A stretch of 64,000 nt of DNA from Myxococcales bacterium (GTDB taxonomy: Bacteria > Myxococcota_A > Polyangia > Polyangiales > Polyangiaceae), in the NCBI GenBank assembly GCA_947473045.1, contig CANJCO010000002.1, forward strand, positions 1 to 64,000, given 5' to 3'. The notes under the pieces were generated by a model. It was not told the origin of the DNA and ran no database searches. It worked only from the letters and a program-made list of their open reading frames with translations. Position 1 is the first letter of the stretch; every line of letters begins with the position of its first letter. Both the position numbers and the translations under genes were made by a program. Positions 1 to 64,000 of the stretch are shown here, piece by piece.

Positions 1-629
1 GCAGCAACACCGTGAGCGTGCTGCTCGGCAACGGTAACGGCACCTTCGCGGCGAAGGTCGACTACGCCACCGGCAGCAACCCCACACGTGTCACAATCGC
101 GGACTTCAACGGCGACACGAAGCTCGACCTCGCCGTCACGAACGGCGGCAGCAACACCGTGAGCGTGCTGCTCGGCAACGGTAACGGCACCTTCGCGGCG
201 AAGGTCGGCTACGCCACCGGCAACGGCCCAAGCGGCGTCGCGGTGGGGGACTTCAACGGCGACACGAAGCCCGACCTCGCCGTCACGAACGGCGGAAGCA
301 ACACAGTGAGCGTGCTGCTCGGCGCCGGCAACGGCACCTTCGCGGCCAAGGTCGACTACGCCACCGGCAGCTTTTCTCATGACGTCGCGGTGGGGGACTT
401 CAATGGAGACACGAAACTCGACCTCGCCGTCACGATCGGCAATGGCAGCACAGTGAGTGTCCTGCTCGGTGCCGGCAACGGCACCTTCGCGGCGAAGGTC
501 GACTACGCCACCGGCGGTGTCCCTTATGGCGTCGCGGTGGGGGACTTCAACGGCGACACGAAGCCCGACCTCGCCGTCGCGTGTAGCAGCAGCAGCACAG
601 TGAGCGTGTTACTGAACCAGTGCAAATAA
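1..629 (+). CDS. FG-GAP/VCBS repeat protein, C-terminal part (5' truncated by window edge)
   Basis: The reading frame is open at the left edge and ends at TAA 627-629, so only the C-terminal ~209 residues are visible; the GTG at 12 is internal, not a start. The protein consists of four almost identical 49-residue units of the type SVLLGNGNGTFAAKVDYATG followed by VAVGDFNGDTKPDLAV. The DxNGDxxxD segments are the calcium-binding loops of FG-GAP/VCBS blades, which build an integrin-alpha-like beta propeller, usually in a secreted or surface protein. The units repeat every 147 bp also at DNA level (phases 12, 159, 306, 453, 600), indicating recent duplication or conversion. Function beyond adhesion or surface display cannot be said. 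Confidence 0.85.
   Translation, partial: SNTVSVLLGNGNGTFAAKVDYATGSNPTRVTIADFNGDTKLDLAVTNGGSNTVSVLLGNGNGTFAAKVGYATGNGPSGVAVGDFNGDTKPDLAVTNGGSNTVSVLLGAGNGTFAAKVDYATGSFSHDVAVGDFNGDTKLDLAVTIGNGSTVSVLLGAGNGTFAAKVDYATGGVPYGVAVGDFNGDTKPDLAVACSSSSTVSVLLNQCK
1..629 (+). repeat. 147-bp tandem repeat, four units
   Basis: Near-identical units recur with an exact 147-bp period inside the FG-GAP coding sequence. Each unit encodes one 49-residue propeller blade. Units 1 and 2 share GGCAACGGTAACGG where units 3 and 4 have GGCGCCGGCAACGG or GGTGCCGGCAACGG, so conversion appears to act by pairs. Confidence 0.9.
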
Positions 630-764
630 GCCACCTACGCCCCCCCCCCGCTCCGCCTCGGCGAACAGGTGGGGGCGCGAGCGGTCTGAGCTCGGCCTCG
701 TGAATCGCGGTGCCTCGGGTGCGCACGAGCAGGCCACCGGCATCACGGAAGGCGCAGAACAGCG
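630..764. other. intergenic stretch without recognised gene
   Basis: After the FG-GAP stop there is a C-rich run and GC-rich sequence. Translation of the minus strand gives only low-complexity Arg/Pro-rich peptides. I see no promoter, RNA or gene here; it may be further decayed sequence of the adjacent recombinase remnant. Confidence 0.4.
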
Positions 765-968
765 TCACCATGCGCGGGCGAAGCGCACGTCTTCGGTGGG
801 GAGGGCGAGCGAAGGGCAAGCGGCCTCGAGGGCGGCCACGTCACGGCGGCGAAGCTCGCGGAGCATCGCGTAGACCGCCGCTCCGGTGAGCCGGTGTGCC
901 TTGCTGGCGCGGTCTAACGAAGTGAACAGCGGGCCGGGGGCATCGCCGCGTCCGGCGTCGAGCGGCTC
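765..968 (-). pseudogene. tyrosine recombinase (phage integrase family) remnant
   Basis: Reading the minus strand in one frame from about 968 to a TGA at 765-767 gives RGDAPGPLFTSLDRASKAHR followed by LTGAAVYAMLREL. This matches the segment of XerC/D-like integrases (usual form RGxxPGPLFxxLDRAxxxxRLTGxxVYxxxRxL) just upstream of the catalytic HxLR box. The similarity stops abruptly after MLREL. The HxLR, H/W and Tyr catalytic boxes are absent, and the upstream core-binding domain is missing, so this is a doubly truncated fragment lying directly behind the MYXO-CTERM-like gene. The segment is not in the ORF track because it has no start codon. Identification is from motif memory only. Confidence 0.5.
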
Positions 969-969
969 C

Positions 970-1905
970 CTACTTCGAGGCGCTTCGTCGCCGCCTGGCC
1001 GATCGCGCGCGCGCCGCGATCAGGGTCGCGAAGCCGATCAGCCCGCCGAGGGGCAGGGCGCTGTTGCCGGCGAGTCCGACTGAGCAGCCGCTGCCGTCCG
1101 TGTTGGCCGCCGAAGTGGCTCCCGGCGCGTCGACGCCGGCGTCGCTGGGTGGCGGTGGGACCTCAGGGCCGCGGCAGTCGATGTCGGCGTCGAGGGTGAG
1201 GGGCGGCGGATCGCTCGTCGCGCCTGCGACGTGGAATTGAAATTCCAAATGCCGCTTTTGACTGGGCTCGACTCCTTGACACAAATTGAGCTGGTTTGAG
1301 TCTCCGTCGCCGCTGAAGAAGCTAAACACCGTCGGAACACTGCCGTAGTCGCGCGAGAGCGAGTTGCTTCCATTGGTGATTTCGACTCGGACGACATTCA
1401 AGTAGGCCGTCAACTCCGCCGAGGGCTTGAATACCAACTGGGTGCGTCCGCGCTCGCTCGAAGGCGCCACGGTGACTTCGCCCGCCGTAGTCGGCAGTGG
1501 CTGGGCCGCCGCAGCGATGAAGTTCACCGCGGCAAAGAACTGATCGCCCCCGTCGACGTCGCACGTCGGGCCAAGGCCCACGACGCGCGCGCCTACGGCG
1601 AAGTTCGCGCTCGGTCTCAGCAGCTTGGTGCCGAGCTGGCGGGCGTCGTCGGTCACCGTGAACGTCAGGGTCGGATCTTGACTGTCGGACGGGACGCCGA
1701 GAGTGAGCACGAATCCGGGACTGCTGGTGTCCTTGACGGCGATCGCAGGCAGGTTTGCCGGCACCGCTCCGCCCAGGTGCGGGGCTGTATCGAACGAACA
1801 GTGCGGCGGCGGAAGCGCGACCTCGGCGTAGGCTCCGCCAGCGGTCGCGAGGAGGGCCGCCGCGAGGCTCACGCCTGCGTATTTTGGATAGCTAAAGATA
1901 GTCAC
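970..1905 (-). CDS. secreted protein with MYXO-CTERM-like C-terminal sorting tail
   Basis: A 311-residue protein with an N-terminal signal peptide (hydrophobic [15 protein letters not shown], cleavage likely after AYA) and a C-terminal tripartite tail: a Cys motif (GSGCSVG, ~275-281), a hydrophobic helix ([14 protein letters not shown]) and a basic end ([13 protein letters not shown]). This is the architecture of the MYXO-CTERM sorting signal, which anchors proteins at the myxobacterial cell surface after processing. A Pro/Asp-rich linker ([13 protein letters not shown]) precedes it. The body is beta-rich, with no family I recognise. Only one Cys is present in the tail, where the classic signal usually has a denser Cys/Gly motif. 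The gene is divergent from hisS. Confidence 0.8.
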
Positions 1906-2118
1906 TGTTCGAGGCTACGCTGCCTGCGGCGACTGGACCAGCGCCCCAAAAGTTCTTCGCTCAAAAAACGCACGCCCAACAAAACACGCGAGCCTCGCGC
2001 TCGCAGCGTGAATGATGGGTGCATTGGCCCGGCCGCGCGTTCGGGGCCGCGATCCGATATAAGCTGCGCCCGCGCGGATTTCCCGTCTGCGCCCGCCCGC
2101 CAAGGAGAACCGTTTTCC
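1906..2118. promoter_or_regulatory. divergent intergenic region between the CTERM-like gene and hisS
   Basis: This 213-bp region should hold promoters for both flanking genes. A TATAAG hexamer at 2058-2063 is a plausible -10 for hisS, but no convincing -35 lies 16-18 bp upstream. A strong Shine-Dalgarno AAGGAG sits at 2102-2107, ahead of the hisS ATG at 2119. Confidence 0.3.
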
Positions 2119-3600
2119 ATGTCTGCACAAACCGCCGAAGCCCGCCTCGTGAGGGGATTTCGTGATGTCGAAGCGGCCGAGATCCGGCGCCACGATGCGA
2201 TGATCGCCACGATTCGTGAAGTCTACGAGCGCTACGGCTTCGAGCCGCTCGAGACTCCTGCGTTCGAGTACACCGACGCGCTCGGCAAGTTCCTGCCCGA
2301 TCAGGATCGCCCGGGCGCGGGTGTCTTTTCGGTGCTCGACGACGACGAGGCGTGGATGAGCCTGCGCTACGATCTCACTGCGCCGCTCGCCCGCTACGTC
2401 GCGCAGAACTACGAGAGGCTGCCCAAGCCGTACCGCCGCTACGCGACTGGCTCGGTCTTTCGCAACGAAAAGCCAGGGCCGGCGCGCTTTCGGCAGTTCA
2501 CGCAGTTCGACGCCGACACCGTGGGCACCGAGAGCCTCGCGGCCGACGCGGAGCTGTGCATGCTCGCAGCCGATACGTTCGAGGCGCTGGGCATTCGGCG
2601 CGGCGACTATGTCGTGAAGCTGAGCCACCGCAGGCTCCTCGACGGGGTGCTCGAGGCCATCGGCGTCACCGCCGCGACTGATCCGGAAGGCACGCAGCGG
2701 CTCGCCGTGCTCCGCGCGATCGACAAACTCGACCGCCTCGGAAATTCAGGCGTTTTCGCCCTGCTAGGCGCGGGCAGAAGAGACGAGTCGGGCGACTTCA
2801 CCAAGGGCGCCGGGCTCGCCGCCGACGCCATCGCGGTCGTCATGCGTTTCGTCGGAGCGACCGCCGAGAACATCGACGCTGCGCTAGGCACGGCCCACGC
2901 GCTCGTCGCGTCGTCGGAAGTTGGCCGCGCGGCCGTGGAGGACCTCCGCCAAATCGGCGCGCTGCTCACCGCGGCAGGTTACGGCCCCGATCGCGTGCGG
3001 TTCGACTCGACCGTGGTTCGCGGGCTCGAGTACTATACAGGGCCTGTCTTCGAGGCCGAGCTGACCTTCGAAGTCGCCGGCGACGACGGCGCGCCGATCC
3101 GCTTTGGGGCGGTGGGCGGCGGCGGTCGCTACGACGATCTCGTCGCGCGCTTTTTGGGCCAGCGCGTCCCCGCAACGGGCTTTTCGATTGGCGTCTCGCG
3201 CCTTCAGACCGCGCTCGCGCACTTGAAAAAAGATGAGCCTGGGGCGGCCTCGGGGCCAGTCGTTGTGCTCGTCATGGACCGGGCGGAGCTACCGAAATAC
3301 CAGGCGCTCGTGCAGACCCTTCGCCAGGCCGGCATCCGCGCCGAGATGTACCTCGGCAGCTCGGGCATGAAGCCGCAAATGAAATACGCCGACCGGCGCG
3401 GCAGTCCGTGCGTGGTGATTCAAGGGTCGAACGAGCGCGCAAACGGCGAAGTTCAGCTCAAGGACCTCGTCGAAGGCGCGAAAGCGGCCGCGTCGATCAA
3501 AGACAACAAAGAGTGGAAAGACGCGCGGCCTGCGCAGATCACCGTGAAAGAGGCCGATCTCGTCGAAGCCGTTCGGGCCATCGTCGCGCGGCACGCGTAG
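2119..3600 (+). CDS. hisS: histidyl-tRNA synthetase, alphaproteobacterial/divergent type
   Basis: Charges tRNA-His with histidine (class II aminoacyl-tRNA synthetase, cytosolic). The listed ORF starts at 1678, but the AAGGAG site and homology place the start at ATG 2119, giving 493 residues. Motif 2 is [14 protein letters not shown] (114-127). The substrate loop reads [15 protein letters not shown], with Asp where E. coli-type enzymes have LRPEGT. The histidine-A motif is [15 protein letters not shown] and motif 3 is [16 protein letters not shown]. These are signatures of the divergent HisRS of Caulobacter-like Alphaproteobacteria and not of the usual bacterial enzyme. The GLEYYTG and motif-2 residues argue against HisZ. 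A tRNA-His gene with matching unusual identity elements lies convergently 65 bp downstream. Confidence 0.95.
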
Positions 3601-3616
3601 CGCCGCGAAATCGGGC

Positions 3617-3660
3617 AAAAAAAGCTCCGACGTCGGGCCTTTGGGGCGCGTCGTCGGAGC
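3617..3660 (-). terminator. rho-independent terminator of tRNA-His
   Basis: On the minus strand the perfect 9-bp inverted repeat GCTCCGACG / CGTCGGAGC (3652-3660 with 3624-3632) is followed directly by seven T residues (A run 3617-3623 on the plus strand). It lies just after the 3' end of the tRNA. On the plus strand no T run follows, so it serves the tRNA and not hisS. Confidence 0.85.
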
Positions 3661-3664
3661 GACC

Positions 3665-3741
3665 TGGTACCAGCTCTCGGGGTCGAACCGAGGACCTCTA
3701 GATCCACAATCTAGCGCTCTAACCAACTGAGCTAAGCCGGC
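3665..3741 (-). tRNA. tRNA-His (anticodon GTG), lacking G-1, with A73
   Basis: The minus strand folds into a complete cloverleaf: acceptor GCCGGCT / AGCTGGT (with G1-U72 and G4-U69 wobbles), D arm GCTC-AGTTGGTTA-GAGC, anticodon stem CTAGA / TCTAG with loop TTGTGGA (anticodon GTG), variable AGGTC, T arm CTCGG-TTCGACC-CCGAG. The discriminator is A73, followed by encoded CCA (3665-3667). Canonical bacterial tRNA-His encodes an extra G-1 opposite C73. Here the preceding base is T and position 73 is A. G1-U72, A73 and U20a are the features reported for the divergent Caulobacter-type tRNA-His. Moving G1 to -1 would break the D-arm and T-arm spacing. Confidence 0.95.
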
Positions 3742-3846
3742 ATGCAGCCAAGGCTTCCTATGAGCCGCGGACGAAAAAAGCCAGCACAAAACGCGCGGCT
3801 CGCGCGCGCGGCGGCGCAGCGGCCCCGGCGAAGGGCGCGGCGGGCC

Positions 3847-4638
3847 TCACTCGAACGCGACGCGGCCCCATCGCGCGCTCCTGTGAAAGTTGCCCTGCCG
3901 CTTGAGCGGCGACCACGCATTCGCCACGCTTTGGCCGTCGCGAAACGCGTAGAGGTTGAGGCGCCAGACCTCTCCCGGGGCAGGCGGCACGGCGACGCGC
4001 GCCTTGCCCAGCGCGCTCCACGGAATGGCCACCTCCACCGTGTAGAAGCGATCCGCGGAGACCACCGAGCCCACTTCGGCCTTCGACGACCACTCCTGAT
4101 GCCCGAACACTTTGCCGCCCGCCGCCTCGGTGATGGGCGCGTTGTAGTCGTCCCAGTGGGTGTCGAACGTGGCGCCCTTCGTGTCGAACTGCAGCTCGTA
4201 GTAGTCGCGGTTGTCGGGCAGATCGCCCGGCTTGAGCATCACCTCGACGGCGCTCGATTTCTCCCAGCAGTGCGGGTCGATTTCGGTGCGCTCGAACGGC
4301 GCCACGGGCGAGGCGTCGCGCACCACGAACCCGAGGTAGAGGGCGCGCGCATCCCAACCCACCCGCGCGAAGCTGCCCGCGAGCGGCGAAGTGTCGGGCG
4401 CTCCCTGACCCGCGTCGACGAACGGGCCGAGCACGGAAGCGCCGGCCCACGCAGCGTCGTCGAGCTTGCCGTCGATGGTCGGCGGAGTGGCAAAACGGCT
4501 GATTTTAGCCGCAGCTCCGCTCACTGTGCCGTCGCCTGCGACCCGCGCCGGACCGGCCGAGGCCCATCCCGGATCTTCGCGCTTCGCGCAGGAAAGGACA
4601 GCGAGGAGGGCAGCGGCGGCGACGGCGTGACGGTGCAT
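3847..4638 (-). CDS. CBM9-like domain lipoprotein
   Basis: A 263-residue lipoprotein starting at the ATG at 4638; the listed ORF start at 4956 runs antisense into the next gene. The signal peptide ends in the lipobox VLSC. The mature part starts with a short linker, then ISRFATPPTIDGKLDDAAWA, the opening strand of the family-9 carbohydrate-binding (DOMON-like) fold seen in secreted sugar-binding proteins. Later segments (YLGFVVRD, YYELQFDTKGATFDTHWDDY, YTVEVAIPWSAL, WRLNLYAFRDG) fit the same fold. It probably sits on the outer membrane and binds a carbohydrate or other ligand. It is divergent from the GH57 gene (60-bp gap), so a link to glucan metabolism is possible but unproven. Confidence 0.8.
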   Translation of the reverse strand: MHRHAVAAAALLAVLSCAKREDPGWASAGPARVAGDGTVSGAAAKISRFATPPTIDGKLDDAAWAGASVLGPFVDAGQGAPDTSPLAGSFARVGWDARALYLGFVVRDASPVAPFERTEIDPHCWEKSSAVEVMLKPGDLPDNRDYYELQFDTKGATFDTHWDDYNAPITEAAGGKVFGHQEWSSKAEVGSVVSADRFYTVEVAIPWSALGKARVAVPPAPGEVWRLNLYAFRDGQSVANAWSPLKRQGNFHRSARWGRVAFE

Positions 4639-4698
4639 GGCTGACCGAACATCGTACACCGCCGCGCGTGAGACGTGTGTGGTAGGGTGCGCGCGCCG

Positions 4699-6333
4699 AT
4701 GCTGAGCTCTTCCCCGAACGGTTACCTCGCGATCGTCCTTCACGCGCACTTGCCGTTCGTGCGCCATCCCGAGCACGCGCGTCACCTCGAAGAGCGCTGG
4801 TTCTACGAGGCGCTGATCGAGTGCTACCTGCCGCTGATCGACGTCTTCGATCGGCTGTCGGCCGAGGGCGTGCCTTTCGAGCTCACGATGAGCCTCACGC
4901 CGCCGCTCGCGGCGATGCTTCGCGATCCGCTTTTGTGCGAGCGCTTCGAAGGCCACCTCACGCGCCTCGAAAACCTCGCCGAGGCCGAGATGGTCCGGCT
5001 CTACGGTGACGACGCGTTCGCGCCACTAGCTGTATTTTACAGGCAGGAGCTCGCCCGCGTTCGCGCCGTCTGGCAGCGGCACGGCGGCGACGTCGTCGGC
5101 GCGCTCGTCAAGCACTGGGACGCCGGCCATCTCGAGCTCATCACGTGCTCGGCGACGCACTGCTATCTGCCGGGCATGCTCCCGGCGCCCGAGGGCATTC
5201 GTCCGCAGCTCGAGCTCGGCGTGCGCGCCTTCGAGACAGTGACCGGACGCAAACCCGAGGGCATGTGGCTGCCCGAGTGCGCGTTCGACCCGGCGTTCGA
5301 CGCCGACATCGCCGCTGCGGGAATTCGCTTCACGCTGCTCGACACGCACGGGCTCACGCGCGCCAATCCCGCGCCGCCGTTCGGCGAGCACGCGCCGATC
5401 ATCTCGCCCGCGGGCGTGGCCTTCTTTGCGCGCGATCAGGAGTCGAGCCGCGCGGTCTGGTCGCGCGAACAGGGCTATCCGGGCAACGCGTACTACCGCG
5501 ATTTCTACCGCGACATCGGCTTCGACCTGCCCGAAGAGCACCTCTACGGAGAGGTCGTCGGCGACGGAAACCGCTTGATGACCGGCATCAAATATCACCG
5601 CATCACAGGCGAGACGCAGAGCAAGCTGCCCTACATTCCCTCGGTCGCCAAAGAGCGCGCGTGGGCCGACGCCGGCGACTTCGTGGCCAAGCGCAGGGCG
5701 CAGCTCGCAACGCTCCGCGCCTCGATGGACGTCGCGCCGATTGTGGTCTCGCCCTACGACGCAGAGCTGTTTGGCCACTGGTGGTACGAGGGGCCGATGT
5801 TCCTCGAGGCGCTGTTTCGAAGGCTCCCCGAAGCGGAAGGCGAGGCCGAGGCGATCACGTTGCGGCGCTACCTCGGCATCTCCCAGGTGCACGTGCGCTC
5901 GACACCCGCGGCCTCGTCGTGGGGCGCCGGTGGCTACGGGGGCGTGTGGGTGGGGCCCGAAGCCTCCTACACGTGGCGTCACGTTCACCACGCCACGCGG
6001 CGCGTGGGCAAGCTCGCGCGCGAGCACAGGGCCGTCACCGGCGACGTCGGTCGCGCCCTCGATCAGGCGATTCGCGAACTGCTGCTGCTTCAGTCGAGCG
6101 ACTGGAACTTCATTCTGAAGACCGGCACGGCAATGGGCTACGCGCAGGCACGCATTCGCGCGCACGTGGCGAGGCTCGGCCGGCTCGCTTCGATCGTTGA
6201 GCGCGGATCGATCACCGCGGACGAGCTGGTGTGGCTCGATGACGTGTCGTCCCGCGACAATTTCCTGGCTCACTTCACAGGAGCCCAGTTGCGGGCGCAC
6301 TTCGAAGACGAGCGCGCCTACGCGCAAGTGTGA
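4699..6333 (+). CDS. GH57 1,4-alpha-glucan branching enzyme-like protein
   Basis: A 544-residue glycoside hydrolase family 57 protein of the branching-enzyme subgroup, which makes alpha-1,6 branches in glycogen. The GH57 region 1 motif LHAHLPFVRHP is at ~15-25, region 3 is GMWLPECAF (nucleophile Glu) and region 4 is SPYDAELFGHWWYEGP (acid Asp). The C-terminal DUF1957 helices include SSDWNFILKTGTAMGYAQ. The length fits bacterial GH57 branching enzymes (520-560 residues). I chose ATG 4699 because homology begins at NGYLAIVLHAH. The 3' end overlaps the convergent lipoprotein gene by 16 bp. Confidence 0.9.
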   Translation: MLSSSPNGYLAIVLHAHLPFVRHPEHARHLEERWFYEALIECYLPLIDVFDRLSAEGVPFELTMSLTPPLAAMLRDPLLCERFEGHLTRLENLAEAEMVRLYGDDAFAPLAVFYRQELARVRAVWQRHGGDVVGALVKHWDAGHLELITCSATHCYLPGMLPAPEGIRPQLELGVRAFETVTGRKPEGMWLPECAFDPAFDADIAAAGIRFTLLDTHGLTRANPAPPFGEHAPIISPAGVAFFARDQESSRAVWSREQGYPGNAYYRDFYRDIGFDLPEEHLYGEVVGDGNRLMTGIKYHRITGETQSKLPYIPSVAKERAWADAGDFVAKRRAQLATLRASMDVAPIVVSPYDAELFGHWWYEGPMFLEALFRRLPEAEGEAEAITLRRYLGISQVHVRSTPAASSWGAGGYGGVWVGPEASYTWRHVHHATRRVGKLAREHRAVTGDVGRALDQAIRELLLLQSSDWNFILKTGTAMGYAQARIRAHVARLGRLASIVERGSITADELVWLDDVSSRDNFLAHFTGAQLRAHFEDERAYAQV

Positions 6334-6869
6334 AACGTCAGGCCCGCTGCGCTCGCGTTGCCAGTGCACTTGCCCGGGCACTCGGGCGCGTTCGCCGGAT
6401 CGCAGACGACGGCCCCCACCGTCTTCACGCAGCTCGCGGCGCTCGCGCAGTGGGTTGCGTCGATCACGCCCGGGGCACCTGAGCTGCAGCACACCGAGCC
6501 CGACGGGCAGTCGGCCGAGTCGTCGCAAACGAACTTGTGGGCCTCGCCGGCGTCGGGCGCGGCGCAGTTCAGCGCGCAGCTGTACTGCCATGCGTTTTGC
6601 TGTCCGCGCGCGCAGCATGGCAGGGTGTTGTCGCACGCTTGAGGTCCGCAGGAGACTCCCGGATCCGGCGGCGCGGCCTCGGCGCCCGCGTCGGCGGAGG
6701 CGTCGGCTGCGGCCTCGTTCGGAGCGTCGGTCGGCGCATCGTCCGATGCATCACCCCCCGCTTCGCCGCAGCCCGAGTCGCACGCACCTGGGTCGCCGAC
6801 CTGCGTCGCCGGATCGCTGCACGCCGCCAAAACGCCTGCGACCATGATCGATAGCGCGCGCATCATCAC
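6318..6869 (-). CDS. Cys-rich lipoprotein of unknown function
   Basis: A 183-residue protein with a short signal peptide and lipobox (GVLAAC). A low-complexity Asp/Ala linker (DASDDAPTDAPNEAAADASA) follows, then a Cys-rich domain with patterns such as CDNTLPCCARG, CDDSADCPSGSVCCSS and CDPANAPECPGKC. Proteins with this layout are common and uncharacterised in myxobacteria and likely form disulfide-stabilised surface domains. Three consecutive Met codons leave the exact start uncertain by two residues. The last 16 bp overlap the GH57 gene tail to tail, so transcripts would be antisense at their ends. Confidence 0.8.
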   Translation of the reverse strand: MMMRALSIMVAGVLAACSDPATQVGDPGACDSGCGEAGGDASDDAPTDAPNEAAADASADAGAEAAPPDPGVSCGPQACDNTLPCCARGQQNAWQYSCALNCAAPDAGEAHKFVCDDSADCPSGSVCCSSGAPGVIDATHCASAASCVKTVGAVVCDPANAPECPGKCTGNASAAGLTFHTCA

Positions 6870-6955
6870 GCTCCACTATCCGCCGCGCGCGTGCGGCTGG
6901 CAAGCGGCGCCGCCAGTTGCTTGCCGAGGGCGCCCCGTTCGGGCACAAAGGTGCG

Positions 6956-7846
6956 ATGAAGCTCGCCGGGACGTTCACCGCGCTCGTTACCCCGTTTTTT
7001 GACGACGCCGATCAGGGTATCGACTGGGCGGCGTTCGACGCGCTCATCGATCAACAAATCGAAGGCGGCATCACCGGGCTCGTGCCGTGCGGGACGACGG
7101 GCGAGTCGCCGGCCCTGTCGCACGACGAGCACGCCGCCGTCGTGGCGCGCACGATCGCGCGGGCGAAGGGCAGGGCGCTCGTCATTGCGGGCACGGGCAG
7201 CAACGCCACGCGCGTCGCGGTGCAGTCGTCGCGTGAAGCCGAAGCCGCCGGGGCCGACGCGGTGATGGTGGTCGTGCCCTACTACAATAAACCCACCCAG
7301 GAAGGCCTGTTTCGCCACTTCGTGGAGGTCGCGCGCGCGGTCTCGTGCCCGGTCGTCGTCTACAATATTCCGGGTCGCTCCGGCGTTGACCTCTCGGCCG
7401 ATACCCTCGCGCGCATTGTCGCGGCCGCGCCCAACGTCGTCGCGACGAAAGAGGCGACCGGCAACGTCTTGCGCGCGCAGGAGCTGGTGCGCCGGCACGG
7501 CGACCGCCTCACCGTGTTGTCGGGCGACGACGCGCTCACGCTGCCCATGATCGCGTGCGGCGCGCAGGGCGTTATCAGCGTGGCGTCGAACCTGCTGCCG
7601 CGGTCGGTGGGTGACGTGACGAGCGCTGCGCTCGCGGGTGATTTTGCGGGCGCGCGCGCCAAGCATCAGGCGCTGCTGCCGCTGTACGAGGCCATGTTCG
7701 TCGAAGCCAATCCCGGCCCCGTGAAGACCGCGCTGTCGCTTCGGGGGCGCATGTCGGCTGCCGTACGCGGTCCGCTCGCGCCGGTGTCGGAAGCCACCCG
7801 CGCGCTCGTGGCGAGCGCGATGTCGCCGTTCGAGGGGTCGCTGTGA
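6956..7846 (+). CDS. dapA: 4-hydroxy-tetrahydrodipicolinate synthase
   Basis: Condenses pyruvate with aspartate semialdehyde, the first committed step to diaminopimelate and lysine. The 296-residue TIM barrel starts at ATG 6956, after AAAGG at 6947-6951; the ORF start at 6917 is upstream. Visible motifs are GTTGES (46-51), the catalytic Tyr in VVVYNIPGR (Y137) and the Schiff-base Lys in VVATKEATG (K165). The last codons overlap the dapB start by 4 bp (GTGA), so the two genes are translationally coupled and catalyse consecutive steps. Confidence 0.97.
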   Translation: MKLAGTFTALVTPFFDDADQGIDWAAFDALIDQQIEGGITGLVPCGTTGESPALSHDEHAAVVARTIARAKGRALVIAGTGSNATRVAVQSSREAEAAGADAVMVVVPYYNKPTQEGLFRHFVEVARAVSCPVVVYNIPGRSGVDLSADTLARIVAAAPNVVATKEATGNVLRAQELVRRHGDRLTVLSGDDALTLPMIACGAQGVISVASNLLPRSVGDVTSAALAGDFAGARAKHQALLPLYEAMFVEANPGPVKTALSLRGRMSAAVRGPLAPVSEATRALVASAMSPFEGSL

Positions 7847-8628
7847 GCCTGAAAATTGCTGTTTTTGGAGCGAGCGGTCGCATGGGGCGCGCGGTGGTTC
7901 GCCTCGCGACCGAGCAGGGCCTCGAGATCGTCTGCGCGATCGGCGCGGCGGATGAGGGCCGCGACGCCGGCGAGCTCGCGGGCGTAGGCGCGATCGGCGT
8001 GGTCGTCACTTCGGATCTCGCGGCGGTTGCAGCATGCGGTGCGGACGTGGCGATCGATTTCTCGTCGGCCGAGCTCGTGAGCCAACTGGCGCCCGTTTGC
8101 GCGGCGGCAGGCATCGCGGTCGTCTGCGGAACGACGGGGCTCGACGCCGAAGCGCAGCTCGCGATGCAGGGGGCCAGCGCCGATGTCGCGGTGCTCTGGG
8201 AGCCGAACATGAGCGTGGGCGTGCACGTGCTCGCGATGCTTTTGCAGAAGGCCATCGCTTCGCTCGGCGCAGGCTTCGACGTGGAAATCGTCGAGACGCA
8301 CCACAGGCACAAGGTCGACGCTCCGAGCGGCACGGCGCGCAAGCTCGCGCTCGCCGCGAAGGCCGCACGCGGCGACAAAGACGCCTTCGTGAGCGGGCGC
8401 GAAGGCAAGCCCGGAAGGCGGCCCGAGCGTGAAATCGGAGTGTTCGCGATGCGTGGGGGCGACGTCATCGGCGACCATCAGGTGCACTTGCTCGGAGCCG
8501 GCGAGCGCCTCGAGCTGACGCATCGCGCGACCAGTCGCGACTTGTTCGCGCAAGGCGCCATTCGCGCCGCCCTGTGGATGGCAGGGCGCCCGGCGGGCGA
8601 GTACGGCCTGGGCGACGTTGTCGGCTGA
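7843..8628 (+). CDS. dapB: 4-hydroxy-tetrahydrodipicolinate reductase
   Basis: NAD(P)H-dependent reductase that follows DapA in the diaminopimelate pathway. The 261-residue protein begins with the Rossmann motif VFGASGRMG and carries the family signature ETHHRHKVDAPSGTA, with the catalytic His/Lys, and the GTTG dinucleotide-binding segment. It starts at GTG 7843 within the dapA stop, in the usual coupling arrangement. It ends 6 bp before the stop of the convergent PEGA gene, leaving no space for a terminator. Confidence 0.97.
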   Translation: MSLKIAVFGASGRMGRAVVRLATEQGLEIVCAIGAADEGRDAGELAGVGAIGVVVTSDLAAVAACGADVAIDFSSAELVSQLAPVCAAAGIAVVCGTTGLDAEAQLAMQGASADVAVLWEPNMSVGVHVLAMLLQKAIASLGAGFDVEIVETHHRHKVDAPSGTARKLALAAKAARGDKDAFVSGREGKPGRRPEREIGVFAMRGGDVIGDHQVHLLGAGERLELTHRATSRDLFAQGAIRAALWMAGRPAGEYGLGDVVG

Positions 8629-8634
8629 TTGGCC

Positions 8635-9780
8635 CTAAAACGAGCCGCCGAGGCTGAGACCGCCGCCGCGCGTGCCAAAGGACGGCGTCACGCGGAGCGC
8701 CGTGGCGGACTTCTCCTGCGCGGGCTTGTCGAAGACGAGGAGCACCGCGCCCGTCGCGATCAAGGCGGCGCCGGCACCGAGCATGATGAACTCCATGGAT
8801 CGGGCGTCTTCGGCCGCGGTGCGGGTGTCGCAGGGCGCCGAGGTTCCGAGCTTCTGCTTGGTCGCGTCGGAGCAAAAATCAGTCACGCTCGTGGGATATT
8901 TCGCCGCGTCGTTTTGATTGTCGGACTGCAGGCCGATGAAACGGACTCCCTCGATGGCGCCGATCGCGCCGACGACGACCCCGGCGCCTATGGCGCTGAA
9001 GCCGAGCACGCGAACCACCCGCACCGGCTTGCCAGGCGGTTCGGCTTGCGCGCTCGCGGTCGCCGCGGCCTTGGCAAGCTCCAGAGTGACCGACGAGTCG
9101 GAGCCGGTGATCACGTTCAGCTGCTGGCCCGCGGCCGCGTAGCCCTCGGCGCGCAGCTCCACGTGGTGGGTGCCTCCCGGCAGCGACAGGGTGAGCGTTC
9201 CGCGATCGAGGACGCCCCGCTGCGCGCCGTCAACGAACACTTGCGCGTTGGTCACCGCGCTGTGGATCGTGACCGAGCCTTCGGTGGTGTTGCCGGTCAG
9301 GCGCTCGAACAGGCTCGCCGACACCTTGCGCAGCGCCTCATCGTTCGGGTCCTTCAAGTTGTCGCTGTACGACTCCTTGACGCTCTGCTCGGGGCGTCCG
9401 CGCACCCAAAGATGCAAGTCGGCCGTCACCTGATGGGGCGTCGGGCCTTTCGCGACGGTGCCCCAGAAGAACCTGTCGGTCTTGAGCTGATCGGCGATGC
9501 GCTGCAGGCAGGCAGCGTCAGGCTTGGGGGGGCATTTAAGCGCGGGAATCAGCATCGAAAGAGAGTCGTTCACCTCCGCGAGCTGCCAGCCGCTCGTCGC
9601 GCGGAGCCGCGATTTCAGGGCGGCGGTGAGCCCCTCGGCCTGATCTTCGGTGGCGTCGTCGGAGTCGAGATTGACGACGTGCACGGGGCCCTTGCCCTGC
9701 GCGCGGGCCGGCGTGCTGAGCGCCACGGCGGCGAGGCAGGCGACGCAGATAAACACGCGGGAGATCCAGCTTCGCATCAT
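8635..9780 (-). CDS. PEGA-domain envelope protein
   Basis: A 381-residue protein with a signal peptide (MMRSWISRVFICVACLAAVA, cleavage after ARA). An alpha/beta N-terminal region with a Cys pair (ALKCPPKPDAACLQRIA) is followed by a PEGA domain (GSVTIHSAVTNAQVFVDGAQ to LPGGTHHVELRAEGY). Two C-terminal hydrophobic helices follow (VLGFSAIGAGVVVGAIGAI and EFIMLGAGAALIATGAVLLV). PEGA domains are found in surface-layer and kinase-linked proteins of myxobacteria. The N-terminal part may measure or bind a ligand, but this is unknown. The start at 9780 is chosen over 9852, which would overlap the rsmD promoter and start. Confidence 0.8.
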   Translation of the reverse strand: MMRSWISRVFICVACLAAVALSTPARAQGKGPVHVVNLDSDDATEDQAEGLTAALKSRLRATSGWQLAEVNDSLSMLIPALKCPPKPDAACLQRIADQLKTDRFFWGTVAKGPTPHQVTADLHLWVRGRPEQSVKESYSDNLKDPNDEALRKVSASLFERLTGNTTEGSVTIHSAVTNAQVFVDGAQRGVLDRGTLTLSLPGGTHHVELRAEGYAAAGQQLNVITGSDSSVTLELAKAAATASAQAEPPGKPVRVVRVLGFSAIGAGVVVGAIGAIEGVRFIGLQSDNQNDAAKYPTSVTDFCSDATKQKLGTSAPCDTRTAAEDARSMEFIMLGAGAALIATGAVLLVFDKPAQEKSATALRVTPSFGTRGGGLSLGGSF

Positions 9781-9841
9781 GGCGCGTGATCTTATCGCCT
9801 CGCGGCTCGCACGCAAAGGCCTCGTGCTAGTGAGCGTTTTC

Positions 9842-10420
9842 ATGCGAATCACCGGCGGCGCCCATCGTTCGCGCGAGCTGCTTGCGCCGCGCGGAAACGC
9901 AACGCGCCCAACCGCAGACCGCGTGCGCGAGGCGCTGTTTTCGATCCTGACCTCGCGCGGCGTCGTCTCGGGCGCGCGCGTGCTCGATCTGTTCGCGGGG
10001 ACCGGCGCCCTCGCCCTCGAAGCGCTGTCGCGGGGCGCGCGCGAGGCGGTGTGCGTCGAACACGCGAGAGACGCCCTTCAAGCGCTGCGCGCGAACCTCT
10101 CGGCGCTTGGCCTTGAGCGCTCGGTCGTCGTGATCGCGCAGCGCGTGGAGCGCTCGGCCGGGGCGCTCTCGGGCGCGTTCGACCTGGTGTTCTGCGACCC
10201 TCCGTACGCGCTCGTGCGCGAGGGCGGAGTCGCTCCGGTGGTCGCCGAGCTCGCAGCGCGCGGCCGCTTCGCGCCAGGGGCCGAGCTGGTGCTCGAGCAC
10301 GATGCGAAAGACGCCCCGCCGGAGCTCGCGGGGTTCGTGCTCGCCACGACGCGCGCCTACGGCGACACCGCGCTGACGTTCTACGAGCGATCCGCGGACG
10401 ATGCGCCCGCCACCGGGTGA
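9842..10420 (+). CDS. rsmD: 16S rRNA (guanine(966)-N2)-methyltransferase RsmD
   Basis: Methylates G966 of 16S rRNA during small-subunit assembly. At 192 residues the length matches the family. The protein opens with MRITGGAHRSRELLAP and RPTADRVREALFSIL, both diagnostic, followed by the SAM motif LDLFAGTGALALEALSRGA (49-67) and the catalytic DPPY (119-122). ATG 9842 is chosen because the family begins with MRIxGG; the listed upstream extension lies over the divergent PEGA gene. Confidence 0.95.
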   Translation: MRITGGAHRSRELLAPRGNATRPTADRVREALFSILTSRGVVSGARVLDLFAGTGALALEALSRGAREAVCVEHARDALQALRANLSALGLERSVVVIAQRVERSAGALSGAFDLVFCDPPYALVREGGVAPVVAELAARGRFAPGAELVLEHDAKDAPPELAGFVLATTRAYGDTALTFYERSADDAPATG

Positions 10421-10522
10421 TGTCGTTGAAGGTGGATGCGCGGCGGTGACGCTGTATAGTAGCGTGCCGCCCAACGCGAGCTTCGGCTCGCCTTCGCCCC
10501 TGCCAGGAGATAGTCCAAGCTC

Positions 10523-11134
10523 ATGAACTCGACTCCGCCCCCCTCGAATGCGGGAGTCCCCAGCGGGGGCAACGGCACTTACATCGCGGTCGCTGTCGTC
10601 CTGCTGCTCGGCATCGGCGGGCTCGTTGCCTACAAGCTGAAGGGCTCCGAACAACCGCAGGCGAAGCCGGTGGCGATCGCCAGCGCTTCGGCGACGGCGA
10701 CCCCTCACTTCGACCCGACTGACAGCATTCCGCCTCCCCCGCCAGTCGAAGATGCCAGCGTCGACGCGGCTCCGGCAGTGATCAACACGACCGGTCCCGC
10801 GACCGCCGTGAATCTCTGCGACACGAAGACCTGCAACGGGACCCTCTCGACGGGGCTCGAAAACGGCCTCAACATGGTCGCCCGCCAGACGCGAAAGCGC
10901 TGCTACGAGCGCGCGCTGGGCAACGACCCTGCGCTGCACGGTAAAATCACGGTCCGCTTGAAAATCTCGGCCAACGGACAGGTCTGCTCGTCGTCGGTGG
11001 GCAGCAACGACATGTCCGATCCGTCGGTCGCTCAGTGCGCGGCCAGCTCATTTCGTGGCTCGCTCGCGCCTCCGACCGGCGGCTGCGTCAACATCGACTT
11101 CCCGATCAAGTATGAGCCGGCGGCCGGACACTGA
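10523..11134 (+). CDS. AgmX/PglI C-terminal-domain membrane protein
   Basis: A 203-residue protein with a single N-terminal membrane helix (TYIAVAVVLLLGIGGLVAYKL, ~19-39), a Pro/Ala/Ser-rich periplasmic linker and a C-terminal domain running RKRCYERALGNDPALHGKIT, then VRLKISANGQV, and ending SFRGSLAPPTGGCVNIDFPI. This C-terminal domain is TonB-like and recurs in myxobacterial AgmX, PglI and GltG/J-type proteins associated with gliding and envelope-spanning complexes. There is a good Shine-Dalgarno AGGAGA ~15 bp upstream. The sequence TATAGT (10455-10460) is a possible -10 without a clear -35. No motility partner genes are adjacent. Confidence 0.75.
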   Translation: MNSTPPPSNAGVPSGGNGTYIAVAVVLLLGIGGLVAYKLKGSEQPQAKPVAIASASATATPHFDPTDSIPPPPPVEDASVDAAPAVINTTGPATAVNLCDTKTCNGTLSTGLENGLNMVARQTRKRCYERALGNDPALHGKITVRLKISANGQVCSSSVGSNDMSDPSVAQCAASSFRGSLAPPTGGCVNIDFPIKYEPAAGH

Positions 11135-11196
11135 CCGAAGCGCCGCGGTTGGCGGATTCGGTATCGACTCGCGCCGATCTTCGCTAGGCTGAAGCG

Positions 11197-11418
11197 ATGC
11201 GCCCGCTCGCGGCAATCTCCTTCACGTTGGCGGCGATCGCATCGCTCGCGGTTGCGTGCGTTGACGGAGCCACGCCCGAGTGTGGCCCGGGCAGCGGGTG
11301 CGAGCCCGTGCCGGCCGTCGACGCGGCGCCGGGTGACGCACCTGCCCCGTTCGACGCCCCCGCGCCGCTCGACGCAGGCACTCGCGACGCGAGCGCCGTC
11401 GACGCGCAGCCGGGCTGA
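11197..11418 (+). CDS. small putative lipoprotein
   Basis: A 73-residue product with a signal peptide ending in the lipobox LAVAC. The mature chain is only a low-complexity linker (DAAPGDAPAPFDAPAPLDAG) with two further Cys residues. This is the typical N-terminal stalk of myxobacterial lipoproteins without a folded domain behind it, so it may be a truncated gene or a tiny lipoprotein. It ends 3 bp before the GTG of the next gene and could be co-transcribed with it. Confidence 0.5.
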   Translation: MRPLAAISFTLAAIASLAVACVDGATPECGPGSGCEPVPAVDAAPGDAPAPFDAPAPLDAGTRDASAVDAQPG

Positions 11419-11421
11419 AGC

Positions 11422-12519
11422 GTGACCGCCGACGTTGTTCCGAAGCGGCCTGCGTCGGCGCAGAGCCCGCTGGTGCCGCCCCGGTCGCCGAGGCGCCCGC
11501 TTCCCGCGGCACGCGTTCCCGACGTCGACTACGAGCTGATGACTGCGGCCCGGCGCATCATCGAGGATGCTCTTTGCGTGGTCCGCGGCGAGCGCGTGCT
11601 CGTCGTGGTCGACCGCCCGCGGCGTGATGTTGGCGTCGCACTGGCCGCCGTCGTGCGCGAGGTCGGCGCCACCTGCGCGCTCGTCGAGCTCGAGGCGCTG
11701 TGTGCGCGTCCCGTGCCGCAGGTCTTGCCCGTGATGCACGCTGCGCTCGAGTCGGCGCAGGCTTCGGTGCTGCTCGCGGGGTTCGTCGACGACGAGCTGC
11801 CCATGCGTCTCGAATATCTCGATCGGGTGCGTGCGCTCGGTTTGCGGCACGCGCACATGGTCGGCGTCTCCCGTCGATCGATTATCGCCGGATTTTCAGT
11901 GGACCCGCAGCGCGTGCGCGACGTCAGCCGCGCCGTGCGCATGCGCTTGCGTCCCGACTCGGTGCTCCGCCTCAAGACGGCCCTCGGCAGCGATCTCACC
12001 GTGCGCCTCGAGCCCGCGCACCGCGTGGTCGAGCACGTGGGCGTCATTCGTCCTGGCAAGTGGGAGAATCTCCCTTCCGGCGAGTTGATGACCGCTCCGC
12101 GGCTCGTCGAGGGTGTCTTCGTCTGCGACGCGAGCATGGGGGCGTCGTTCGGCGAAGCGGCCGGTCTGCTCACGCGCACCCCCGTTCGACTCGACATCGC
12201 GGCGAGCGTCGTCACGCGCGTCTCGTGTTCAGACCGCAGGCTGCAGCGCGCCGTTGAGGCGTTTGTTCGAAGCGAACCCGGTGCGAGTCGCGTGGGCACG
12301 GCCGTGCTCGGCACCAACGTCGGCATCGCTACCGCGACCGGCGAGCTCATTTGCGATCAAAACCTGCCGGGCCTGCACGTGAGCCTCGGCAACACGTTTC
12401 CGCTCATGACCGGAGCGCTCGCGACTACGCGCGCGCAGCTGTCGCTGACGTGTTGCTCGTCGAACGTTGACCTCGATGGTGCCCCGCTGCTTCGCGGCGG
12501 GCGCTACATGATCGGCTGA
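11422..12519 (+). CDS. M29-like (leucyl aminopeptidase / NicX-type fold) protein
   Basis: A 365-residue protein related to the M29 aminopeptidase/NicX family. The hallmark ENLPSGELMTAP is at ~211-222, with GTNVGIATATG and GLHVSLGNT near the end. The family's C-terminal HxD metal ligands are replaced here by a segment reading LSLTCCSSNVDLDG, so peptidase activity is doubtful. A Pro/Arg-rich N-terminal extension of ~35 residues precedes the fold, and the Met in YELMTAARRI is an alternative start. The stop overlaps the truA ATG by 1 bp, indicating coupling. Role unknown. Confidence 0.7.
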   Translation: MTADVVPKRPASAQSPLVPPRSPRRPLPAARVPDVDYELMTAARRIIEDALCVVRGERVLVVVDRPRRDVGVALAAVVREVGATCALVELEALCARPVPQVLPVMHAALESAQASVLLAGFVDDELPMRLEYLDRVRALGLRHAHMVGVSRRSIIAGFSVDPQRVRDVSRAVRMRLRPDSVLRLKTALGSDLTVRLEPAHRVVEHVGVIRPGKWENLPSGELMTAPRLVEGVFVCDASMGASFGEAAGLLTRTPVRLDIAASVVTRVSCSDRRLQRAVEAFVRSEPGASRVGTAVLGTNVGIATATGELICDQNLPGLHVSLGNTFPLMTGALATTRAQLSLTCCSSNVDLDGAPLLRGGRYMIG

Positions 12520-13313
12520 TGGCGATGCCTACCTACGGCGTGCTGCTTACGGTCGCCTACGACGGGACCGCGTTTTCGGGCTGGGCGGCGCAGGGCCCGT
12601 CCTCGCCCGAGCGCACGGTGGAGTCGACGCTTGAAGCCGCGGTGAAGGCCATCGACCCGCGCTCGAGCAAAATGCGCGGCACCAGTCGCACCGACGCGGG
12701 CGTCCACGCAGAGACGCAGATGGTCGCCTTCGACGCGATGCAGGAAGTCGACGCGCGCGGATGGGTGCTCGCGGTCAACGCGAATCTGCCCGACGACGTC
12801 GCCGTGCGGGCCTCGCGCACCGTCGCGCTGGGCTACAATCCGCGGCACGCTTCGCTGTGGAAGCGGTATCGATACCGCCTGCTCCTCGACTCGGTGCGCG
12901 ACCCGCTCGAGCGCACGCGCTCGTGGCGCGTGGGGCATCCGCTCAACCTCGATCGCATCGCGGCCGCGTGCACGCTCCTCGAAGGAACGCACGATTTCGG
13001 CGCGTTTCGCACCGCCCGCGATGCGCGCCCCACCACCGTGCGCACCTTGCCGCGCGTCGCGGTTGAGACGTTGAGCGACCGCGTGGTTTCGATCGCGGTC
13101 ACCGGCGATGCGTTCATGCACAACATGGTGCGGATCATCGTCGGGACGCTGGTCGACATCGGCCGCGGGCGCTTCGACGAGGCTCGCATCGAACAGGCGT
13201 TCGAGTCGCAGCGCCGCGACGATCTGGGCACGACTGCGCCTGCCCATGGCCTGACCCTCGAGCATATCGAGCTCGCGCTGCCCGAAGGGGCGGGCGAACC
13301 GTGGCCGCGGTGA
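12519..13313 (+). CDS. truA: tRNA pseudouridine(38-40) synthase TruA
   Basis: Isomerises uridines 38-40 in the anticodon arm of many tRNAs. The 264-residue protein has the catalytic Asp in GTSRTDAGVHA (D59), the opening VAYDGTAFSGW, the KRYRYRL strand and the closing motif FMHNMVRIIVGTLVDIGRG. Length and layout match the family. The start overlaps the stop of the M29-like gene (TGATG). The GNAT gene follows with either a 13-bp overlap or a 5-bp gap, so the run 11422-14371 probably forms one transcript. Confidence 0.97.
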   Translation: MAMPTYGVLLTVAYDGTAFSGWAAQGPSSPERTVESTLEAAVKAIDPRSSKMRGTSRTDAGVHAETQMVAFDAMQEVDARGWVLAVNANLPDDVAVRASRTVALGYNPRHASLWKRYRYRLLLDSVRDPLERTRSWRVGHPLNLDRIAAACTLLEGTHDFGAFRTARDARPTTVRTLPRVAVETLSDRVVSIAVTGDAFMHNMVRIIVGTLVDIGRGRFDEARIEQAFESQRRDDLGTTAPAHGLTLEHIELALPEGAGEPWPR

Positions 13314-13318
13314 CGACG

Positions 13319-14371
13319 ATGCGTCCCCATCCGGTGCGTGGACCGCGATCCGGCGAAGGCGCGCACATCGCGGCGCTTTGGCGCGAGCTTTGGGATGTTC
13401 ACGAGTCGTGGGGCAGTTACGCGGGCTCCAAGGACGATGAGGCCTACGCCGACGTGGCCGCGCGCATCGAGGTCGAGTCGCGCTCGCGCGGTGGCGGCAT
13501 CGTTCTCGGGCGTCACCTGCACCTCGTCGCCGTTCAGGGCGCCGAGCCGCTGGGTCAAGTCGAGGGGTGGCTGGATCGCTTTGGCGAGCGAGCAAGCACC
13601 CCGTGGACCTGTGAGGTCCGGTCGCTCGTGGTCGCGGCGCGCGCGCGAGGAACGGGGCTCGGTCGCGCGCTGCTGGAGACGCTCGCCGCGGCGGCCGTCG
13701 CCACCTTGCGGGCTCCGACGTTTCTGGTGGCGGAGGTGCTGGCGCCGAACCCGGCCTATGCATTCTACGCCAGCCTCGGATACGCGCCGATTTCGTGGGT
13801 CGCGCGCGTTGACGATCTCGCGCGCGCGCGAAGCGCATACGCCGCCCGCCGTGGGCACCCGATCGTGGCGAGGCCGGCTCGCCCCGACGACGCATACGCG
13901 CTGGCGGTGCTCGATGGCGTGCTCGCCGCGCGCCGGCGCGCGCTTGGCGATCTCCGCTTCGATCCGCCGAGCGCGATCGACGCAACGCTCATCGCTGCGC
14001 TCGCGGCCCGGCTCGACGGCGCGTGGGCTTTCGGTCACATGCCGCTCGACATTGTGGTGACCGACGAAAGCGGCGTGATCCGCGCGTCGGCCAGTCTGTT
14101 CGTCTCTCTGCTCGAGCCGCCGTTCATTCCCGTGCGCCGCGCGATCCTCACGCGCCTGTCGTTCGATTCGGCCGCAGATCCCGGCCCGCTCATGCTGGCG
14201 CTGGTGCCGTTCGCCGCGCAGGTAGCGACCTCCTGGGGAGCGAAGACGATGGAAGTCAGCGACCTGTCGGCGCCCGGCACCGATCTGCACGACGCCGCGA
14301 TCGAGGCCGGTGCGCGCCCGTGGTCGACCATCGTCGCCAAACGCTGCGAGCCGGCTGCTGCCAGCCGCTAG
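13319..14371 (+). CDS. GNAT-family N-acetyltransferase, probable tandem domains
   Basis: A 350-residue protein. The N-terminal GNAT domain shows the acetyl-CoA loop CEVRSLVVAARARGTGLGRA (~98-117) and the typical AFYASLGYAPISW end. The C-terminal half has the same length and similar beta pattern (DIVVTDESGVIRASASLFVS, RPWSTIVAKR) and looks like a second GNAT-like fold without a clear acetyl-CoA motif. Substrate unknown. ATG 13319 lies 5 bp after the truA stop; the listed GTG 13301 would overlap truA by 13 bp and is equally possible. Confidence 0.8.
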   Translation: MRPHPVRGPRSGEGAHIAALWRELWDVHESWGSYAGSKDDEAYADVAARIEVESRSRGGGIVLGRHLHLVAVQGAEPLGQVEGWLDRFGERASTPWTCEVRSLVVAARARGTGLGRALLETLAAAAVATLRAPTFLVAEVLAPNPAYAFYASLGYAPISWVARVDDLARARSAYAARRGHPIVARPARPDDAYALAVLDGVLAARRRALGDLRFDPPSAIDATLIAALAARLDGAWAFGHMPLDIVVTDESGVIRASASLFVSLLEPPFIPVRRAILTRLSFDSAADPGPLMLALVPFAAQVATSWGAKTMEVSDLSAPGTDLHDAAIEAGARPWSTIVAKRCEPAAASR

Positions 14372-14473
14372 CGCTTGCGCGCGCGGGCTTCGCCCACAAC
14401 AATCAATCGCAGGCGTCGTGGAATGCAGCGCGCAGCGCTCGTGTTGATCGCAACGGTTCATCAGGGAGGCTTC

Positions 14474-15892
14474 ATGGCTCGGTCGGTTCAGGCGTTGTTC
14501 GTTCTCGGGCTTGCGCTGCTTCCTTGTGCCACGGCGTTCGCGCAGAGTTCGCCGATGCTTCAGCCTGCGGCGGTCGCCGCGGCGAGCCCTCCCACAGCTG
14601 CGCAGCAGCAGGCGTCGCAGGCCGAGGTGCGCAAGCTGAGCGACGCGTTCGTTGGCGTTGCCGAGCGCGTGAGCCCGAGCGTCGTGCAGATCGACGTGAC
14701 GGTGCGCGACGACGCCCAGGACAGCCTGCTCCGCTGGCTCGGCGCCTCAGCCGATTCGTCACCAGTTTCGCGCGGCATGGGTTCGGGGGTCGTCTTTACG
14801 CCCGACGGTGCGATTCTCACGAACAACCACGTCATCGAAAACGCGCTCACGATCAACGTGCACTTGCGCGATGGCCGCTTTCTGCCCGGGCGCCTGATCG
14901 GCCGCGATCCGGCCACCGATCTTGCGGTCATCAAGGTTGACGCCCAGGGCCTCGTTGCGGCCCGGTTCGCCGACAGCGACGCCATGCGCGTCGGCGAGTG
15001 GATGGTCGCGATCGGTTCTCCGTTCGGACTGGGCTACACGGTCACGACCGGCGTCCTCAGCGCGAAGGGCCGCGGCGGCCTTGGCATGAACGCCATCGAA
15101 GATTACCTGCAGACCGACGCGGGCATCAATCCGGGCAACTCGGGCGGACCTCTATGCAACCTCGACGGGCAGGTGGTCGGCATCAACACCATGGTCGTCG
15201 GGCGCGGCAGTGGCATCGGTTTCGCCGTGCCGTCCAACCTCGCCCGGCGCGCGGCCGAGCAGATCCTTCGCATCGGCCACGTCGAGCGCGCGTGGCTCGG
15301 CGTCACCGTTCAGGATCTTACGCCCGATCTCGCGGGCGCCATGAAACTCGACCCCCGCGCGGGCGCGCTGGTCAACATGGTCGCCGAGGGCGGTCCCGGC
15401 GCGAAGGCTCAACTTCACCCGGGCGACGTGCTGGCTGCCGTCGGCGGCAAGCCCGTCCACGACAGCCACGAGTTCGTTCGCGAGGTGCTCGGCCACGACG
15501 TCGGGCAGGCGCTCGCGATCGAGGTGCTGCGCAACGGCCAGCGCTACGGTGCGACGGTCAACGTCGTCGCCCGCCCCGAGGCGCCCATCGCCCCGGTGCC
15601 GGCGCAACAGGCGAGCGTGCCGCAGGTCGGCTTTGGCATGGCGCTCCGCGACCTCGCGCCGCAGCAGGCGCAGCAGCTCGGCCTCGCGAGCCGGCCCGTG
15701 GCGGTGGTGACGAGCATCAGCCCCGGCTCGAGCGCGGACCGGTCCGGGGTGAAGGCGGGCGACGTGGTCGTTGAGGCCGACGGCAAGAGTGAGCCGACGT
15801 CGGCGGACGTGCAGGCTGCTGCGGCCGACGGCATGCTCGTGCTGCGCCTCAAGCGCGGCGAGTCGCAGTTTTACGCTGCCGTGAAGCGCTAG
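14474..15892 (+). CDS. HtrA/DegP-type periplasmic serine protease
   Basis: Periplasmic quality-control protease. The 472-residue precursor has a signal peptide (cleavage near FAQ). The trypsin-like domain carries the triad H119 (TNNHVIE), D149 (ATDLAVIK) and S223 (GNSGGPL), and two PDZ domains follow (starting near WLGVTVQDL and GFGMALRDL). A GGGAGG Shine-Dalgarno at 14464-14469 supports ATG 14474 over the ORF start at 14375. The stop TAG is followed by CAGGC, the same junction sequence as at the hairpin repeats elsewhere in the window. Confidence 0.93.
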   Translation: MARSVQALFVLGLALLPCATAFAQSSPMLQPAAVAAASPPTAAQQQASQAEVRKLSDAFVGVAERVSPSVVQIDVTVRDDAQDSLLRWLGASADSSPVSRGMGSGVVFTPDGAILTNNHVIENALTINVHLRDGRFLPGRLIGRDPATDLAVIKVDAQGLVAARFADSDAMRVGEWMVAIGSPFGLGYTVTTGVLSAKGRGGLGMNAIEDYLQTDAGINPGNSGGPLCNLDGQVVGINTMVVGRGSGIGFAVPSNLARRAAEQILRIGHVERAWLGVTVQDLTPDLAGAMKLDPRAGALVNMVAEGGPGAKAQLHPGDVLAAVGGKPVHDSHEFVREVLGHDVGQALAIEVLRNGQRYGATVNVVARPEAPIAPVPAQQASVPQVGFGMALRDLAPQQAQQLGLASRPVAVVTSISPGSSADRSGVKAGDVVVEADGKSEPTSADVQAAAADGMLVLRLKRGESQFYAAVKR

Positions 15893-15934
15893 CAGGCCGC
15901 CCCGGGCCCCCCACTTCGTGGTATTCAGCTCGGC

Positions 15935-16918
15935 ATGCGGGTCTTGGTTACGGGCGGCAGCGGGTTTCTCGGAAGCTGGATCGCGGAGGTCCTCGCGCGG
16001 CAGGGGCACGAGGTGCGCGCGCTGGTGCGAAAGACCTCGAACACGACGTTTCTCGAGTCTTTGAAGGGCGTCGAACTCGTCTACGGAAGCGTGGAAAATG
16101 CACGCAGTGTCGAAGACGCGATGGCCGGCGTCGAGGCTGTGGTGCACTCCGCGGGGTTGGTCAAGGCGCGCAGCGTGGCCGAGTTTCACGACGTGAACGT
16201 GCAGGGCACCGTCAACCTGCTCGAGTCCGCGAAAAAGCGCGCGCGCGGACTGCGTCGCTTCGTGCACGTGTCGAGTCTCGAGGTTTCGGGCCCGTCCCGC
16301 GACGGCCGTGCAGTCCCGATTTCCCAGGAGGAGCCGTGCACCGCCTACGGTCGCTCCAAGCTCGCGGCAGAGCGCGCAGTGCTGGCGCGAAAGGATGACC
16401 TGCCGGTGGTCGTGCTGCGTCCCGGCGCCATCTACGGTCCTCGCGATCAGGAGATCCTCGAGGCCTTCAAGAGCATCGCGCGAGGTCTGATGCCGACGGT
16501 CGCCGGCGGATCGGCGCTCGGCGTGTTCATTCACGCCCGCGACTGCGCGGAGCTGTGCGTGCGCGCCATCGACGCCGACGTGGCGACGGGAAGCGTGTAC
16601 TTTGCAGTCGATGCCACCGGCCCGGTTTCGCAAGCCGATTTTCTGGCCATGATTGAGGCTGCGCTCGGCACGCGCGCGAAAATTCGCGTGAGTCTTCCCG
16701 GATCGCTTCTCAAGGCCGTCTCGCACGGGGTGCAGGCGTTCGGCGTCGTAACCAACAAGGCCGTCATGCTGACGCCCGAAAAGGCCTCCATGCTGCTGCG
16801 CGATTTCGTGTGCGATGGCGCCGCGACGCGTGAGGCCTTCGGCTGGGAGCCCGCTATCAGCCTGCGCGACGGCGTTCGCGCGACGGCGGTCTGGTACCGC
16901 GAGCAAGGGCTGCTGTAG
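15935..16918 (+). CDS. NAD-dependent epimerase/dehydratase (extended SDR)
   Basis: A 327-residue extended short-chain dehydrogenase acting on a nucleotide sugar, sterol or similar substrate. It starts with VLVTGGSGFLGSWIAEVL (NAD-binding GxxGxxG). It carries the active-site Ser in VHVSSLEVSG, Tyr/Lys in AYGRSKLAAE and RPGAIYGPRD, all typical of the epimerase family and close in layout to 3-beta-hydroxysteroid or dihydroflavonol-type members. The substrate is not predictable from the sequence. The stop TAG is again followed by CAGGC. Confidence 0.88.
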   Translation: MRVLVTGGSGFLGSWIAEVLARQGHEVRALVRKTSNTTFLESLKGVELVYGSVENARSVEDAMAGVEAVVHSAGLVKARSVAEFHDVNVQGTVNLLESAKKRARGLRRFVHVSSLEVSGPSRDGRAVPISQEEPCTAYGRSKLAAERAVLARKDDLPVVVLRPGAIYGPRDQEILEAFKSIARGLMPTVAGGSALGVFIHARDCAELCVRAIDADVATGSVYFAVDATGPVSQADFLAMIEAALGTRAKIRVSLPGSLLKAVSHGVQAFGVVTNKAVMLTPEKASMLLRDFVCDGAATREAFGWEPAISLRDGVRATAVWYREQGLL

Positions 16919-17031
16919 CAGGCGCTGTCGGCGCGCCCTCGGCGCCCGGGTTCGAAGCGGACGTCGCCCGGCCCTGCGGCGCAGGCGACCGCGCTCGTCG
17001 ATTGTACATTTCGGTCTAAAAGGGGTTTATT

Positions 17032-17901
17032 ATGTTTCGTCTCGATCGCGCGCTGCTGTCACTTTTGCTCCTCGCGCCTTCGCTGGCGCTCGCCGACGAG
17101 CCGCCGAAGGGCCTCGGCACGGGCGTAGACGCCGCATCGAAGGGCAAGACCGAGGTGGCGAACGCGGGATTCGCCGCCGCGGAGGTCGCAGGCGACAAGG
17201 CCGACGTGACCGACGTCTCCGCGCAGCTGGGCGCTCTTATCGCGGCGGGCAACTCGCGCAGCACCGCGCTCACGGGCGCCGTAAAGTCGAAGGTGCGTCG
17301 GAACGCCCATCAGTTCGGCGGCGCCGTCGCGCTCAACTACGCGCAAGCGGGCAAGGCGGGCGAGGCCTCGCAGACTTCCGTAGAAAATCTCCAGGGCTCG
17401 CTGCGCTACGACTATTTTCTCGCGTCGCACGTCTCGGTGTTCGCGCGCGTATCAGCGATGCACGACCGGTTTCAGGGGCTCGACCTGCGCTTCAACGCAG
17501 ACCCGGGCGTCGCGTACTATTTCGTGTCCGACAAGGCGCTGAAGTTGTGGGGCGAAGGCGGGTACGACTTTCTTTACGACGTGCGCCGCGACGACGTGCT
17601 GAAGCAGAAAGACGGCTCGCTGCTCGACAAAACCGCAGCCGACCACGGCCTGCGCGCGTTCGTGGGATACGACCACAAGCTCTCGACCTCCGTGTCGCTC
17701 GTTGCCGGGCTCGAATACTTGCAGGCGCTCACCGACACGCCTGCCTGGCGCCTCAATGCCGACGCAGCCGTGAAGGCGAGCCTCGCGAAGAAGTTCTCGC
17801 TCGCGACGTCGGTGCAGCTTCGTTACGACCACGGCGCGCTTCCTGCGAAAGAAAAGACGGACGTGATGACCTCCGTCAGTCTCGTCTATTCTTTGTTCTG
17901 A
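17032..17901 (+). CDS. DUF481 family outer-membrane beta-barrel protein
   Basis: A 289-residue protein with a signal peptide (LLSLLLLAPSLALA) and a short Gly/Ala-rich linker. The barrel consists of alternating amphipathic strands (VSAQLGALIAAGNSRSTALT, GSLRYDYFLASHVSVFARVS, ADPGVAYYFVSDKALKLWGE) and ends in the outer-membrane signature SLVYSLF with a terminal Phe. The pattern matches DUF481, the putative salt-induced outer membrane protein family, whose function is not established. AAAAGGGG at 17017-17024 is a plausible ribosome binding site. Confidence 0.82.
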   Translation: MFRLDRALLSLLLLAPSLALADEPPKGLGTGVDAASKGKTEVANAGFAAAEVAGDKADVTDVSAQLGALIAAGNSRSTALTGAVKSKVRRNAHQFGGAVALNYAQAGKAGEASQTSVENLQGSLRYDYFLASHVSVFARVSAMHDRFQGLDLRFNADPGVAYYFVSDKALKLWGEGGYDFLYDVRRDDVLKQKDGSLLDKTAADHGLRAFVGYDHKLSTSVSLVAGLEYLQALTDTPAWRLNADAAVKASLAKKFSLATSVQLRYDHGALPAKEKTDVMTSVSLVYSLF

Positions 17902-17951
17902 GCTGTCGCCATCGCGCGGTCGACGGCCAACTCGCGAAAACAGGGGATCGT

Positions 17952-18869
17952 ATGAGCCAGTTCACCATCGACGCCATTCCGGATCAGCGCGGCCGCACGG
18001 CGGTTGTTACCGGGGCCAATACGGGTATCGGGTTCGAGACGGCCCGGGCCCTGGCCTGCAGGGGCGCCCGAGTGATCCTCGCGTGCCGCAGCGCTGAAAA
18101 AGCCGCGGCGGCAGCCGAAAAGATTCGCGCGGAGCCGCTCGCCGGATCGGTCGAGTGTCGCGAGCTCGACCTCTCGGACCTTGAGTCGGTCGCGCGCTTT
18201 GCGGCCGGCTTTGCGGGCGAGCCACGGCTCGACCTGCTGATCAACAACGCGGGCGTGATGGTTCCCCCGTTCGGGCGCACCGCTCAGGGGTTCGAGCTGC
18301 AGCTTGGCACCAATCACCTCGGGCACTTCGCGCTCGCGGCCAGGTTGCTTCCGCAGTTGCTCCTGACGCCGGCTTCGCGTCTGGTCGTCGTGTCGAGCGC
18401 GGTTCATCATATGGGCAATATCCACTTCGACGACTTGAACTACGATCGTCGAAGCTACAGCGCCTGGCAGGCCTACGCGCAGAGCAAGCTCGCCAACTTG
18501 CTTTTTGCGCTCGAGCTCGATCGCCGACTTGGTGCTGCGAACGCGGAGACGATCGTCACGGCGGCGCACCCGGGCTGGACGCACACGGACTTGCAGCGAA
18601 CGGCGGCGGTCGCCCGTTTCTTTGGGTCGGCGCTCGCGATGCGCCCTGCCGGCGGCGCGCTTCCGACGCTCTGCGCCGCGACCGCGCCAGACGCGTGCGG
18701 AGGCGATTACTACGGGCCTGGCGGCTTCATGGAACTCGCAGGAGCGCCAGCGTTGGCGCGCATCAGCCCGCGCGCCAGGGACGCGGGAGTCTCCGCGCGT
18801 TTGTGGTCGGAGAGCGAGCGGCTCGTCGGGCTTCGCTTCCCGACGCTTCGGTCGGCCACGGCGGCCTGA
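17952..18869 (+). CDS. short-chain dehydrogenase/reductase (retinol-dehydrogenase-like)
   Basis: A 305-residue classical SDR. The cofactor motif TGANTGIG is at ~20-27, ACRSAEK suggests NADP preference, NNAGVM is present, and the catalytic Ser (VVSSAVHH) and YAQSK (Tyr/Lys) follow, then HPGWTHTDL. The pattern HMGNIHFDDLNYDRRSYSAW is characteristic of the retinol-dehydrogenase/oxidoreductase subgroup. Start ATG 17952 follows GGGGATC; the listed ORF from 16815 is a read-through of other frames. Convergent with the giant kinase gene, 3-bp gap. Confidence 0.9.
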   Translation: MSQFTIDAIPDQRGRTAVVTGANTGIGFETARALACRGARVILACRSAEKAAAAAEKIRAEPLAGSVECRELDLSDLESVARFAAGFAGEPRLDLLINNAGVMVPPFGRTAQGFELQLGTNHLGHFALAARLLPQLLLTPASRLVVVSSAVHHMGNIHFDDLNYDRRSYSAWQAYAQSKLANLLFALELDRRLGAANAETIVTAAHPGWTHTDLQRTAAVARFFGSALAMRPAGGALPTLCAATAPDACGGDYYGPGGFMELAGAPALARISPRARDAGVSARLWSESERLVGLRFPTLRSATAA

Positions 18870-18872
18870 CGG

Positions 18873-21800
18873 CTACTGGGCGAGCCAGTCGCTCGCGAGC
18901 TCGAGCGTACGCGCGTGGTCCACGAGGTTGCTCAGAAAGCTCGCTCGCCACTCAGGCGAAAGATTGGCTGCGCGCCGCAGCAGCGCCTCACGCGCGATGC
19001 CGATCGCGGTGCGGGCCTCGTCCGTCCTGCCGAGGGCGTGCAGAGCCCGCGCGCGGGTCAGACGCGCGACTGCCTCGTATTGTCCGCCCGTCTCGTGGTC
19101 GAATCTCGACAGGGCTTCGAGTGAATTGGCGAGCGCACCTTCGGCGTCGCCCTGGTCGAGGCTCGCTGCAGCGATGAGCGCGCTTGCGTCTGCTTTGCGC
19201 TGATTGTCGCCGGGCTCGTCCGCGGCGGCTCGCGCGAGCAGCAGCGACTGATGGCAGTCGCCCTCGAGGCGGCAGATCTCGCTTAGGGCGAGCCGCGCGC
19301 GCGCCGCCGGCGCAGCACCTCCCATGGCCATGAACGTACCGATCGCGCGCTGCGCCAACCGGCGACCTTCGCCGAGCTCTCCTGCCTGAGCGAGCGCGAG
19401 GCCCAGGTTCATCGCGGTCGCGGCGACGCCGACTTGCAAGCCGAGCGCTTCGACCTCGGCGAGGCAGGTTCGCAGGGTCGACACCCCCTCGGGCGACCCG
19501 AGGCGAACGAGTGTGCTGCCGAGATTGGAGCGCACTCGGGCCGCCGCGTGCCTGTGTCCGGAAGTCGTGAACGACGCGAGCGCCTCCCGCTGATGGGCGA
19601 CCGCGCCGGACAGGTCCTGCTCGCCCAGCATCGCGAGCATTCCGAGGGAGCTGTACAGATGCCCGCGCACGACCGGGTTGCCTTGCTCCGCGCGCGCGAG
19701 CGGCTCGACCGTGATGAGCAGCGCTTTGGCGTCTCCCGGGCGTCTTGCGGAGATGAACGCGTCGATCGCCCGCAGCGCCGCCACGATCGCCGCGGCGGAT
19801 GGCGCACGTGTGAGCGCCAGTTCGTCGGTGAGCGCCTGCCGACCCCAGTCGCCCGAAGCATCTTCGGCCGTCCATGCCGACGCCTGAACCGCGAGCGCCG
19901 CGGCCATGCAGCGGGCGCTCGTCCCCATTGTAAGGCAGGCCAGAGCGTCGGTCGCGCGGTCGTGAGCCTCGGCGAAATCGCCCGCCCAGACGGCGGCCTC
20001 GCACGCGATCAGCAGCAAGCCCCCCTGCATGTCACCCTCCGGGGCGCACGAAAGGCCTCGGCGCGCGAGGGCCGTTGCGCCTTCGAAATCGGAGTTCACG
20101 AGCGCCGATTCGGCCGCTCGGCGCCACTGACTCAGGGCCTGCTTGCGCTCTTCGCCGCGCTCGTAGTGCTCCGCGAGCGTCGCCGCCTCGGCCTCTCCGC
20201 GCGCCTCGAGCCACGCGCCCGCGAGGCGATGCCCGACCACCCGGTCCGCGTCTACGAGCGAGGTATAGGCCGCTTCGCGGACGAGCCCGTGCCGGAACTC
20301 GAACAGTATCTCGTCGCTGCCGGAGTTTTCGCGAACGGGCGCGATGAACTCTCTTTCGGCCAACAACTCGAACGCGGTCGCCACAGCCGCTGCGTCGCCC
20401 ACTTCGCCGATGAGGCTCGCGACGCCGTCCGCGTAGAACCGCTCACCGAAGATGCTCGCCGCGCGCAGCGCTCTCCGCACGTTTCTCGGCAGGGCTTCGA
20501 GGCGCGTCTGAACGGTCGCGAGCACACTCTCCGGAAACGAAGCCGCCGCATTGAGCGCAGTCGCACGCACCATCTCTTCGAGGAAGAACGGGTTGCCGTC
20601 GGCGCGGTCCACGAGCGCGCTCACGATCTCGTCGCTCGCCGTCGCTCCCAGAAGCTCGCGCACGAGTCGTTCGCTGGCGCGGCGGGGCAGTGGCCCAAGG
20701 CGCACATGGTACGGGTTTCGCTCTGAAAAAACGCGCGGATGGGTGTCGGCCAACTCAGGTCGCGCGAGTCCGACGATCGCGACCCGCGTCTCGCCAGCCG
20801 TACGCGCGAGGTGGTCGATCGCCATCAGGCTGGCCCGATCGCACCAGTGGAGGTCTTCGAGCATCATCAGCAGCGGGCGCGCCGCTGCTTCCGCCAACGC
20901 GATTTCTTCAAACGCTCTGCGGATCTGGTCCGCCACGCCGCTCTGCGCCGCCCGCGCGGCGGCCAGCTGCGGATCGGCATCGTCGGGCATCGCGGCGTCG
21001 ACGAGCTCGCACAGAAATGCGGCGACCCGGCCCCGGTCGCGCGGCGCGATTCGTTCATCGACGTAGTCGCGGATGCGCCGCTGACGAAGCTGGGTGGCGT
21101 CTGCGTCCCGAACGTGGGCGACCGACCTGATGAGCTGCGACAGCACGCTGAAAGCGGCTCCCGAGCGCATCGCGTCGGCGCGCGTGCGCCACACGGTGAG
21201 GGCCGGGTGGGAGGTCTTAACCCGCTGCTCCAACTCAGCCGCGAGGCGCGATTTTCCCCCTCCGGGCGCGGCGCTCACGATCGCCACGAGCGATCGCGAC
21301 TCCTCGAAGCTCGCCGCGACCATCCCCAAAAGCGCCTCGAGTTCGCGTTCGCGGCCGACGAAAGGGCTCACGCGACCGAGCACCGTTCGGGTGCCGTCGC
21401 CGTTTTGTCGGGCGCTGCGAAGCATGGGGCCGCGGGCGGTTGCGGTGACATCGAAGCGCCCCTCGATGAGGCGCGCGGTCACGTCGTCGATCGCCACCAG
21501 GTTGCGCGCGGGATGGTCCGCTTCGTTGCGCGCTCCGCTCACGATCGCGGCCGCCCGCTTGAACACGTCGCCCTCGATCTCCGCGTGCCCGTCGCCCGAA
21601 TCGTCGCGGAGCACTCCGCTGCCCGTGGCCAGGGCTATCGGTGCGCCCGGCATCGCGGCGCGAACCACGAGCGCGCACTGCGCAGCGCGACCAGCAACGT
21701 CGATCGCGTAGCCCTGACCTTCGAACGCGACCACCAACGATCCGTCGACGAGCAGCTCGCACCGCGCTGCAAATTGCGCTGTCGCGGCGCGCAGCTGAGC

Positions 21801-22796
21801 GAGCCGGGCGCCGCGGTCGATGGCGGAATCGACGTCCCACTCCGCCGTCGCGTCGTCGCCGGTACCCGTAAAAATGATGCTGAGCACGCGTCGCTCTTCG
21901 AGCGTGAGCCCCTTGCGCACCCGCCCGTTGCGCTTGCGCGTTACGTCGTCGCCGCAGGTCGGCTCGAGCAGCTGAAGCGCGCGTGTCACCTCGCGCGCGT
22001 CTGAGGGTCGCGCTTCGCGATCGTTGGCGAGCATGCGCGCCACGAGCGCCTCGAGCTCCGGCGGCACTCCCGTCACGAACTCACTGACGAGCGGTGCCGA
22101 GCCGAGCAGGATCTTCGACAGCAGCTCGAGTGAGTCGCTGCCCTCGAACGGCGTGCGGCCGGTCAAGCACTTGAAAAGCACGCACCCGAGCGAATACACG
22201 TCGGCGCGCGCGTCCAGATCGCGCGACGCCCGCGCTTGCTCCGGCGCCATGTAGGCCGGCGTCCCGAGCGCGAGGTTGGTCTTCGTCAGCGAGAGGTCTT
22301 CCGTCCGCGCCACGCCGAAATCGAGCAAGACGGCGCCGTCGATGCGGTTGCCTCCGAGCATGATGTTACTCGGCTTCACGTCGCGGTGGATGACGCCCCG
22401 CGCGTGGGCTTCGCCGAGCGCGTCGGCGACGTGCATCGCGAGCCTGGCGCTTTCGCGAACGCCGAGGGGCGCGCGTTTCAACCGCTGCCCGAGCGTTTCT
22501 CCGTCGATCCATGAAAGCGCAAGAAAGGCGAGCCCCTCAGGACTCGTCCCGGTCGCGAGGCACCGCACGATGCGCGGGTGTTGCATCGCACCGAGGGCGG
22601 CCCCCTCCGCGGAAAGTCGGAGCGACAAGTCCTCGTTCGCGACGCGGAGCACTTTCACAGCGACGCGCTCGTTCGTCTGCAGGTCGCGGGCGCGGTAGAC
22701 CGTGCCCATCCCGCCTTCTCCGGCGACGGCTTCGAGCGCGAATCGCCCGGCGAATACGGAGCCCGCAACCAGCGTCACGAAGCGCGGCCCCGGCAA
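18873..22796 (-). CDS. giant Ser/Thr protein kinase with degenerate cyclase, AAA ATPase and TPR modules
   Basis: A 1307-residue PknK-like regulator. The N-terminal kinase (~12-285) has GEGGMGTVY, the AVKV Lys, the catalytic HRDVKPSN, DFGVAR and APEQ. Residues ~300-465 resemble a degenerate class III nucleotide cyclase domain (RRVLSIIFTGTGDD, then GSLVVAFEGQG and KRAAAIVSGA) lacking the metal-binding Asp pair. An AAA_16/STAND ATPase starts at VGRERELEALLG with Walker A SAAPGGGKSRL, and the remaining ~500 residues are TPR-like helices. The kinase domain looks complete. It is divergent from the 22907 operon (110-bp gap). Confidence 0.88.
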   Translation of the reverse strand: MPGPRFVTLVAGSVFAGRFALEAVAGEGGMGTVYRARDLQTNERVAVKVLRVANEDLSLRLSAEGAALGAMQHPRIVRCLATGTSPEGLAFLALSWIDGETLGQRLKRAPLGVRESARLAMHVADALGEAHARGVIHRDVKPSNIMLGGNRIDGAVLLDFGVARTEDLSLTKTNLALGTPAYMAPEQARASRDLDARADVYSLGCVLFKCLTGRTPFEGSDSLELLSKILLGSAPLVSEFVTGVPPELEALVARMLANDREARPSDAREVTRALQLLEPTCGDDVTRKRNGRVRKGLTLEERRVLSIIFTGTGDDATAEWDVDSAIDRGARLAQLRAATAQFAARCELLVDGSLVVAFEGQGYAIDVAGRAAQCALVVRAAMPGAPIALATGSGVLRDDSGDGHAEIEGDVFKRAAAIVSGARNEADHPARNLVAIDDVTARLIEGRFDVTATARGPMLRSARQNGDGTRTVLGRVSPFVGRERELEALLGMVAASFEESRSLVAIVSAAPGGGKSRLAAELEQRVKTSHPALTVWRTRADAMRSGAAFSVLSQLIRSVAHVRDADATQLRQRRIRDYVDERIAPRDRGRVAAFLCELVDAAMPDDADPQLAAARAAQSGVADQIRRAFEEIALAEAAARPLLMMLEDLHWCDRASLMAIDHLARTAGETRVAIVGLARPELADTHPRVFSERNPYHVRLGPLPRRASERLVRELLGATASDEIVSALVDRADGNPFFLEEMVRATALNAAASFPESVLATVQTRLEALPRNVRRALRAASIFGERFYADGVASLIGEVGDAAAVATAFELLAEREFIAPVRENSGSDEILFEFRHGLVREAAYTSLVDADRVVGHRLAGAWLEARGEAEAATLAEHYERGEERKQALSQWRRAAESALVNSDFEGATALARRGLSCAPEGDMQGGLLLIACEAAVWAGDFAEAHDRATDALACLTMGTSARCMAAALAVQASAWTAEDASGDWGRQALTDELALTRAPSAAAIVAALRAIDAFISARRPGDAKALLITVEPLARAEQGNPVVRGHLYSSLGMLAMLGEQDLSGAVAHQREALASFTTSGHRHAAARVRSNLGSTLVRLGSPEGVSTLRTCLAEVEALGLQVGVAATAMNLGLALAQAGELGEGRRLAQRAIGTFMAMGGAAPAARARLALSEICRLEGDCHQSLLLARAAADEPGDNQRKADASALIAAASLDQGDAEGALANSLEALSRFDHETGGQYEAVARLTRARALHALGRTDEARTAIGIAREALLRRAANLSPEWRASFLSNLVDHARTLELASDWLAQ

Positions 22797-22906
22797 AGTG
22801 CGATTCGGCAGTCGCGGCCCATGAGCGGCTGATCGTACACTACGGCGCGCTCGTTTTCATCGTAGCAACCTTCGCCCGCTTCAGCCGAGAGGTCCGCGGA
22901 GGTCAC

Positions 22907-23710
22907 ATGGAAAACGGTATCACGAGGCAGAGGTTCAGCGACGCGCAGCTTCAGGAGCTGCATGCCGCCGGCGGCGATCAGTGGGGCAGCGGTCAGGTCA
23001 TGGCGAAGGCGGGGCTCGACGCAGGTCTCAAGCCCACCGTGATTCGCGGCGACGATGAAAGCTACGACGAGCTCGTCGCGAAGTCGAAGGGCGCCGGGCA
23101 CAGCGCCAGCGGCATTGTTGGCGGCTCGCTGCACGCTGGCGAGGTCGCGGCCGACGTCGCGGCGGTTCACGCGCTCGAGGCGGGCGCGTCGGCGATCGCG
23201 TTCGCTATCATCGCTCCTGCCGCGGGGGCGATCGCCGAGGTCGTTCACCTGCGCGAGGCGAACGTCCACGGGCAGGAGCTGGCGCGCGCGATCGGCCGCG
23301 ATGAGGCGCACGTGGCGATGCTTGCGCAGCTGCAATTGCCTGAGTCGTTCCGCGCCGCAGAGCTCGCGAAATATCCAGAAGCGGGTATGGGCTACCAGTC
23401 CGCCGCGCAAAAGATGACGAGCTTTCTCTCAGGCACCGACCGCCTGCTCGCCGCATCGCTGCAAGTGCAGTGCGATCGCGGCTCCCACGCTGCGATTGAG
23501 GCACGTACGTCCGGGTTGTCGCCGGAGGGATTTCTGTCGTTGCACCCCGAGATCGCGAAGCGCTGTGCAGGTGACGCGGCCTTCAAGGCGGGCTTCGACG
23601 CGGCGGTGTGGGCGGGCGCTCGAGGCGGGGAGACGTCGGCGAATTTCGAGGCGAATCTCGCGGCGAGAGACGCAGCGTACGCGCGCGCGAGCATTTCAGT
23701 TCGTGGCTGA
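22907..23710 (+). CDS. hypothetical protein, first gene of an uncharacterised operon
   Basis: A 267-residue protein that I do not recognise. ATG 22907 is preceded by GGAGGT at 22898-22903, an excellent Shine-Dalgarno; the listed start at 22511 is antisense to the kinase. The sequence has a polar helical N-terminus, a hydrophobic stretch (ASAIAFAIIAPAAGAIAEV, ~100-118) that could be a membrane or buried helix, and two similar helical segments with conserved-looking His (HLREANVHGQEL, LSLHPEIAKRC). There is no signal peptide. The next gene follows after 1 bp. Divergent from a large kinase, which might act on this operon (inference). Confidence 0.7.
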   Translation: MENGITRQRFSDAQLQELHAAGGDQWGSGQVMAKAGLDAGLKPTVIRGDDESYDELVAKSKGAGHSASGIVGGSLHAGEVAADVAAVHALEAGASAIAFAIIAPAAGAIAEVVHLREANVHGQELARAIGRDEAHVAMLAQLQLPESFRAAELAKYPEAGMGYQSAAQKMTSFLSGTDRLLAASLQVQCDRGSHAAIEARTSGLSPEGFLSLHPEIAKRCAGDAAFKAGFDAAVWAGARGGETSANFEANLAARDAAYARASISVRG

Positions 23711-23711
23711 T

Positions 23712-24353
23712 ATGCAGGCGTCCCGCTCTCGCGCCCGAGCGCCGCTAGTCTTCGGCATCTCGGGCGTCGCTATCCTGGCGGCGCCGCTCGCGCTCAGCGC
23801 GTCTGTCACGGCGCAGTTGGCTGCCGGGTGCGCGGCGCTGCTCATCGCGACGGGCGCGGCAGGGCTGGCTGTGGCAGCGCTGTCGGAAGCCATCGCCGAT
23901 CGCGCCCGGAACCACCGCTTCGCTCGCGCCCGGCAGCTTGCGCTGACGCCGGCGATCGACCCATCGCTGATCGAGCCGCCGACGTTCGGCTATCGCACGA
24001 TGCGAGCGATTCCGCCTGCCCGGCCGGTCGTCGTGCACGCGCGCCTTCGGCCTGCGCGATGGGCGCTCGCAGCGCTCTCGGCGGCTGCGCTAAGCGCTGC
24101 GCTGCTGTGGACCGCCGTGCCGTCGACCGCCGGTCCCGCGGTTCTGGCCCTCGCCCTCGGCGTCGCCTCCGCTTGCGCGATCGGCCTGTTGTCGGCTCTG
24201 CTTCCCGACGTGCGTGCGCTTTCTCCGGAAGGTCGCTCCCGCCGCGTCGTCGCGCTCGAGCGTCGCGTCTGCGAACTCGAACGTGTCGCGGCCTCCGATT
24301 TCGAGGCTTCGCCCGAAGGCTGCGCGTCTCAAGAAAATAATCTGCGCGCGTGA
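23712..24353 (+). CDS. hypothetical four-helix membrane protein
   Basis: A 213-residue integral membrane protein. Hydrophobic helices occur at APLVFGISGVAILAAPLALS, LAAGCAALLIATGAAGLAVA, WALAALSAAALSAALLW and AVLALALGVASACAIGLLSA, with a basic N-terminus and a cytoplasmic helical tail (RRVVALERRVCELERVAA) that looks coiled-coil. ATG 23712 is chosen because it lies 1 bp after the upstream stop and starts the hydrophobic protein; the longer ORF is Arg-rich shadow sequence. No family recognised. Middle gene of a three-gene operon. Confidence 0.7.
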   Translation: MQASRSRARAPLVFGISGVAILAAPLALSASVTAQLAAGCAALLIATGAAGLAVAALSEAIADRARNHRFARARQLALTPAIDPSLIEPPTFGYRTMRAIPPARPVVVHARLRPARWALAALSAAALSAALLWTAVPSTAGPAVLALALGVASACAIGLLSALLPDVRALSPEGRSRRVVALERRVCELERVAASDFEASPEGCASQENNLRA

Positions 24354-24356
24354 GGC

Positions 24357-25541
24357 ATGCAATGGCAGCGTGATGCGGTGCGTTCTTCAGTAGTGACACG
24401 ATGGCGCTGGACGCGGCGGGCAGTGATCGGTGCGATCTTCGTTGCGCTGATTGCTTACGGGACCGTATCGCGGCACGTCCGCGCGGCGTCCCTCATGGTT
24501 CGATTTTCGTCGCGCGAAGCGTCGCCGCGCGTCGCAACGATCGGTGAATGCGCCGTCGACGAGCTCGCGACCGAGCTGCAGTTGTCCGGCGGTGAACACA
24601 CCCGCGCCCGCGTCTACACGCCGCGTGGGGTCGCCGGTCCGCCGGGAATCGTGCTGCTCCATGGCGTGCACCGGCTCGGCGTCGACGAGCCGCGCCTGCA
24701 GCGCTTCGCGCGCGCGATCGCCTCCTCGGGGGTGGTCGTCTACACGCCGGAGCTCGCCGAGCTTCGCGACTATCGCGTCGACCTGCGCTCGACCGAAACG
24801 ATCGGACGAGCCGCCCAGGAGCTCTCGCGGCGGGTAGGTCGAATGAGCGTAGGCGTCATGGGGATGTCATTTGCGGGCGGCCTGTCGCTGCTCACAGCGG
24901 CCGATCCAGCCTGGGCCAGCGACATCTCGTTCGTCGTCGGCGTTGGCGCGCACGACGACCTCGGGCGCGTATCGCGCTTCTTCGCGACCGACGCGATCGA
25001 CGAGCCAAACGGAAAAAGCCTCCGGATGCACGCCCACGACTACGGCGCGCTGGTGCTCGTCTACGCGCACATCGATCATCTTTTCTTGCCCGACGATGCC
25101 GCGATCGCCAAAGAGGCGATCCGTCTGTGGCTATGGGAAGACCCTGGCGGAGCCCGCAAGTCGGCCGAGCGCCTCTCGCCGGCGGGGCGGGAGAAAATGG
25201 CGCTCCTGTTCGATCATCGCGAAGATCTGCTGGCGGCCGATTTGCTCGCGATCGCTCGAGACTCGGCCGCAGAGATGGCGCGCGTCTCACCCCACGGAAA
25301 CCTCTCCGGTCTGCGCGCGAACGTCTATTTGCTTCACGGCGCAGGCGACACGGTGATCCCGCCTTCCGAGACGCGATGGCTCGCCCGCGACGCTCCCGAA
25401 GGCAGCGTCAAGGCGGCGCTGGTGTCGAGCGCCATTCAGCACGTCGAAATTCACGGCGAGCCGTCGGCGCGTCAGCGGTGGGAGCTCGTGCACTTCATGG
25501 CGCTCGTCCTTGGCGAATGCGACGCCGAGGTCGCGCGCTAG
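24357..25541 (+). CDS. alpha/beta hydrolase with N-terminal membrane anchor
   Basis: A 394-residue protein with an N-terminal signal-anchor helix (AVIGAIFVALIAYGTV), so the catalytic domain lies outside the cytoplasm. Hydrolase features are the oxyanion LLHGVHRLG, a nucleophile elbow GMSFAGG (GxSxA where GxSxG is usual), the acid-bearing strand NVYLLHGAGDTVIPP and the terminal His in SSAIQHVEIHG. Substrate unknown; it could be a lipase/esterase or peptidase. It follows the membrane protein by 3 bp. Its TAG stop (25539-25541) is the first base triplet of a hairpin-repeat fragment. Confidence 0.8.
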   Translation: MQWQRDAVRSSVVTRWRWTRRAVIGAIFVALIAYGTVSRHVRAASLMVRFSSREASPRVATIGECAVDELATELQLSGGEHTRARVYTPRGVAGPPGIVLLHGVHRLGVDEPRLQRFARAIASSGVVVYTPELAELRDYRVDLRSTETIGRAAQELSRRVGRMSVGVMGMSFAGGLSLLTAADPAWASDISFVVGVGAHDDLGRVSRFFATDAIDEPNGKSLRMHAHDYGALVLVYAHIDHLFLPDDAAIAKEAIRLWLWEDPGGARKSAERLSPAGREKMALLFDHREDLLAADLLAIARDSAAEMARVSPHGNLSGLRANVYLLHGAGDTVIPPSETRWLARDAPEGSVKAALVSSAIQHVEIHGEPSARQRWELVHFMALVLGECDAEVAR

Positions 25542-25563
25542 CAGGCCGTTGAAGCAGCGGCCG
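25539..25563 (+). repeat. hairpin-repeat family, terminal fragment (copy R4)
   Basis: TAGCAGGCCGTTGAAGCAGC then GGCC matches one end of the longer repeats at 27689, 38844 and 41316. Only the terminal palindrome remains. The first three bases are the stop codon of the hydrolase gene. Confidence 0.7.
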
Positions 25564-25612
25564 CCCGACGAAATGGATGACCGTCGCGTGCGCCCGTGCT
25601 TGAGTTAGACGC

Positions 25613-27691
25613 ATGCCTAGCTTCACTCCCGCATCTTCGTGGCTGCTTTGGATCGGTCTCGCCGGCGCTGCCGTCACGCCCGCGCTCGCGGCGTGCGGAG
25701 ACAGCGATCCGGTGCCATCGGATCCGGGATCCACGATCGACGCGGGGGCTGACCCTGACAGCGGCGACCCGTTCCACACCGGCAGCAAAACGCTCCTGAC
25801 AGTAGGCGTCGACCCTGCGTCTGCAGCGATCGAGATCCTCAACGGCGCGGCGGTCACGAAGTCGTTCACGGCGGTCGGCCATTACTCCGACGGCTCTTCG
25901 CAGCCGCTCGTCGCGGACGTCGCGTGGAGCGCCGATCAACCTGCAGTCGGACAGGTCGACGCCGCTGGCGTTTTTACGCCGACCGGAAAAACAGGCGGGC
26001 TCGTCACCATCACTGCGACCTACAAGGGATTGAAGGCGTCTGGCAGCCTCGCAGTCAAGCTGCACGACACGCAAAATCCATCGAATGTAGCCGCCTCGGT
26101 TCAGTCGAAGCTCAAGTCGGCAGTCACGCCGGACGCCAAGGTCACTTGGTCGTATCCATACGATAAAACCGTGTTTCCGCGCGGACTCGGTGCGTCTACA
26201 TTGATGTGGAGCGGAACCGCCAAAGACGACGTATTTTACATTCATCTGTCGTCTCCCTATTTCGAGCTCGAGACGTTCGCGAGCGCGGCTCCGCCGTCCC
26301 GGTTCGCCTTTCCCGATGACGAATGGGCAAAATTCGTTGACTCGACCACAGGCCACGCCGACCTCGTCGTCGACCGGTGGGACGGCGCGACGGCGACCCA
26401 AATCGCGCGCCACGCGTGGACGATCGCTCCCGCGTCGCTTCGTGGCACCGTCTACTACTGGGCCAACAACACGGGCCGCATCATGCGCATCAAGCCTGGA
26501 GCCAAGTCGCCGGACGACTTTTCGCAGGGCGTGATTCCCGCCGGAGGCTGCACGATGACATGCCACGCCGTGAGCGCCGATGGGTCGACGCTCATCTCGG
26601 GCGGCGGAACGTTCGGCGGAAGCTACGATCTCAAAGCCAACGCCACCGTGAAGTCGCTCGGAGGCGATTGGAACCAGAACCCACAATGGTACAACACCCA
26701 GTGGATGGCTCCGGCCATTTCTCCCACCGGAGCGTACCTGCTCACGAATGCGATGGGAGCCGCGCTGTCGGTCGCAGTTGGAGGTCCGGCCAACTTTCTC
26801 GGACTCTACGATTCCAAGACCGGCGCTAAAATTCCCAACAGTGGTGTTGATGGGTTGAACCCGGCAATGCCGGCGTGGTCGCCCGACGGCAGCAAGTTGG
26901 TGTGGGTCGCCGCAGGAACACCGACGTCGTGGGGCGAAAGTTGGATTAATCCCGACCTCGGCAATCTGCAGGTCGCGTCGTTCTCCGACAAAGCAAACCC
27001 GATGACCGGAGCGCCGGTCGACCTCGTGCAGGCGGGCAGCGATCCGGCTCGGCGCATCGTTTGGCCGACAGTGTCCCCCGACGGAAACTGGATTGTCTAT
27101 GCCCGCGCGCGCTCCGCCGACACGCGGGGCGGTCCGAGCGACCTCTTCATGGCGAACGCGGCGACGCCCGGATCCGAGGTGCGACTCGCTCAGGTTGATG
27201 GCGATGGCTATCCCTTCGCAGCCGGCGCACGCGATCTCGCGGCCAACTACGAGCCCACCTTTGCTCCCGTCGCCGCAGGTGGCTACTTCTGGTTCGTATT
27301 TACCAGTCGCCGCACCTACGGAAACATACTGACCGGCGCCCCCGACGTCACGAAGCAGCTCTGGATCGCAGCGGTCGACCAGAACCCGAAGCCGGGGCAG
27401 GACGCGAGCCATCCCGCGTTTATTCTGTCGGGCCAGGCGGCGGATTCGCTGAACATGCGCGGCTACTTCGCGCTCGACCCCTGCAAGGCCGACGGACAAA
27501 GCTGTCAGGGTGGAACCGACTGCTGCGGGGGCTACTGCGATCCGTCTCCCGATGGCGGCGCCCCGGTGTGCGGTCCGAAGCAGGGATGTTCGAAGAACGG
27601 CGACAAGTGCGACGTCAGCGGCGACTGCTGCAACGCTGGCGCCGGCGTGACGTGCATCAATCACGTCTGCAGCGAGCCCACTCCCAACTAA
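25613..27691 (+). CDS. lipoprotein with Ig-like domain, propeller, CX3CH motif and tandem knottin-like tail
   Basis: A 692-residue lipoprotein (lipobox LAAC). An Asp-rich linker is followed by a BIG2-like Ig domain (VGVDPASAAIEILNGAAVTK ... GVFTPTGKTGGLVTITATY). A TolB/PD40-like beta propeller comes next (AWSPDGSKLVWVA, TVSPDGNWIVYARA). Inserted before the propeller is GGCTMTCHAVSADGS, a CX3CH variant of the c-type heme site in the position where homologous myxobacterial proteins often carry CxxCH. The C-terminus has two Cys clusters (CQGGTDCCGGYC and CDVSGDCCNAG) resembling knottin repeats. Probably on the outer membrane or surface; function unknown. Confidence 0.82.
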   Translation: MPSFTPASSWLLWIGLAGAAVTPALAACGDSDPVPSDPGSTIDAGADPDSGDPFHTGSKTLLTVGVDPASAAIEILNGAAVTKSFTAVGHYSDGSSQPLVADVAWSADQPAVGQVDAAGVFTPTGKTGGLVTITATYKGLKASGSLAVKLHDTQNPSNVAASVQSKLKSAVTPDAKVTWSYPYDKTVFPRGLGASTLMWSGTAKDDVFYIHLSSPYFELETFASAAPPSRFAFPDDEWAKFVDSTTGHADLVVDRWDGATATQIARHAWTIAPASLRGTVYYWANNTGRIMRIKPGAKSPDDFSQGVIPAGGCTMTCHAVSADGSTLISGGGTFGGSYDLKANATVKSLGGDWNQNPQWYNTQWMAPAISPTGAYLLTNAMGAALSVAVGGPANFLGLYDSKTGAKIPNSGVDGLNPAMPAWSPDGSKLVWVAAGTPTSWGESWINPDLGNLQVASFSDKANPMTGAPVDLVQAGSDPARRIVWPTVSPDGNWIVYARARSADTRGGPSDLFMANAATPGSEVRLAQVDGDGYPFAAGARDLAANYEPTFAPVAAGGYFWFVFTSRRTYGNILTGAPDVTKQLWIAAVDQNPKPGQDASHPAFILSGQAADSLNMRGYFALDPCKADGQSCQGGTDCCGGYCDPSPDGGAPVCGPKQGCSKNGDKCDVSGDCCNAGAGVTCINHVCSEPTPN

Positions 27692-27808
27692 CAGGCCGTT
27701 GAAGCAGCGGCCTGCTAGCTGTTCATCTCAGGGAGGTATGCACCTCCCCGCCCCACGCAATTGGCTTCGCCAATTCCGAACAGGGTGTTTTTCGACCGCC
27801 CTGCTAGC
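27689..27808 (-). repeat. multi-hairpin repeat element, copy R1 (120 bp, shortened)
   Basis: Inverse orientation relative to R2 and R3. It contains the palindrome CAGGCCGTTGAAGCAGCGGC-CTG, then GGAGGTATGCACCTCC, AATTGGCTTCGCCAATT and the CAGGG...CCCTG end hairpin. It lacks the ~31-bp GAAAAAC...GTTTTTC hairpin segment present in the other two long copies. The element begins at the TAA stop of the upstream lipoprotein gene. Confidence 0.85.
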
Positions 27809-27927
27809 GTCCTGCCAGGACATCTGGCGAACGGGTTGGGAGGGGGAGGGGGCCGGCGAGCTGCGCGCGAGCGTGCGGATGCCGATTTTCCGTGGGCCGA
27901 TCGGGACGCGAAATGTTACCGTGGAGC

Positions 27928-29274
27928 ATGGTTTTTAGGCTGGCGCTGCTCGCTTCGGCTTCGTTGTCCCTCGCATCATGCAGCCCCTCCGCTGCCACCG
28001 CTCCGTCGGGCGCAGACGCGGGTGTGACAGCGGCGCAGTGTCCGCGGCCGCAGGGGCCCGGAACGGTGCACGACGGCGAGACCATCGCGGCCGACGCGAC
28101 GTGGACGGCCGCCGCGAGCCCGCACTTCATCCGGAGTCCAGCGTCGGTGAAGCTTGGCGCGACGCTTCATCTCGAGCCGTGCGCCGAGGTTCGAATCGCC
28201 GCGGATTCGGGAATGCTCGTCGAGGGGCGCCTCGAGGCACCGGGTACGGCCGCTCAGCCGATCCTCATCACTGCCGACGACGCTTCGAAGCCGTTCAGCT
28301 TTATCGAGGTGCGCGCTGGCTTCGCAGACCTTTCCTACGTGACGCTCGCGCGCGGCGGCGCTGTCGGAGCGAACAGCAACGCCATGCTGGACGTCTGGGG
28401 AAAGTCCGACGGAAGGCGCAGCGAGCACGCTCGCCTTCGCCACGTCACCATGACGGGCTCGGAGCAGTTTGGCCTCACCCTCGAGCGCGACGCTGCGCTG
28501 TCTCCCGACTCCGATTCACTCGCCATTCACGGCGCCAAACGCGCTCCTGTGGCGGTCTACGGCGCTGCGGCCGCGGGCAGCATTCCGCCTGGTGACTATT
28601 CCGGTAACGCGGCGGACGAAATCATGGTCGTCGCGAGGGACGCGATGACCGAGGACACCGTATGGCACGCGCGCGGTGTGCCGTACCACCTGGGAGATTC
28701 ACGCGGCAACGGCACTGATTTTCGGGTTGGCGCGAGCACGGGCGCCGCTGTTGCCACGTGGACGCTGGAAGCGGGCGTCACCCTGCGGGTCGACGACACC
28801 ACCCGAATCCTCGCGCAAAAATCGGGGTCCACGATCACCGGCTCCGTCATCGCCCGCGGCACCGCCTCGGCTCCGGTCGTTTTCACGTCCGCGTCGTCCG
28901 CACCGAAAGCGGGTCAGTGGCGCGGCCTCGTTTTTGAGGCCACTCCGGCGCCATCCACCTCGCTCGATTACCTGGAGATTCGCTACGCCGGCGGCCCGAG
29001 CCAGGCCAACAGCTTCCACTGCAAACCGGGCACCAACGGCGGTTTCAGCTCGGATGAAGACGCTGCGCTCGCGATTTTTGGCGAGCCCGCGTCGGCGTTC
29101 TTGACGCACGCTACCGTCGCAGACAGCGCGGGAGACGGCGTCGACCTGGCCTACTCGGGGGCCGCCGTCGATTTCGCTGCGGGCAACACGTTCACCGCCG
29201 TCGCGCGATGCCGCGTGACCCTGCCGCGGGCGAAAGACGGCTCGTGTCCGTCGCCGGTGCCTGCGTGTAACTGA
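27928..29274 (+). CDS. lipoprotein with parallel beta-helix-like domain
   Basis: A 448-residue lipoprotein starting at ATG 27928 (signal peptide LALLASASLSLASC, lipobox LASC). The mature region has two similar halves, each rich in short beta strands with phrases such as GMLVEGRLEAPGTAAQPILI and GSVIARGTASAPVVFTSASS. These are the repeated right-handed beta-helix sequences (xGtlxaxGtaaxPIxFtS) of secreted myxobacterial proteins. There is no catalytic motif. Probable surface or periplasmic binding or structural role. Confidence 0.78.
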   Translation: MVFRLALLASASLSLASCSPSAATAPSGADAGVTAAQCPRPQGPGTVHDGETIAADATWTAAASPHFIRSPASVKLGATLHLEPCAEVRIAADSGMLVEGRLEAPGTAAQPILITADDASKPFSFIEVRAGFADLSYVTLARGGAVGANSNAMLDVWGKSDGRRSEHARLRHVTMTGSEQFGLTLERDAALSPDSDSLAIHGAKRAPVAVYGAAAAGSIPPGDYSGNAADEIMVVARDAMTEDTVWHARGVPYHLGDSRGNGTDFRVGASTGAAVATWTLEAGVTLRVDDTTRILAQKSGSTITGSVIARGTASAPVVFTSASSAPKAGQWRGLVFEATPAPSTSLDYLEIRYAGGPSQANSFHCKPGTNGGFSSDEDAALAIFGEPASAFLTHATVADSAGDGVDLAYSGAAVDFAAGNTFTAVARCRVTLPRAKDGSCPSPVPACN

Positions 29275-29299
29275 GATTGACGCCGGGGCGGCTCACCGC

Positions 29300-29323
29300 G
29301 CCTTCGCTGGGCGCGGCGAAGGC
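29300..29323 (+). terminator. possible intrinsic terminator hairpin
   Basis: GCCTTCGC / GCGAAGGC forms a perfect 8-bp stem with an 8-base loop, followed by a C run and three T residues. It lies 26 bp after the 27928 gene. The weak T tract makes termination uncertain. Confidence 0.35.
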
Positions 29324-29462
29324 CCCCCCTTTCGAGCCGGCGTTTGCCACCAGCGATGGTTTGCGCCTCGGCCGCGTCGGCACTAGGTTGCTGGCTCCCG
29401 CCTGCTCGGCGCACTTGCCCGAGCCAGGTGTTTAACTCCGAACGCCAGAGAAACATCGCGCC

Positions 29463-32537
<3,075 letters not shown>

Positions 32538-32590
32538 CGCCAGCGGCTTTCACTTCATCCGAATCATTTTTCCGGTAAACTAGTGACCCA

Positions 32591-33100
32591 ATGAAAATGC
32601 GCTCTCTTGCAATGTGCGCCGGCCTCGCGCTGGCTTCGATGACGACCCTCGGCTGCGGCCCCGCGCCGGAGTCGAAGACGGCGAACATTCAGGCTGGCGA
32701 TTTGCCCGAGGGTGAGTCGTGGACCGGCGTGTATTTCCACCCCGTGTTCGGATACCTGCACCTCGTCGAGGAAGACACGCACGTCGTCGGCAAGTGGGTC
32801 CGCACCGACAAGGGCAAGGCCGGTCAGCTCAGCGGAACGAAGCTCGGCAACGTGCTCCGCTTTTCGTGGTCTGAGCACACCTGCGGAGGCAGCGCCGGGC
32901 TTCGAGGCTCGAAGGGCAAGGGCGTGTTCGTATACAAGGTCGGCAAAGAGGGCATCGCGGAGCTCGACGGCCAGTACGGCCTCGACGACTCCGAAGTCGG
33001 CAGCGACTGGCACAACGTCAAGCAGCAGCGCCAGACTGCGGAGCTTTCGGCGGGCAACTGTCCGGGTGGTGATGCCCCCGCGACGGGCTCGCTCGATTGA
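32591..33100 (+). CDS. hypothetical lipoprotein
   Basis: A 169-residue lipoprotein (signal peptide SLAMCAGLALASMTTLGC, lipobox TLGC). The mature domain is a small beta-rich fold (WTGVYFHPVFGYLHLVEEDT, VVGKWVRTDKGKAGQLSGTK, ...VFVYKV). I recognise no family. It sits between secA and murA on the same strand, 53 bp after secA and 99 bp before murA. A role in the envelope is likely but unspecified. Confidence 0.78.
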   Translation: MKMRSLAMCAGLALASMTTLGCGPAPESKTANIQAGDLPEGESWTGVYFHPVFGYLHLVEEDTHVVGKWVRTDKGKAGQLSGTKLGNVLRFSWSEHTCGGSAGLRGSKGKGVFVYKVGKEGIAELDGQYGLDDSEVGSDWHNVKQQRQTAELSAGNCPGGDAPATGSLD

Positions 33101-33199
33101 TGCCTCGAAGCGCCACAAGCGCGGCGCCGGCAGATTGTCGCGTTTGGCGCGCGGCAGAGTTGGCATCGCGCGCCCCGGCGCGATAAGCGTCCGATCATC

Positions 33200-34483
<1,284 letters not shown>

Positions 34484-34505
34484 GGGGCCGGGCGTATTGC
34501 TTCCG

Positions 34506-35132
34506 ATGAGTGACAAACCACTCGTAGTCGCGGTGCCCAAGGGCCGCATCTTGAAGCCGCTGAGCAAGCTGCTGGGAGCGCTCGGCATCGAGGCGAGCGC
34601 GTTGCTCGCCGACGACAGGACGCTCGTTCGTCGCGCGGGCGGGCTCGAGTTCCTGCTGCTCAAGCCGGACGACGTGCCGACCTATGTCGAGTACGGAGCC
34701 GCGGACCTCGGCATATGCGGGCGCGATGTGCTGCGGGAGCGCGAGTGTGACGTGCTCGTGCCGCTCGACCTCCGCATCGGTCGCTGCCGCACGGTGGTGG
34801 CGGCGCCCGTCGCGCGGACGGCGCGGAGCGGGGTTCCTCGCGTCGCGACGAAGTACCCCCGCACCGCGGCCGCGCACTTTGCTGCAAAGGGCGTTCAGGC
34901 CGAGATCATCTACGTGCAGGGCTCGGTTGAACTCGCCCCGCTCGTAGGGTTGGCTGAAATGATCGTCGACCTTGTGGAGACAGGCGAAACGCTTGTTCAG
35001 AACGGCCTCGAGATCATCGAGGTCGTGGCCGAGGTGTCGACGGTGCTGGTCGCGAACCGTGCATCCTACAAGCTTTTAGCCGCGGACGTGGCTCCCCTGA
35101 TCGAGCGTCTGCGCGCAGCGATCGGTCCCTGA
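34506..35132 (+). CDS. hisG: ATP phosphoribosyltransferase, short form
   Basis: Condenses ATP and PRPP, the first step of histidine synthesis. The 208-residue protein is the short HisG form without the C-terminal regulatory domain, with conserved VAVPKGRI, AADLGICGRDVL, RVATKYP and VQGSVELAPLVGLAEMIVDLV. Short HisG needs HisZ for activity, and no hisZ lies in this window; the hisS at 2119 has full HisRS motifs. ATG 34506 is chosen by homology over the ORF start at 34446, which overlaps murA. It ends 6 bp before the convergent comEA-like gene. Confidence 0.94.
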   Translation: MSDKPLVVAVPKGRILKPLSKLLGALGIEASALLADDRTLVRRAGGLEFLLLKPDDVPTYVEYGAADLGICGRDVLRERECDVLVPLDLRIGRCRTVVAAPVARTARSGVPRVATKYPRTAAAHFAAKGVQAEIIYVQGSVELAPLVGLAEMIVDLVETGETLVQNGLEIIEVVAEVSTVLVANRASYKLLAADVAPLIERLRAAIGP

Positions 35133-35138
35133 GGGCGG

Positions 35139-35669
35139 TTACGCACGCGGTCCTGCGTCGAGCGAATCGAGGCGGACGATCGGTCTCAGCTTTCTTAGCG
35201 ACGCGCGTCCGATTCCCTTCACGCGCAGCAAGTCTTCGACCTGCCTAAAACGCCCAAGTTTGCCGCGCAGCTCGACGATGGCGAGCGCCCGCTTTTCGCC
35301 GATTCCGGGGAGTCGGCGCAGCTCGTCGATGGATGCTTCGTTCAGGTAAACCGGATCGGCCGCGCTGGCGCGAGCCGCGTGCGTCTGCGCGGACTGCGCA
35401 GCGGGCGCGGAGGCATCGCTTGGCGGCGGCGGCGATGGAGCGCGAAGCGCGGCGGAGGCGCCGGCGTCGGCGTCGGCCGGTGCCTGGAGGGCCGCAGGAT
35501 CGGGGGACGGCGCAGCCGCCGCGGGGGGAACAACTCCCCCCACGGCGACAGACCGGCCGATCCACGCGAGCACGAGCGCTCCCAGCAGTCCCAGCGCGAT
35601 GCGCCCCGCGGGCCTGGCCCACGCGGACGCGTTGATTCGCACCACGAGAGCGCTGAGAAACTGCCTCAT
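35139..35669 (-). CDS. ComEA-like helix-hairpin-helix DNA-binding membrane protein
   Basis: A 176-residue protein with an N-terminal membrane helix (IALGLLGALVLAWIGRSVAV), a Pro/Ala/Ser-rich spacer and a C-terminal pair of helix-hairpin-helix motifs (LNEASIDELRRLPGIGEKRA and VEDLLRVKGIGRASLRKL). This is the layout of ComEA, the periplasmic DNA receptor in natural transformation. GTG upstream (VKQSM) is an alternative start to the ATG at 35669. comM and recA lie next door, which strengthens the DNA-uptake reading. Confidence 0.82.
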   Translation of the reverse strand: MRQFLSALVVRINASAWARPAGRIALGLLGALVLAWIGRSVAVGGVVPPAAAAPSPDPAALQAPADADAGASAALRAPSPPPPSDASAPAAQSAQTHAARASAADPVYLNEASIDELRRLPGIGEKRALAIVELRGKLGRFRQVEDLLRVKGIGRASLRKLRPIVRLDSLDAGPRA

Positions 35670-35677
35670 GCTCTGCT

Positions 35678-35917
35678 TCACGCGAACGCGCCCGACGCAC
35701 CATCGGCGCGCCTGTTGCCCCCTCGCGCCTCGCCAGGCGGCTCGTAATCGCGCATCTGCATCGACCCGTTGATGGGGATCGCGTCGAGCTTGAGGGATAC
35801 CGAGCCGTCGCTGTTTACGAAGCCGACGCCAATGCGCTGCCAGTATGACTTTCCGCTGCGCTCTACGATCGTAAACACGGTCTTCATCTTGCTGTTTTCG
35901 GTCTTGTTCGCTTCCAT
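35678..35917 (-). CDS. small conserved-looking protein of unknown function
   Basis: A 79-residue protein with core KTVFTIVERSGKSYWQRIGV and GFVNSDGSVSLKLDAIPING, a compact beta fold reminiscent of small DUF736-like or single-strand-binding-like proteins, followed by a polar tail. A GAAGGAAG Shine-Dalgarno sits just upstream of the ATG at 35917. It lies immediately upstream of, and in the same direction as, the comEA-like gene. A role in DNA uptake is possible but is inference. Although small, the core is unlike a shadow ORF in composition. Confidence 0.75.
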   Translation of the reverse strand: MEANKTENSKMKTVFTIVERSGKSYWQRIGVGFVNSDGSVSLKLDAIPINGSMQMRDYEPPGEARGGNRRADGASGAFA

Positions 35918-36019
35918 GACTTCCTTCTTTCAACCGCGGTCATGCGGTGTGGAGTCCCTAAGAGCGAGCCGCGTGCCAAGTCGAAAATGCCTCTATTTCG
36001 TGAGTTGTCGGCGCTGCGG

Positions 36020-36125
36020 CCTGGCCGGGCCACATTTGGGCCGGCCCCAGGCCAGGTGGCACATATGACGGCGATTCGCGCCTGAACCGGGATGGCCCCG
36101 GGCCGTCCCTGATCTGGCCCGGCCA
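36020..36125. other. cluster of three strong GC hairpins between divergent genes
   Basis: CCTGGCC-GGGCC ... GGCCC-CA-GGCCAGG (36020-36056) is a 12-bp stem with a 2-base bulge. GGGATGGCC ... GGCCGTCCC (36089-36109) is a second stem. TGGCCCGGCCA (36115-36125) is a third palindrome. They occupy the ~280-bp space between the 79-aa gene and comM. No T tracts follow, so these are not simple terminators; a leader RNA, small RNA or attenuator is possible. Confidence 0.5.
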
Positions 36126-36169
36126 CCCTCCCAGTTCCTGAAATGCCGATAAAATGGGTGTGCCGGCGT

Positions 36170-36185
36170 TGGCATGATGCTCGCT
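36170..36185 (+). promoter_or_regulatory. candidate sigma-54 promoter ahead of comM
   Basis: TGGCATGATGCTCGCT has GG and GC exactly 10 bases apart and matches TGGCACG-N4-TTGCW at 10 of 12 positions. The predicted start of transcription falls within a few bases of the comM ATG at 36198, which would make the transcript nearly leaderless. Confidence 0.22.
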
Positions 36186-36197
36186 CCATGGTCGGTC

Positions 36198-37748
36198 ATG
36201 CTCGCAACTGCACACAGCGCTGCGCTCCTTGGGCTCGACGGCGCGCTCATTCGTGTCGAGGTCAGAGCCGCTCGCGGCGTTCCCTCTTTCGAACTGGTCG
36301 GCCTGGCGGAGGTCGCGGTGCGCGAGAGCCGCGTGCGCGTCAAGAGTGCCCTGGCGCAGATTGCTATCGATCTCTCCGAGTATTGCATCGTCGTCAATCT
36401 CGCGCCCGCCGACGTCCGCAAGGCCGGGGCCAGCTTCGACCTGGCGATCGCCGCGGCGACGATGGCCGCGCTGGGACGTGTGCCTCCCGAATCGCTCGAT
36501 GGCGTATTATTTCTGGGAGAGCTGTCGCTCGCGGGTGCAGTGCAGCCCGTGAGGGGGGTGCTGCCGCAGTTGCTTGGGGCGCGAAGCAAGGGCATCGCGC
36601 GAGCCCTCGTTCCGACAGGCAACGCGGCCGAGGCGGCGCTCGTGCCCGGTCTCGATACGCGGACGGTGGCTACGATCGACGATCTCCTTCAGGCGCTCAC
36701 GGGCAGGCTCGTTTTGCCTGTTGCACGCGCAGACGCGAGCGCGCCTGAGCCTGCGCTGGTCGATGACCTCGCAGAAGTTCGCGGGCAGGCGAGCGCACGT
36801 CGTGCCCTCGAGATTTGCGCGGCTGGCGGCCACAACCTCGTGCTGATCGGTCCGCCCGGCGGGGGCAAGACGATGCTGGCGCGCCGCCTTCCCGGGCTCA
36901 TGCCTCGGTTGACGCCTGAGGAGGCCCTCGAGATCACCGCCGTTCGCAGCGTCGCGGGCCTCCTGACCCACACGAAGGCGCTTCCCGGCTCCCGTCCGTT
37001 TCGTGCCCCCCACCATACGGTAAGCGACGTAGGCCTGGTGGGAGGCGGCGACGTACCGCGCCCCGGCGAACTGAGCCTGTCGCACCACGGCGTGCTCTTC
37101 CTCGACGAGCTCCCCGAGTTCCGTCGCAGCGCTCTCGAAGCCCTTCGCCAGCCGCTCGAAGACGGCGTCGTCACTGTCTCGCGCGCTCAGGGGCGAGCGA
37201 CGTTTCCAGCACGCCCGTTGTTGGTCTGTGCCATGAATCCCTGCCCGTGCGGCTACCACGGCGATCCATCGGGACGCTGCAGCTGCACGGCGGTGAGGGT
37301 GCGAGCCTACCGCGCGAGGGTAAGCGGCCCGCTCCTCGACCGCATCGACGTGCACGTCGCGCTGCCCCCGGTCGACGTCTCCGACTTGCGTCGAATCGCC
37401 CCCGGAGAGTCGTCGGCGGCGGTACAGCAGCGCGTCATCGCCGCGCGCGCCGTGCAGGAGGCGCGATTGCGCGCGGGCGAAGTTGCAGCAGGATGCAACG
37501 CGGCGCTCAGTCCCCGCGATCTCGAGCGCGTCGCGTGCCTCAGTGACGCGGGCGATCACATCCTCGCGCAGGCGGTATCGAGGCTCGGCCTGTCGGCGCG
37601 CGGATATACCAAGGTGCTCCGCGTCGCGCGCACGATCGCCGACCTCGCAGGCTCGACGTCCATCGCTCCGGCCCACCTCGCCGAAGCCATCTCGCTTCGG
37701 GTGCTCGATCGCGCACCCACGCCGTCTTCCGCCCACGCCGCTGCGTGA
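36198..37748 (+). CDS. comM: ComM/YifB-family AAA+ ATPase (Mg-chelatase-like)
   Basis: A hexameric helicase-like ATPase that promotes branch migration during integration of transforming DNA in naturally competent bacteria. The 516-residue protein has the Lon-like N-terminal domain (HSAALLGLDGALIRVEV, VGLAEVAVRESRVRVKSAL), Walker A IGPPGGGKTML, FRAPHHTVSDVGLVGGG, Walker B HHGVLFLDELPEFRR, the zinc-like MNPCPCGYHGDPSGRCSC and the sensor SGPLLDRIDVHV. I place the start at ATG 36198 because family members begin MLAxxxSxxLxGLDG; the listed ATG 36174 adds eight residues, and neither has a clear Shine-Dalgarno. recA follows. Confidence 0.92.
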   Translation: MLATAHSAALLGLDGALIRVEVRAARGVPSFELVGLAEVAVRESRVRVKSALAQIAIDLSEYCIVVNLAPADVRKAGASFDLAIAAATMAALGRVPPESLDGVLFLGELSLAGAVQPVRGVLPQLLGARSKGIARALVPTGNAAEAALVPGLDTRTVATIDDLLQALTGRLVLPVARADASAPEPALVDDLAEVRGQASARRALEICAAGGHNLVLIGPPGGGKTMLARRLPGLMPRLTPEEALEITAVRSVAGLLTHTKALPGSRPFRAPHHTVSDVGLVGGGDVPRPGELSLSHHGVLFLDELPEFRRSALEALRQPLEDGVVTVSRAQGRATFPARPLLVCAMNPCPCGYHGDPSGRCSCTAVRVRAYRARVSGPLLDRIDVHVALPPVDVSDLRRIAPGESSAAVQQRVIAARAVQEARLRAGEVAAGCNAALSPRDLERVACLSDAGDHILAQAVSRLGLSARGYTKVLRVARTIADLAGSTSIAPAHLAEAISLRVLDRAPTPSSAHAAA

Positions 37749-37817
37749 GCGACAGGCCACGGCGTGGTTTCAGCCCGCGCGCCGCGGCGATTGTTCATGG
37801 GCCTTATGGAGATACAC

Positions 37818-38846
37818 ATGCTCGATCAAATCGCAGAGAAAATGAAGGTCCTCAAGTCGGTCATCCATGGCGTCGAACGTCAGTTCGGCAAGGGCGCCAT
37901 CATGGCGCTCGGCGACGAGGCCGACCACGAGCCCATCGCTACGTTTAGCACCGGCTCCCTCGCGCTCGACCTCGCGACGGGCGTCGGTGGGTACCCTCGC
38001 GGCCGCGTCGTCGAGGTGTACGGCCCGGAATCGAGCGGCAAGACCACCCTGGCGCTGCACGCCATCGCAGAGGCCCAGAGGCAGGGTGGGGTGTGCGCGT
38101 TCATCGACGCCGAACACGCCCTCGACGTGAACTACGCACGCGGGATCGGCGTCGAAACCGACAAGCTGCTCGTCTCCCAGCCCGACACGGGCGAGCAGGC
38201 GCTCGACATCGCCGAGGCGCTGGTGCGCTCCGGTGCAATCGATCTCCTGGTCGTCGATTCAGTCGCAGCCCTCGTTCCCAAGGCTGAAATTGACGGTGAT
38301 ATGGGAGATCAACATATGGGGCTTCAGGCTCGGCTGATGAGTCAGGCGCTCCGCAAGCTCACGGCGGTTTCGCACCGCACGGGCACCACGCTGCTCTTCA
38401 TCAACCAGCTCCGGCAGAAAATCGGCGTCACCTTTGGCAGCCCGGAGACGACTACGGGCGGCAACGCCCTGAAGTTCTACGCGTCGATGCGCCTCGATGT
38501 GCGGCGCATCGGACAGGTGAAGATCGGCGACGAGATCGTCGGCGGCCGCACGCGCGTGAAAATCGCGAAGAACAAGCTCGCGCCGCCGTTCACGGAGGCC
38601 GAGTTCGAGATTCGTTACGGCTCCGGCGTCGACCCACTTTCCGAGTTGGTCGATCTTGGGCTCTCCCGCGGTCTGCTCGACAAGAGCGGCAACCACATCA
38701 GCTTTGCCGGGGCGACGCTCGGCAATGGGCGAGAGCGCTCGCGCGATGCGCTTTCGAACAATCTCGAACTCCAGGCGTCGCTGCGTCAGGCGATTTTCGC
38801 CGCGGGCCCCGTCAAGCCCGGCCGGCGCACCGAAGCGGAAGCCTAG
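37818..38846 (+). CDS. recA: recombinase RecA
   Basis: ATP-dependent strand-exchange protein for homologous recombination and SOS induction. Length is 342 residues with Walker A GPESSGKT (69-76), [19 protein letters not shown], the L2 region and [22 protein letters not shown] 37818 is chosen because GGAG lies 6 bases upstream; ATG 37806 and 37797 are alternatives. No clear LexA box was seen upstream. The TAG stop (38844-38846) is the first triplet of hairpin-repeat copy R2. Its position behind comM fits DNA-uptake processing. Confidence 0.98.
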
Positions 38847-38994
38847 CAGGCTGCTCGAAGAACACCCTGCCAGGAATTGGCGAAGCCAATTGGGTGGGGT
38901 GGGGACCGGCGAAAAACCGCGTTTTTCGGGGCGGGGAGGTGCATACCTCCCCGAGATGAAAGGCTAGCAGGCCGCTGCTTCAACGGCCTGCTGG
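38844..38994 (+). repeat. multi-hairpin repeat element, copy R2 (151 bp)
   Basis: From the recA stop the element contains: an end hairpin region (GCAGG...CCCTGC), AATTGGC-GAA-GCCAATT, GAAAAAC-CGC-GTTTTTC, GGAGGT-GCAT-ACCTCC, and the terminal stem GCAGGCCG / CGGCCTGC. It is about 90% identical by eye to R3. No transposase, and no duplication of flanking bases is obvious. Confidence 0.9.
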
Positions 38995-39048
38995 TCGCGC
39001 GGAGCGTGCTGGCGTCGCCGCGAGCCGGTCTCGCGGTGGCGCCGGGCG

Positions 39049-39600
39049 CTATTGGTGCTGCAGCAACTTCGGCAGACCTCGGACGCGAAGGCCCTTGAAT
39101 GACGCCTTCACTTCCGCGCTGCCGACGCCGCCTACCTTCGTGACGGTCGCGTCGAGGTTGGCGTCGCAAACGAATTGCCCGTCCACCCTGTCGAGCCGGG
39201 TAATCGAGGCCCGCGCTGCGCCTCCGCTCGCGACATACATGCCGCGCCTCAGCGCGAATGAGACCTTCGCATCGGGGCGATCGCCGAGCTCCGCTTCTTT
39301 CCAGGGAATGTCGAACGTAAGGCTCTCGCGGGTCCTGTTCTCAAGGGTTACGAGCAGCGTCGGAGCTTTTTTTGGGTCTTTTTCGCCGAGTCGATTGGTC
39401 AGCACCGCTGTGACCGCGGCGGGATACAGCGGGCGACCATCGACAGTGACAGCGACCGCCGCGATGTCCGGATCGTCCCCCGCGATCGCATCCCAACCGG
39501 GCGCAGGCCCCGAGGCGTCCGCGCCTCCTGCCGAATTGCTTTTGGCGTGACAGGCGGTGAGCACGCACAAGGCAACGGCGAGGGCGGCGAAAGGGCGCAT
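39049..39600 (-). CDS. hypothetical lipoprotein
   Basis: A 183-residue lipoprotein (signal peptide FAALAVALCVLTAC, lipobox LTAC). After an Asp/Gly linker the body is a single beta-rich domain (VAVTVDGRPLYPAAVTAVLT, TLLVTLENRTRESLTFDIPW) that resembles Ig-like or FxLD-type folds only loosely. I recognise no family. It is separated from the flippase gene by 32 bp on the same strand. Its 3' end faces repeat copy R2. Confidence 0.75.
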   Translation of the reverse strand: MRPFAALAVALCVLTACHAKSNSAGGADASGPAPGWDAIAGDDPDIAAVAVTVDGRPLYPAAVTAVLTNRLGEKDPKKAPTLLVTLENRTRESLTFDIPWKEAELGDRPDAKVSFALRRGMYVASGGAARASITRLDRVDGQFVCDANLDATVTKVGGVGSAEVKASFKGLRVRGLPKLLQHQ

Positions 39601-39632
39601 TGACTTCCAGATAGCAAACAACGTTGCGGCCC

Positions 39633-41240
39633 TCAGGCGCGCTTTGCGCGCCGCCGCAGCGCGCCGGCGATCGCCGCAAGGTCTTCGCGCCGGAGCTCAC
39701 GGGTCGCCACGAGAACCGCGAAGTAGAGCGCGAACATGACCGCGCTCACGACAATCGACAGCATTCGGCCGCTTGCAGGCAGCTGACTTCCGGCGGCGAC
39801 CGTGCACGCGAGCGCGACAGCGACCCGCGCGGCGGTCGTCCAGGGAACGAACGCGCCGGCCGCGCGCCTCACGAGCGCAGCCGCCACCAGCAACGCGAAG
39901 AGCAGCGCGCCGCCGACCGCCGTCGCCGCTGCGAGCAGCTGGGGTTGCCCAAACGCGGCGTGCGGTACGACGAGCGTACAAGCGCCCGCTGAGACCGCGA
40001 GCGCGAGAAAGGTGACCGCGGCGGCTTTTCGCTCCTGCCCGAGGCTCGCCAAAATCGTCGAGGCGATGGCCAACAAGCCGAAGATTCCCTGCGCGATCGC
40101 CAGCAGCCGAAGCACCGGCGCCCCCTCGCTCGCGATATCTGCAGAATACAAGAAATGCAGGGTCGACTCAGGTGTGGCCGCGACGAGCGCCACGAGCGCG
40201 CCGGTCGCGATCGCTCCGAGCCGCGCGCCTCGCGCGACATATCGCCGCACGCTGGCGGAGTCGCCTTCCGCCCTGGCGGCCGCGAGCGTGGGGAAGAGCA
40301 CGAGCGTGAGGCTCAGGAGCAGTTGGTAGGGCAGGAACGCAAACAGCTGGCAGCAGCGGTAGACGCCAACCCATGCGTCCGCCGCATCGCTCGCGGCCCT
40401 GTCGCGCAGTCCGGTTGCCTGCGCCGCTTCGACCAGGAACCTGCCGACCAGCACAATGTCGGCCTGCATCACCAGATTCACGAAGAGTTGCGCGAGGACG
40501 AGCGGGCCGAGCGCGCGGAGATAGGCCCTGCCGTCGAGTTTCGCGCCGAGCGGCTCGCGACCTGTCCCCGTCACGCGCGTGGCCACCGCGAGCACCACGA
40601 GCGCCGCCGCAAGAAAGCCGAGCGCCGTTCCGAGTACGCCGGCGCCCGAAACGCGCTGAAACACGAGCGCGCAGGTCACCATGCCCACCGTGCGCAACGT
40701 CATCGTGAGCACGTCGAGCGCAGCTTGCTTGCCGAACAGGCCGCGACCGTTGAGCGACCCCACGAGCGGCGCGTAGAGGCCGTAAATGAGCACAACGCCG
40801 CTGAGGACGAGCATGGGGCCCACGATGTCCGGGCGCTTTTCGAAGCGGGCGTACAAGGGCGCGACGAGCGCAAACAGCGCAGCTGCGATCGCGGCGATCG
40901 GCGCGTGAATCTTCAGCGCTGAACGAAGCGCACCGGGGCCGTCGTCGCGCGAGGAGGCGACCGCGCGGCTCACTCCGAGCGTCGATCCCGAGACGAGCAC
41001 GTTGTTGACGATGTTCGCCGCGGCGAACACGAGACCGAGCTTGCCGTAGTCGCGCTTGCCGAGCGCGTATTGCAGGCCCGCCTGCTGCCCGAGCCCCGAC
41101 ACGATGAAAAACACCTTCGCCGCGAGCACGGCGACGCCGCCGCGCCCGGCCCGGCCCGCCACGTCGCTTGCGGTCTGGCGGCTCTCCGGCGACGGATCGC
41201 GCGGCTCAGCTTCTGGGCTCGTTGGTAGGGGCGCGCTCAC
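39633..41240 (-). CDS. MOP/polysaccharide flippase (Wzx/MurJ-like)
   Basis: A 535-residue integral membrane protein with about 12-14 hydrophobic helices (for example VAVLAAKVFFIVSGLGQQAG, VLGTALGFLAAALVVLAVAT, LLLSLTLVLFPTLAAARAE). The sequence PYQLLLSLTLVLFPTL and the overall helix pattern place it in the MOP superfamily of lipid-linked oligosaccharide flippases. It probably moves a lipid-linked sugar across the inner membrane. MurJ versus Wzx cannot be decided, and no glycosyltransferase gene is nearby. Confidence 0.8.
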   Translation of the reverse strand: MSAPLPTSPEAEPRDPSPESRQTASDVAGRAGRGGVAVLAAKVFFIVSGLGQQAGLQYALGKRDYGKLGLVFAAANIVNNVLVSGSTLGVSRAVASSRDDGPGALRSALKIHAPIAAIAAALFALVAPLYARFEKRPDIVGPMLVLSGVVLIYGLYAPLVGSLNGRGLFGKQAALDVLTMTLRTVGMVTCALVFQRVSGAGVLGTALGFLAAALVVLAVATRVTGTGREPLGAKLDGRAYLRALGPLVLAQLFVNLVMQADIVLVGRFLVEAAQATGLRDRAASDAADAWVGVYRCCQLFAFLPYQLLLSLTLVLFPTLAAARAEGDSASVRRYVARGARLGAIATGALVALVAATPESTLHFLYSADIASEGAPVLRLLAIAQGIFGLLAIASTILASLGQERKAAAVTFLALAVSAGACTLVVPHAAFGQPQLLAAATAVGGALLFALLVAAALVRRAAGAFVPWTTAARVAVALACTVAAGSQLPASGRMLSIVVSAVMFALYFAVLVATRELRREDLAAIAGALRRRAKRA

Positions 41241-41315
41241 GGCGTCGCACGACTACTCCGGTCTCCGCGCAGGTGCCAATGATCCCTGCGGTCGCGGCTC
41301 GCAGGCGCGCCCTCG

Positions 41316-41467
41316 CTGGCAGGGCGGTCGAAAGACACCCTGCCAGGAATTGGCGAAGCCAATTGCGTGGGGTGGGGACCGGCGAAAAACCGGGTTTTTC
41401 CGGGCGGAAAGGTGCATACCTCCCCGAGATGAAAGGCTGGCAGGCCGCTGCTTCAACGGCGTGCTAG
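41316..41467 (+). repeat. multi-hairpin repeat element, copy R3 (152 bp)
   Basis: Full-length copy with a perfect end stem CTGGCAGGG / CCCTGCCAG, then AATTGGC-GAA-GCCAATT, GAAAAAC-CGG-GTTTTTC, a GGTGCATACC core and GCAGGCCG / CGGCGTGC (one mismatch). Its right end includes the stop codon (TAG on the minus strand, 41464-41466) of the propeller lipoprotein gene. Confidence 0.9.
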
Positions 41468-42603
41468 GGACGAAACGCGATCGCGGGCAGCGGCAGGTAC
41501 ACGTCGCGAAGGGGCCGCAGCGTACAGTCGCCGGACCGCGATAGCAGGTGCACGGGATATCCCTGGCCCGCCGCGAAGGTTCGGTCGCCCACGAGCAGCG
41601 TGCCCGCGTCGTGCGCCCACGCGAGGCCCCGCAGATCGTAGCCCGCCGTTGGCCCGCTCGCGACCGCGCCGACCTCGCCGGTCACGGTGTTGAACGTCAC
41701 CACCCAGGTGCGGTTCTGCGCGCTCGCATCGGCCACGATCGCGGCGCCGCATCGGGTGCCATCGGCGACGGCGACTTCGGTCACGCTCCCGCCGAGCTTC
41801 GTCTCGGGCACCACGAGGTCGGCTGTCCGCCCTGCAGCGTCGAAGCGCACGATCCCCGCGTCGGGCTCGCTCGATGCCGCGAAGTCGCCTGCGGCTGCCA
41901 GCCAGAACTCTGCGTCGCCGTGCTTGTCCATGCGCCCGAAGGGGTTGCGCACTTTCAAGTCGATGACGGACTCTACGGCGAGCGTCTCAGCGTCGATCAG
42001 CGCAATCGACGCTGGCTGCAACGCGAGTTTGTAGAGCGTCGTGTCGTCGAGGCGCTCGAGTACGACAACTGCTTTTGCCGCCCCGCCGACGCGGGCAACG
42101 TCGGCCGCGCTCATGTTGGGATTGCCGTCGCCGTCGAGCGAAGAGAGGTCGATCGTCGCGCGGGGGACGCCACTGGGCGAGAGCACGATCGCGGTCGGGA
42201 CCAAAAAGCGCGTGACGAGCAGCGAACCGTCCGGCAACGCCGCCACCGCTTGCGGGTCGACTGTCGCCGGGTCCCCCGTCGCGCGGGGGCTGAAACTGCC
42301 GATGCCTTGTCCGCACGCGCCCAGCTCGAAGATCGCGCCGGCGCCTTCCCGCGCCAGAAAAAACGCGCGACCACCCGAAATCGAAAGGGCGGGATCGCCG
42401 CCCAGCTCGCTGCCGAACAGCAGCTGCGGAGGGGCGCCGCTCAGGGAGATCGTCCCTACGCCGCTCGACTGGTAGTCGGTCGCGACCACGGTGACGGCAT
42501 CGGCCGCGCACGCCGACGGCGCCCTCGGCGGGTCCGCCGCGCTGCACGCGCAGGCGAGCACCACTGCCAGGCGCGCGATCGTATGCAATCTACACGTAAT
42601 CAT
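41464..42603 (-). CDS. lipoprotein with beta-propeller-like repeats
   Basis: A 379-residue lipoprotein starting at the ATG at 42603 (signal peptide ARLAVVLACACS, lipobox near LACAC). The mature protein has repeated four-stranded patterns (PQLLFGSELGGDPALSISGG, TVDPQAVAALPDGSLLVTRF, GYDLRGLAWAHDAGTLLVGD) of the NHL/YVTN propeller type and four to five Cys residues that may pair. Likely exported and surface-associated. The upstream neighbour (42652) runs in the same direction with a 48-bp gap. Confidence 0.78.
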   Translation of the reverse strand: MITCRLHTIARLAVVLACACSAADPPRAPSACAADAVTVVATDYQSSGVGTISLSGAPPQLLFGSELGGDPALSISGGRAFFLAREGAGAIFELGACGQGIGSFSPRATGDPATVDPQAVAALPDGSLLVTRFLVPTAIVLSPSGVPRATIDLSSLDGDGNPNMSAADVARVGGAAKAVVVLERLDDTTLYKLALQPASIALIDAETLAVESVIDLKVRNPFGRMDKHGDAEFWLAAAGDFAASSEPDAGIVRFDAAGRTADLVVPETKLGGSVTEVAVADGTRCGAAIVADASAQNRTWVVTFNTVTGEVGAVASGPTAGYDLRGLAWAHDAGTLLVGDRTFAAGQGYPVHLLSRSGDCTLRPLRDVYLPLPAIAFRP

Positions 42604-42651
42604 CGGCGCCCGAGCCGCAGCAAGTCGCGGATGGCGCGCCACACTACTGCA

Positions 42652-43173
42652 TCACTGCAAGTTCTTCGGATCGAGGAGCTCGCCCGAAGGCGTTAGACCG
42701 GCCGCGCGCCAGCGACTCGCTTCATCCGGCAGGTTTACCGCGGGTCCCGGCGTTACGTCGGTCACGATCAGCGAGCCGTCGAGGCTGGTGTCGCTCCGCG
42801 ATACGCGAATGTTCAGCACCTTGTCGGGCGCAGCGGCCACGCGTACGCCCTCGAACATCGTCGCGCTCGCCCCGGAGGTCACGGTGCCCTCGCGCACGCG
42901 TGAGCGCACGAAGTTGGCGAGGTCTTCCGGCGACACCGGGCCGCTCAGATACACCGCCTCGCGAAACGCGTGATCGACGTGCATTCCGCGAGGAACCGGG
43001 AGCGTCAGGGCCTTTTCGCCGCTCTCGAGCAGCTCGCCTTTGGCCAGATGATCGACCGGTGCGGCCGACGCACTCGGGACTGCGATCGGCTTGGCATCGC
43101 CACGAACCTTCTCACGGCAGCCCAACGCTACCGTGAGGGCCGCGACGACGCCTATTCGACGATACTTGCCCAC
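42652..43173 (-). CDS. lipoprotein at the 3' end of the pilus operon
   Basis: A 173-residue protein starting at GTG 43173, overlapping the pilY1 3' end by 22 bp, hence probably co-translated. The signal peptide KYRRIGVVAALTVALGC has lipobox ALGC. The mature part (LTLPVPRGMHVDHAFREAVY, VEGTVTSGASATMFEGVRVA as a paraphrase of VREGTVTSGASATMFEGVRV) has mixed alpha/beta character without a known family. Position suggests a lipoprotein cofactor of the type IV pilus, but this is only from context. The longer ORF to 43566 is in the wrong frame of pilY1. Confidence 0.72.
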   Translation of the reverse strand: MGKYRRIGVVAALTVALGCREKVRGDAKPIAVPSASAAPVDHLAKGELLESGEKALTLPVPRGMHVDHAFREAVYLSGPVSPEDLANFVRSRVREGTVTSGASATMFEGVRVAAAPDKVLNIRVSRSDTSLDGSLIVTDVTPGPAVNLPDEASRWRAAGLTPSGELLDPKNLQ

Positions 43174-46100
43174 GAATCGACGATCGTAGAGGTTTTGGGC
43201 TTGGGCAGGCTGACTCCGCCGTTGCCGCCGACGACCTTGGTGCCTCCCTGGCTGTTCTTTGAGCCCACCGACGCCACGAGCGAGTAACTGCCGCTCGTCA
43301 CGTTGTCGGCGGTCGTGTGAGTGCCGCCCGAGTAGGGATCGGGGACCACGCTCGTCGAGGCGCACGCAGGCGTGAAGTTCACGCTCACTCCCGGGATGAC
43401 CTTGCCCGCGATGCTGGTGTCGCCGTACGAAACCGGATCGATGAACGAGACGGGGAGCTTGGTGTTCGGGTCGAGCATCTTGTAGGCGCCGCCAAGGGCG
43501 ATGTTGTTCGGATCGAAGGGAGCCGTGTAATCGCGGCCCCACATCTTCGCCAAACCATTTTGGCACACGTACTGGCTCGAGGCCGCCGCAAACGAAGCGA
43601 AGTAGAGGGCGCCGTCGAACACCGCCATCGGTCCCGAAACGCGCTCACCGCCGGTGAACGGAAGGTACCAGTTGACCGACGAGCGCAGCTTGGTCCCGTC
43701 GCTCTTTTCGGTTGTAGAGTACACGTAGTTGAGCATGTTCACGTTCGCCGTGTAGAGCTCGGTGTCGCCGGTGGCGATGGAGACTACCAGCTGGCCGAGG
43801 CGATCGAGCGCGACGACGGGCGATGTCTGGATGGGCTGCCCATCGCTCCAGGCGGTCGCGTTTTTGTCGACCGTGGTGTTGTACGTGTCGAGGTAGAGCT
43901 CGCCAGTCCAGTTGTTGGGGTTCGGATCGGTCAGGTTGAAGCGCCAAACCGTGCCGTCCATGTCTCCGATGAACACCTTCTGCGCGATCGCGCCGGCGCC
44001 GGACGGGTAGACGATGGGCGTGCCGGACATCGGCGAGTCGAGCGGCGTGTTGAGCACGCGGCCCTTGCTGCCGAGAGGAGGGCTGCCGCCAAGCAGCGCC
44101 GTCGCCGCCTGAAGGCTGTTGGGGGCGTCGGCGGTGCGAGCGAAGGTCGCGAGCACTTCACCGGTGTCGACGCGCACGATCGTGACCGAGCGTCCGACCA
44201 CCGGAGCGTTGTTGTTGCTCCAGCAGCGCACGGCCGCTCGCGAAGGGAAAGCGGAAGGAGACGCGTCGTTCGTGACGGTCTTCACTGCGCGCGCGCACTG
44301 GGCGTTGGGGGCGAACGCGGGGTCGTAGCCGCCCGGCAAGATGGCGACCGCAATTTCATGCGTCGTGCTGCCACCGTCGAGCGTCGCATAGACCGTCGTG
44401 AGCGCGGGCGTCGCCGAGTGCGTCGCGAACAGCTCCACGTCGGCGGCGTTGTTGAACTTCGGCATGTGCGTCAGCTGCCACAAGAACTTGGGGCCCCCGT
44501 TGAGGGCCTTCGGGTCCGGGTTGGTGACGTCGAGCGCGTAATAGCCACCGCTCGCGGCCGGGTTCGACTGCGATCCCGCCACGCCTTCTGCGCCGAAGCT
44601 CGCAACGAGCGCCGAGTGCCAGACGCTCGAATTGGTGACCGTTGAGAGCGTGCGATCGAACACCACGTCTTTGACGACCGGAGCGCCGTCGAGCAGCAGC
44701 TGGTGACTGCCCGGGTAAGTCGCGAACACGCGCGGCAGCACCGCGGGCGGAATGAACGACCACAGCTCACTCGTCGACTTCGTGAGACTGGTCGTGTTCG
44801 CGTCGAACGCGTGAAGCAGACCGTCGTTGGTGGGAGCGTAAATGATCGTCGGACGCGCCGCGTAGGTCGTCGCGAACCCCTGATACGATTCGTCACGCAG
44901 CAGGGCGCTGGGCGGCGCCACGACCAGCGGAGTCGCGTGGAAGATGTCGGCGAGAGGCGCCAGGTTGCGCGCAGCGAACGGAGTATACGTGTTGTTCAGC
45001 GGAACGGCGGTGCTCGACTGCGCCGTCAGGAAGTCGACCATGAGGTCTTTGCACTGAACGTCCGAGAGAAACTGCGTGTTGTTCGAGTTTCCGCACTGGT
45101 TCGGCTTGATGTTCATGTGGGCCGGCGCGATCAGCGTATGCATCGCCGACACTGACGGGCTGACGACGGTCGAGCTGATGCCGTAGGTGCCGATGCCGTC
45201 GTTGGTCACGCTCGTTTTGCGGATCGTCGCGGCCGAGTCCATGATGCCGTCGGCTGCGACCGTGTAGAAATTGCGCGACGACGGCGTCTGCTGCGCGAGG
45301 TTGGTCGCGTAGTCGTCGCCCTGCAGCGGGTCGATCGTTGGCGGTGGCACCGTGTAGGTGCCGTTGGCCAGCGTGCAATTGAAGCGCTCGCGCTGAACGT
45401 CACCCGTCCACGGCTTGCCCGCGACGGGCGAAAATGACGCGAGGAACATGGTCGCGTTGGCGATCGCGTTGCTGCCCGGATTCGACACCACCGGCGAGTA
45501 CGCGGGAATCGTGCGGGTCGTGGTGTTCTGCGCGATCGCCGCGGTGATGGCGCCGAGCGCGCTCTGCAGGTCGCCTGGCGTATCGGCGAAGTAGGCTTTG
45601 CCGGTGCCGCCGTTGAGGGCGATGCGCTGCAGCTGGCAGCACGCGCCGTAGGTCGCGATGTCGGCCGGCAAAACGCTCGTGCACTGGGGGCTGTTGGTGC
45701 TGAGGCTCGAGCACACCAGGTTGTTCGGAAGCGCGTTGACCGCGAGGCCGATGACGAACGTCTTGACCGAGTGTGCGGTCTGCGTGCTCGCGCCGTTGGC
45801 GTAGAGCGACTGCGCGATGGTCTCGGGCAAATCGTAGGGGCAAGTGCCCTTGAGATTGGGGTTGTTCGGAGCGTTCGAGCACGAGGGCCGAAGGTCGAGG
45901 TTGGGCGCTCCATCGGTCAGCAGAATGATGTACTCGTCACGGCAGCCGTAACCGCCTGAACCGTTTGCGCTGTTAATGTACGGATCGCTCTTCTGCGGGC
46001 CGATCGGGTCGTTCCAAAAGTAGTTTTTCGCGTCGGCGAACAGGCCGGCGGTAGGCGTCGCGCCGTAGGGTCGCAGGCTCAAAATCGCGTTCTGAACGCT

Positions 46101-47168
46101 GGCGTTCTGGCTGCCGATCTCGAGCAGCGAAGCGTTCGAGTTGCTGAACGGAATGAGACGACCTTCCCAGGGCGGCGCCGCGGGGTTGCGGGCGCCGACT
46201 TCGAAGTCGCGCATCACGGTGCAGTCGGCAGGCTCGCCTTGAACTGAGCCGCCAGCCCACATGTTGAGGTTGTTGAAGGGCGTGCCCCACCCCGGGTAGT
46301 AGCTCCACGATCCAGTAAACGGCGCGCTGCTGTTGACCAAAATGTTGGCGCCAAGAGTCACACCGGTGATGGGCGACGGATCCTGATCGTAGGTCATCAG
46401 GCCGAAGCGAATGATCGCGATGTTCGAGTCGAGCACGCCGTCGGGGTTCGAGCCAAAAAGACCCGGCGAAACGGGGTTCGTCCAGCCAGCGCCGGTCGGC
46501 TGCTGATCGCCGGAGCGCCCCACGATCGCGTCGGGCGGCGAGTCGAACGCGCAGCCGCCGTTGTTGCTGCCGGGCGTACACGCGCCCGTATAATAGCCAC
46601 CCCATTGACCCACACCCATGGCCTGACTCGCCGCGCCGGGCAGCTTGTTCGGAGACAGGACCGTGAGGTTCTGGGGCGCGCCGTTCGCGTTCGTGCCGCC
46701 GGACGCAGGGCGCCTGTAGGGCAGGAAATAGTCGGTGTCGTAGGGCGCCTTGCCCGCGATTTTGAACTCTTTGAGAAACGCGCTGTCAGCGTTGGTATAA
46801 TACGACGTCTGCCGCGGCACCTCGATGCAGTTGTACGGCGCGATGGTGCCGGTCAGCGCCATCACGGCCTGACCCCAGCGATTGGCCTTGGTACCGGTCG
46901 ACGGCAGCTTCGCCTGCGCCGGGTTCGCGATGATCGCGCCCGTCGGCGAAACTTTGAACGCGCACGCCTCGCCTGACGTGTCCGGCGAGGTGCCGTCGAA
47001 CATGTTCTCCATCGAGCCCGAGTTGTCGAGCAGGATGAGCGCGTTGGGCAGCGGAGGGTTTACGTCGATTTGCTGGGCGCGCGCGCCCTGTGAGACGACG
47101 AGCCCCGCGCCCATGATGAGCGACGCGAGGATGCTCGGACGAAGTCTGCGAAGGGTGACTTGAGTCAT
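43152..47168 (-). CDS. PilY1-like type IV pilus tip/assembly protein
   Basis: A 1338-residue secreted protein (signal peptide to ARA). Near the N-terminus a von Willebrand A domain carries the MIDAS motif ALILLDNSGSM, and IILLTDGAPNLD lies near the end of that domain. The C-terminal half is the PilY1 beta propeller with WRFNLTDPNPNNW and calcium-loop-like repeats (IFIGDMDGTVWRF in the form VFIGDMDGTVWRF). PilY1 sits at the pilus tip, regulates extension and adhesion, and is co-secreted with minor pilins. Minor-pilin genes lie directly upstream. Confidence 0.93.
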   Translation of the reverse strand: MTQVTLRRLRPSILASLIMGAGLVVSQGARAQQIDVNPPLPNALILLDNSGSMENMFDGTSPDTSGEACAFKVSPTGAIIANPAQAKLPSTGTKANRWGQAVMALTGTIAPYNCIEVPRQTSYYTNADSAFLKEFKIAGKAPYDTDYFLPYRRPASGGTNANGAPQNLTVLSPNKLPGAASQAMGVGQWGGYYTGACTPGSNNGGCAFDSPPDAIVGRSGDQQPTGAGWTNPVSPGLFGSNPDGVLDSNIAIIRFGLMTYDQDPSPITGVTLGANILVNSSAPFTGSWSYYPGWGTPFNNLNMWAGGSVQGEPADCTVMRDFEVGARNPAAPPWEGRLIPFSNSNASLLEIGSQNASVQNAILSLRPYGATPTAGLFADAKNYFWNDPIGPQKSDPYINSANGSGGYGCRDEYIILLTDGAPNLDLRPSCSNAPNNPNLKGTCPYDLPETIAQSLYANGASTQTAHSVKTFVIGLAVNALPNNLVCSSLSTNSPQCTSVLPADIATYGACCQLQRIALNGGTGKAYFADTPGDLQSALGAITAAIAQNTTTRTIPAYSPVVSNPGSNAIANATMFLASFSPVAGKPWTGDVQRERFNCTLANGTYTVPPPTIDPLQGDDYATNLAQQTPSSRNFYTVAADGIMDSAATIRKTSVTNDGIGTYGISSTVVSPSVSAMHTLIAPAHMNIKPNQCGNSNNTQFLSDVQCKDLMVDFLTAQSSTAVPLNNTYTPFAARNLAPLADIFHATPLVVAPPSALLRDESYQGFATTYAARPTIIYAPTNDGLLHAFDANTTSLTKSTSELWSFIPPAVLPRVFATYPGSHQLLLDGAPVVKDVVFDRTLSTVTNSSVWHSALVASFGAEGVAGSQSNPAASGGYYALDVTNPDPKALNGGPKFLWQLTHMPKFNNAADVELFATHSATPALTTVYATLDGGSTTHEIAVAILPGGYDPAFAPNAQCARAVKTVTNDASPSAFPSRAAVRCWSNNNAPVVGRSVTIVRVDTGEVLATFARTADAPNSLQAATALLGGSPPLGSKGRVLNTPLDSPMSGTPIVYPSGAGAIAQKVFIGDMDGTVWRFNLTDPNPNNWTGELYLDTYNTTVDKNATAWSDGQPIQTSPVVALDRLGQLVVSIATGDTELYTANVNMLNYVYSTTEKSDGTKLRSSVNWYLPFTGGERVSGPMAVFDGALYFASFAAASSQYVCQNGLAKMWGRDYTAPFDPNNIALGGAYKMLDPNTKLPVSFIDPVSYGDTSIAGKVIPGVSVNFTPACASTSVVPDPYSGGTHTTADNVTSGSYSLVASVGSKNSQGGTKVVGGNGGVSLPKPKTSTIVDSWASIVE

Positions 47169-47208
47169 GCGATCCTCATCTGCGAAAACAGCGTAAACGA
47201 AACGAAAT

Positions 47209-47910
47209 TCATTGGGCGCACCGCACCGGGCCGGCGGTCAGACGACCGCGTGACTGCTCGAGGCCCCATGCGCCGAAGCGTCCCGTCGCCGGCAGCGGAG
47301 CGTCGAGCAGCGTGTCTTCAACCGGCTGCGTAATGCCGTACGACGAGACCGTGAACTGGGCGAAACACAGGCCGAGCTTCACGTCGTAGCCGGGCGGCGC
47401 CGACGCCTGAGCGGGGTCGGTCAGCTCGATGTAGAAGTCGCCCGACTGGGGGTAGGGGCCGAAGCTGCCCGCCGTAGTGACGCCGCTCGGCCATTTGCCG
47501 ACGTTTGCAGTCACCGCGCTCGTTCCGCCCCACACTGCGGCGAGCTCTTTCGAGCCCATGCGCCGGCACGCCTTCGTGAGGTTCGTGTTCGAGACGCCCG
47601 CGCCGACGAGCGAAGTGCAGCTCAGGTCGTTCGTGGAGGCCGTGGTCATCAGCCCGAGATACAGCTGCGCGTTGGTGCCGTTGAGATCCTGGGCCGCGGC
47701 GAGCATGCCGTACTCGGCAAGGTAGTGCGTCTGCGCCGCCTGCTTGCCGTAGCCGCTCGTCTTGATTTCGACCGACGACGCCACGAGCGCATACATGCCG
47801 ACCGACGCAAGCACCGCGAGGGTCATCGCGACGATAAACATCACCGCGCCGCGCCCGCGGCGTCGAAGGGTGGCGCGTCGTTTGGCCAGCGATAGACGAT
47901 GCGTCATCAT
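47209..47910 (-). CDS. PilX-like minor pilin / pilus assembly protein
   Basis: A 233-residue protein with an N-terminal hydrophobic helix (GAVMFIVAMTLAVLASVGMYALVASSVE) after a basic start, matching PilX N-terminal domains, which lack the canonical Phe+1. The remainder is a globular domain with four to six Cys. ATG 47910 overlaps the pilW stop by 1 bp (ATG/TGA). It precedes pilY1 by 40 bp, the usual order (fimT-pilV-pilW-pilX-pilY1). Longer ORF upstream is shadow of pilW. Confidence 0.85.
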   Translation of the reverse strand: MMTHRLSLAKRRATLRRRGRGAVMFIVAMTLAVLASVGMYALVASSVEIKTSGYGKQAAQTHYLAEYGMLAAAQDLNGTNAQLYLGLMTTASTNDLSCTSLVGAGVSNTNLTKACRRMGSKELAAVWGGTSAVTANVGKWPSGVTTAGSFGPYPQSGDFYIELTDPAQASAPPGYDVKLGLCFAQFTVSSYGITQPVEDTLLDAPLPATGRFGAWGLEQSRGRLTAGPVRCAQ

Positions 47911-49262
47911 CAGTAAAATGCCTTCGCTGAGTTGGGGAGCGCCACTTCCGTTGTCTGCGTGCGTACGCGTGACCACCCGCTGGTCACGCAGCCGGCACTG
48001 AGCGTGCAATACCGGAGCGGATACTGCCCCTGCTGCGCGTTTGCGCTGGGCGCGGTGAGGGCCGCGGAACGATCGGCGATGGCCGAACGCGTCGACAGTC
48101 GCAGGCGAACCGAGCGGATTCGCTGCGGTCTCGCTGCCGGGTTCAAGGTGCTGTCCGACACGTCGCCCGCCACGTTTTGAAGGCTGTTGTTGGCGTCGCT
48201 CAGACCGAACACCGTCAGCGGGCGCGGGCCGGTCGTCGCTACGGTGAGATCCGCGCTGAGTCCGATTTTGAAGTCGACGGCGTATTCGGCCACGAGCTCG
48301 CTCGACGCCAGAAGCAGGTTGCCGCTGGCGTCGACGAACGAGCGGAACAGGTGGAGCGCGTTGCCCGGGTTGCCTGCACCGAGCGCGTTGAACTGGGTGC
48401 TGTATACCGTGTCGGCCGCGACGAGGGGGCGAAGCTGCCAGCGCACAGTCTGCACCGGATTGACGAGCAGGCGGCCCACGCCAAGCCCCGTGGCGCCGCC
48501 GTTCATCGAAGTGTCTTTGGCCGACAACAACTTGAACGCTCCGTTCGTCACGACGTTGACCACGACCGTGGCTGCGATGCCTGCACCGGTCACGGTCGCC
48601 ACTCCGCCGCCGCTCGAGCACGTCGGCAGGTACTGAAAGCGGCCTGAGTCGTCTTCGATGCGCACTGCGAACGTGGCGCCCGGAACAGGCTGGAAGAGCG
48701 CGTTGATCGTCGCCGCAGGACTCGCCGTTGCGAGCACGCGCAACACTGCGGGCGAGTCGGTCTCGAGCGTGAGCACCGTTCCGCATCCACCAGCGACTGC
48801 CGAACGAACTACGAACGCCTCGGCCGACGTAAAATTGCCCGAGAGGTCGAGTGAATCGGGAGCGAGGCCGTTCGCGGTCGAGATGGTCTTGACCAGCGCG
48901 TCGCTCATGCTGCCCTGATAGCCGAGCCGCACGCTCTGCAGCTTCGCGAGGCCGGGGTAGGTCGTTTTGTCAGGCAGGTTCGGCTGGCTCGGCGCGTGCG
49001 CGATGAGCGGGTCGGCCCAGATGTTGGCCGTGCTCATGAACCCTGAGCGAATGAGGTCGTTGCGTACGCGGTCGATCGCGGTCCGCAAGCCCATTTCCGC
49101 GGCCGCTGTGCGTCCCTCTTCGTGAAACGTGTTCGTCGCCTCGTTCGAAAGCGACACCACCGCGAGCGCGACGATGAGGCCGGCGACCATCGCGATCATC
49201 AGCTCGGAGAGGGTGAACCCACGTTCGGCGGCGCGCCGCACAGGCAAAGGTCTGCGAATCAT
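47910..49262 (-). CDS. PilW-like minor pilin
   Basis: A 450-residue prepilin-like protein. The leader AAERG is followed by FTLSELMIAMVAGLIVALAVV, the type IV prepilin cleavage/hydrophobic helix with Phe+1 and Glu+5. The large globular C-terminal part has alternating strands and Cys pairs. The start at 49262 overlaps the pilV stop by 4 bp. Minor pilins of this type prime pilus assembly and connect to PilY1. Confidence 0.88.
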   Translation of the reverse strand: MIRRPLPVRRAAERGFTLSELMIAMVAGLIVALAVVSLSNEATNTFHEEGRTAAAEMGLRTAIDRVRNDLIRSGFMSTANIWADPLIAHAPSQPNLPDKTTYPGLAKLQSVRLGYQGSMSDALVKTISTANGLAPDSLDLSGNFTSAEAFVVRSAVAGGCGTVLTLETDSPAVLRVLATASPAATINALFQPVPGATFAVRIEDDSGRFQYLPTCSSGGGVATVTGAGIAATVVVNVVTNGAFKLLSAKDTSMNGGATGLGVGRLLVNPVQTVRWQLRPLVAADTVYSTQFNALGAGNPGNALHLFRSFVDASGNLLLASSELVAEYAVDFKIGLSADLTVATTGPRPLTVFGLSDANNSLQNVAGDVSDSTLNPAARPQRIRSVRLRLSTRSAIADRSAALTAPSANAQQGQYPLRYCTLSAGCVTSGWSRVRTQTTEVALPNSAKAFY

Positions 49263-49900
49263 GGCTGCACGTTCATGCGCACTGCGCTCACGAGGTTGAT
49301 GAAGTGAAACGTCGTGGTGTCGGTGTCGACCGGCAAGGTGCTGCAGAAGTCTGCGACGGAGGTCGCCGAAAGCAGCATTTGCGGCCAAAATACGCGAACT
49401 TCGACGCGCGCCATCGATCCGTCGCCCGCGAGCTGCGTGACCCGAATGTTGGTGCAGTAGCGAACCCCGGGCGTGGCGGCATAGTCGGTCGCGCCGAGCG
49501 CGCCCTGATTGGCCTTCCAGTTGGCGGGGGGCACGTCGCGCCCGAGCATGTCGAACCCGGCGGTTTCGAAGTCGTTCTGGGAGTTCGCCGCGATGGCTCG
49601 CGCTGCCGGAATGTACCAGGCGCCCGCGTGACTGGTGAGCGCGTCGTCGAGGAGCGTGGCCTGCCCGCGGTTGGTGAGCGGCCCGTTGTCCGAGGGCGTC
49701 CACAGGGTGGCGTCGCGCTTGATGCGGTCCATCCATTCGCGGGCGATCGCAGTGCCCTGATCGACGTCGCGGGCGTCCTGGTTGCCCTGCACGGAGGCCT
49801 TCTGCATCGCCATCACGCCCGACGCGCCGATGGTGAGCATGGTGATGGCCATCATCACCTCGATGAGGGTGTATCCGCGGCGGAGTTGGAGGGTCTTCAT
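49259..49900 (-). CDS. PilV-like minor pilin
   Basis: A 213-residue prepilin with leader MKTLQLRRG and cleavage before YTLIEVMMAITMLTIGASGV (Tyr+1, Glu+5). The start at ATG 49900 replaces the listed 49996, which lies in the fimT gene. The globular domain ends in FHFINLVSAVRMNVQP. It lies 16 bp after fimT and overlaps pilW. Confidence 0.9.
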   Translation of the reverse strand: MKTLQLRRGYTLIEVMMAITMLTIGASGVMAMQKASVQGNQDARDVDQGTAIAREWMDRIKRDATLWTPSDNGPLTNRGQATLLDDALTSHAGAWYIPAARAIAANSQNDFETAGFDMLGRDVPPANWKANQGALGATDYAATPGVRYCTNIRVTQLAGDGSMARVEVRVFWPQMLLSATSVADFCSTLPVDTDTTTFHFINLVSAVRMNVQP

Positions 49901-49916
49901 CGTCGTGAATCTTCGC

Positions 49917-50648
49917 TCAGTGGGCCGGGGGCGCGGCCGAGATGAGGCGGGCGTTGCCGGACGTCGGAATGACAACGGAGCGGGCAATGCCCTCAACGCC
50001 CGAGAAATCGAGCCCGTTGCGGGTGATGTCGACGCGCACTGTGCCGACCACCGCGCTCGCGGCGGTGAAGTTGAGCGTGTTGAACGCGCCCGCGAAGCCG
50101 AACATGCGTCCGCCGGGGGTGATGCACAGGGCGTACTGCTTGGGCGTGGTGGTCGACAGCGCGTTGTTCGCGTCCCAGTTCGTCACGGTGACCGCCGAGG
50201 TGATCGCGTACTGCGTCTCGAGCGCGCTGTTCATGTCGACGCCGTCGATGAAATTCCAGTACGTCGTGCCGGCGACCGGGTTCGCCCCCTGCAGGGTTAT
50301 CGCGTCGGCTGCAGCATTGCTGCAGGTGGAGTGCGGCGTGCGTGCGTTGCCGACGTTGCCGGCGTTCGCGTCGACGGCCTCATACATCATGTATTTTCCG
50401 TTACCCGCGCTGACGTCGAACGTCACCAGCGTCGCCGCCCCGCGCCCGCGAGCGCGCGTCTTGGCGTTGCGAACGAGCTCGAGAATTTTCCCGGCGTCGT
50501 CGTAGGCGCGTCGGTCGCGCGTTTCGCGGAGGAACGACGGAATGGCCATCGCCGACAGGATGCCGATCATCGTGATGACGACGGCAAGCTCGATGAGCGT
50601 GAAACCGCTCGGGGAGCGTCGTCGTGGCTGAAGCGGGATCGAAGGCAT
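49917..50648 (-). CDS. FimT/GspH-like minor pilin, first gene of the operon
   Basis: A 243-residue prepilin. The leader PRRRSPSG is followed by FTLIELAVVITMIGILSAMA, the canonical prepilin motif with Phe+1 and Glu+5. GspH/FimT-like features include NAKTRARGRGAATLVTFDVS. It is the first gene in the operon fimT-pilV-pilW-pilX-pilY1-lipoprotein on the minus strand. The start at 50648 is chosen because the leader fits; 50675 would be longer and lacks a ribosome-binding site. FimT-type minor pilins can bind DNA in transformation pili of other bacteria. Confidence 0.88.
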   Translation of the reverse strand: MPSIPLQPRRRSPSGFTLIELAVVITMIGILSAMAIPSFLRETRDRRAYDDAGKILELVRNAKTRARGRGAATLVTFDVSAGNGKYMMYEAVDANAGNVGNARTPHSTCSNAAADAITLQGANPVAGTTYWNFIDGVDMNSALETQYAITSAVTVTNWDANNALSTTTPKQYALCITPGGRMFGFAGAFNTLNFTAASAVVGTVRVDITRNGLDFSGVEGIARSVVIPTSGNARLISAAPPAH

Positions 50649-50798
50649 CGGGTGAGACCGTAAAGCAAGCGGCATACCGCCCCAGCCGCGGCGGCCGACA
50701 TCGATAATCGAGCAGGAAATCGGCTCCTCGCGTTCGCAACTGGGAAACGCTTGCGTGACTATGAAACGATTGCATAGCGCGGCTCACGTGGCTCCACC

Positions 50799-50807
50799 TG
50801 TGATAAT
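50799..50807 (+). promoter_or_regulatory. candidate extended -10 promoter
   Basis: TGTGATAAT reads as TGN plus GATAAT, one base from the consensus -10. The expected transcription start (~50814) is next to the ATG at 50816, so the mRNA would be nearly leaderless. No good -35 is present. Confidence 0.3.
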
Positions 50808-50815
50808 CAGCACAC

Positions 50816-51889
50816 ATGCGCTCCGTTGCCCTCGCACTGCTCGTCGTCGCCCTCGCGTCCTGTAAGAGTGAAAGCAAGCATGAAGGGGCTCCTCCGCCGC
50901 CGGCTCCGTCGTCGCCCGCGTCGGGGCAACCGTCGATCGATCGCTGCGCGGCCGGCGGCGGCGTGCTCGTCGATGCCGCGCTCGCGCCGCTCTTTCCCCG
51001 GGCGCGCGGGGGCTACTGTCTTGGCGAAGCGTCGGACCTCAAGACCTACGGCAAGGAAGGCAAACTCGGCATCAAGCAACTGTGTGAGACCGCGCTCGAC
51101 GGCGGCTGCGAGGAGTACATGCGTTTCGGCGTCACGCGCGCCGCCATCTTTCACTACGCGCAAGGCGTGGGCGGAGGCTCGGTCGAGGTGATCGCGTCGC
51201 AATTTCCCGGCGATGCAGCGCTTTCGCTGTTCACCACGCGCCTCGTGGGCGATCTCGACCCGGTCGATCCTGCGATGCCGCGGCCGATCGCGGGCGTCGC
51301 TTCCGGGTCTCTCGGCACGGGCAAGGCCTATGTGGTGCGCGGCTCGTATTTCGTCGAGTTGACCTACAGCAACGAGATCGAAACGCCCGAGCAGCTCGCG
51401 CAATCGAGCGCAGCGGCGCTCACCGCGCTCGCGCAGGACATCTGGGCGAAGCTGCCCGACAAGCCCGCGACGCCTGCGGCGGTGGCCGCGCTGCCCGAGG
51501 CGGACCGAATCCCCCTCGGATTGCTGTATGTTACCAATGATTTCCTGGCGGTGCCGGGGCTCGGCGCCGGCGCGGTCGGGTTCTACAAGAAGGGCGACGC
51601 TCGCTGGCGCACCGCCGTCGTGGCGAGCACCGATGCCGAGCAGGCAAAGCGCGCCATGCAGACGCTCGCGAAGCGGCCCGGAGCCCTGCCTGTGGCGGCA
51701 GTCGGCGACGAGGCCGTGCAGGTCGTGCTGGCTGCGAACGCAGAGCGCCCGAAGATCGAGTTCATCTTCGCGCGGAAAGGCGCGAGCGTGTTTGGCATTG
51801 GCGATGACGAGTTCGTTCCGGGCGTCAAAGCCGGAAAGGAAGAAAAACTCGCGCGCTTGCGTCCGCTGATCGCCGCCGCGACGAAGTAG
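50816..51889 (+). CDS. hypothetical lipoprotein, myxobacterial type
   Basis: A 357-residue lipoprotein (signal peptide ALLVVALASC, lipobox LASC), followed by a Pro-rich linker. Two similar alpha/beta halves are suggested by repeated secretory-domain strands (VEVIASQFPGDAALSLFTTR, YVVRGSYFVELTYSNEIET, ...VVLAANAERPKIEFIFARKG). I recognise no family with certainty. Divergent from the pilus operon (167-bp intergenic) and convergent with the RNase HII-like gene, stops 1 bp apart (TAGGCTA). Confidence 0.75.
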   Translation: MRSVALALLVVALASCKSESKHEGAPPPPAPSSPASGQPSIDRCAAGGGVLVDAALAPLFPRARGGYCLGEASDLKTYGKEGKLGIKQLCETALDGGCEEYMRFGVTRAAIFHYAQGVGGGSVEVIASQFPGDAALSLFTTRLVGDLDPVDPAMPRPIAGVASGSLGTGKAYVVRGSYFVELTYSNEIETPEQLAQSSAAALTALAQDIWAKLPDKPATPAAVAALPEADRIPLGLLYVTNDFLAVPGLGAGAVGFYKKGDARWRTAVVASTDAEQAKRAMQTLAKRPGALPVAAVGDEAVQVVLAANAERPKIEFIFARKGASVFGIGDDEFVPGVKAGKEEKLARLRPLIAAATK

Positions 51890-51890
51890 G

Positions 51891-52820
51891 CTACTGCCCG
51901 CGCGGGCGGGCTTTTTCGCGCTCAAAGCACGTATCGGGCAGCCCTCGCGCGCGCCGGGCCAGGGCGCTCGCCGACACGAAGCGCGCCGTCACGGGATCGT
52001 GGTAGCCGCTCACGTTCGGCAGGGATGGATCGCGCGCCTGATGGTAGCGAACCACACGTGCCATGAGCAGATCACGCGCCCACTTTCCGATGAGCGACGC
52101 GAGCCCGACCAGCGCGCTCGACTCGTCGGCATCGCGAAGAAAGGCCACGTCGCCGACGCCGGCAATGCGGTACTCGCTGCGTGCGCGCTCCTCAGAAATT
52201 GTAGTATGCAAGTATTCCGAGAGCGGGCCGAAGTGGGGAGGGTAGCGCACAAGGCCTCCGACCTTGCCGCACAGCGCCGTGACGTCTTCGCCGGCGTGGG
52301 CGCGCGCAGCGAGCACGAGGCGCTCCATGCAGTGCAGGTCGACGTCGAATCGCGAGGTGCCCGCGGCCGCGGCGTCGTTGAGCGCGCGGGTGCACACGAC
52401 TACGACTTCGGCACGCACCACGTGCAGTCCGCGGCGCGCGAGATCGCGGAGGTCGCTGGCGACCGCGTCCACCGCGTCGCCCGTCGCAGCGAATTCTTCC
52501 GGGGCGTGCCAGCACTGGTCGATGTGATCAGGCGGGCACGCGCGCGTCAGCGTTGCGTACGGGTCGAGGCTCATCGATCGGATGAGCGCGTCCGGCGACT
52601 GCGCGTCGGGAAGCAGCGCCCTCGCCCACGCCTCGCCCAGCGTTGAATTGGTGTAGGATACAAGTTTTTTGGAGTCACCGAGCCGCGCGGCACCCGCGCC
52701 GCTGGCCGGGCTCGACGCGACTCGCATCCCCCGCTCGTCGGCGCGCGCGCTCACCGCCGTCACGAGCAGTGGGCCGAGGCGCGGCCCGAGTCCGTTCTCG
52801 TCGACGCCGACGACGATCAC
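51891..52820 (-). CDS. divergent RNase HII-like protein
   Basis: A 309-residue protein, longer than normal RNase HII (~200-230). GTG 52820 overlaps the upstream stop by 4 bp (GTGA). It opens with VIVVGVDENGLGPRLGPLLV, equivalent to the RNase HII GIDEAGRGPLAGPV, and keeps GDSKKL. A later segment, CGKVGGLVRY, corresponds to CDKHGGRNRY-like motifs of distant homologues, with Gly where an acidic residue is expected. Thus the family assignment is likely but catalytic completeness is doubtful. It may process RNA:DNA hybrids or have another role. Confidence 0.65.
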   Translation of the reverse strand: MIVVGVDENGLGPRLGPLLVTAVSARADERGMRVASSPASGAGAARLGDSKKLVSYTNSTLGEAWARALLPDAQSPDALIRSMSLDPYATLTRACPPDHIDQCWHAPEEFAATGDAVDAVASDLRDLARRGLHVVRAEVVVVCTRALNDAAAAGTSRFDVDLHCMERLVLAARAHAGEDVTALCGKVGGLVRYPPHFGPLSEYLHTTISEERARSEYRIAGVGDVAFLRDADESSALVGLASLIGKWARDLLMARVVRYHQARDPSLPNVSGYHDPVTARFVSASALARRARGLPDTCFEREKARPRGQ

Positions 52821-54499
52821 GGCTTGCTCGCGACCTTCGCGCTGATCGCGGCGATCGCTGCAACGCGGGCTGCTGGCGCGAGCGCGCACGAAAACGGGGC
52901 GCCAACGCGTCGGCCGAGCGCCGATGCAGCCACTTCGGCCGGCGTGGGGTCGACGCAGGGCGCGCCGAACACGACCACCGTGGTTCCGGCCGCGGGCCGC
53001 GCGTCCTGGAGCGCGCGCAGAAGAATCGCGTCGCGGGCCCTCGCGTTCGCAGCGGTCTTCGCCACGAGCGCGCCAAGCTCGCTCGCCACGTGCACGCGCG
53101 CTCTCGGGCCAAGGCCTTCGAAGGCGCTGGCCGTCATGTCGAGCGCGGCGCCGGGCGCGAAACGGAGCAGCAGCGACAGCCCCTGACGCGAGAGTTCGCC
53201 GGCGCCGCAGCGCCCGGGTTCCGTCGCGTCATCCTGCGCGATCGCCGACGCCACGAAAGGCGCGAGACTCGCAGCCCACGTCACGTCGCCTCGCGCGCCT
53301 TGCACGCGCGCCGCCTCGACGCGCGCGAGCAGCACGGGCCCCGACTCTGCTTCTGCTTTCACGAACTCTTTCGCGGCCGCCCCTGCGGCGTTCGCGAGTC
53401 TTTCGACCATCGCCACGCGGAGCCGCCCCTGCGCGCCGCGCGTGATGGTGATGGCGCCCGGCACGTCGGCCCTCGCGATCGCCGCATCGACCAGCGCGAC
53501 GGCCTGCGGGTCGGGGCCGTCGTTGCTGCACTCGACGTCGGACGCATCGTGCGCCCGGTTTCCGCTGATCGCGGCGCTCACGGCGCGCGCGATTGCGCCG
53601 ATCGTCTCGAGGCGCGGAGTCGGCGCGTCGCGTGCTGCGCCCGCCGGATCGGCGGCGAGGCATCGCGATGGGCGGCCGTCGCGGAAGGTGCGCTCGAGCT
53701 CCGGGAGCGCGGTGAATCCGAGCGCACGCACGCGGCCCGCGGGATCGCTTCCAGGTCGCTGCGGGTCGCTGTGCGCCGGGCACGTCTGCTCGCCGAGCGC
53801 GCGCACGCGTGCGCGAATCAGCTCTCCGAGCACGTCGTCCGAAGCCGTAGCCGCGGGCTCGTCGAGCGCCATCAACGTCGGCAGCAGCGCCGTCGCGTAA
53901 GCGGCGCCAGGGCCCTGCATCGTCGCCGCCAGTTGCAGTCGCACGGCGACGTGCGCCCGCGCCTCGCCGTTCGCGTACGCGGTCACCGCGTCACTGGTGA
54001 GCCGCGCTCCCTTCGCGCGAGCGGCGGCGGCGCCGATCGACGCGGCATCGTCGTCGATGGTTCGCAGCAGCGCCTCGCACGCGCCGTCATCTCCGCGCTG
54101 CGCCATCACGCGACCAAAGTAAAGCGCGCGCAGCACGTCGTCGGTCTCGGTTGCGCGCGCCGCTGTCAGCAGCTTCGCGACTTGCGCCGCGCTCGCGGGT
54201 TCAACGCGGCGAGCGGCACCTGCGTCGCCGCCGATGCCGACCTTCGCGTGCTTCTCGCGCGAGGCGCCGTCGAAGATCGTGAACTCGGTCGCGCTCTCCT
54301 CGAGCAGCACCGCGGGCGTGCTGTCTTGCGGACCCTCGATGAGCATCACGAAAGGCTTCCCGCGCGCATCGGGAACGTCGAGCCCGGACAGCCACGCGCT
54401 ATCGAGCGCGATCGGCGGCGCCGCCAGAGGCAGTCTCGATGCCCCCGTTGCGCACGAAGCGAGCAGCGCGGCGAACAGGGCTCGGGGCCAATACCGCAT
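52817..54499 (-). CDS. hypothetical helical lipoprotein
   Basis: A 560-residue protein starting at the ATG at 54499 (signal peptide ALFAALLASC, lipobox LASC). The mature part is dominated by Ala/Arg-rich helices (VDAAIARADVPGAITITRGA, LLTAARATETDDVLRALYFG) that look like HEAT/TPR-type repeats, and a Cys-containing end. No family recognised. The listed start at 54856 is read-through in the RRM gene. Its stop overlaps the RNase HII-like start, so they form a coupled pair. Confidence 0.72.
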   Translation of the reverse strand: MRYWPRALFAALLASCATGASRLPLAAPPIALDSAWLSGLDVPDARGKPFVMLIEGPQDSTPAVLLEESATEFTIFDGASREKHAKVGIGGDAGAARRVEPASAAQVAKLLTAARATETDDVLRALYFGRVMAQRGDDGACEALLRTIDDDAASIGAAAARAKGARLTSDAVTAYANGEARAHVAVRLQLAATMQGPGAAYATALLPTLMALDEPAATASDDVLGELIRARVRALGEQTCPAHSDPQRPGSDPAGRVRALGFTALPELERTFRDGRPSRCLAADPAGAARDAPTPRLETIGAIARAVSAAISGNRAHDASDVECSNDGPDPQAVALVDAAIARADVPGAITITRGAQGRLRVAMVERLANAAGAAAKEFVKAEAESGPVLLARVEAARVQGARGDVTWAASLAPFVASAIAQDDATEPGRCGAGELSRQGLSLLLRFAPGAALDMTASAFEGLGPRARVHVASELGALVAKTAANARARDAILLRALQDARPAAGTTVVVFGAPCVDPTPAEVAASALGRRVGAPFSCALAPAARVAAIAAISAKVASKP

Positions 54500-54587
54500 G
54501 GCCACCTGAGCTATCACGCGAGCCCGCCCGCCGTCGCACAAAGCACGAAGGCGGCGGAGCGCTTTCACGCCTCGCCGCCTCGTCAGG

Positions 54588-55475
54588 TCAGTCTTCTTCC
54601 CAGCCCGTCCGCCCGCGATCTTCTCGCTCCTGGCGACGGTTTTTCTTGGGTCCGCCGCCGTCGTCGGCAGGTGGTCCGCCTTTGCCTCGGCGCCGATCGT
54701 CGAAGGGCTTGCGGGCCTGAGCAGGAGGACCACTGAAGCCGCCTCCCGCGGGCGCGCCACCGGGTCCCGGGGCTCCGCCGCCGTAGCCGCCGCCTCCGCC
54801 GCCTCCGAACTCGCGCGGGGGCCTGTCGCCCTTGGGCTGCGCGAGGTTGACGACAAGGCGACGTCCGCGCAAGTCGCCTGTTTTCAAGGCCTCGAGGGCT
54901 GCCTTCGCGGTGTCGGCGCTCGACATGGTGACGAACCCGAAGCCGCGCTTGCGGCCGTCCGGATCCATTGGCAGGTGTACGCGAACGACCTGACCCTCGC
55001 CGCCTGTCGCGGTGTTGATCAGAGTCTCAACTTCCTGCTGGGAACAGTCGTAGGGCAGGTTTCCGACGTAGAGGGTACGGTCGGGAGCGGCTGGTCCGCC
55101 TCCGGGTCCGCCGGGACCCATCGGGCCTCCGGGACGCGGTCCGCGATCGGGACGCGGTCCACCCATGCCCATGCCCATTCCCATGCCAGTCGGCGCAACG
55201 CCGTCACGACGCGGTGGCTCGGCCGAGAACGGCCTCACCGAAATGGAGCGTCCGCCCTGCATTGAACCGTCAAGCGCGTCTCGCGCTGTCTGGGCCTCTG
55301 CCGGGGTGGCCATCGTCACGAAGCCAAAGCCTCGCGGTCGGCCGGTGGTGCGATCTTTGGGCAGGCTGACTTGCGCCACCTGACCGCCGGTCGCCTCGAA
55401 CAACTGCTTCAGAACGTCTTCTGAGATGCTGTCGGGCAGCCCAGCCACAAACAGCTTCGCTTCCTCATTAGCCAT
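54588..55475 (-). CDS. tandem-RRM RNA-binding protein with Gly-rich tail
   Basis: A 295-residue protein with two RNA recognition motifs. RRM1 has RNP2 LFVAGLP and RNP1 GRPRGFGFVTM. RRM2 has RNP2 LYVGNLP and RNP1 RKRGFGFVTM. A Gly/Met/Pro-rich linker joins them (GMGMGMGMGGPRPDRGPRPG), and a Gly/Arg-rich C-terminal tail (FGGGGGGGYGGGAPGPGGAP ... RRQEREDRGRTG) follows. Single-RRM proteins occur in many bacteria, while two RRMs with a disordered glycine-rich tail resemble eukaryotic hnRNP proteins and are found in Myxococcota. Likely roles are cold response or RNA chaperoning; not established. Confidence 0.9.
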   Translation of the reverse strand: MANEEAKLFVAGLPDSISEDVLKQLFEATGGQVAQVSLPKDRTTGRPRGFGFVTMATPAEAQTARDALDGSMQGGRSISVRPFSAEPPRRDGVAPTGMGMGMGMGGPRPDRGPRPGGPMGPGGPGGGPAAPDRTLYVGNLPYDCSQQEVETLINTATGGEGQVVRVHLPMDPDGRKRGFGFVTMSSADTAKAALEALKTGDLRGRRLVVNLAQPKGDRPPREFGGGGGGGYGGGAPGPGGAPAGGGFSGPPAQARKPFDDRRRGKGGPPADDGGGPKKNRRQEREDRGRTGWEED

Positions 55476-55511
55476 GACGAAACCCTGATACTTGCCTTCC
55501 CAATTGGTCGA

Positions 55512-57194
55512 TCATGCGTGGGGCGCGTCGCTTCCGCCAGTAGGCACCGAAACTCCCTCGCTTACCTTCACACTATCGCGCCCAGACGTCTCGTCAATGG
55601 CAGCGTGCGAATTGGCGATCGGAATCGTCACGACGAAGGCGCTGCCGCGCTCGGCGCCGGGCTCGACCCACGCCCGTCCGCCGTGGCTGTCCGCGATGTG
55701 TTTCACCAGCGCGAGGCCGATGCCGCTGCCCCGCGCGCCGGGCGTCGAGCCGTCTGACGCCGACGACTTGCCGCGCACGAAGCGCTCGAAGATTCGCTCG
55801 CGATCTTCGGCCGCAACGCCTGGGCCGCGGTCGATGACGCGCACCGCGATCGCGCCCGCTTCGCGCTTCACGGAGATGGTCACGACGTTGCTGTCAGTCG
55901 ACGTTTTTGCGGCATATTTTAGCGCATTGTCGATGAGGTTGATCACCGCGAGCTGAATGGCGCGCTCGTCGATCCGCACCGGCGGCAGCGCGTCGTCGAT
56001 GTCGAGCTCGAGCCTCACTTCGTCGCGCTCTGCGCGGTAGCGGAGCACCTGAACCGCGCGTGCCACCACGTCGCCGACGTGCCCCTCGAGCAGCTCGTAT
56101 GCGCCCTTGCCGCGCTCGACTTTCGCGAAGTCGAGCACGTTCTCGATCAGTCCGCTGAGTCGCTCGCTCTCGCCGACGATGATCTCAAGGTACTCCTGTC
56201 GCTTCGCCTCGCTCGCGACGCGACCGGTCTGCAGCATTTCGGCGAACATGCGCACCAGCGCCAGCGGCGTCTTGAGCTCGTGGCTCACGTTTGCGATGAA
56301 CTCGCTCTTGAGCGCGTTGAGTCGCCGCTCCTTTTGCACCGCGAACAGAATCGTCGCCACGCCGGCCACGATGACGACGCAGGAGAGCGTGACGAACAGC
56401 AGCTCGAGCGTCTTGCGGCTCTGTACGCGCGCAGCGAGCTCTTCGCTCGCGCTCGGTGAGACCTGCAGCCGCCAGTCGTAGAGCGTCGTCGGAAACCGCA
56501 CGCCGACCGTGAACTCGCCCGAACGCAACGGCGGCCCGTAAATGATGCGTCCGTCTTCGTCGACGACGTTCACGCGGCTTTGCGGAGCGCCTCCCGGGGC
56601 GGTCTCGGTGTAGAGCGACGGGAGGGTGTCCTTCACGATGCGTCCGATGTCGTGCCACGCCACGATCAGGTACCTGCGGCCCGCGACTTCGCGCTTCCAG
56701 TAGCTGACGAGATAGCCCTGTCCGCGGTAGTCGCGGTGCAAGTGCCGCAGCTCGTCGACGGGCTGCGCTGCGAGCTCCATGTCGGCGTGCATGCGCTCGA
56801 CGAGCAGTCGCCGAAACGCCTCCTCCTCGCCCCACGCGCCGCCTGCGCGCGACGCGAACGCGATGACCGTACGCTGCTCGCTGAGCACGAGAATGGCGCG
56901 AATCGTGGGGGTTTCGCGCTGCGCCGTCGGCAGCCACCGCTCGCTCAGCTCGTCGAGGTGCGCGGGATCGACGATCGCGATCGCGACGTTGTCTTCGGTG
57001 ATGATGCGCTTGTCGAGGCGATCGGCCTTTTCCGTGGCGAGGCCGATCGTCGACTCGAGCACCGACTGCCGGCGGAGCGTTTCAAGTTGGAGCGTGGTGC
57101 GAAACGTAAAGTAGGCGAGCACCCCGACCGCGATGAGCACCGCGGGCAGGATCACTACCGACAGCAGGCGATCGCGTCGGGTCGTCGTGCGCAC
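55512..57194 (-). CDS. membrane sensor histidine kinase
   Basis: A 560-residue two-component sensor kinase. A membrane helix (~11-30) is followed by a periplasmic sensor domain (~31-265) and a second helix (LELLFVTLSCVVIVAGVATILF). HisKA carries the phosphorylated His in FIANVSHELKTPL, and the ATPase domain shows the N box (LIDNALKYAA), G1 (VIDRGPGV), F (ERFVRG) and G2 (GSGIGLALVKHI) boxes. No response regulator is adjacent, so it is an orphan. The 37-bp gap to the RRM gene suggests no operon. Confidence 0.92.
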   Translation of the reverse strand: MRTTTRRDRLLSVVILPAVLIAVGVLAYFTFRTTLQLETLRRQSVLESTIGLATEKADRLDKRIITEDNVAIAIVDPAHLDELSERWLPTAQRETPTIRAILVLSEQRTVIAFASRAGGAWGEEEAFRRLLVERMHADMELAAQPVDELRHLHRDYRGQGYLVSYWKREVAGRRYLIVAWHDIGRIVKDTLPSLYTETAPGGAPQSRVNVVDEDGRIIYGPPLRSGEFTVGVRFPTTLYDWRLQVSPSASEELAARVQSRKTLELLFVTLSCVVIVAGVATILFAVQKERRLNALKSEFIANVSHELKTPLALVRMFAEMLQTGRVASEAKRQEYLEIIVGESERLSGLIENVLDFAKVERGKGAYELLEGHVGDVVARAVQVLRYRAERDEVRLELDIDDALPPVRIDERAIQLAVINLIDNALKYAAKTSTDSNVVTISVKREAGAIAVRVIDRGPGVAAEDRERIFERFVRGKSSASDGSTPGARGSGIGLALVKHIADSHGGRAWVEPGAERGSAFVVTIPIANSHAAIDETSGRDSVKVSEGVSVPTGGSDAPHA

Positions 57195-57238
57195 GCCCGC
57201 AGCTTACGCCAAGCGCGCAACAATCGCGCGCGCAGGCT

Positions 57239-58981
57239 TCAGGCAGACGCGCCGGGCTTGATGCGGTCCGGGTCGATCACCACGCCGCGGGCTCCCAGAA
57301 ACTCCGCGAGCTGCTCGGCCATGTAGTTGACTCCGCTCGCGTCCATTTCTGTGAACGCTACGCCGTCGGTCGAGTCGGCGACGAGCACGATTCCGAGAAA
57401 GCGGCCTGACAACTTCACCGGCGCCAGGATCGCGCTCTTTGCGGCGCCGAATGCCTGGAACATGGGGCTCTCGCTCAGCGCCACGTCGCCCTCTGAGAGC
57501 AACAGTCCGCGCTGCTTGCGCATCGTCTTGGTGAGCAGCGTCTCAGACTCGCTGTAGCGCTTGAGCAGCAGGGCGTCGGCCTCGGCGCCGCGTGCGCTCG
57601 CGACGACGAACTCGCGCCGATTGATATCGTAGAGATAAACAATCGCTACGCGCGCTGGAAGATGCAGGGCCGCGAGCTCAAGGCAGAAACTCGCCCCCTC
57701 GACCGCATCGGACATGAAGTGCATGTCGTGCATCGACTCGAAAAGAACCGCGATGAGCTCCTCGCCAGCGACGCGCTTCGGCGTCTTTTGGGCGGGCGGC
57801 GGAGCCTTGCTGCGTCGCGGAAGTTTGCTTTCGCTCGGGGCGGCTTTGGGAGGACTGGCCGAGGGCCTTGGCGCGGCTGGCGCGATGCTCTTGGTCCCGG
57901 CCGGCCTTGGCGCGACGCTCTTCGCTGCGGCAGCGGGAGGGGCGACTGACGCAGCCTTTTCGGGCGCGCTCTTCGCGGCGGGCGGTACGGAGCGCGCGGG
58001 TGCAGCGGGCTGGCCCTGCGCGGGAGCGGGTTGCACCGCCGGAGCGGCCTGCTCCGAGCGAGCCTCGCGCATTCCCGATCGCGGGCCGGGCTCCGGGCGA
58101 TCGCGCCTCGGAAAGGCCTTTGAAACGTCGGTGCGCCAGTCTTTCCACGTGACCGTAGCCAGCGGCAGCACCTTCGGCCGGCCCTCGAACGCCTCGTCGA
58201 ACGCTGCGAGGTTCACGAGCTTTCCGGCAGGCGCGGAGGCAAGACGTGCCTGGATGCGCTCGAGCTCCGCGAGCAGCACGGCGACCGCGGCGGTCTCACT
58301 CGACCCTCGCGATACCTCGAAGGCGTACTCGCGGTAGGTGAGGGGAGCCGCAGCGGTCGGCTCCTGCTCGCGCTTCATCAGCACCCGGGCTCCGGCGGGC
58401 AGCTCTTTCTGCGTTTCCGCCTTTGGCTCGTTCTTTGGCTCGTTCTTTGGCTCGCTCTTCGTCTCGGGCTTCGTCCTGGCGACGAGCTCGGCATCGGCGG
58501 CGCGCACTTCGGTCCTGCTGTCCCGGTCTTCGGGCTTTGGCTCGCTCTTCGTCTCGGGCTTCGTCCTGGCGACGAGCTCGGCATTGGCGGCGCGCACTTC
58601 GGTCCTGCTGTCCCGGTCTTCGGGCACCGCGATTTCCGGCAGCTTGCCTGGCGCCGGAATCGAGACCTCGGGCCTCGGCGCCTTGGCCGCGCGCGGCACC
58701 CGCGACTTGCGCGCGGCCGGCGCCTCGCCGCCTTCGGTCAGGGGGGTGTCATTGCCGGTGCGCTTGACCTCGTAGCGGTTGCGCGAAGCTGGATCGATCG
58801 CCTTGCAGCCATCGGTCAAAAGCTCGATGGAAAAGCCGCTCATGGGCGTGCTGTCCCCGCGTAGCTTTCGAGTAAATTGAAGCGCCTTCTGCCACGAGTC
58901 AGCCTCGACGCAGTAGGACTTCGACTCGGTGTTCCCCATTGGGGTGACGTCGACGATCCATCGCATATCGGGACCAGACAT
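57239..58981 (-). CDS. GAF-domain protein with repeat-expanded linker
   Basis: A 580-residue cytosolic protein. The N-terminal ~60 residues (MRWIVDVTPMGNTESKSYCV) form a small alpha/beta domain seen at the start of several myxobacterial proteins. A long Ala/Pro/Lys/Glu-rich linker contains an exact 30-residue tandem duplication (PEDRDSRTEVRAA...). A second conserved patch (LTYREYAFEVSRGSSETAAV) lies before more linker. The C-terminal ~165 residues are a GAF domain (AVLFESMHDMHFM to ...VNYMAEQLAEFL), probably a ligand or redox sensor. Output partner unknown. Confidence 0.78.
   Translation of the reverse strand: MSGPDMRWIVDVTPMGNTESKSYCVEADSWQKALQFTRKLRGDSTPMSGFSIELLTDGCKAIDPASRNRYEVKRTGNDTPLTEGGEAPAARKSRVPRAAKAPRPEVSIPAPGKLPEIAVPEDRDSRTEVRAANAELVARTKPETKSEPKPEDRDSRTEVRAADAELVARTKPETKSEPKNEPKNEPKAETQKELPAGARVLMKREQEPTAAAPLTYREYAFEVSRGSSETAAVAVLLAELERIQARLASAPAGKLVNLAAFDEAFEGRPKVLPLATVTWKDWRTDVSKAFPRRDRPEPGPRSGMREARSEQAAPAVQPAPAQGQPAAPARSVPPAAKSAPEKAASVAPPAAAAKSVAPRPAGTKSIAPAAPRPSASPPKAAPSESKLPRRSKAPPPAQKTPKRVAGEELIAVLFESMHDMHFMSDAVEGASFCLELAALHLPARVAIVYLYDINRREFVVASARGAEADALLLKRYSESETLLTKTMRKQRGLLLSEGDVALSESPMFQAFGAAKSAILAPVKLSGRFLGIVLVADSTDGVAFTEMDASGVNYMAEQLAEFLGARGVVIDPDRIKPGASA
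58449..58628 (-). repeat. 90-bp tandem duplication in coding sequence
   Basis: Two adjacent 90-bp units inside the GAF-protein linker are near identical; one visible difference is gcatcggcgg versus gcattggcgg. Each encodes 30 residues, so the frame is kept. Shorter CTTTGGCTCGTT repeats lie next to it. Recent slippage or unequal crossing-over is likely. Confidence 0.85.
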
Positions 58982-59042
58982 ATCAGCGCGAGGCGAACAG
59001 GGTCAACGCGAGCGTGCTGGCATTTCAGCGCCGAGAGCGCTT

Positions 59043-60635
59043 CTATTCGGAGCGCAAGCCGTCGGCGGGGCGAAGTTTCGCTGCGTAAAGTGCGGGGTAA
59101 ATGGTGGCGATCACGCAGATTAGAATCGAAACGATGCCCGTGATGATGAACTCGGTGGGGCGCACGAGCACCGGCAGCTTCGAGATGAAATACACCTTTG
59201 GATCGAGCGGAAAGCTGTACGCGAGCAGCCCCTTGCAGACCGCGTAGCCCAGCGCCAGGCCGAACGTCGTGCCCACGATCCCGATGATCGCGCCCTGGTA
59301 GAGGAAGATGCGCAGCACGGCCGCGTCGTTCGCTCCGAGGGCCTTGATCAGCGCGATCTCCTTCTTCTTGTCGAGCACCACCATGATGAGCGTCGCGATG
59401 ACCGTGAACGCGGCTACGACGATGATGAGCGCGAGCACCACGCTCATGCCGATTTGCTGAATGAGCAGCGCGGTGAACAGTCCGTGGTTGAGCTCCATCC
59501 AGTCCATCGTGTGGTAGACGCTGTTGCTCAGGCGGTGGTCTACTTCGGCGGCGATGTCTTTGGCGTGACCAATGTCGTCGACTTTCATCTCGACGCCCGT
59601 GACGCTGTCGCCCTGCTCGTAAAAGGCCTCAGCCTCGTAGAGGTCGGTGTAAACGAGCTTCGAGTCGTACTGGTCGAAGCCGGCTTCAAACATCGCGATC
59701 ACGCGGAACTGCCGCGCGATGGGGGGCCGCGAGCTTGCGCCCAGCGACATGCCGATCGTCGGTGAGGTGATTTGAAGGCAGTCGCCGATGCCGACGTTGA
59801 GTTGCTTGCCGAGGGTTCGACCGATCACGACGCCCGGCAGCAGCGCCACCTGGGCTGCGCTGCGACACGGGTCGGGGTCGATCGCTTCGGGCAGCACGTC
59901 TTCGTCCGGCAACGTCGCTGCGTATCCGCCGTCGGGCACCACACTGCCGGCGAGTCCCTGTTCCGTCGCGCCGGCGTCGAGCGTGTCTTCGAGGCCGGGA
60001 GCCTTCGCTGCGTTGGCCGCGGACGGCTGCTCGTTGAGCTCGCGGATTGCATCGAGCAGGCTTTGCCGTCCGCCATCGAGCGGATCGCGGATCGCGCTCG
60101 GATCGGAGTCCGCGTGCTGCGTCAGCGGGGCCTTTGCGTGCTCGTTCGCAGTCGTCGCAGGCGCCGTTCGAAACGGATCGCGCGGGCGCTCCGCGGGCTT
60201 GGCTCCTGCCTTGCGCAGGCCGTCGAGGCTGCCTCCCGGCAGGATGTGCCTGGGCAGGTCGAGGACGGTCGGCATCGCCTCGGGATCGACGCCCTTGAGC
60301 AGAACGCCGGTGGCAGTGCGGTCGCCGTGCGTCACCATCATCGGGTTGATGATGAACGGGGCGACGCCGATCACTCCCGGAACGCCGGCGCACTTCTTCA
60401 TCACGTCGCGATATTCGCGAAAATCGAGCGAGTACTTTAGCACAAGGACGTGCGCGTTGACGCCCAGCACCTTTTCGCGAAATTGCTCCTGAAAGCCGCC
60501 GGTCACGCTCATTACGGTCGCGAGCGCGGCGACGCCGAGCATGACCCCGAGCATCGCGAACGCGGTGCCAACGGAGATGAAGGCGCGTTTTTTCGACGCC
60601 ATGTATCGGAACGCAAGCTCAAGCGGGTAGCCCAT
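59043..60635 (-). CDS. LolC/LolE-like lipoprotein-releasing permease
   Basis: A 530-residue inner-membrane protein of the LolC/E (MacB-type) family, which extracts lipoproteins for transport to the outer membrane. The N-terminal helix follows LAFRYMASKKRAFISVGTAF, the FtsX domain at the C-terminus has three helices (LALIIVVAAFTVIATLIMVV, GAIIGIVGTTFGLALGYAVC, IITGIVSILICVIATIYPAL), and the typical coupling segment DKKKEIALIKALGAND is present. The family is usually 400-415 residues; here about 120 hydrophilic residues (PAERPRDPFRTAPATTANEH onward) are inserted in the periplasmic domain. The LolD ATPase gene is not in the window. Confidence 0.88.
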   Translation of the reverse strand: MGYPLELAFRYMASKKRAFISVGTAFAMLGVMLGVAALATVMSVTGGFQEQFREKVLGVNAHVLVLKYSLDFREYRDVMKKCAGVPGVIGVAPFIINPMMVTHGDRTATGVLLKGVDPEAMPTVLDLPRHILPGGSLDGLRKAGAKPAERPRDPFRTAPATTANEHAKAPLTQHADSDPSAIRDPLDGGRQSLLDAIRELNEQPSAANAAKAPGLEDTLDAGATEQGLAGSVVPDGGYAATLPDEDVLPEAIDPDPCRSAAQVALLPGVVIGRTLGKQLNVGIGDCLQITSPTIGMSLGASSRPPIARQFRVIAMFEAGFDQYDSKLVYTDLYEAEAFYEQGDSVTGVEMKVDDIGHAKDIAAEVDHRLSNSVYHTMDWMELNHGLFTALLIQQIGMSVVLALIIVVAAFTVIATLIMVVLDKKKEIALIKALGANDAAVLRIFLYQGAIIGIVGTTFGLALGYAVCKGLLAYSFPLDPKVYFISKLPVLVRPTEFIITGIVSILICVIATIYPALYAAKLRPADGLRSE

Positions 60636-60659
60636 GACGAAGCCTCGGCTCTAGCACGG

Positions 60660-60760
60660 TCAGGGGCGCCCGAGCTGTCGCATCGCCCGCTCGCCCTCCG
60701 GCATCAAATGTGCCGACCCGGCGCCCCGGACAGCAAGATAATGAGCCCCGGCGCCCCTGA
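60660..60760. repeat. 11-bp inverted repeat in a divergent promoter region
   Basis: TCAGGGGCGCC (60660-60670) and GGCGCCCCTGA (60750-60760) form a perfect inverted pair 79 bp apart, with partial matching outwards (ACGRTCAGG...). They lie between the divergent lolC/E-like and kinase genes (189-bp region). CCCTGAACACGTTCGGGG further on (60782-60800) is another palindrome ahead of the kinase start. Possible regulator sites or a tiny mobile element remnant. Confidence 0.45.
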
Positions 60761-60824
60761 TCGTCCTAAACTCTGCCTGCCCCTGAACACGTTCGGGGCA
60801 CTTGTCCGTAAGCAGACCTGACCT

Positions 60825-62432
60825 ATGAGTGAAATCGACTTCGAGCCCACCGTTCCCCCTGATGTCGCCGACGGCGATGCGTCCGCCCTGCTCAGCGAGC
60901 GTCAAATTCGAGTTGCTGGCGAGCTCCCCGCCGAACCGCTCGACCCGCTCATCGGAAGGGTGCTCGACGGGCGCTACCAGGTCGAAGCGGTGCTCGGACA
61001 GGGCGGCATGGGCGTCGTCTACCGGGGGCGGCACAAGGTCATCGACAAAAAAGTCGCGATCAAGGTGCTGCGCGGCGAAATGGCCCGCGACCACGAGGTC
61101 ACCGAGCGGTTTCTCCAGGAGGCCAAGGCGGCCTCGTCGATCGGCAATCAGCACATCATCGACATCTCCGATTTCGGCGCTTTGCCCGATGGCGCGACCT
61201 ATTTCGTGATGGAATTCCTCGACGGCAAGAGCCTCTCTGCGCTCCACGAGGAGGTGAAGCCGCTGCCCGTCCCGCGCATCGTGGCGATCGCCAAGCAGAT
61301 CGCGCAGGGCCTTTCGGCCGCGCACGCCGCCGGCATCGTGCACCGCGACCTGAAGCCCGACAACATCATGTTGGTCGCGCGCGGCGGCTCGAAAGACTTC
61401 GTGAAGATCCTCGATTTCGGCATCGCGAAGGTCGGCAGCGGTCAGACCAACCGCCTCACGCGCGCGGGCTCCATCTTTGGTACGCCGCACTACATGTCCC
61501 CCGAGCAGGCGGCGGGTGCAGCGGTCAATCACGCGACCGACATCTACTCGCTCGGCATTATTCTCTACGAGCTGGCCGCCGGGAAGGTGCCTTTCGACGC
61601 CGAAAACTTCATGGGCATTTTGACGATGCACATGTACAAGGCGCCGCCGCCAATGCGGGCGCTGGTGCCGCAACCCGACGTGCCGCCCGGCCTCGACGCG
61701 ATCGTCCTCAAGTGCCTGTCGAAGAAGCCCGAGTCGCGCTACGCGTCGATGGACGAGCTCGTCGCTGACCTCGAAAAGTTCGAAGCGGGCGGCATGCCCG
61801 ATGCCGTAAACGAGATGATGGCCCGCTCGGGCGGCTTCAACGTGCCGGCGGACTACTTCCGCTCCAGCATGCCGCCGCCGGTTCCGGGCTCCCCGCGCCG
61901 GGGCTCGCGACGGTGGCCCCTGTACGCGGGGCTCGCGGGCGTCGGCGCAGCCGTGCTCATCGTTGTTGGCATTTTTGCGAGCAGCGCAAGCGTCGGGGCG
62001 CAGTCTCAGCCGAACAACGCGCCGACCGCCGCGACGGTCGCCGCTCCGGTGAAGGCGCCCGATGTGGCTCCCCCGGTAGCGTCTTCGTCGGCGGCTCCGC
62101 GCAGCGCAGTCCCGGTGTCGATCGAGCCGCCGGACGCCGTGGCCACAGTCGATGGCGCCCCGCAAAAGACCAACCCGTTCGTGCTTCAGATCCCGGCGGG
62201 CGAGTCGGCGCAGGTCGTCGTGGCGCGGGCCGGATACGCTACGCAAACCGTCACGGTGTTGGCCAGTGAGCCGTCGCGCATTGTGCGGCTCGTAGCGCAG
62301 CCTGCTGCGTCGGGGGTCGCTGTAAAACCTCTCGCGACCGGCGCGCCTTCCGCCACCGTGACGCGCCCGCCGCCGACTGGCACAAAGCCGTCAGGCGGGT
62401 CGCTCTCGCTCGAAAAAGACCCCTGGAAATAG
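60825..62432 (+). CDS. Ser/Thr protein kinase with transmembrane helix and PEGA domain
   Basis: A 535-residue receptor-type kinase. The kinase domain (~48-330) shows GQGGMGVVY, AIKV, HRDLKPDN, DFGIAK and the activation loop GTPHYMSPEQ. A membrane helix (PLYAGLAGVGAAVLIVVGIF) leads to a Pro/Ala-rich extracytoplasmic linker and a PEGA domain (PVSIEPPDAVATVDGAPQKT...VVVARAGYATQTV). Such kinases are numerous in Myxococcota and sense external signals. All catalytic residues are visible. It stops directly next to the convergent gene (TAGCTA, 0-bp gap). Confidence 0.93.
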   Translation: MSEIDFEPTVPPDVADGDASALLSERQIRVAGELPAEPLDPLIGRVLDGRYQVEAVLGQGGMGVVYRGRHKVIDKKVAIKVLRGEMARDHEVTERFLQEAKAASSIGNQHIIDISDFGALPDGATYFVMEFLDGKSLSALHEEVKPLPVPRIVAIAKQIAQGLSAAHAAGIVHRDLKPDNIMLVARGGSKDFVKILDFGIAKVGSGQTNRLTRAGSIFGTPHYMSPEQAAGAAVNHATDIYSLGIILYELAAGKVPFDAENFMGILTMHMYKAPPPMRALVPQPDVPPGLDAIVLKCLSKKPESRYASMDELVADLEKFEAGGMPDAVNEMMARSGGFNVPADYFRSSMPPPVPGSPRRGSRRWPLYAGLAGVGAAVLIVVGIFASSASVGAQSQPNNAPTAATVAAPVKAPDVAPPVASSSAAPRSAVPVSIEPPDAVATVDGAPQKTNPFVLQIPAGESAQVVVARAGYATQTVTVLASEPSRIVRLVAQPAASGVAVKPLATGAPSATVTRPPPTGTKPSGGSLSLEKDPWK

Positions 62433-64000
62433 CTACGGAACCAGCGTGAACGCGCTGCCGCTGAACGCGTAGCGCGCCCGCGCGACGCCACCCCAGGGCA
62501 GCAAGAGCGGCTCGATGGTGCCCTCGCCGGGCTTGTCCTGCGCCCACGGGTAGCTCTTGTCGGTCCACCCGGTGGCGCGTCCGGGGCGGGCGTCGACTTC
62601 GAAGCGCTTGCCGTCCGCCGACGGCACGAACTGCACGAGCCCCTGTACGCGCCGCGGGCCCTGCGCGCGCCCGGTCTCGATCGAAAACACGCGCGAGAGG
62701 GCGTCGGATCGCAATTGATAGACGAACAGGACGTCCATCTCGACGACGCCCCGACCCGCGGCGGGTACGTGCCGCACGCCGCGCACGACGAGCTCTGCGG
62801 CGCCGTCGCCAGTGAGGTCGCGGGCGGTCACTTCGAGCACGTCGGCTCCGTCGGAAAACTGGGCGAGCGTCACAAAAGAATACGCATTTCCGCCCTTGAA
62901 TCCGGGACCGAAAACCACGAGGTCGCGACCGAACAGCGCCACGCGTTCGGCTCTGGCGTCGCCGCCGAGATCGACCTCGAGGTCAACCTTGGGCTTCGCG
63001 TCTGAAGCGACCCCGTGGTCAGCCCGGTAGCGATCGAGCAGGGCCTTGCTGAGCTCGCTGCTGGCGCGAACGACAGGGGTTTTTGGCTCCTGAAGCGGCG
63101 CGGGCGCGGTCGCAGGCCCCGGCGAAGGCTTTTGGGCGACCTCGCGCGCTTTGACGAACCTGCGGCCGTCGAACCGGTAGACCTGCGATTCAATCGCGCC
63201 CCACGGCAGCAACACCGGCTCGACGTCGGCGTTCGTCGGCTCTGCGTAGCTGGCAGCATCCCAGTTTTTCGCAGGCTCGTAGCGGATCTCGATTTCGCGG
63301 CCCGTGATTCGCGCAGTGTTGACGAGCTTCTTCTCGCCGCCTGTGACCGCGAGCTCGTGCGAGAACGTGGTGGTTGGCTCGTCGCCGAAGAAGCTCCACA
63401 CCTCAAGGATCTCGCGGTCGGCGCCCATCGAAAAGCGCCGCCGAAGCAGCAAGTCGTCGCGGCTGCGGCCTGTGATGTCCCTCGCGTCGAGGCGGATCAG
63501 ATCGCCGCTGAGATCGCGGTAAAAGAACTCGCGTCCGTGCCGGTAAGACGACCCGGTGATCGTCAGCGTGTGATCGTAGACCGAAATGCGCTCTTTCATG
63601 CCGTCGCCGTTGATGTCGGCGTAGACGTCGATCGAAGGCGTCGTCGCGAGCATGCCCCGCTGGGCGAGCAAATTTTCGATGAGCGACTGCTCCGCCTCGT
63701 TCGGCAGCGCCGCGAGCTCTCCGGGGTGCTGCGCGTCGCCGGCCGAAGTCGCGACGACCGACTTGACCTTCGAAGAACCTTGCGCGTCGTAGTAGCGGGC
63801 AGCACCACGCATGCCCACGCGGGTCGTCCGGGCCTCCGGTATCGCGGCCCACGGCACCTGCGCCTCGAACGCGTAGCCTTTGTCGGAGGGCGCTTCGACG
63901 ATCTTTGCGCCGGGCACGTCGCGGCCGCGCTGCGGTCCGCTCGCGTAACGCACGCGGCCCTCGGTTTCGCCGGGTTTTCCCGCAAAAAAGGCGATCTCGA
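62433..64000 (-). CDS. CBM9-like exported protein, 5' end beyond the window
   Basis: The frame is open to the right edge, so the true start is outside; the listed GTG at 63953 is internal. The visible N-terminal part (GYAFEAQVPWAAIPEARTTR, VGMRGAARYYDAQG) matches the end of a CBM9/DOMON-like domain as in the 3847-4638 lipoprotein. Then come two similar ~170-residue alpha/beta domains (STPSID-type strand VYADINGDGMKERISVYDHT, and VEVDLGGDARAERVALFGRD written as VDLEVDLGGDARAERVALFG), each ending VEPVLLPWGAIESQVYRFDG or EPLLLPWGGVARARYAFSGS. The DxNGDG and DLTGDGAAE loops suggest FG-GAP-like calcium sites. Function unknown. Confidence 0.75.
   Translation of the reverse strand, partial: EIAFFAGKPGETEGRVRYASGPQRGRDVPGAKIVEAPSDKGYAFEAQVPWAAIPEARTTRVGMRGAARYYDAQGSSKVKSVVATSAGDAQHPGELAALPNEAEQSLIENLLAQRGMLATTPSIDVYADINGDGMKERISVYDHTLTITGSSYRHGREFFYRDLSGDLIRLDARDITGRSRDDLLLRRRFSMGADREILEVWSFFGDEPTTTFSHELAVTGGEKKLVNTARITGREIEIRYEPAKNWDAASYAEPTNADVEPVLLPWGAIESQVYRFDGRRFVKAREVAQKPSPGPATAPAPLQEPKTPVVRASSELSKALLDRYRADHGVASDAKPKVDLEVDLGGDARAERVALFGRDLVVFGPGFKGGNAYSFVTLAQFSDGADVLEVTARDLTGDGAAELVVRGVRHVPAAGRGVVEMDVLFVYQLRSDALSRVFSIETGRAQGPRRVQGLVQFVPSADGKRFEVDARPGRATGWTDKSYPWAQDKPGEGTIEPLLLPWGGVARARYAFSGSAFTLVP

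Follow-up and report, generated by a model that had tools for sequence, protein, structure and literature searches.

The 64-kb window, by which we mean the whole stretch of DNA that was analysed, carries a histidyl-tRNA synthetase (HisRS) gene and a tRNA-His gene that would together form an orthogonal pair. We consider it highly probable (about 0.9) that one apparently myxobacterial family acquired this pair from a Hyphomicrobium-like alphaproteobacterium and that it replaced the resident canonical pair there. The anatomy of the locus, the affiliation of both genes with the donor, the absence of a native pair from the assembly and the sporadic distribution of the pair at different sites were all read directly from the genomes. 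The locus comprises the following features.

2119..3600, plus strand: hisS, histidyl-tRNA synthetase of 493 aa, alphaproteobacterial (Hyphomicrobiaceae-like) type (TIGR00442, Pfam, tree)
2455..2499, plus strand: motif-2 loop of this HisRS (ungapped motif comparison)
3617..3660, minus strand: hairpin (3660-3624) followed by T7, directly 3' of tRNA-His (fold, sequence)
3665..3741, minus strand: tRNA-His(GTG) with encoded CCA (ARAGORN; Rfam RF00005, 66.7 bits; base reading)
3742..3742, minus strand: position -1 of the tRNA-His gene, which is T and not G (sequence)

ARAGORN and Rfam place one tRNA-His gene on the minus strand, with ends at 3741-3665/3668. G1 lies at 3741, the anticodon at 3707-3705, U72 at 3669 and the discriminator A73 at 3668; G1 pairs with U72, no G-1 is encoded, and the molecule has a G4-U69 wobble as well as an extra nucleotide, U20a (GGTTA versus GGTA in canonical siblings). 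Lack of an encoded G-1, the G1:U72 pair, A73, U20a and the end at 3741 had all been named in the original prediction, and reading of the bases bore out every one of them. Canonical tRNA-His genes from sibling genomes and from the order level have G-1 and C73 in 25 of 25 cases (and G1:C72 in all 20 that were computed), so the combination of ends seen in the window is not background variation. A canonical pair, that is G-1:C73 together with a canonical HisRS, is not what the window contains.

The two genes are convergent and lie 64 bp apart. The hairpin found between them (fold of -36.1 kcal/mol, z -2.9, when folded as the plus strand) with its T7 tract is likely to act as an intrinsic terminator of the tRNA-His transcript, judging from its sequence and position; a simple terminator scan did not pick it up at 3617-3660, and a scan for sigma-70-type promoters found none. 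Upstream of the pair, at the window edge (12-629), a tandem FG-GAP/VCBS-like repeat protein is encoded, as far as reading of its translation goes.

The window holds a single hisS, which scores 374 bits with TIGR00442 (cut-off 286.75) and has the usual catalytic and anticodon-binding domains (Pfam tRNA-synt_His and HGTP_anticodon). In canonical HisRS, a Gln in the motif-2 loop has been reported to contact the G-1:C73 pair, and its change to Gly is described as the derived alphaproteobacterial state (PMC3937112). Gly120 of the window enzyme (2476-2478) occupies the site of this Gln in the canonical sibling enzyme (G037, MFRAERPQRGRYRQF), which is the change described for the alphaproteobacterial type. 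Divergent HisRS motifs had been proposed from the sequence, and those quoted are indeed present; two of them are generic for class-II enzymes or HisRS, and only the motif-2 loop bears on tRNA specificity. Even this Gly is not diagnostic alone, because it is found at the same site in G058, G214, G165, G176 and others, whose tRNA-His is of the G-1/C73 kind; we therefore do not accept it as a marker that identifies the A73 type by itself.

As to the donor, a scan of the genome collection placed the nearest HisRS outside the host family in Hyphomicrobiaceae (64-71% identical), with 71% identity to Hyphomicrobium sp. GL140_1_metabat_265. Two maximum-likelihood HisRS trees were built with different alphaproteobacterial sampling and contained no eukaryotic HisRS. 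In both, the enzymes of the window and of two other genomes of the family, G140 and G251, are nested within Hyphomicrobiales (Alphaproteobacteria) and are sister to that Hyphomicrobium sequence (support 99/95 and 100/98); the alphaproteobacteria and these three family genomes form one HisRS clade (99/98). The window enzyme does not group with the ordinary enzymes of its phylum; such a grouping would have spoken against the original prediction. The tRNA points the same way. All 22 alphaproteobacterial tRNA-His genes that we read have G1:U72 and A73, and the window tRNA-His is joint-closest to those of Hyphomicrobium sp. GL140_1_metabat_265 and a second Hyphomicrobiaceae genome (70/74 positions), while it reaches at most 56/74 with canonical siblings and likewise with the other A73-type tRNA-His genes of the phylum. 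The window and Hyphomicrobiaceae molecules also agree in the G4-U69 wobble, in U20a and in both the D arm and the anticodon arm. Since enzyme and tRNA are both closest to Hyphomicrobiaceae, both appear to have been transferred, and from the same source. An alphaproteobacterial type of the pair had been expected with a Caulobacter-like affinity; the affiliation of both genes stands, with Hyphomicrobiaceae, not Caulobacter, as the nearest source, and the suggested co-transfer is supported as a recent import. We also noticed that position -1 is T in 15 of 22 alphaproteobacterial tRNA-His genes without G-1 (L208-L229); this T could pair with A73, and a relation to RNase P preference is possible.

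Within the host family, this HisRS type occurs in the window genome, G140 and G251 among 108 genomes, and in the more distant G116. G140 and G251 belong to two other genera, and their HisRS is 95% and 88% identical, respectively, to that of the window. The tRNA-His is identical in all three genomes, with T at position -1 in G140 and C in G251. By blastn, the DNA in common with G140 spans 2030-3826 (89.5%) and that with G251 only 2135-3798 (79%), and the flanks are unrelated across the three genomes, which means that the pair occupies different genomic sites. As the flanks are unrelated beyond the shared DNA, the moving unit seems to be little more than the two genes. A larger transferred island was considered and rejected, because the shared DNA stops just outside hisS and tRNA-His. 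A PLD-type gene next to hisS in G140 and G251 was likewise rejected as a common element, the best protein alignment covering 46 residues.

Several side observations concern the G140 contig (C6, L236). Here hisS and tRNA-His are separated by an insert (2565-3558) that carries a HicA-type toxin gene. An 85-bp direct repeat, a duplicate of the 3' part of the tRNA-His gene, bounds this insert; the tRNA-His gene may thus double as an insertion site. The gene directly upstream of the pair (26-859), at the contig end, is DrmC-like (PADLOC, E 3e-75). DrmC is a component of DISARM-type phage defence.

It was plausible to ask whether a native pair is still present elsewhere in the host. The assembly (5.15 Mb in 138 contigs, with hisS on a contig of 180 kb) is estimated at 99.98% completeness and 0.09% contamination. 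A TIGR00442 profile search of it returned a single hisS over the cut-off, and the next match (153 bits) lies below it and probably represents HisZ. There is one tRNA-His among the 41 tRNA genes (Rfam matches, each read with ARAGORN), and a separate pattern search agrees. The search for a second tRNA-His or a canonical hisS, by which the original prediction had proposed to refute itself, thus found neither in this draft assembly. The expected tRNAs for Ile, Tyr, Thr-GGT, Gly-TCC and Ala-TGC are missing from the 138 contigs as well, so a second tRNA-His in a gap keeps a small probability; the missing isoacceptors probably belong to repeated, badly assembling regions. The canonical pair is independently absent from the window genome, G140 and G251, the latter two being drafts of about 510 and 150 contigs.

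Other explanations of these observations have to be weighed against import of the pair. One is that the enzyme alone was transferred and that the resident tRNA-His adapted in place through loss of G-1, C73 to A73 and C72 to U72. Such an order of events has a precedent in the earlier proposal that the ancestor of Alphaproteobacteria received a HisRS by transfer and that the tRNA rules diverged afterwards (PMC3937112). In our case, however, it is the body of the tRNA, and not its ends alone, that matches Hyphomicrobiaceae (70/74 against at most 56/74), down to G4-U69, U20a and the D and anticodon arms, which makes in-place adaptation unlikely; we regard this scenario as clearly disfavoured and very improbable. 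Vertical inheritance from a family ancestor, with loss of the pair in most members, would account for its presence in three genera of one family, but it is hard to reconcile with the degree of divergence: the canonical HisRS of genus g1 shares only about 51% identity with that of g4 (267 aa), while for the imported HisRS of the same genera the figure is 95%. Moreover, the genomic sites differ, and members of two of these genera keep the canonical genes: a G-1/C73 tRNA-His occurs together with a canonical hisS fragment in G315, the window congener, and with a canonical hisS in G037 and G284, which are congeners of G140. We find this explanation quite unlikely.

A eukaryote-like route, in which a Thg1-type enzyme would add G-1 opposite A73 post-transcriptionally, comes to mind because A73 is the eukaryotic discriminator of tRNA-His and a Thg1-like protein is known from Myxococcus. 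Yet no Thg1 (PF04446) was found in the genome by a search that detects it in the control Methanosarcina acetivorans, and the HisRS is alphaproteobacterial by tree, so this route has hardly any probability in our view. Nor do we believe that the contig is alphaproteobacterial or comes from another bin. The assemblies are drafts in many contigs, which would allow for such an error, and mis-binning of the 15-kb G140 contig that carries the pair retains a small probability. The window contig, on the other hand, is 180 kb long in an assembly with very little contamination and no other hisS or tRNA-His, and three genomes independently lack the canonical pair. In addition, the CBM9-like and GH57 genes located 0.1-1 kb beyond the tRNA-His have counterparts in G315 with 63% and 81% identity, adjacent to each other and in the same order, at a locus without hisS; as these neighbours match the congener, the window contig belongs to the genus. 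Contamination is thus extremely improbable.

How the imported pair took over is a matter on which we infer the charging specificity, the stage of coexistence, the mode of DNA movement and the order of events. By homology to its alphaproteobacterial relatives, the window HisRS would read G1:U72, A73 and probably the anticodon, and would not need G-1; RNase P would be expected to process this tRNA in the ordinary way, with G1 as its 5' end. The imported enzyme and tRNA would recognise one another but neither member of the resident pair, so that the two pairs could coexist at first, and the native hisS and tRNA-His would have been lost after this period. As the two genes are adjacent, they would have moved together, and the pair might then travel between genera as a unit of roughly 1.7 kb, landing at different sites. 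The present distribution would be explained if the pair spread from genus to genus as a compact unit and displaced the native genes.

Physical adjacency of the two genes, pointed out from the window sequence alone, holds for the window genome, G140 and G251, in all of which the arrangement is convergent, but it does not go back to the sampled donors, whose two genes are unlinked. Indeed, hisS was beside tRNA-His in none of 108 alphaproteobacterial loci (79 with up to 3 kb of flanks, 29 with 1.5 kb), and in none of 23 host-phylum loci with other types of HisRS (G010 among them). Linkage must therefore have arisen in an unsampled donor or after transfer. It was found in 8 of 9 genomes of the host phylum with the A73 type or near type. 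In five of them (G002, G116, G036, G211 and G689) tRNA-His immediately precedes hisS in the same orientation, while the tRNA-His of G010 (A73, U72) is unlinked.

Recognition of this kind is known. According to earlier reports, alphaproteobacterial HisRS relies on G1:U72 and A73 in place of G-1:C73 (PMC7590224; PMC9976931), and A73 tRNA-His without G-1 is described for a clade of Rhodobacteraceae, Rhizobiales, Caulobacterales and Hyphomonadaceae (Ardell and Andersson 2006; Wang et al. 2007; Yuan et al. 2011, as cited in PMC3937112, PMC9976931 and PMC7590224). The window pair resembles this system in lacking G-1, in G1:U72 and A73, in the motif-2 Gly and in having a HisRS inside the clade. It differs in that it resides in another phylum, that its genes are adjacent, that it is sporadic in the host family and located at different sites in related genomes, and that the imported enzymes have A or S for G two residues after the diagnostic Gly. 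With the canonical pair kept by sibling genomes it shares the anticodon and the class-II enzyme family, but all defining features of the tRNA ends are replaced. The nearest parallel is that of candidate-phyla bacteria with archaeal-type TyrRS/tRNA-Tyr and TrpRS/tRNA-Trp identities (PMC5370408), where a synthetase and a matching tRNA identity also occur in an unexpected lineage. Those cases concern other amino acids and lie between domains, whereas ours is shallow, with an identifiable donor lineage and close relatives that keep the old pair. Our literature searches found no earlier case outside alphaproteobacteria, the founding work of 2006-2011 being known to us through later citing papers. 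The pair is thus of a known kind, and its transplantation between phyla as a compact unit, together with the deeper lineages described below, appears to be new.

The rules by which synthetases recognise tRNAs are considered resistant to lateral transfer. Here one crossed phyla recently, which indicates that such a rule can move as a two-gene unit. With an identifiable donor, relatives that have the old pair, and adjacent genes as a physical explanation for the transfer, the path by which an essential component of the code is replaced becomes open to experiment. Linked natural orthogonal HisRS/tRNA-His pairs could also be useful starting material for genetic-code engineering.

The original prediction had offered a wider and older distribution as a further possibility, and deeper, sparser A73-type lineages do exist in the same phylum. 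Our survey of tRNA-His ends and HisRS covered the host phylum and alphaproteobacteria. A pattern search for U72-A73-CCA tRNA-His hit 7 of 379 genomes of the phylum, and two more genomes belong here although they escape the pattern, G116 for lack of an encoded CCA and G211 because of its U73. Apart from the three family genomes, A73/U72-like tRNA-His with divergent HisRS is found in G002, G689, G036, G211, G116 and G010. The HisRS of G002, G689, G211/G036, G116 and G010 fall outside the 99/98 alphaproteobacterial clade; G116 and G010 sit on long branches and their precise position is uncertain. A single clade of all A73-type HisRS of the host phylum was rejected (AU test, p 8.6e-9). A single origin within bacteria has been claimed for the A73 rule of tRNA-His (PMC3937112), and the origin of alphaproteobacterial HisRS is disputed between eukaryotic transfer and convergence (PMC5370408). 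These deeper A73-type lineages, all of which branch outside the alphaproteobacterial clade, conflict with a single alphaproteobacterial origin, and provide new outgroups for this dispute. They fit either an A73 rule that predates the alphaproteobacterial clade or several additional transfers. More tentatively, and with somewhat less than even odds, linked tRNA-His/hisS units may be a recurrent, self-sufficient vehicle for transfer of the rule between phyla: the A73/U72 rule would then have originated not in Alphaproteobacteria but in more ancient bacteria, whose remnants are the tRNA-hisS operons of G002, G689, G036/G211 and G116, and the ancestor of Alphaproteobacteria would have received it as a linked unit of this kind.

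Further variation was observed among these tRNAs. G211 is an exception among A73-type genomes, since its tRNA-His (L051, 1098-1173), directly upstream of an A73-type hisS, has G1:U72, U73, G at -1 and no encoded CCA, thus extending the variation of the discriminator. G010 (L313) and L053 have an A73/U72 tRNA-His without a linked hisS, and a divergent HisRS with Arg at the motif-2 position; they might be an independent or very old case of the A73 type. Finally, the tRNA-His of G078 (L264) and G266 (L275) has C73 and G1:C72, with T or C at -1 instead of an encoded G, and HisRS in the family of these genomes mostly carries Gly in the motif-2 loop; this tRNA-His is possibly another G-1-independent variant.
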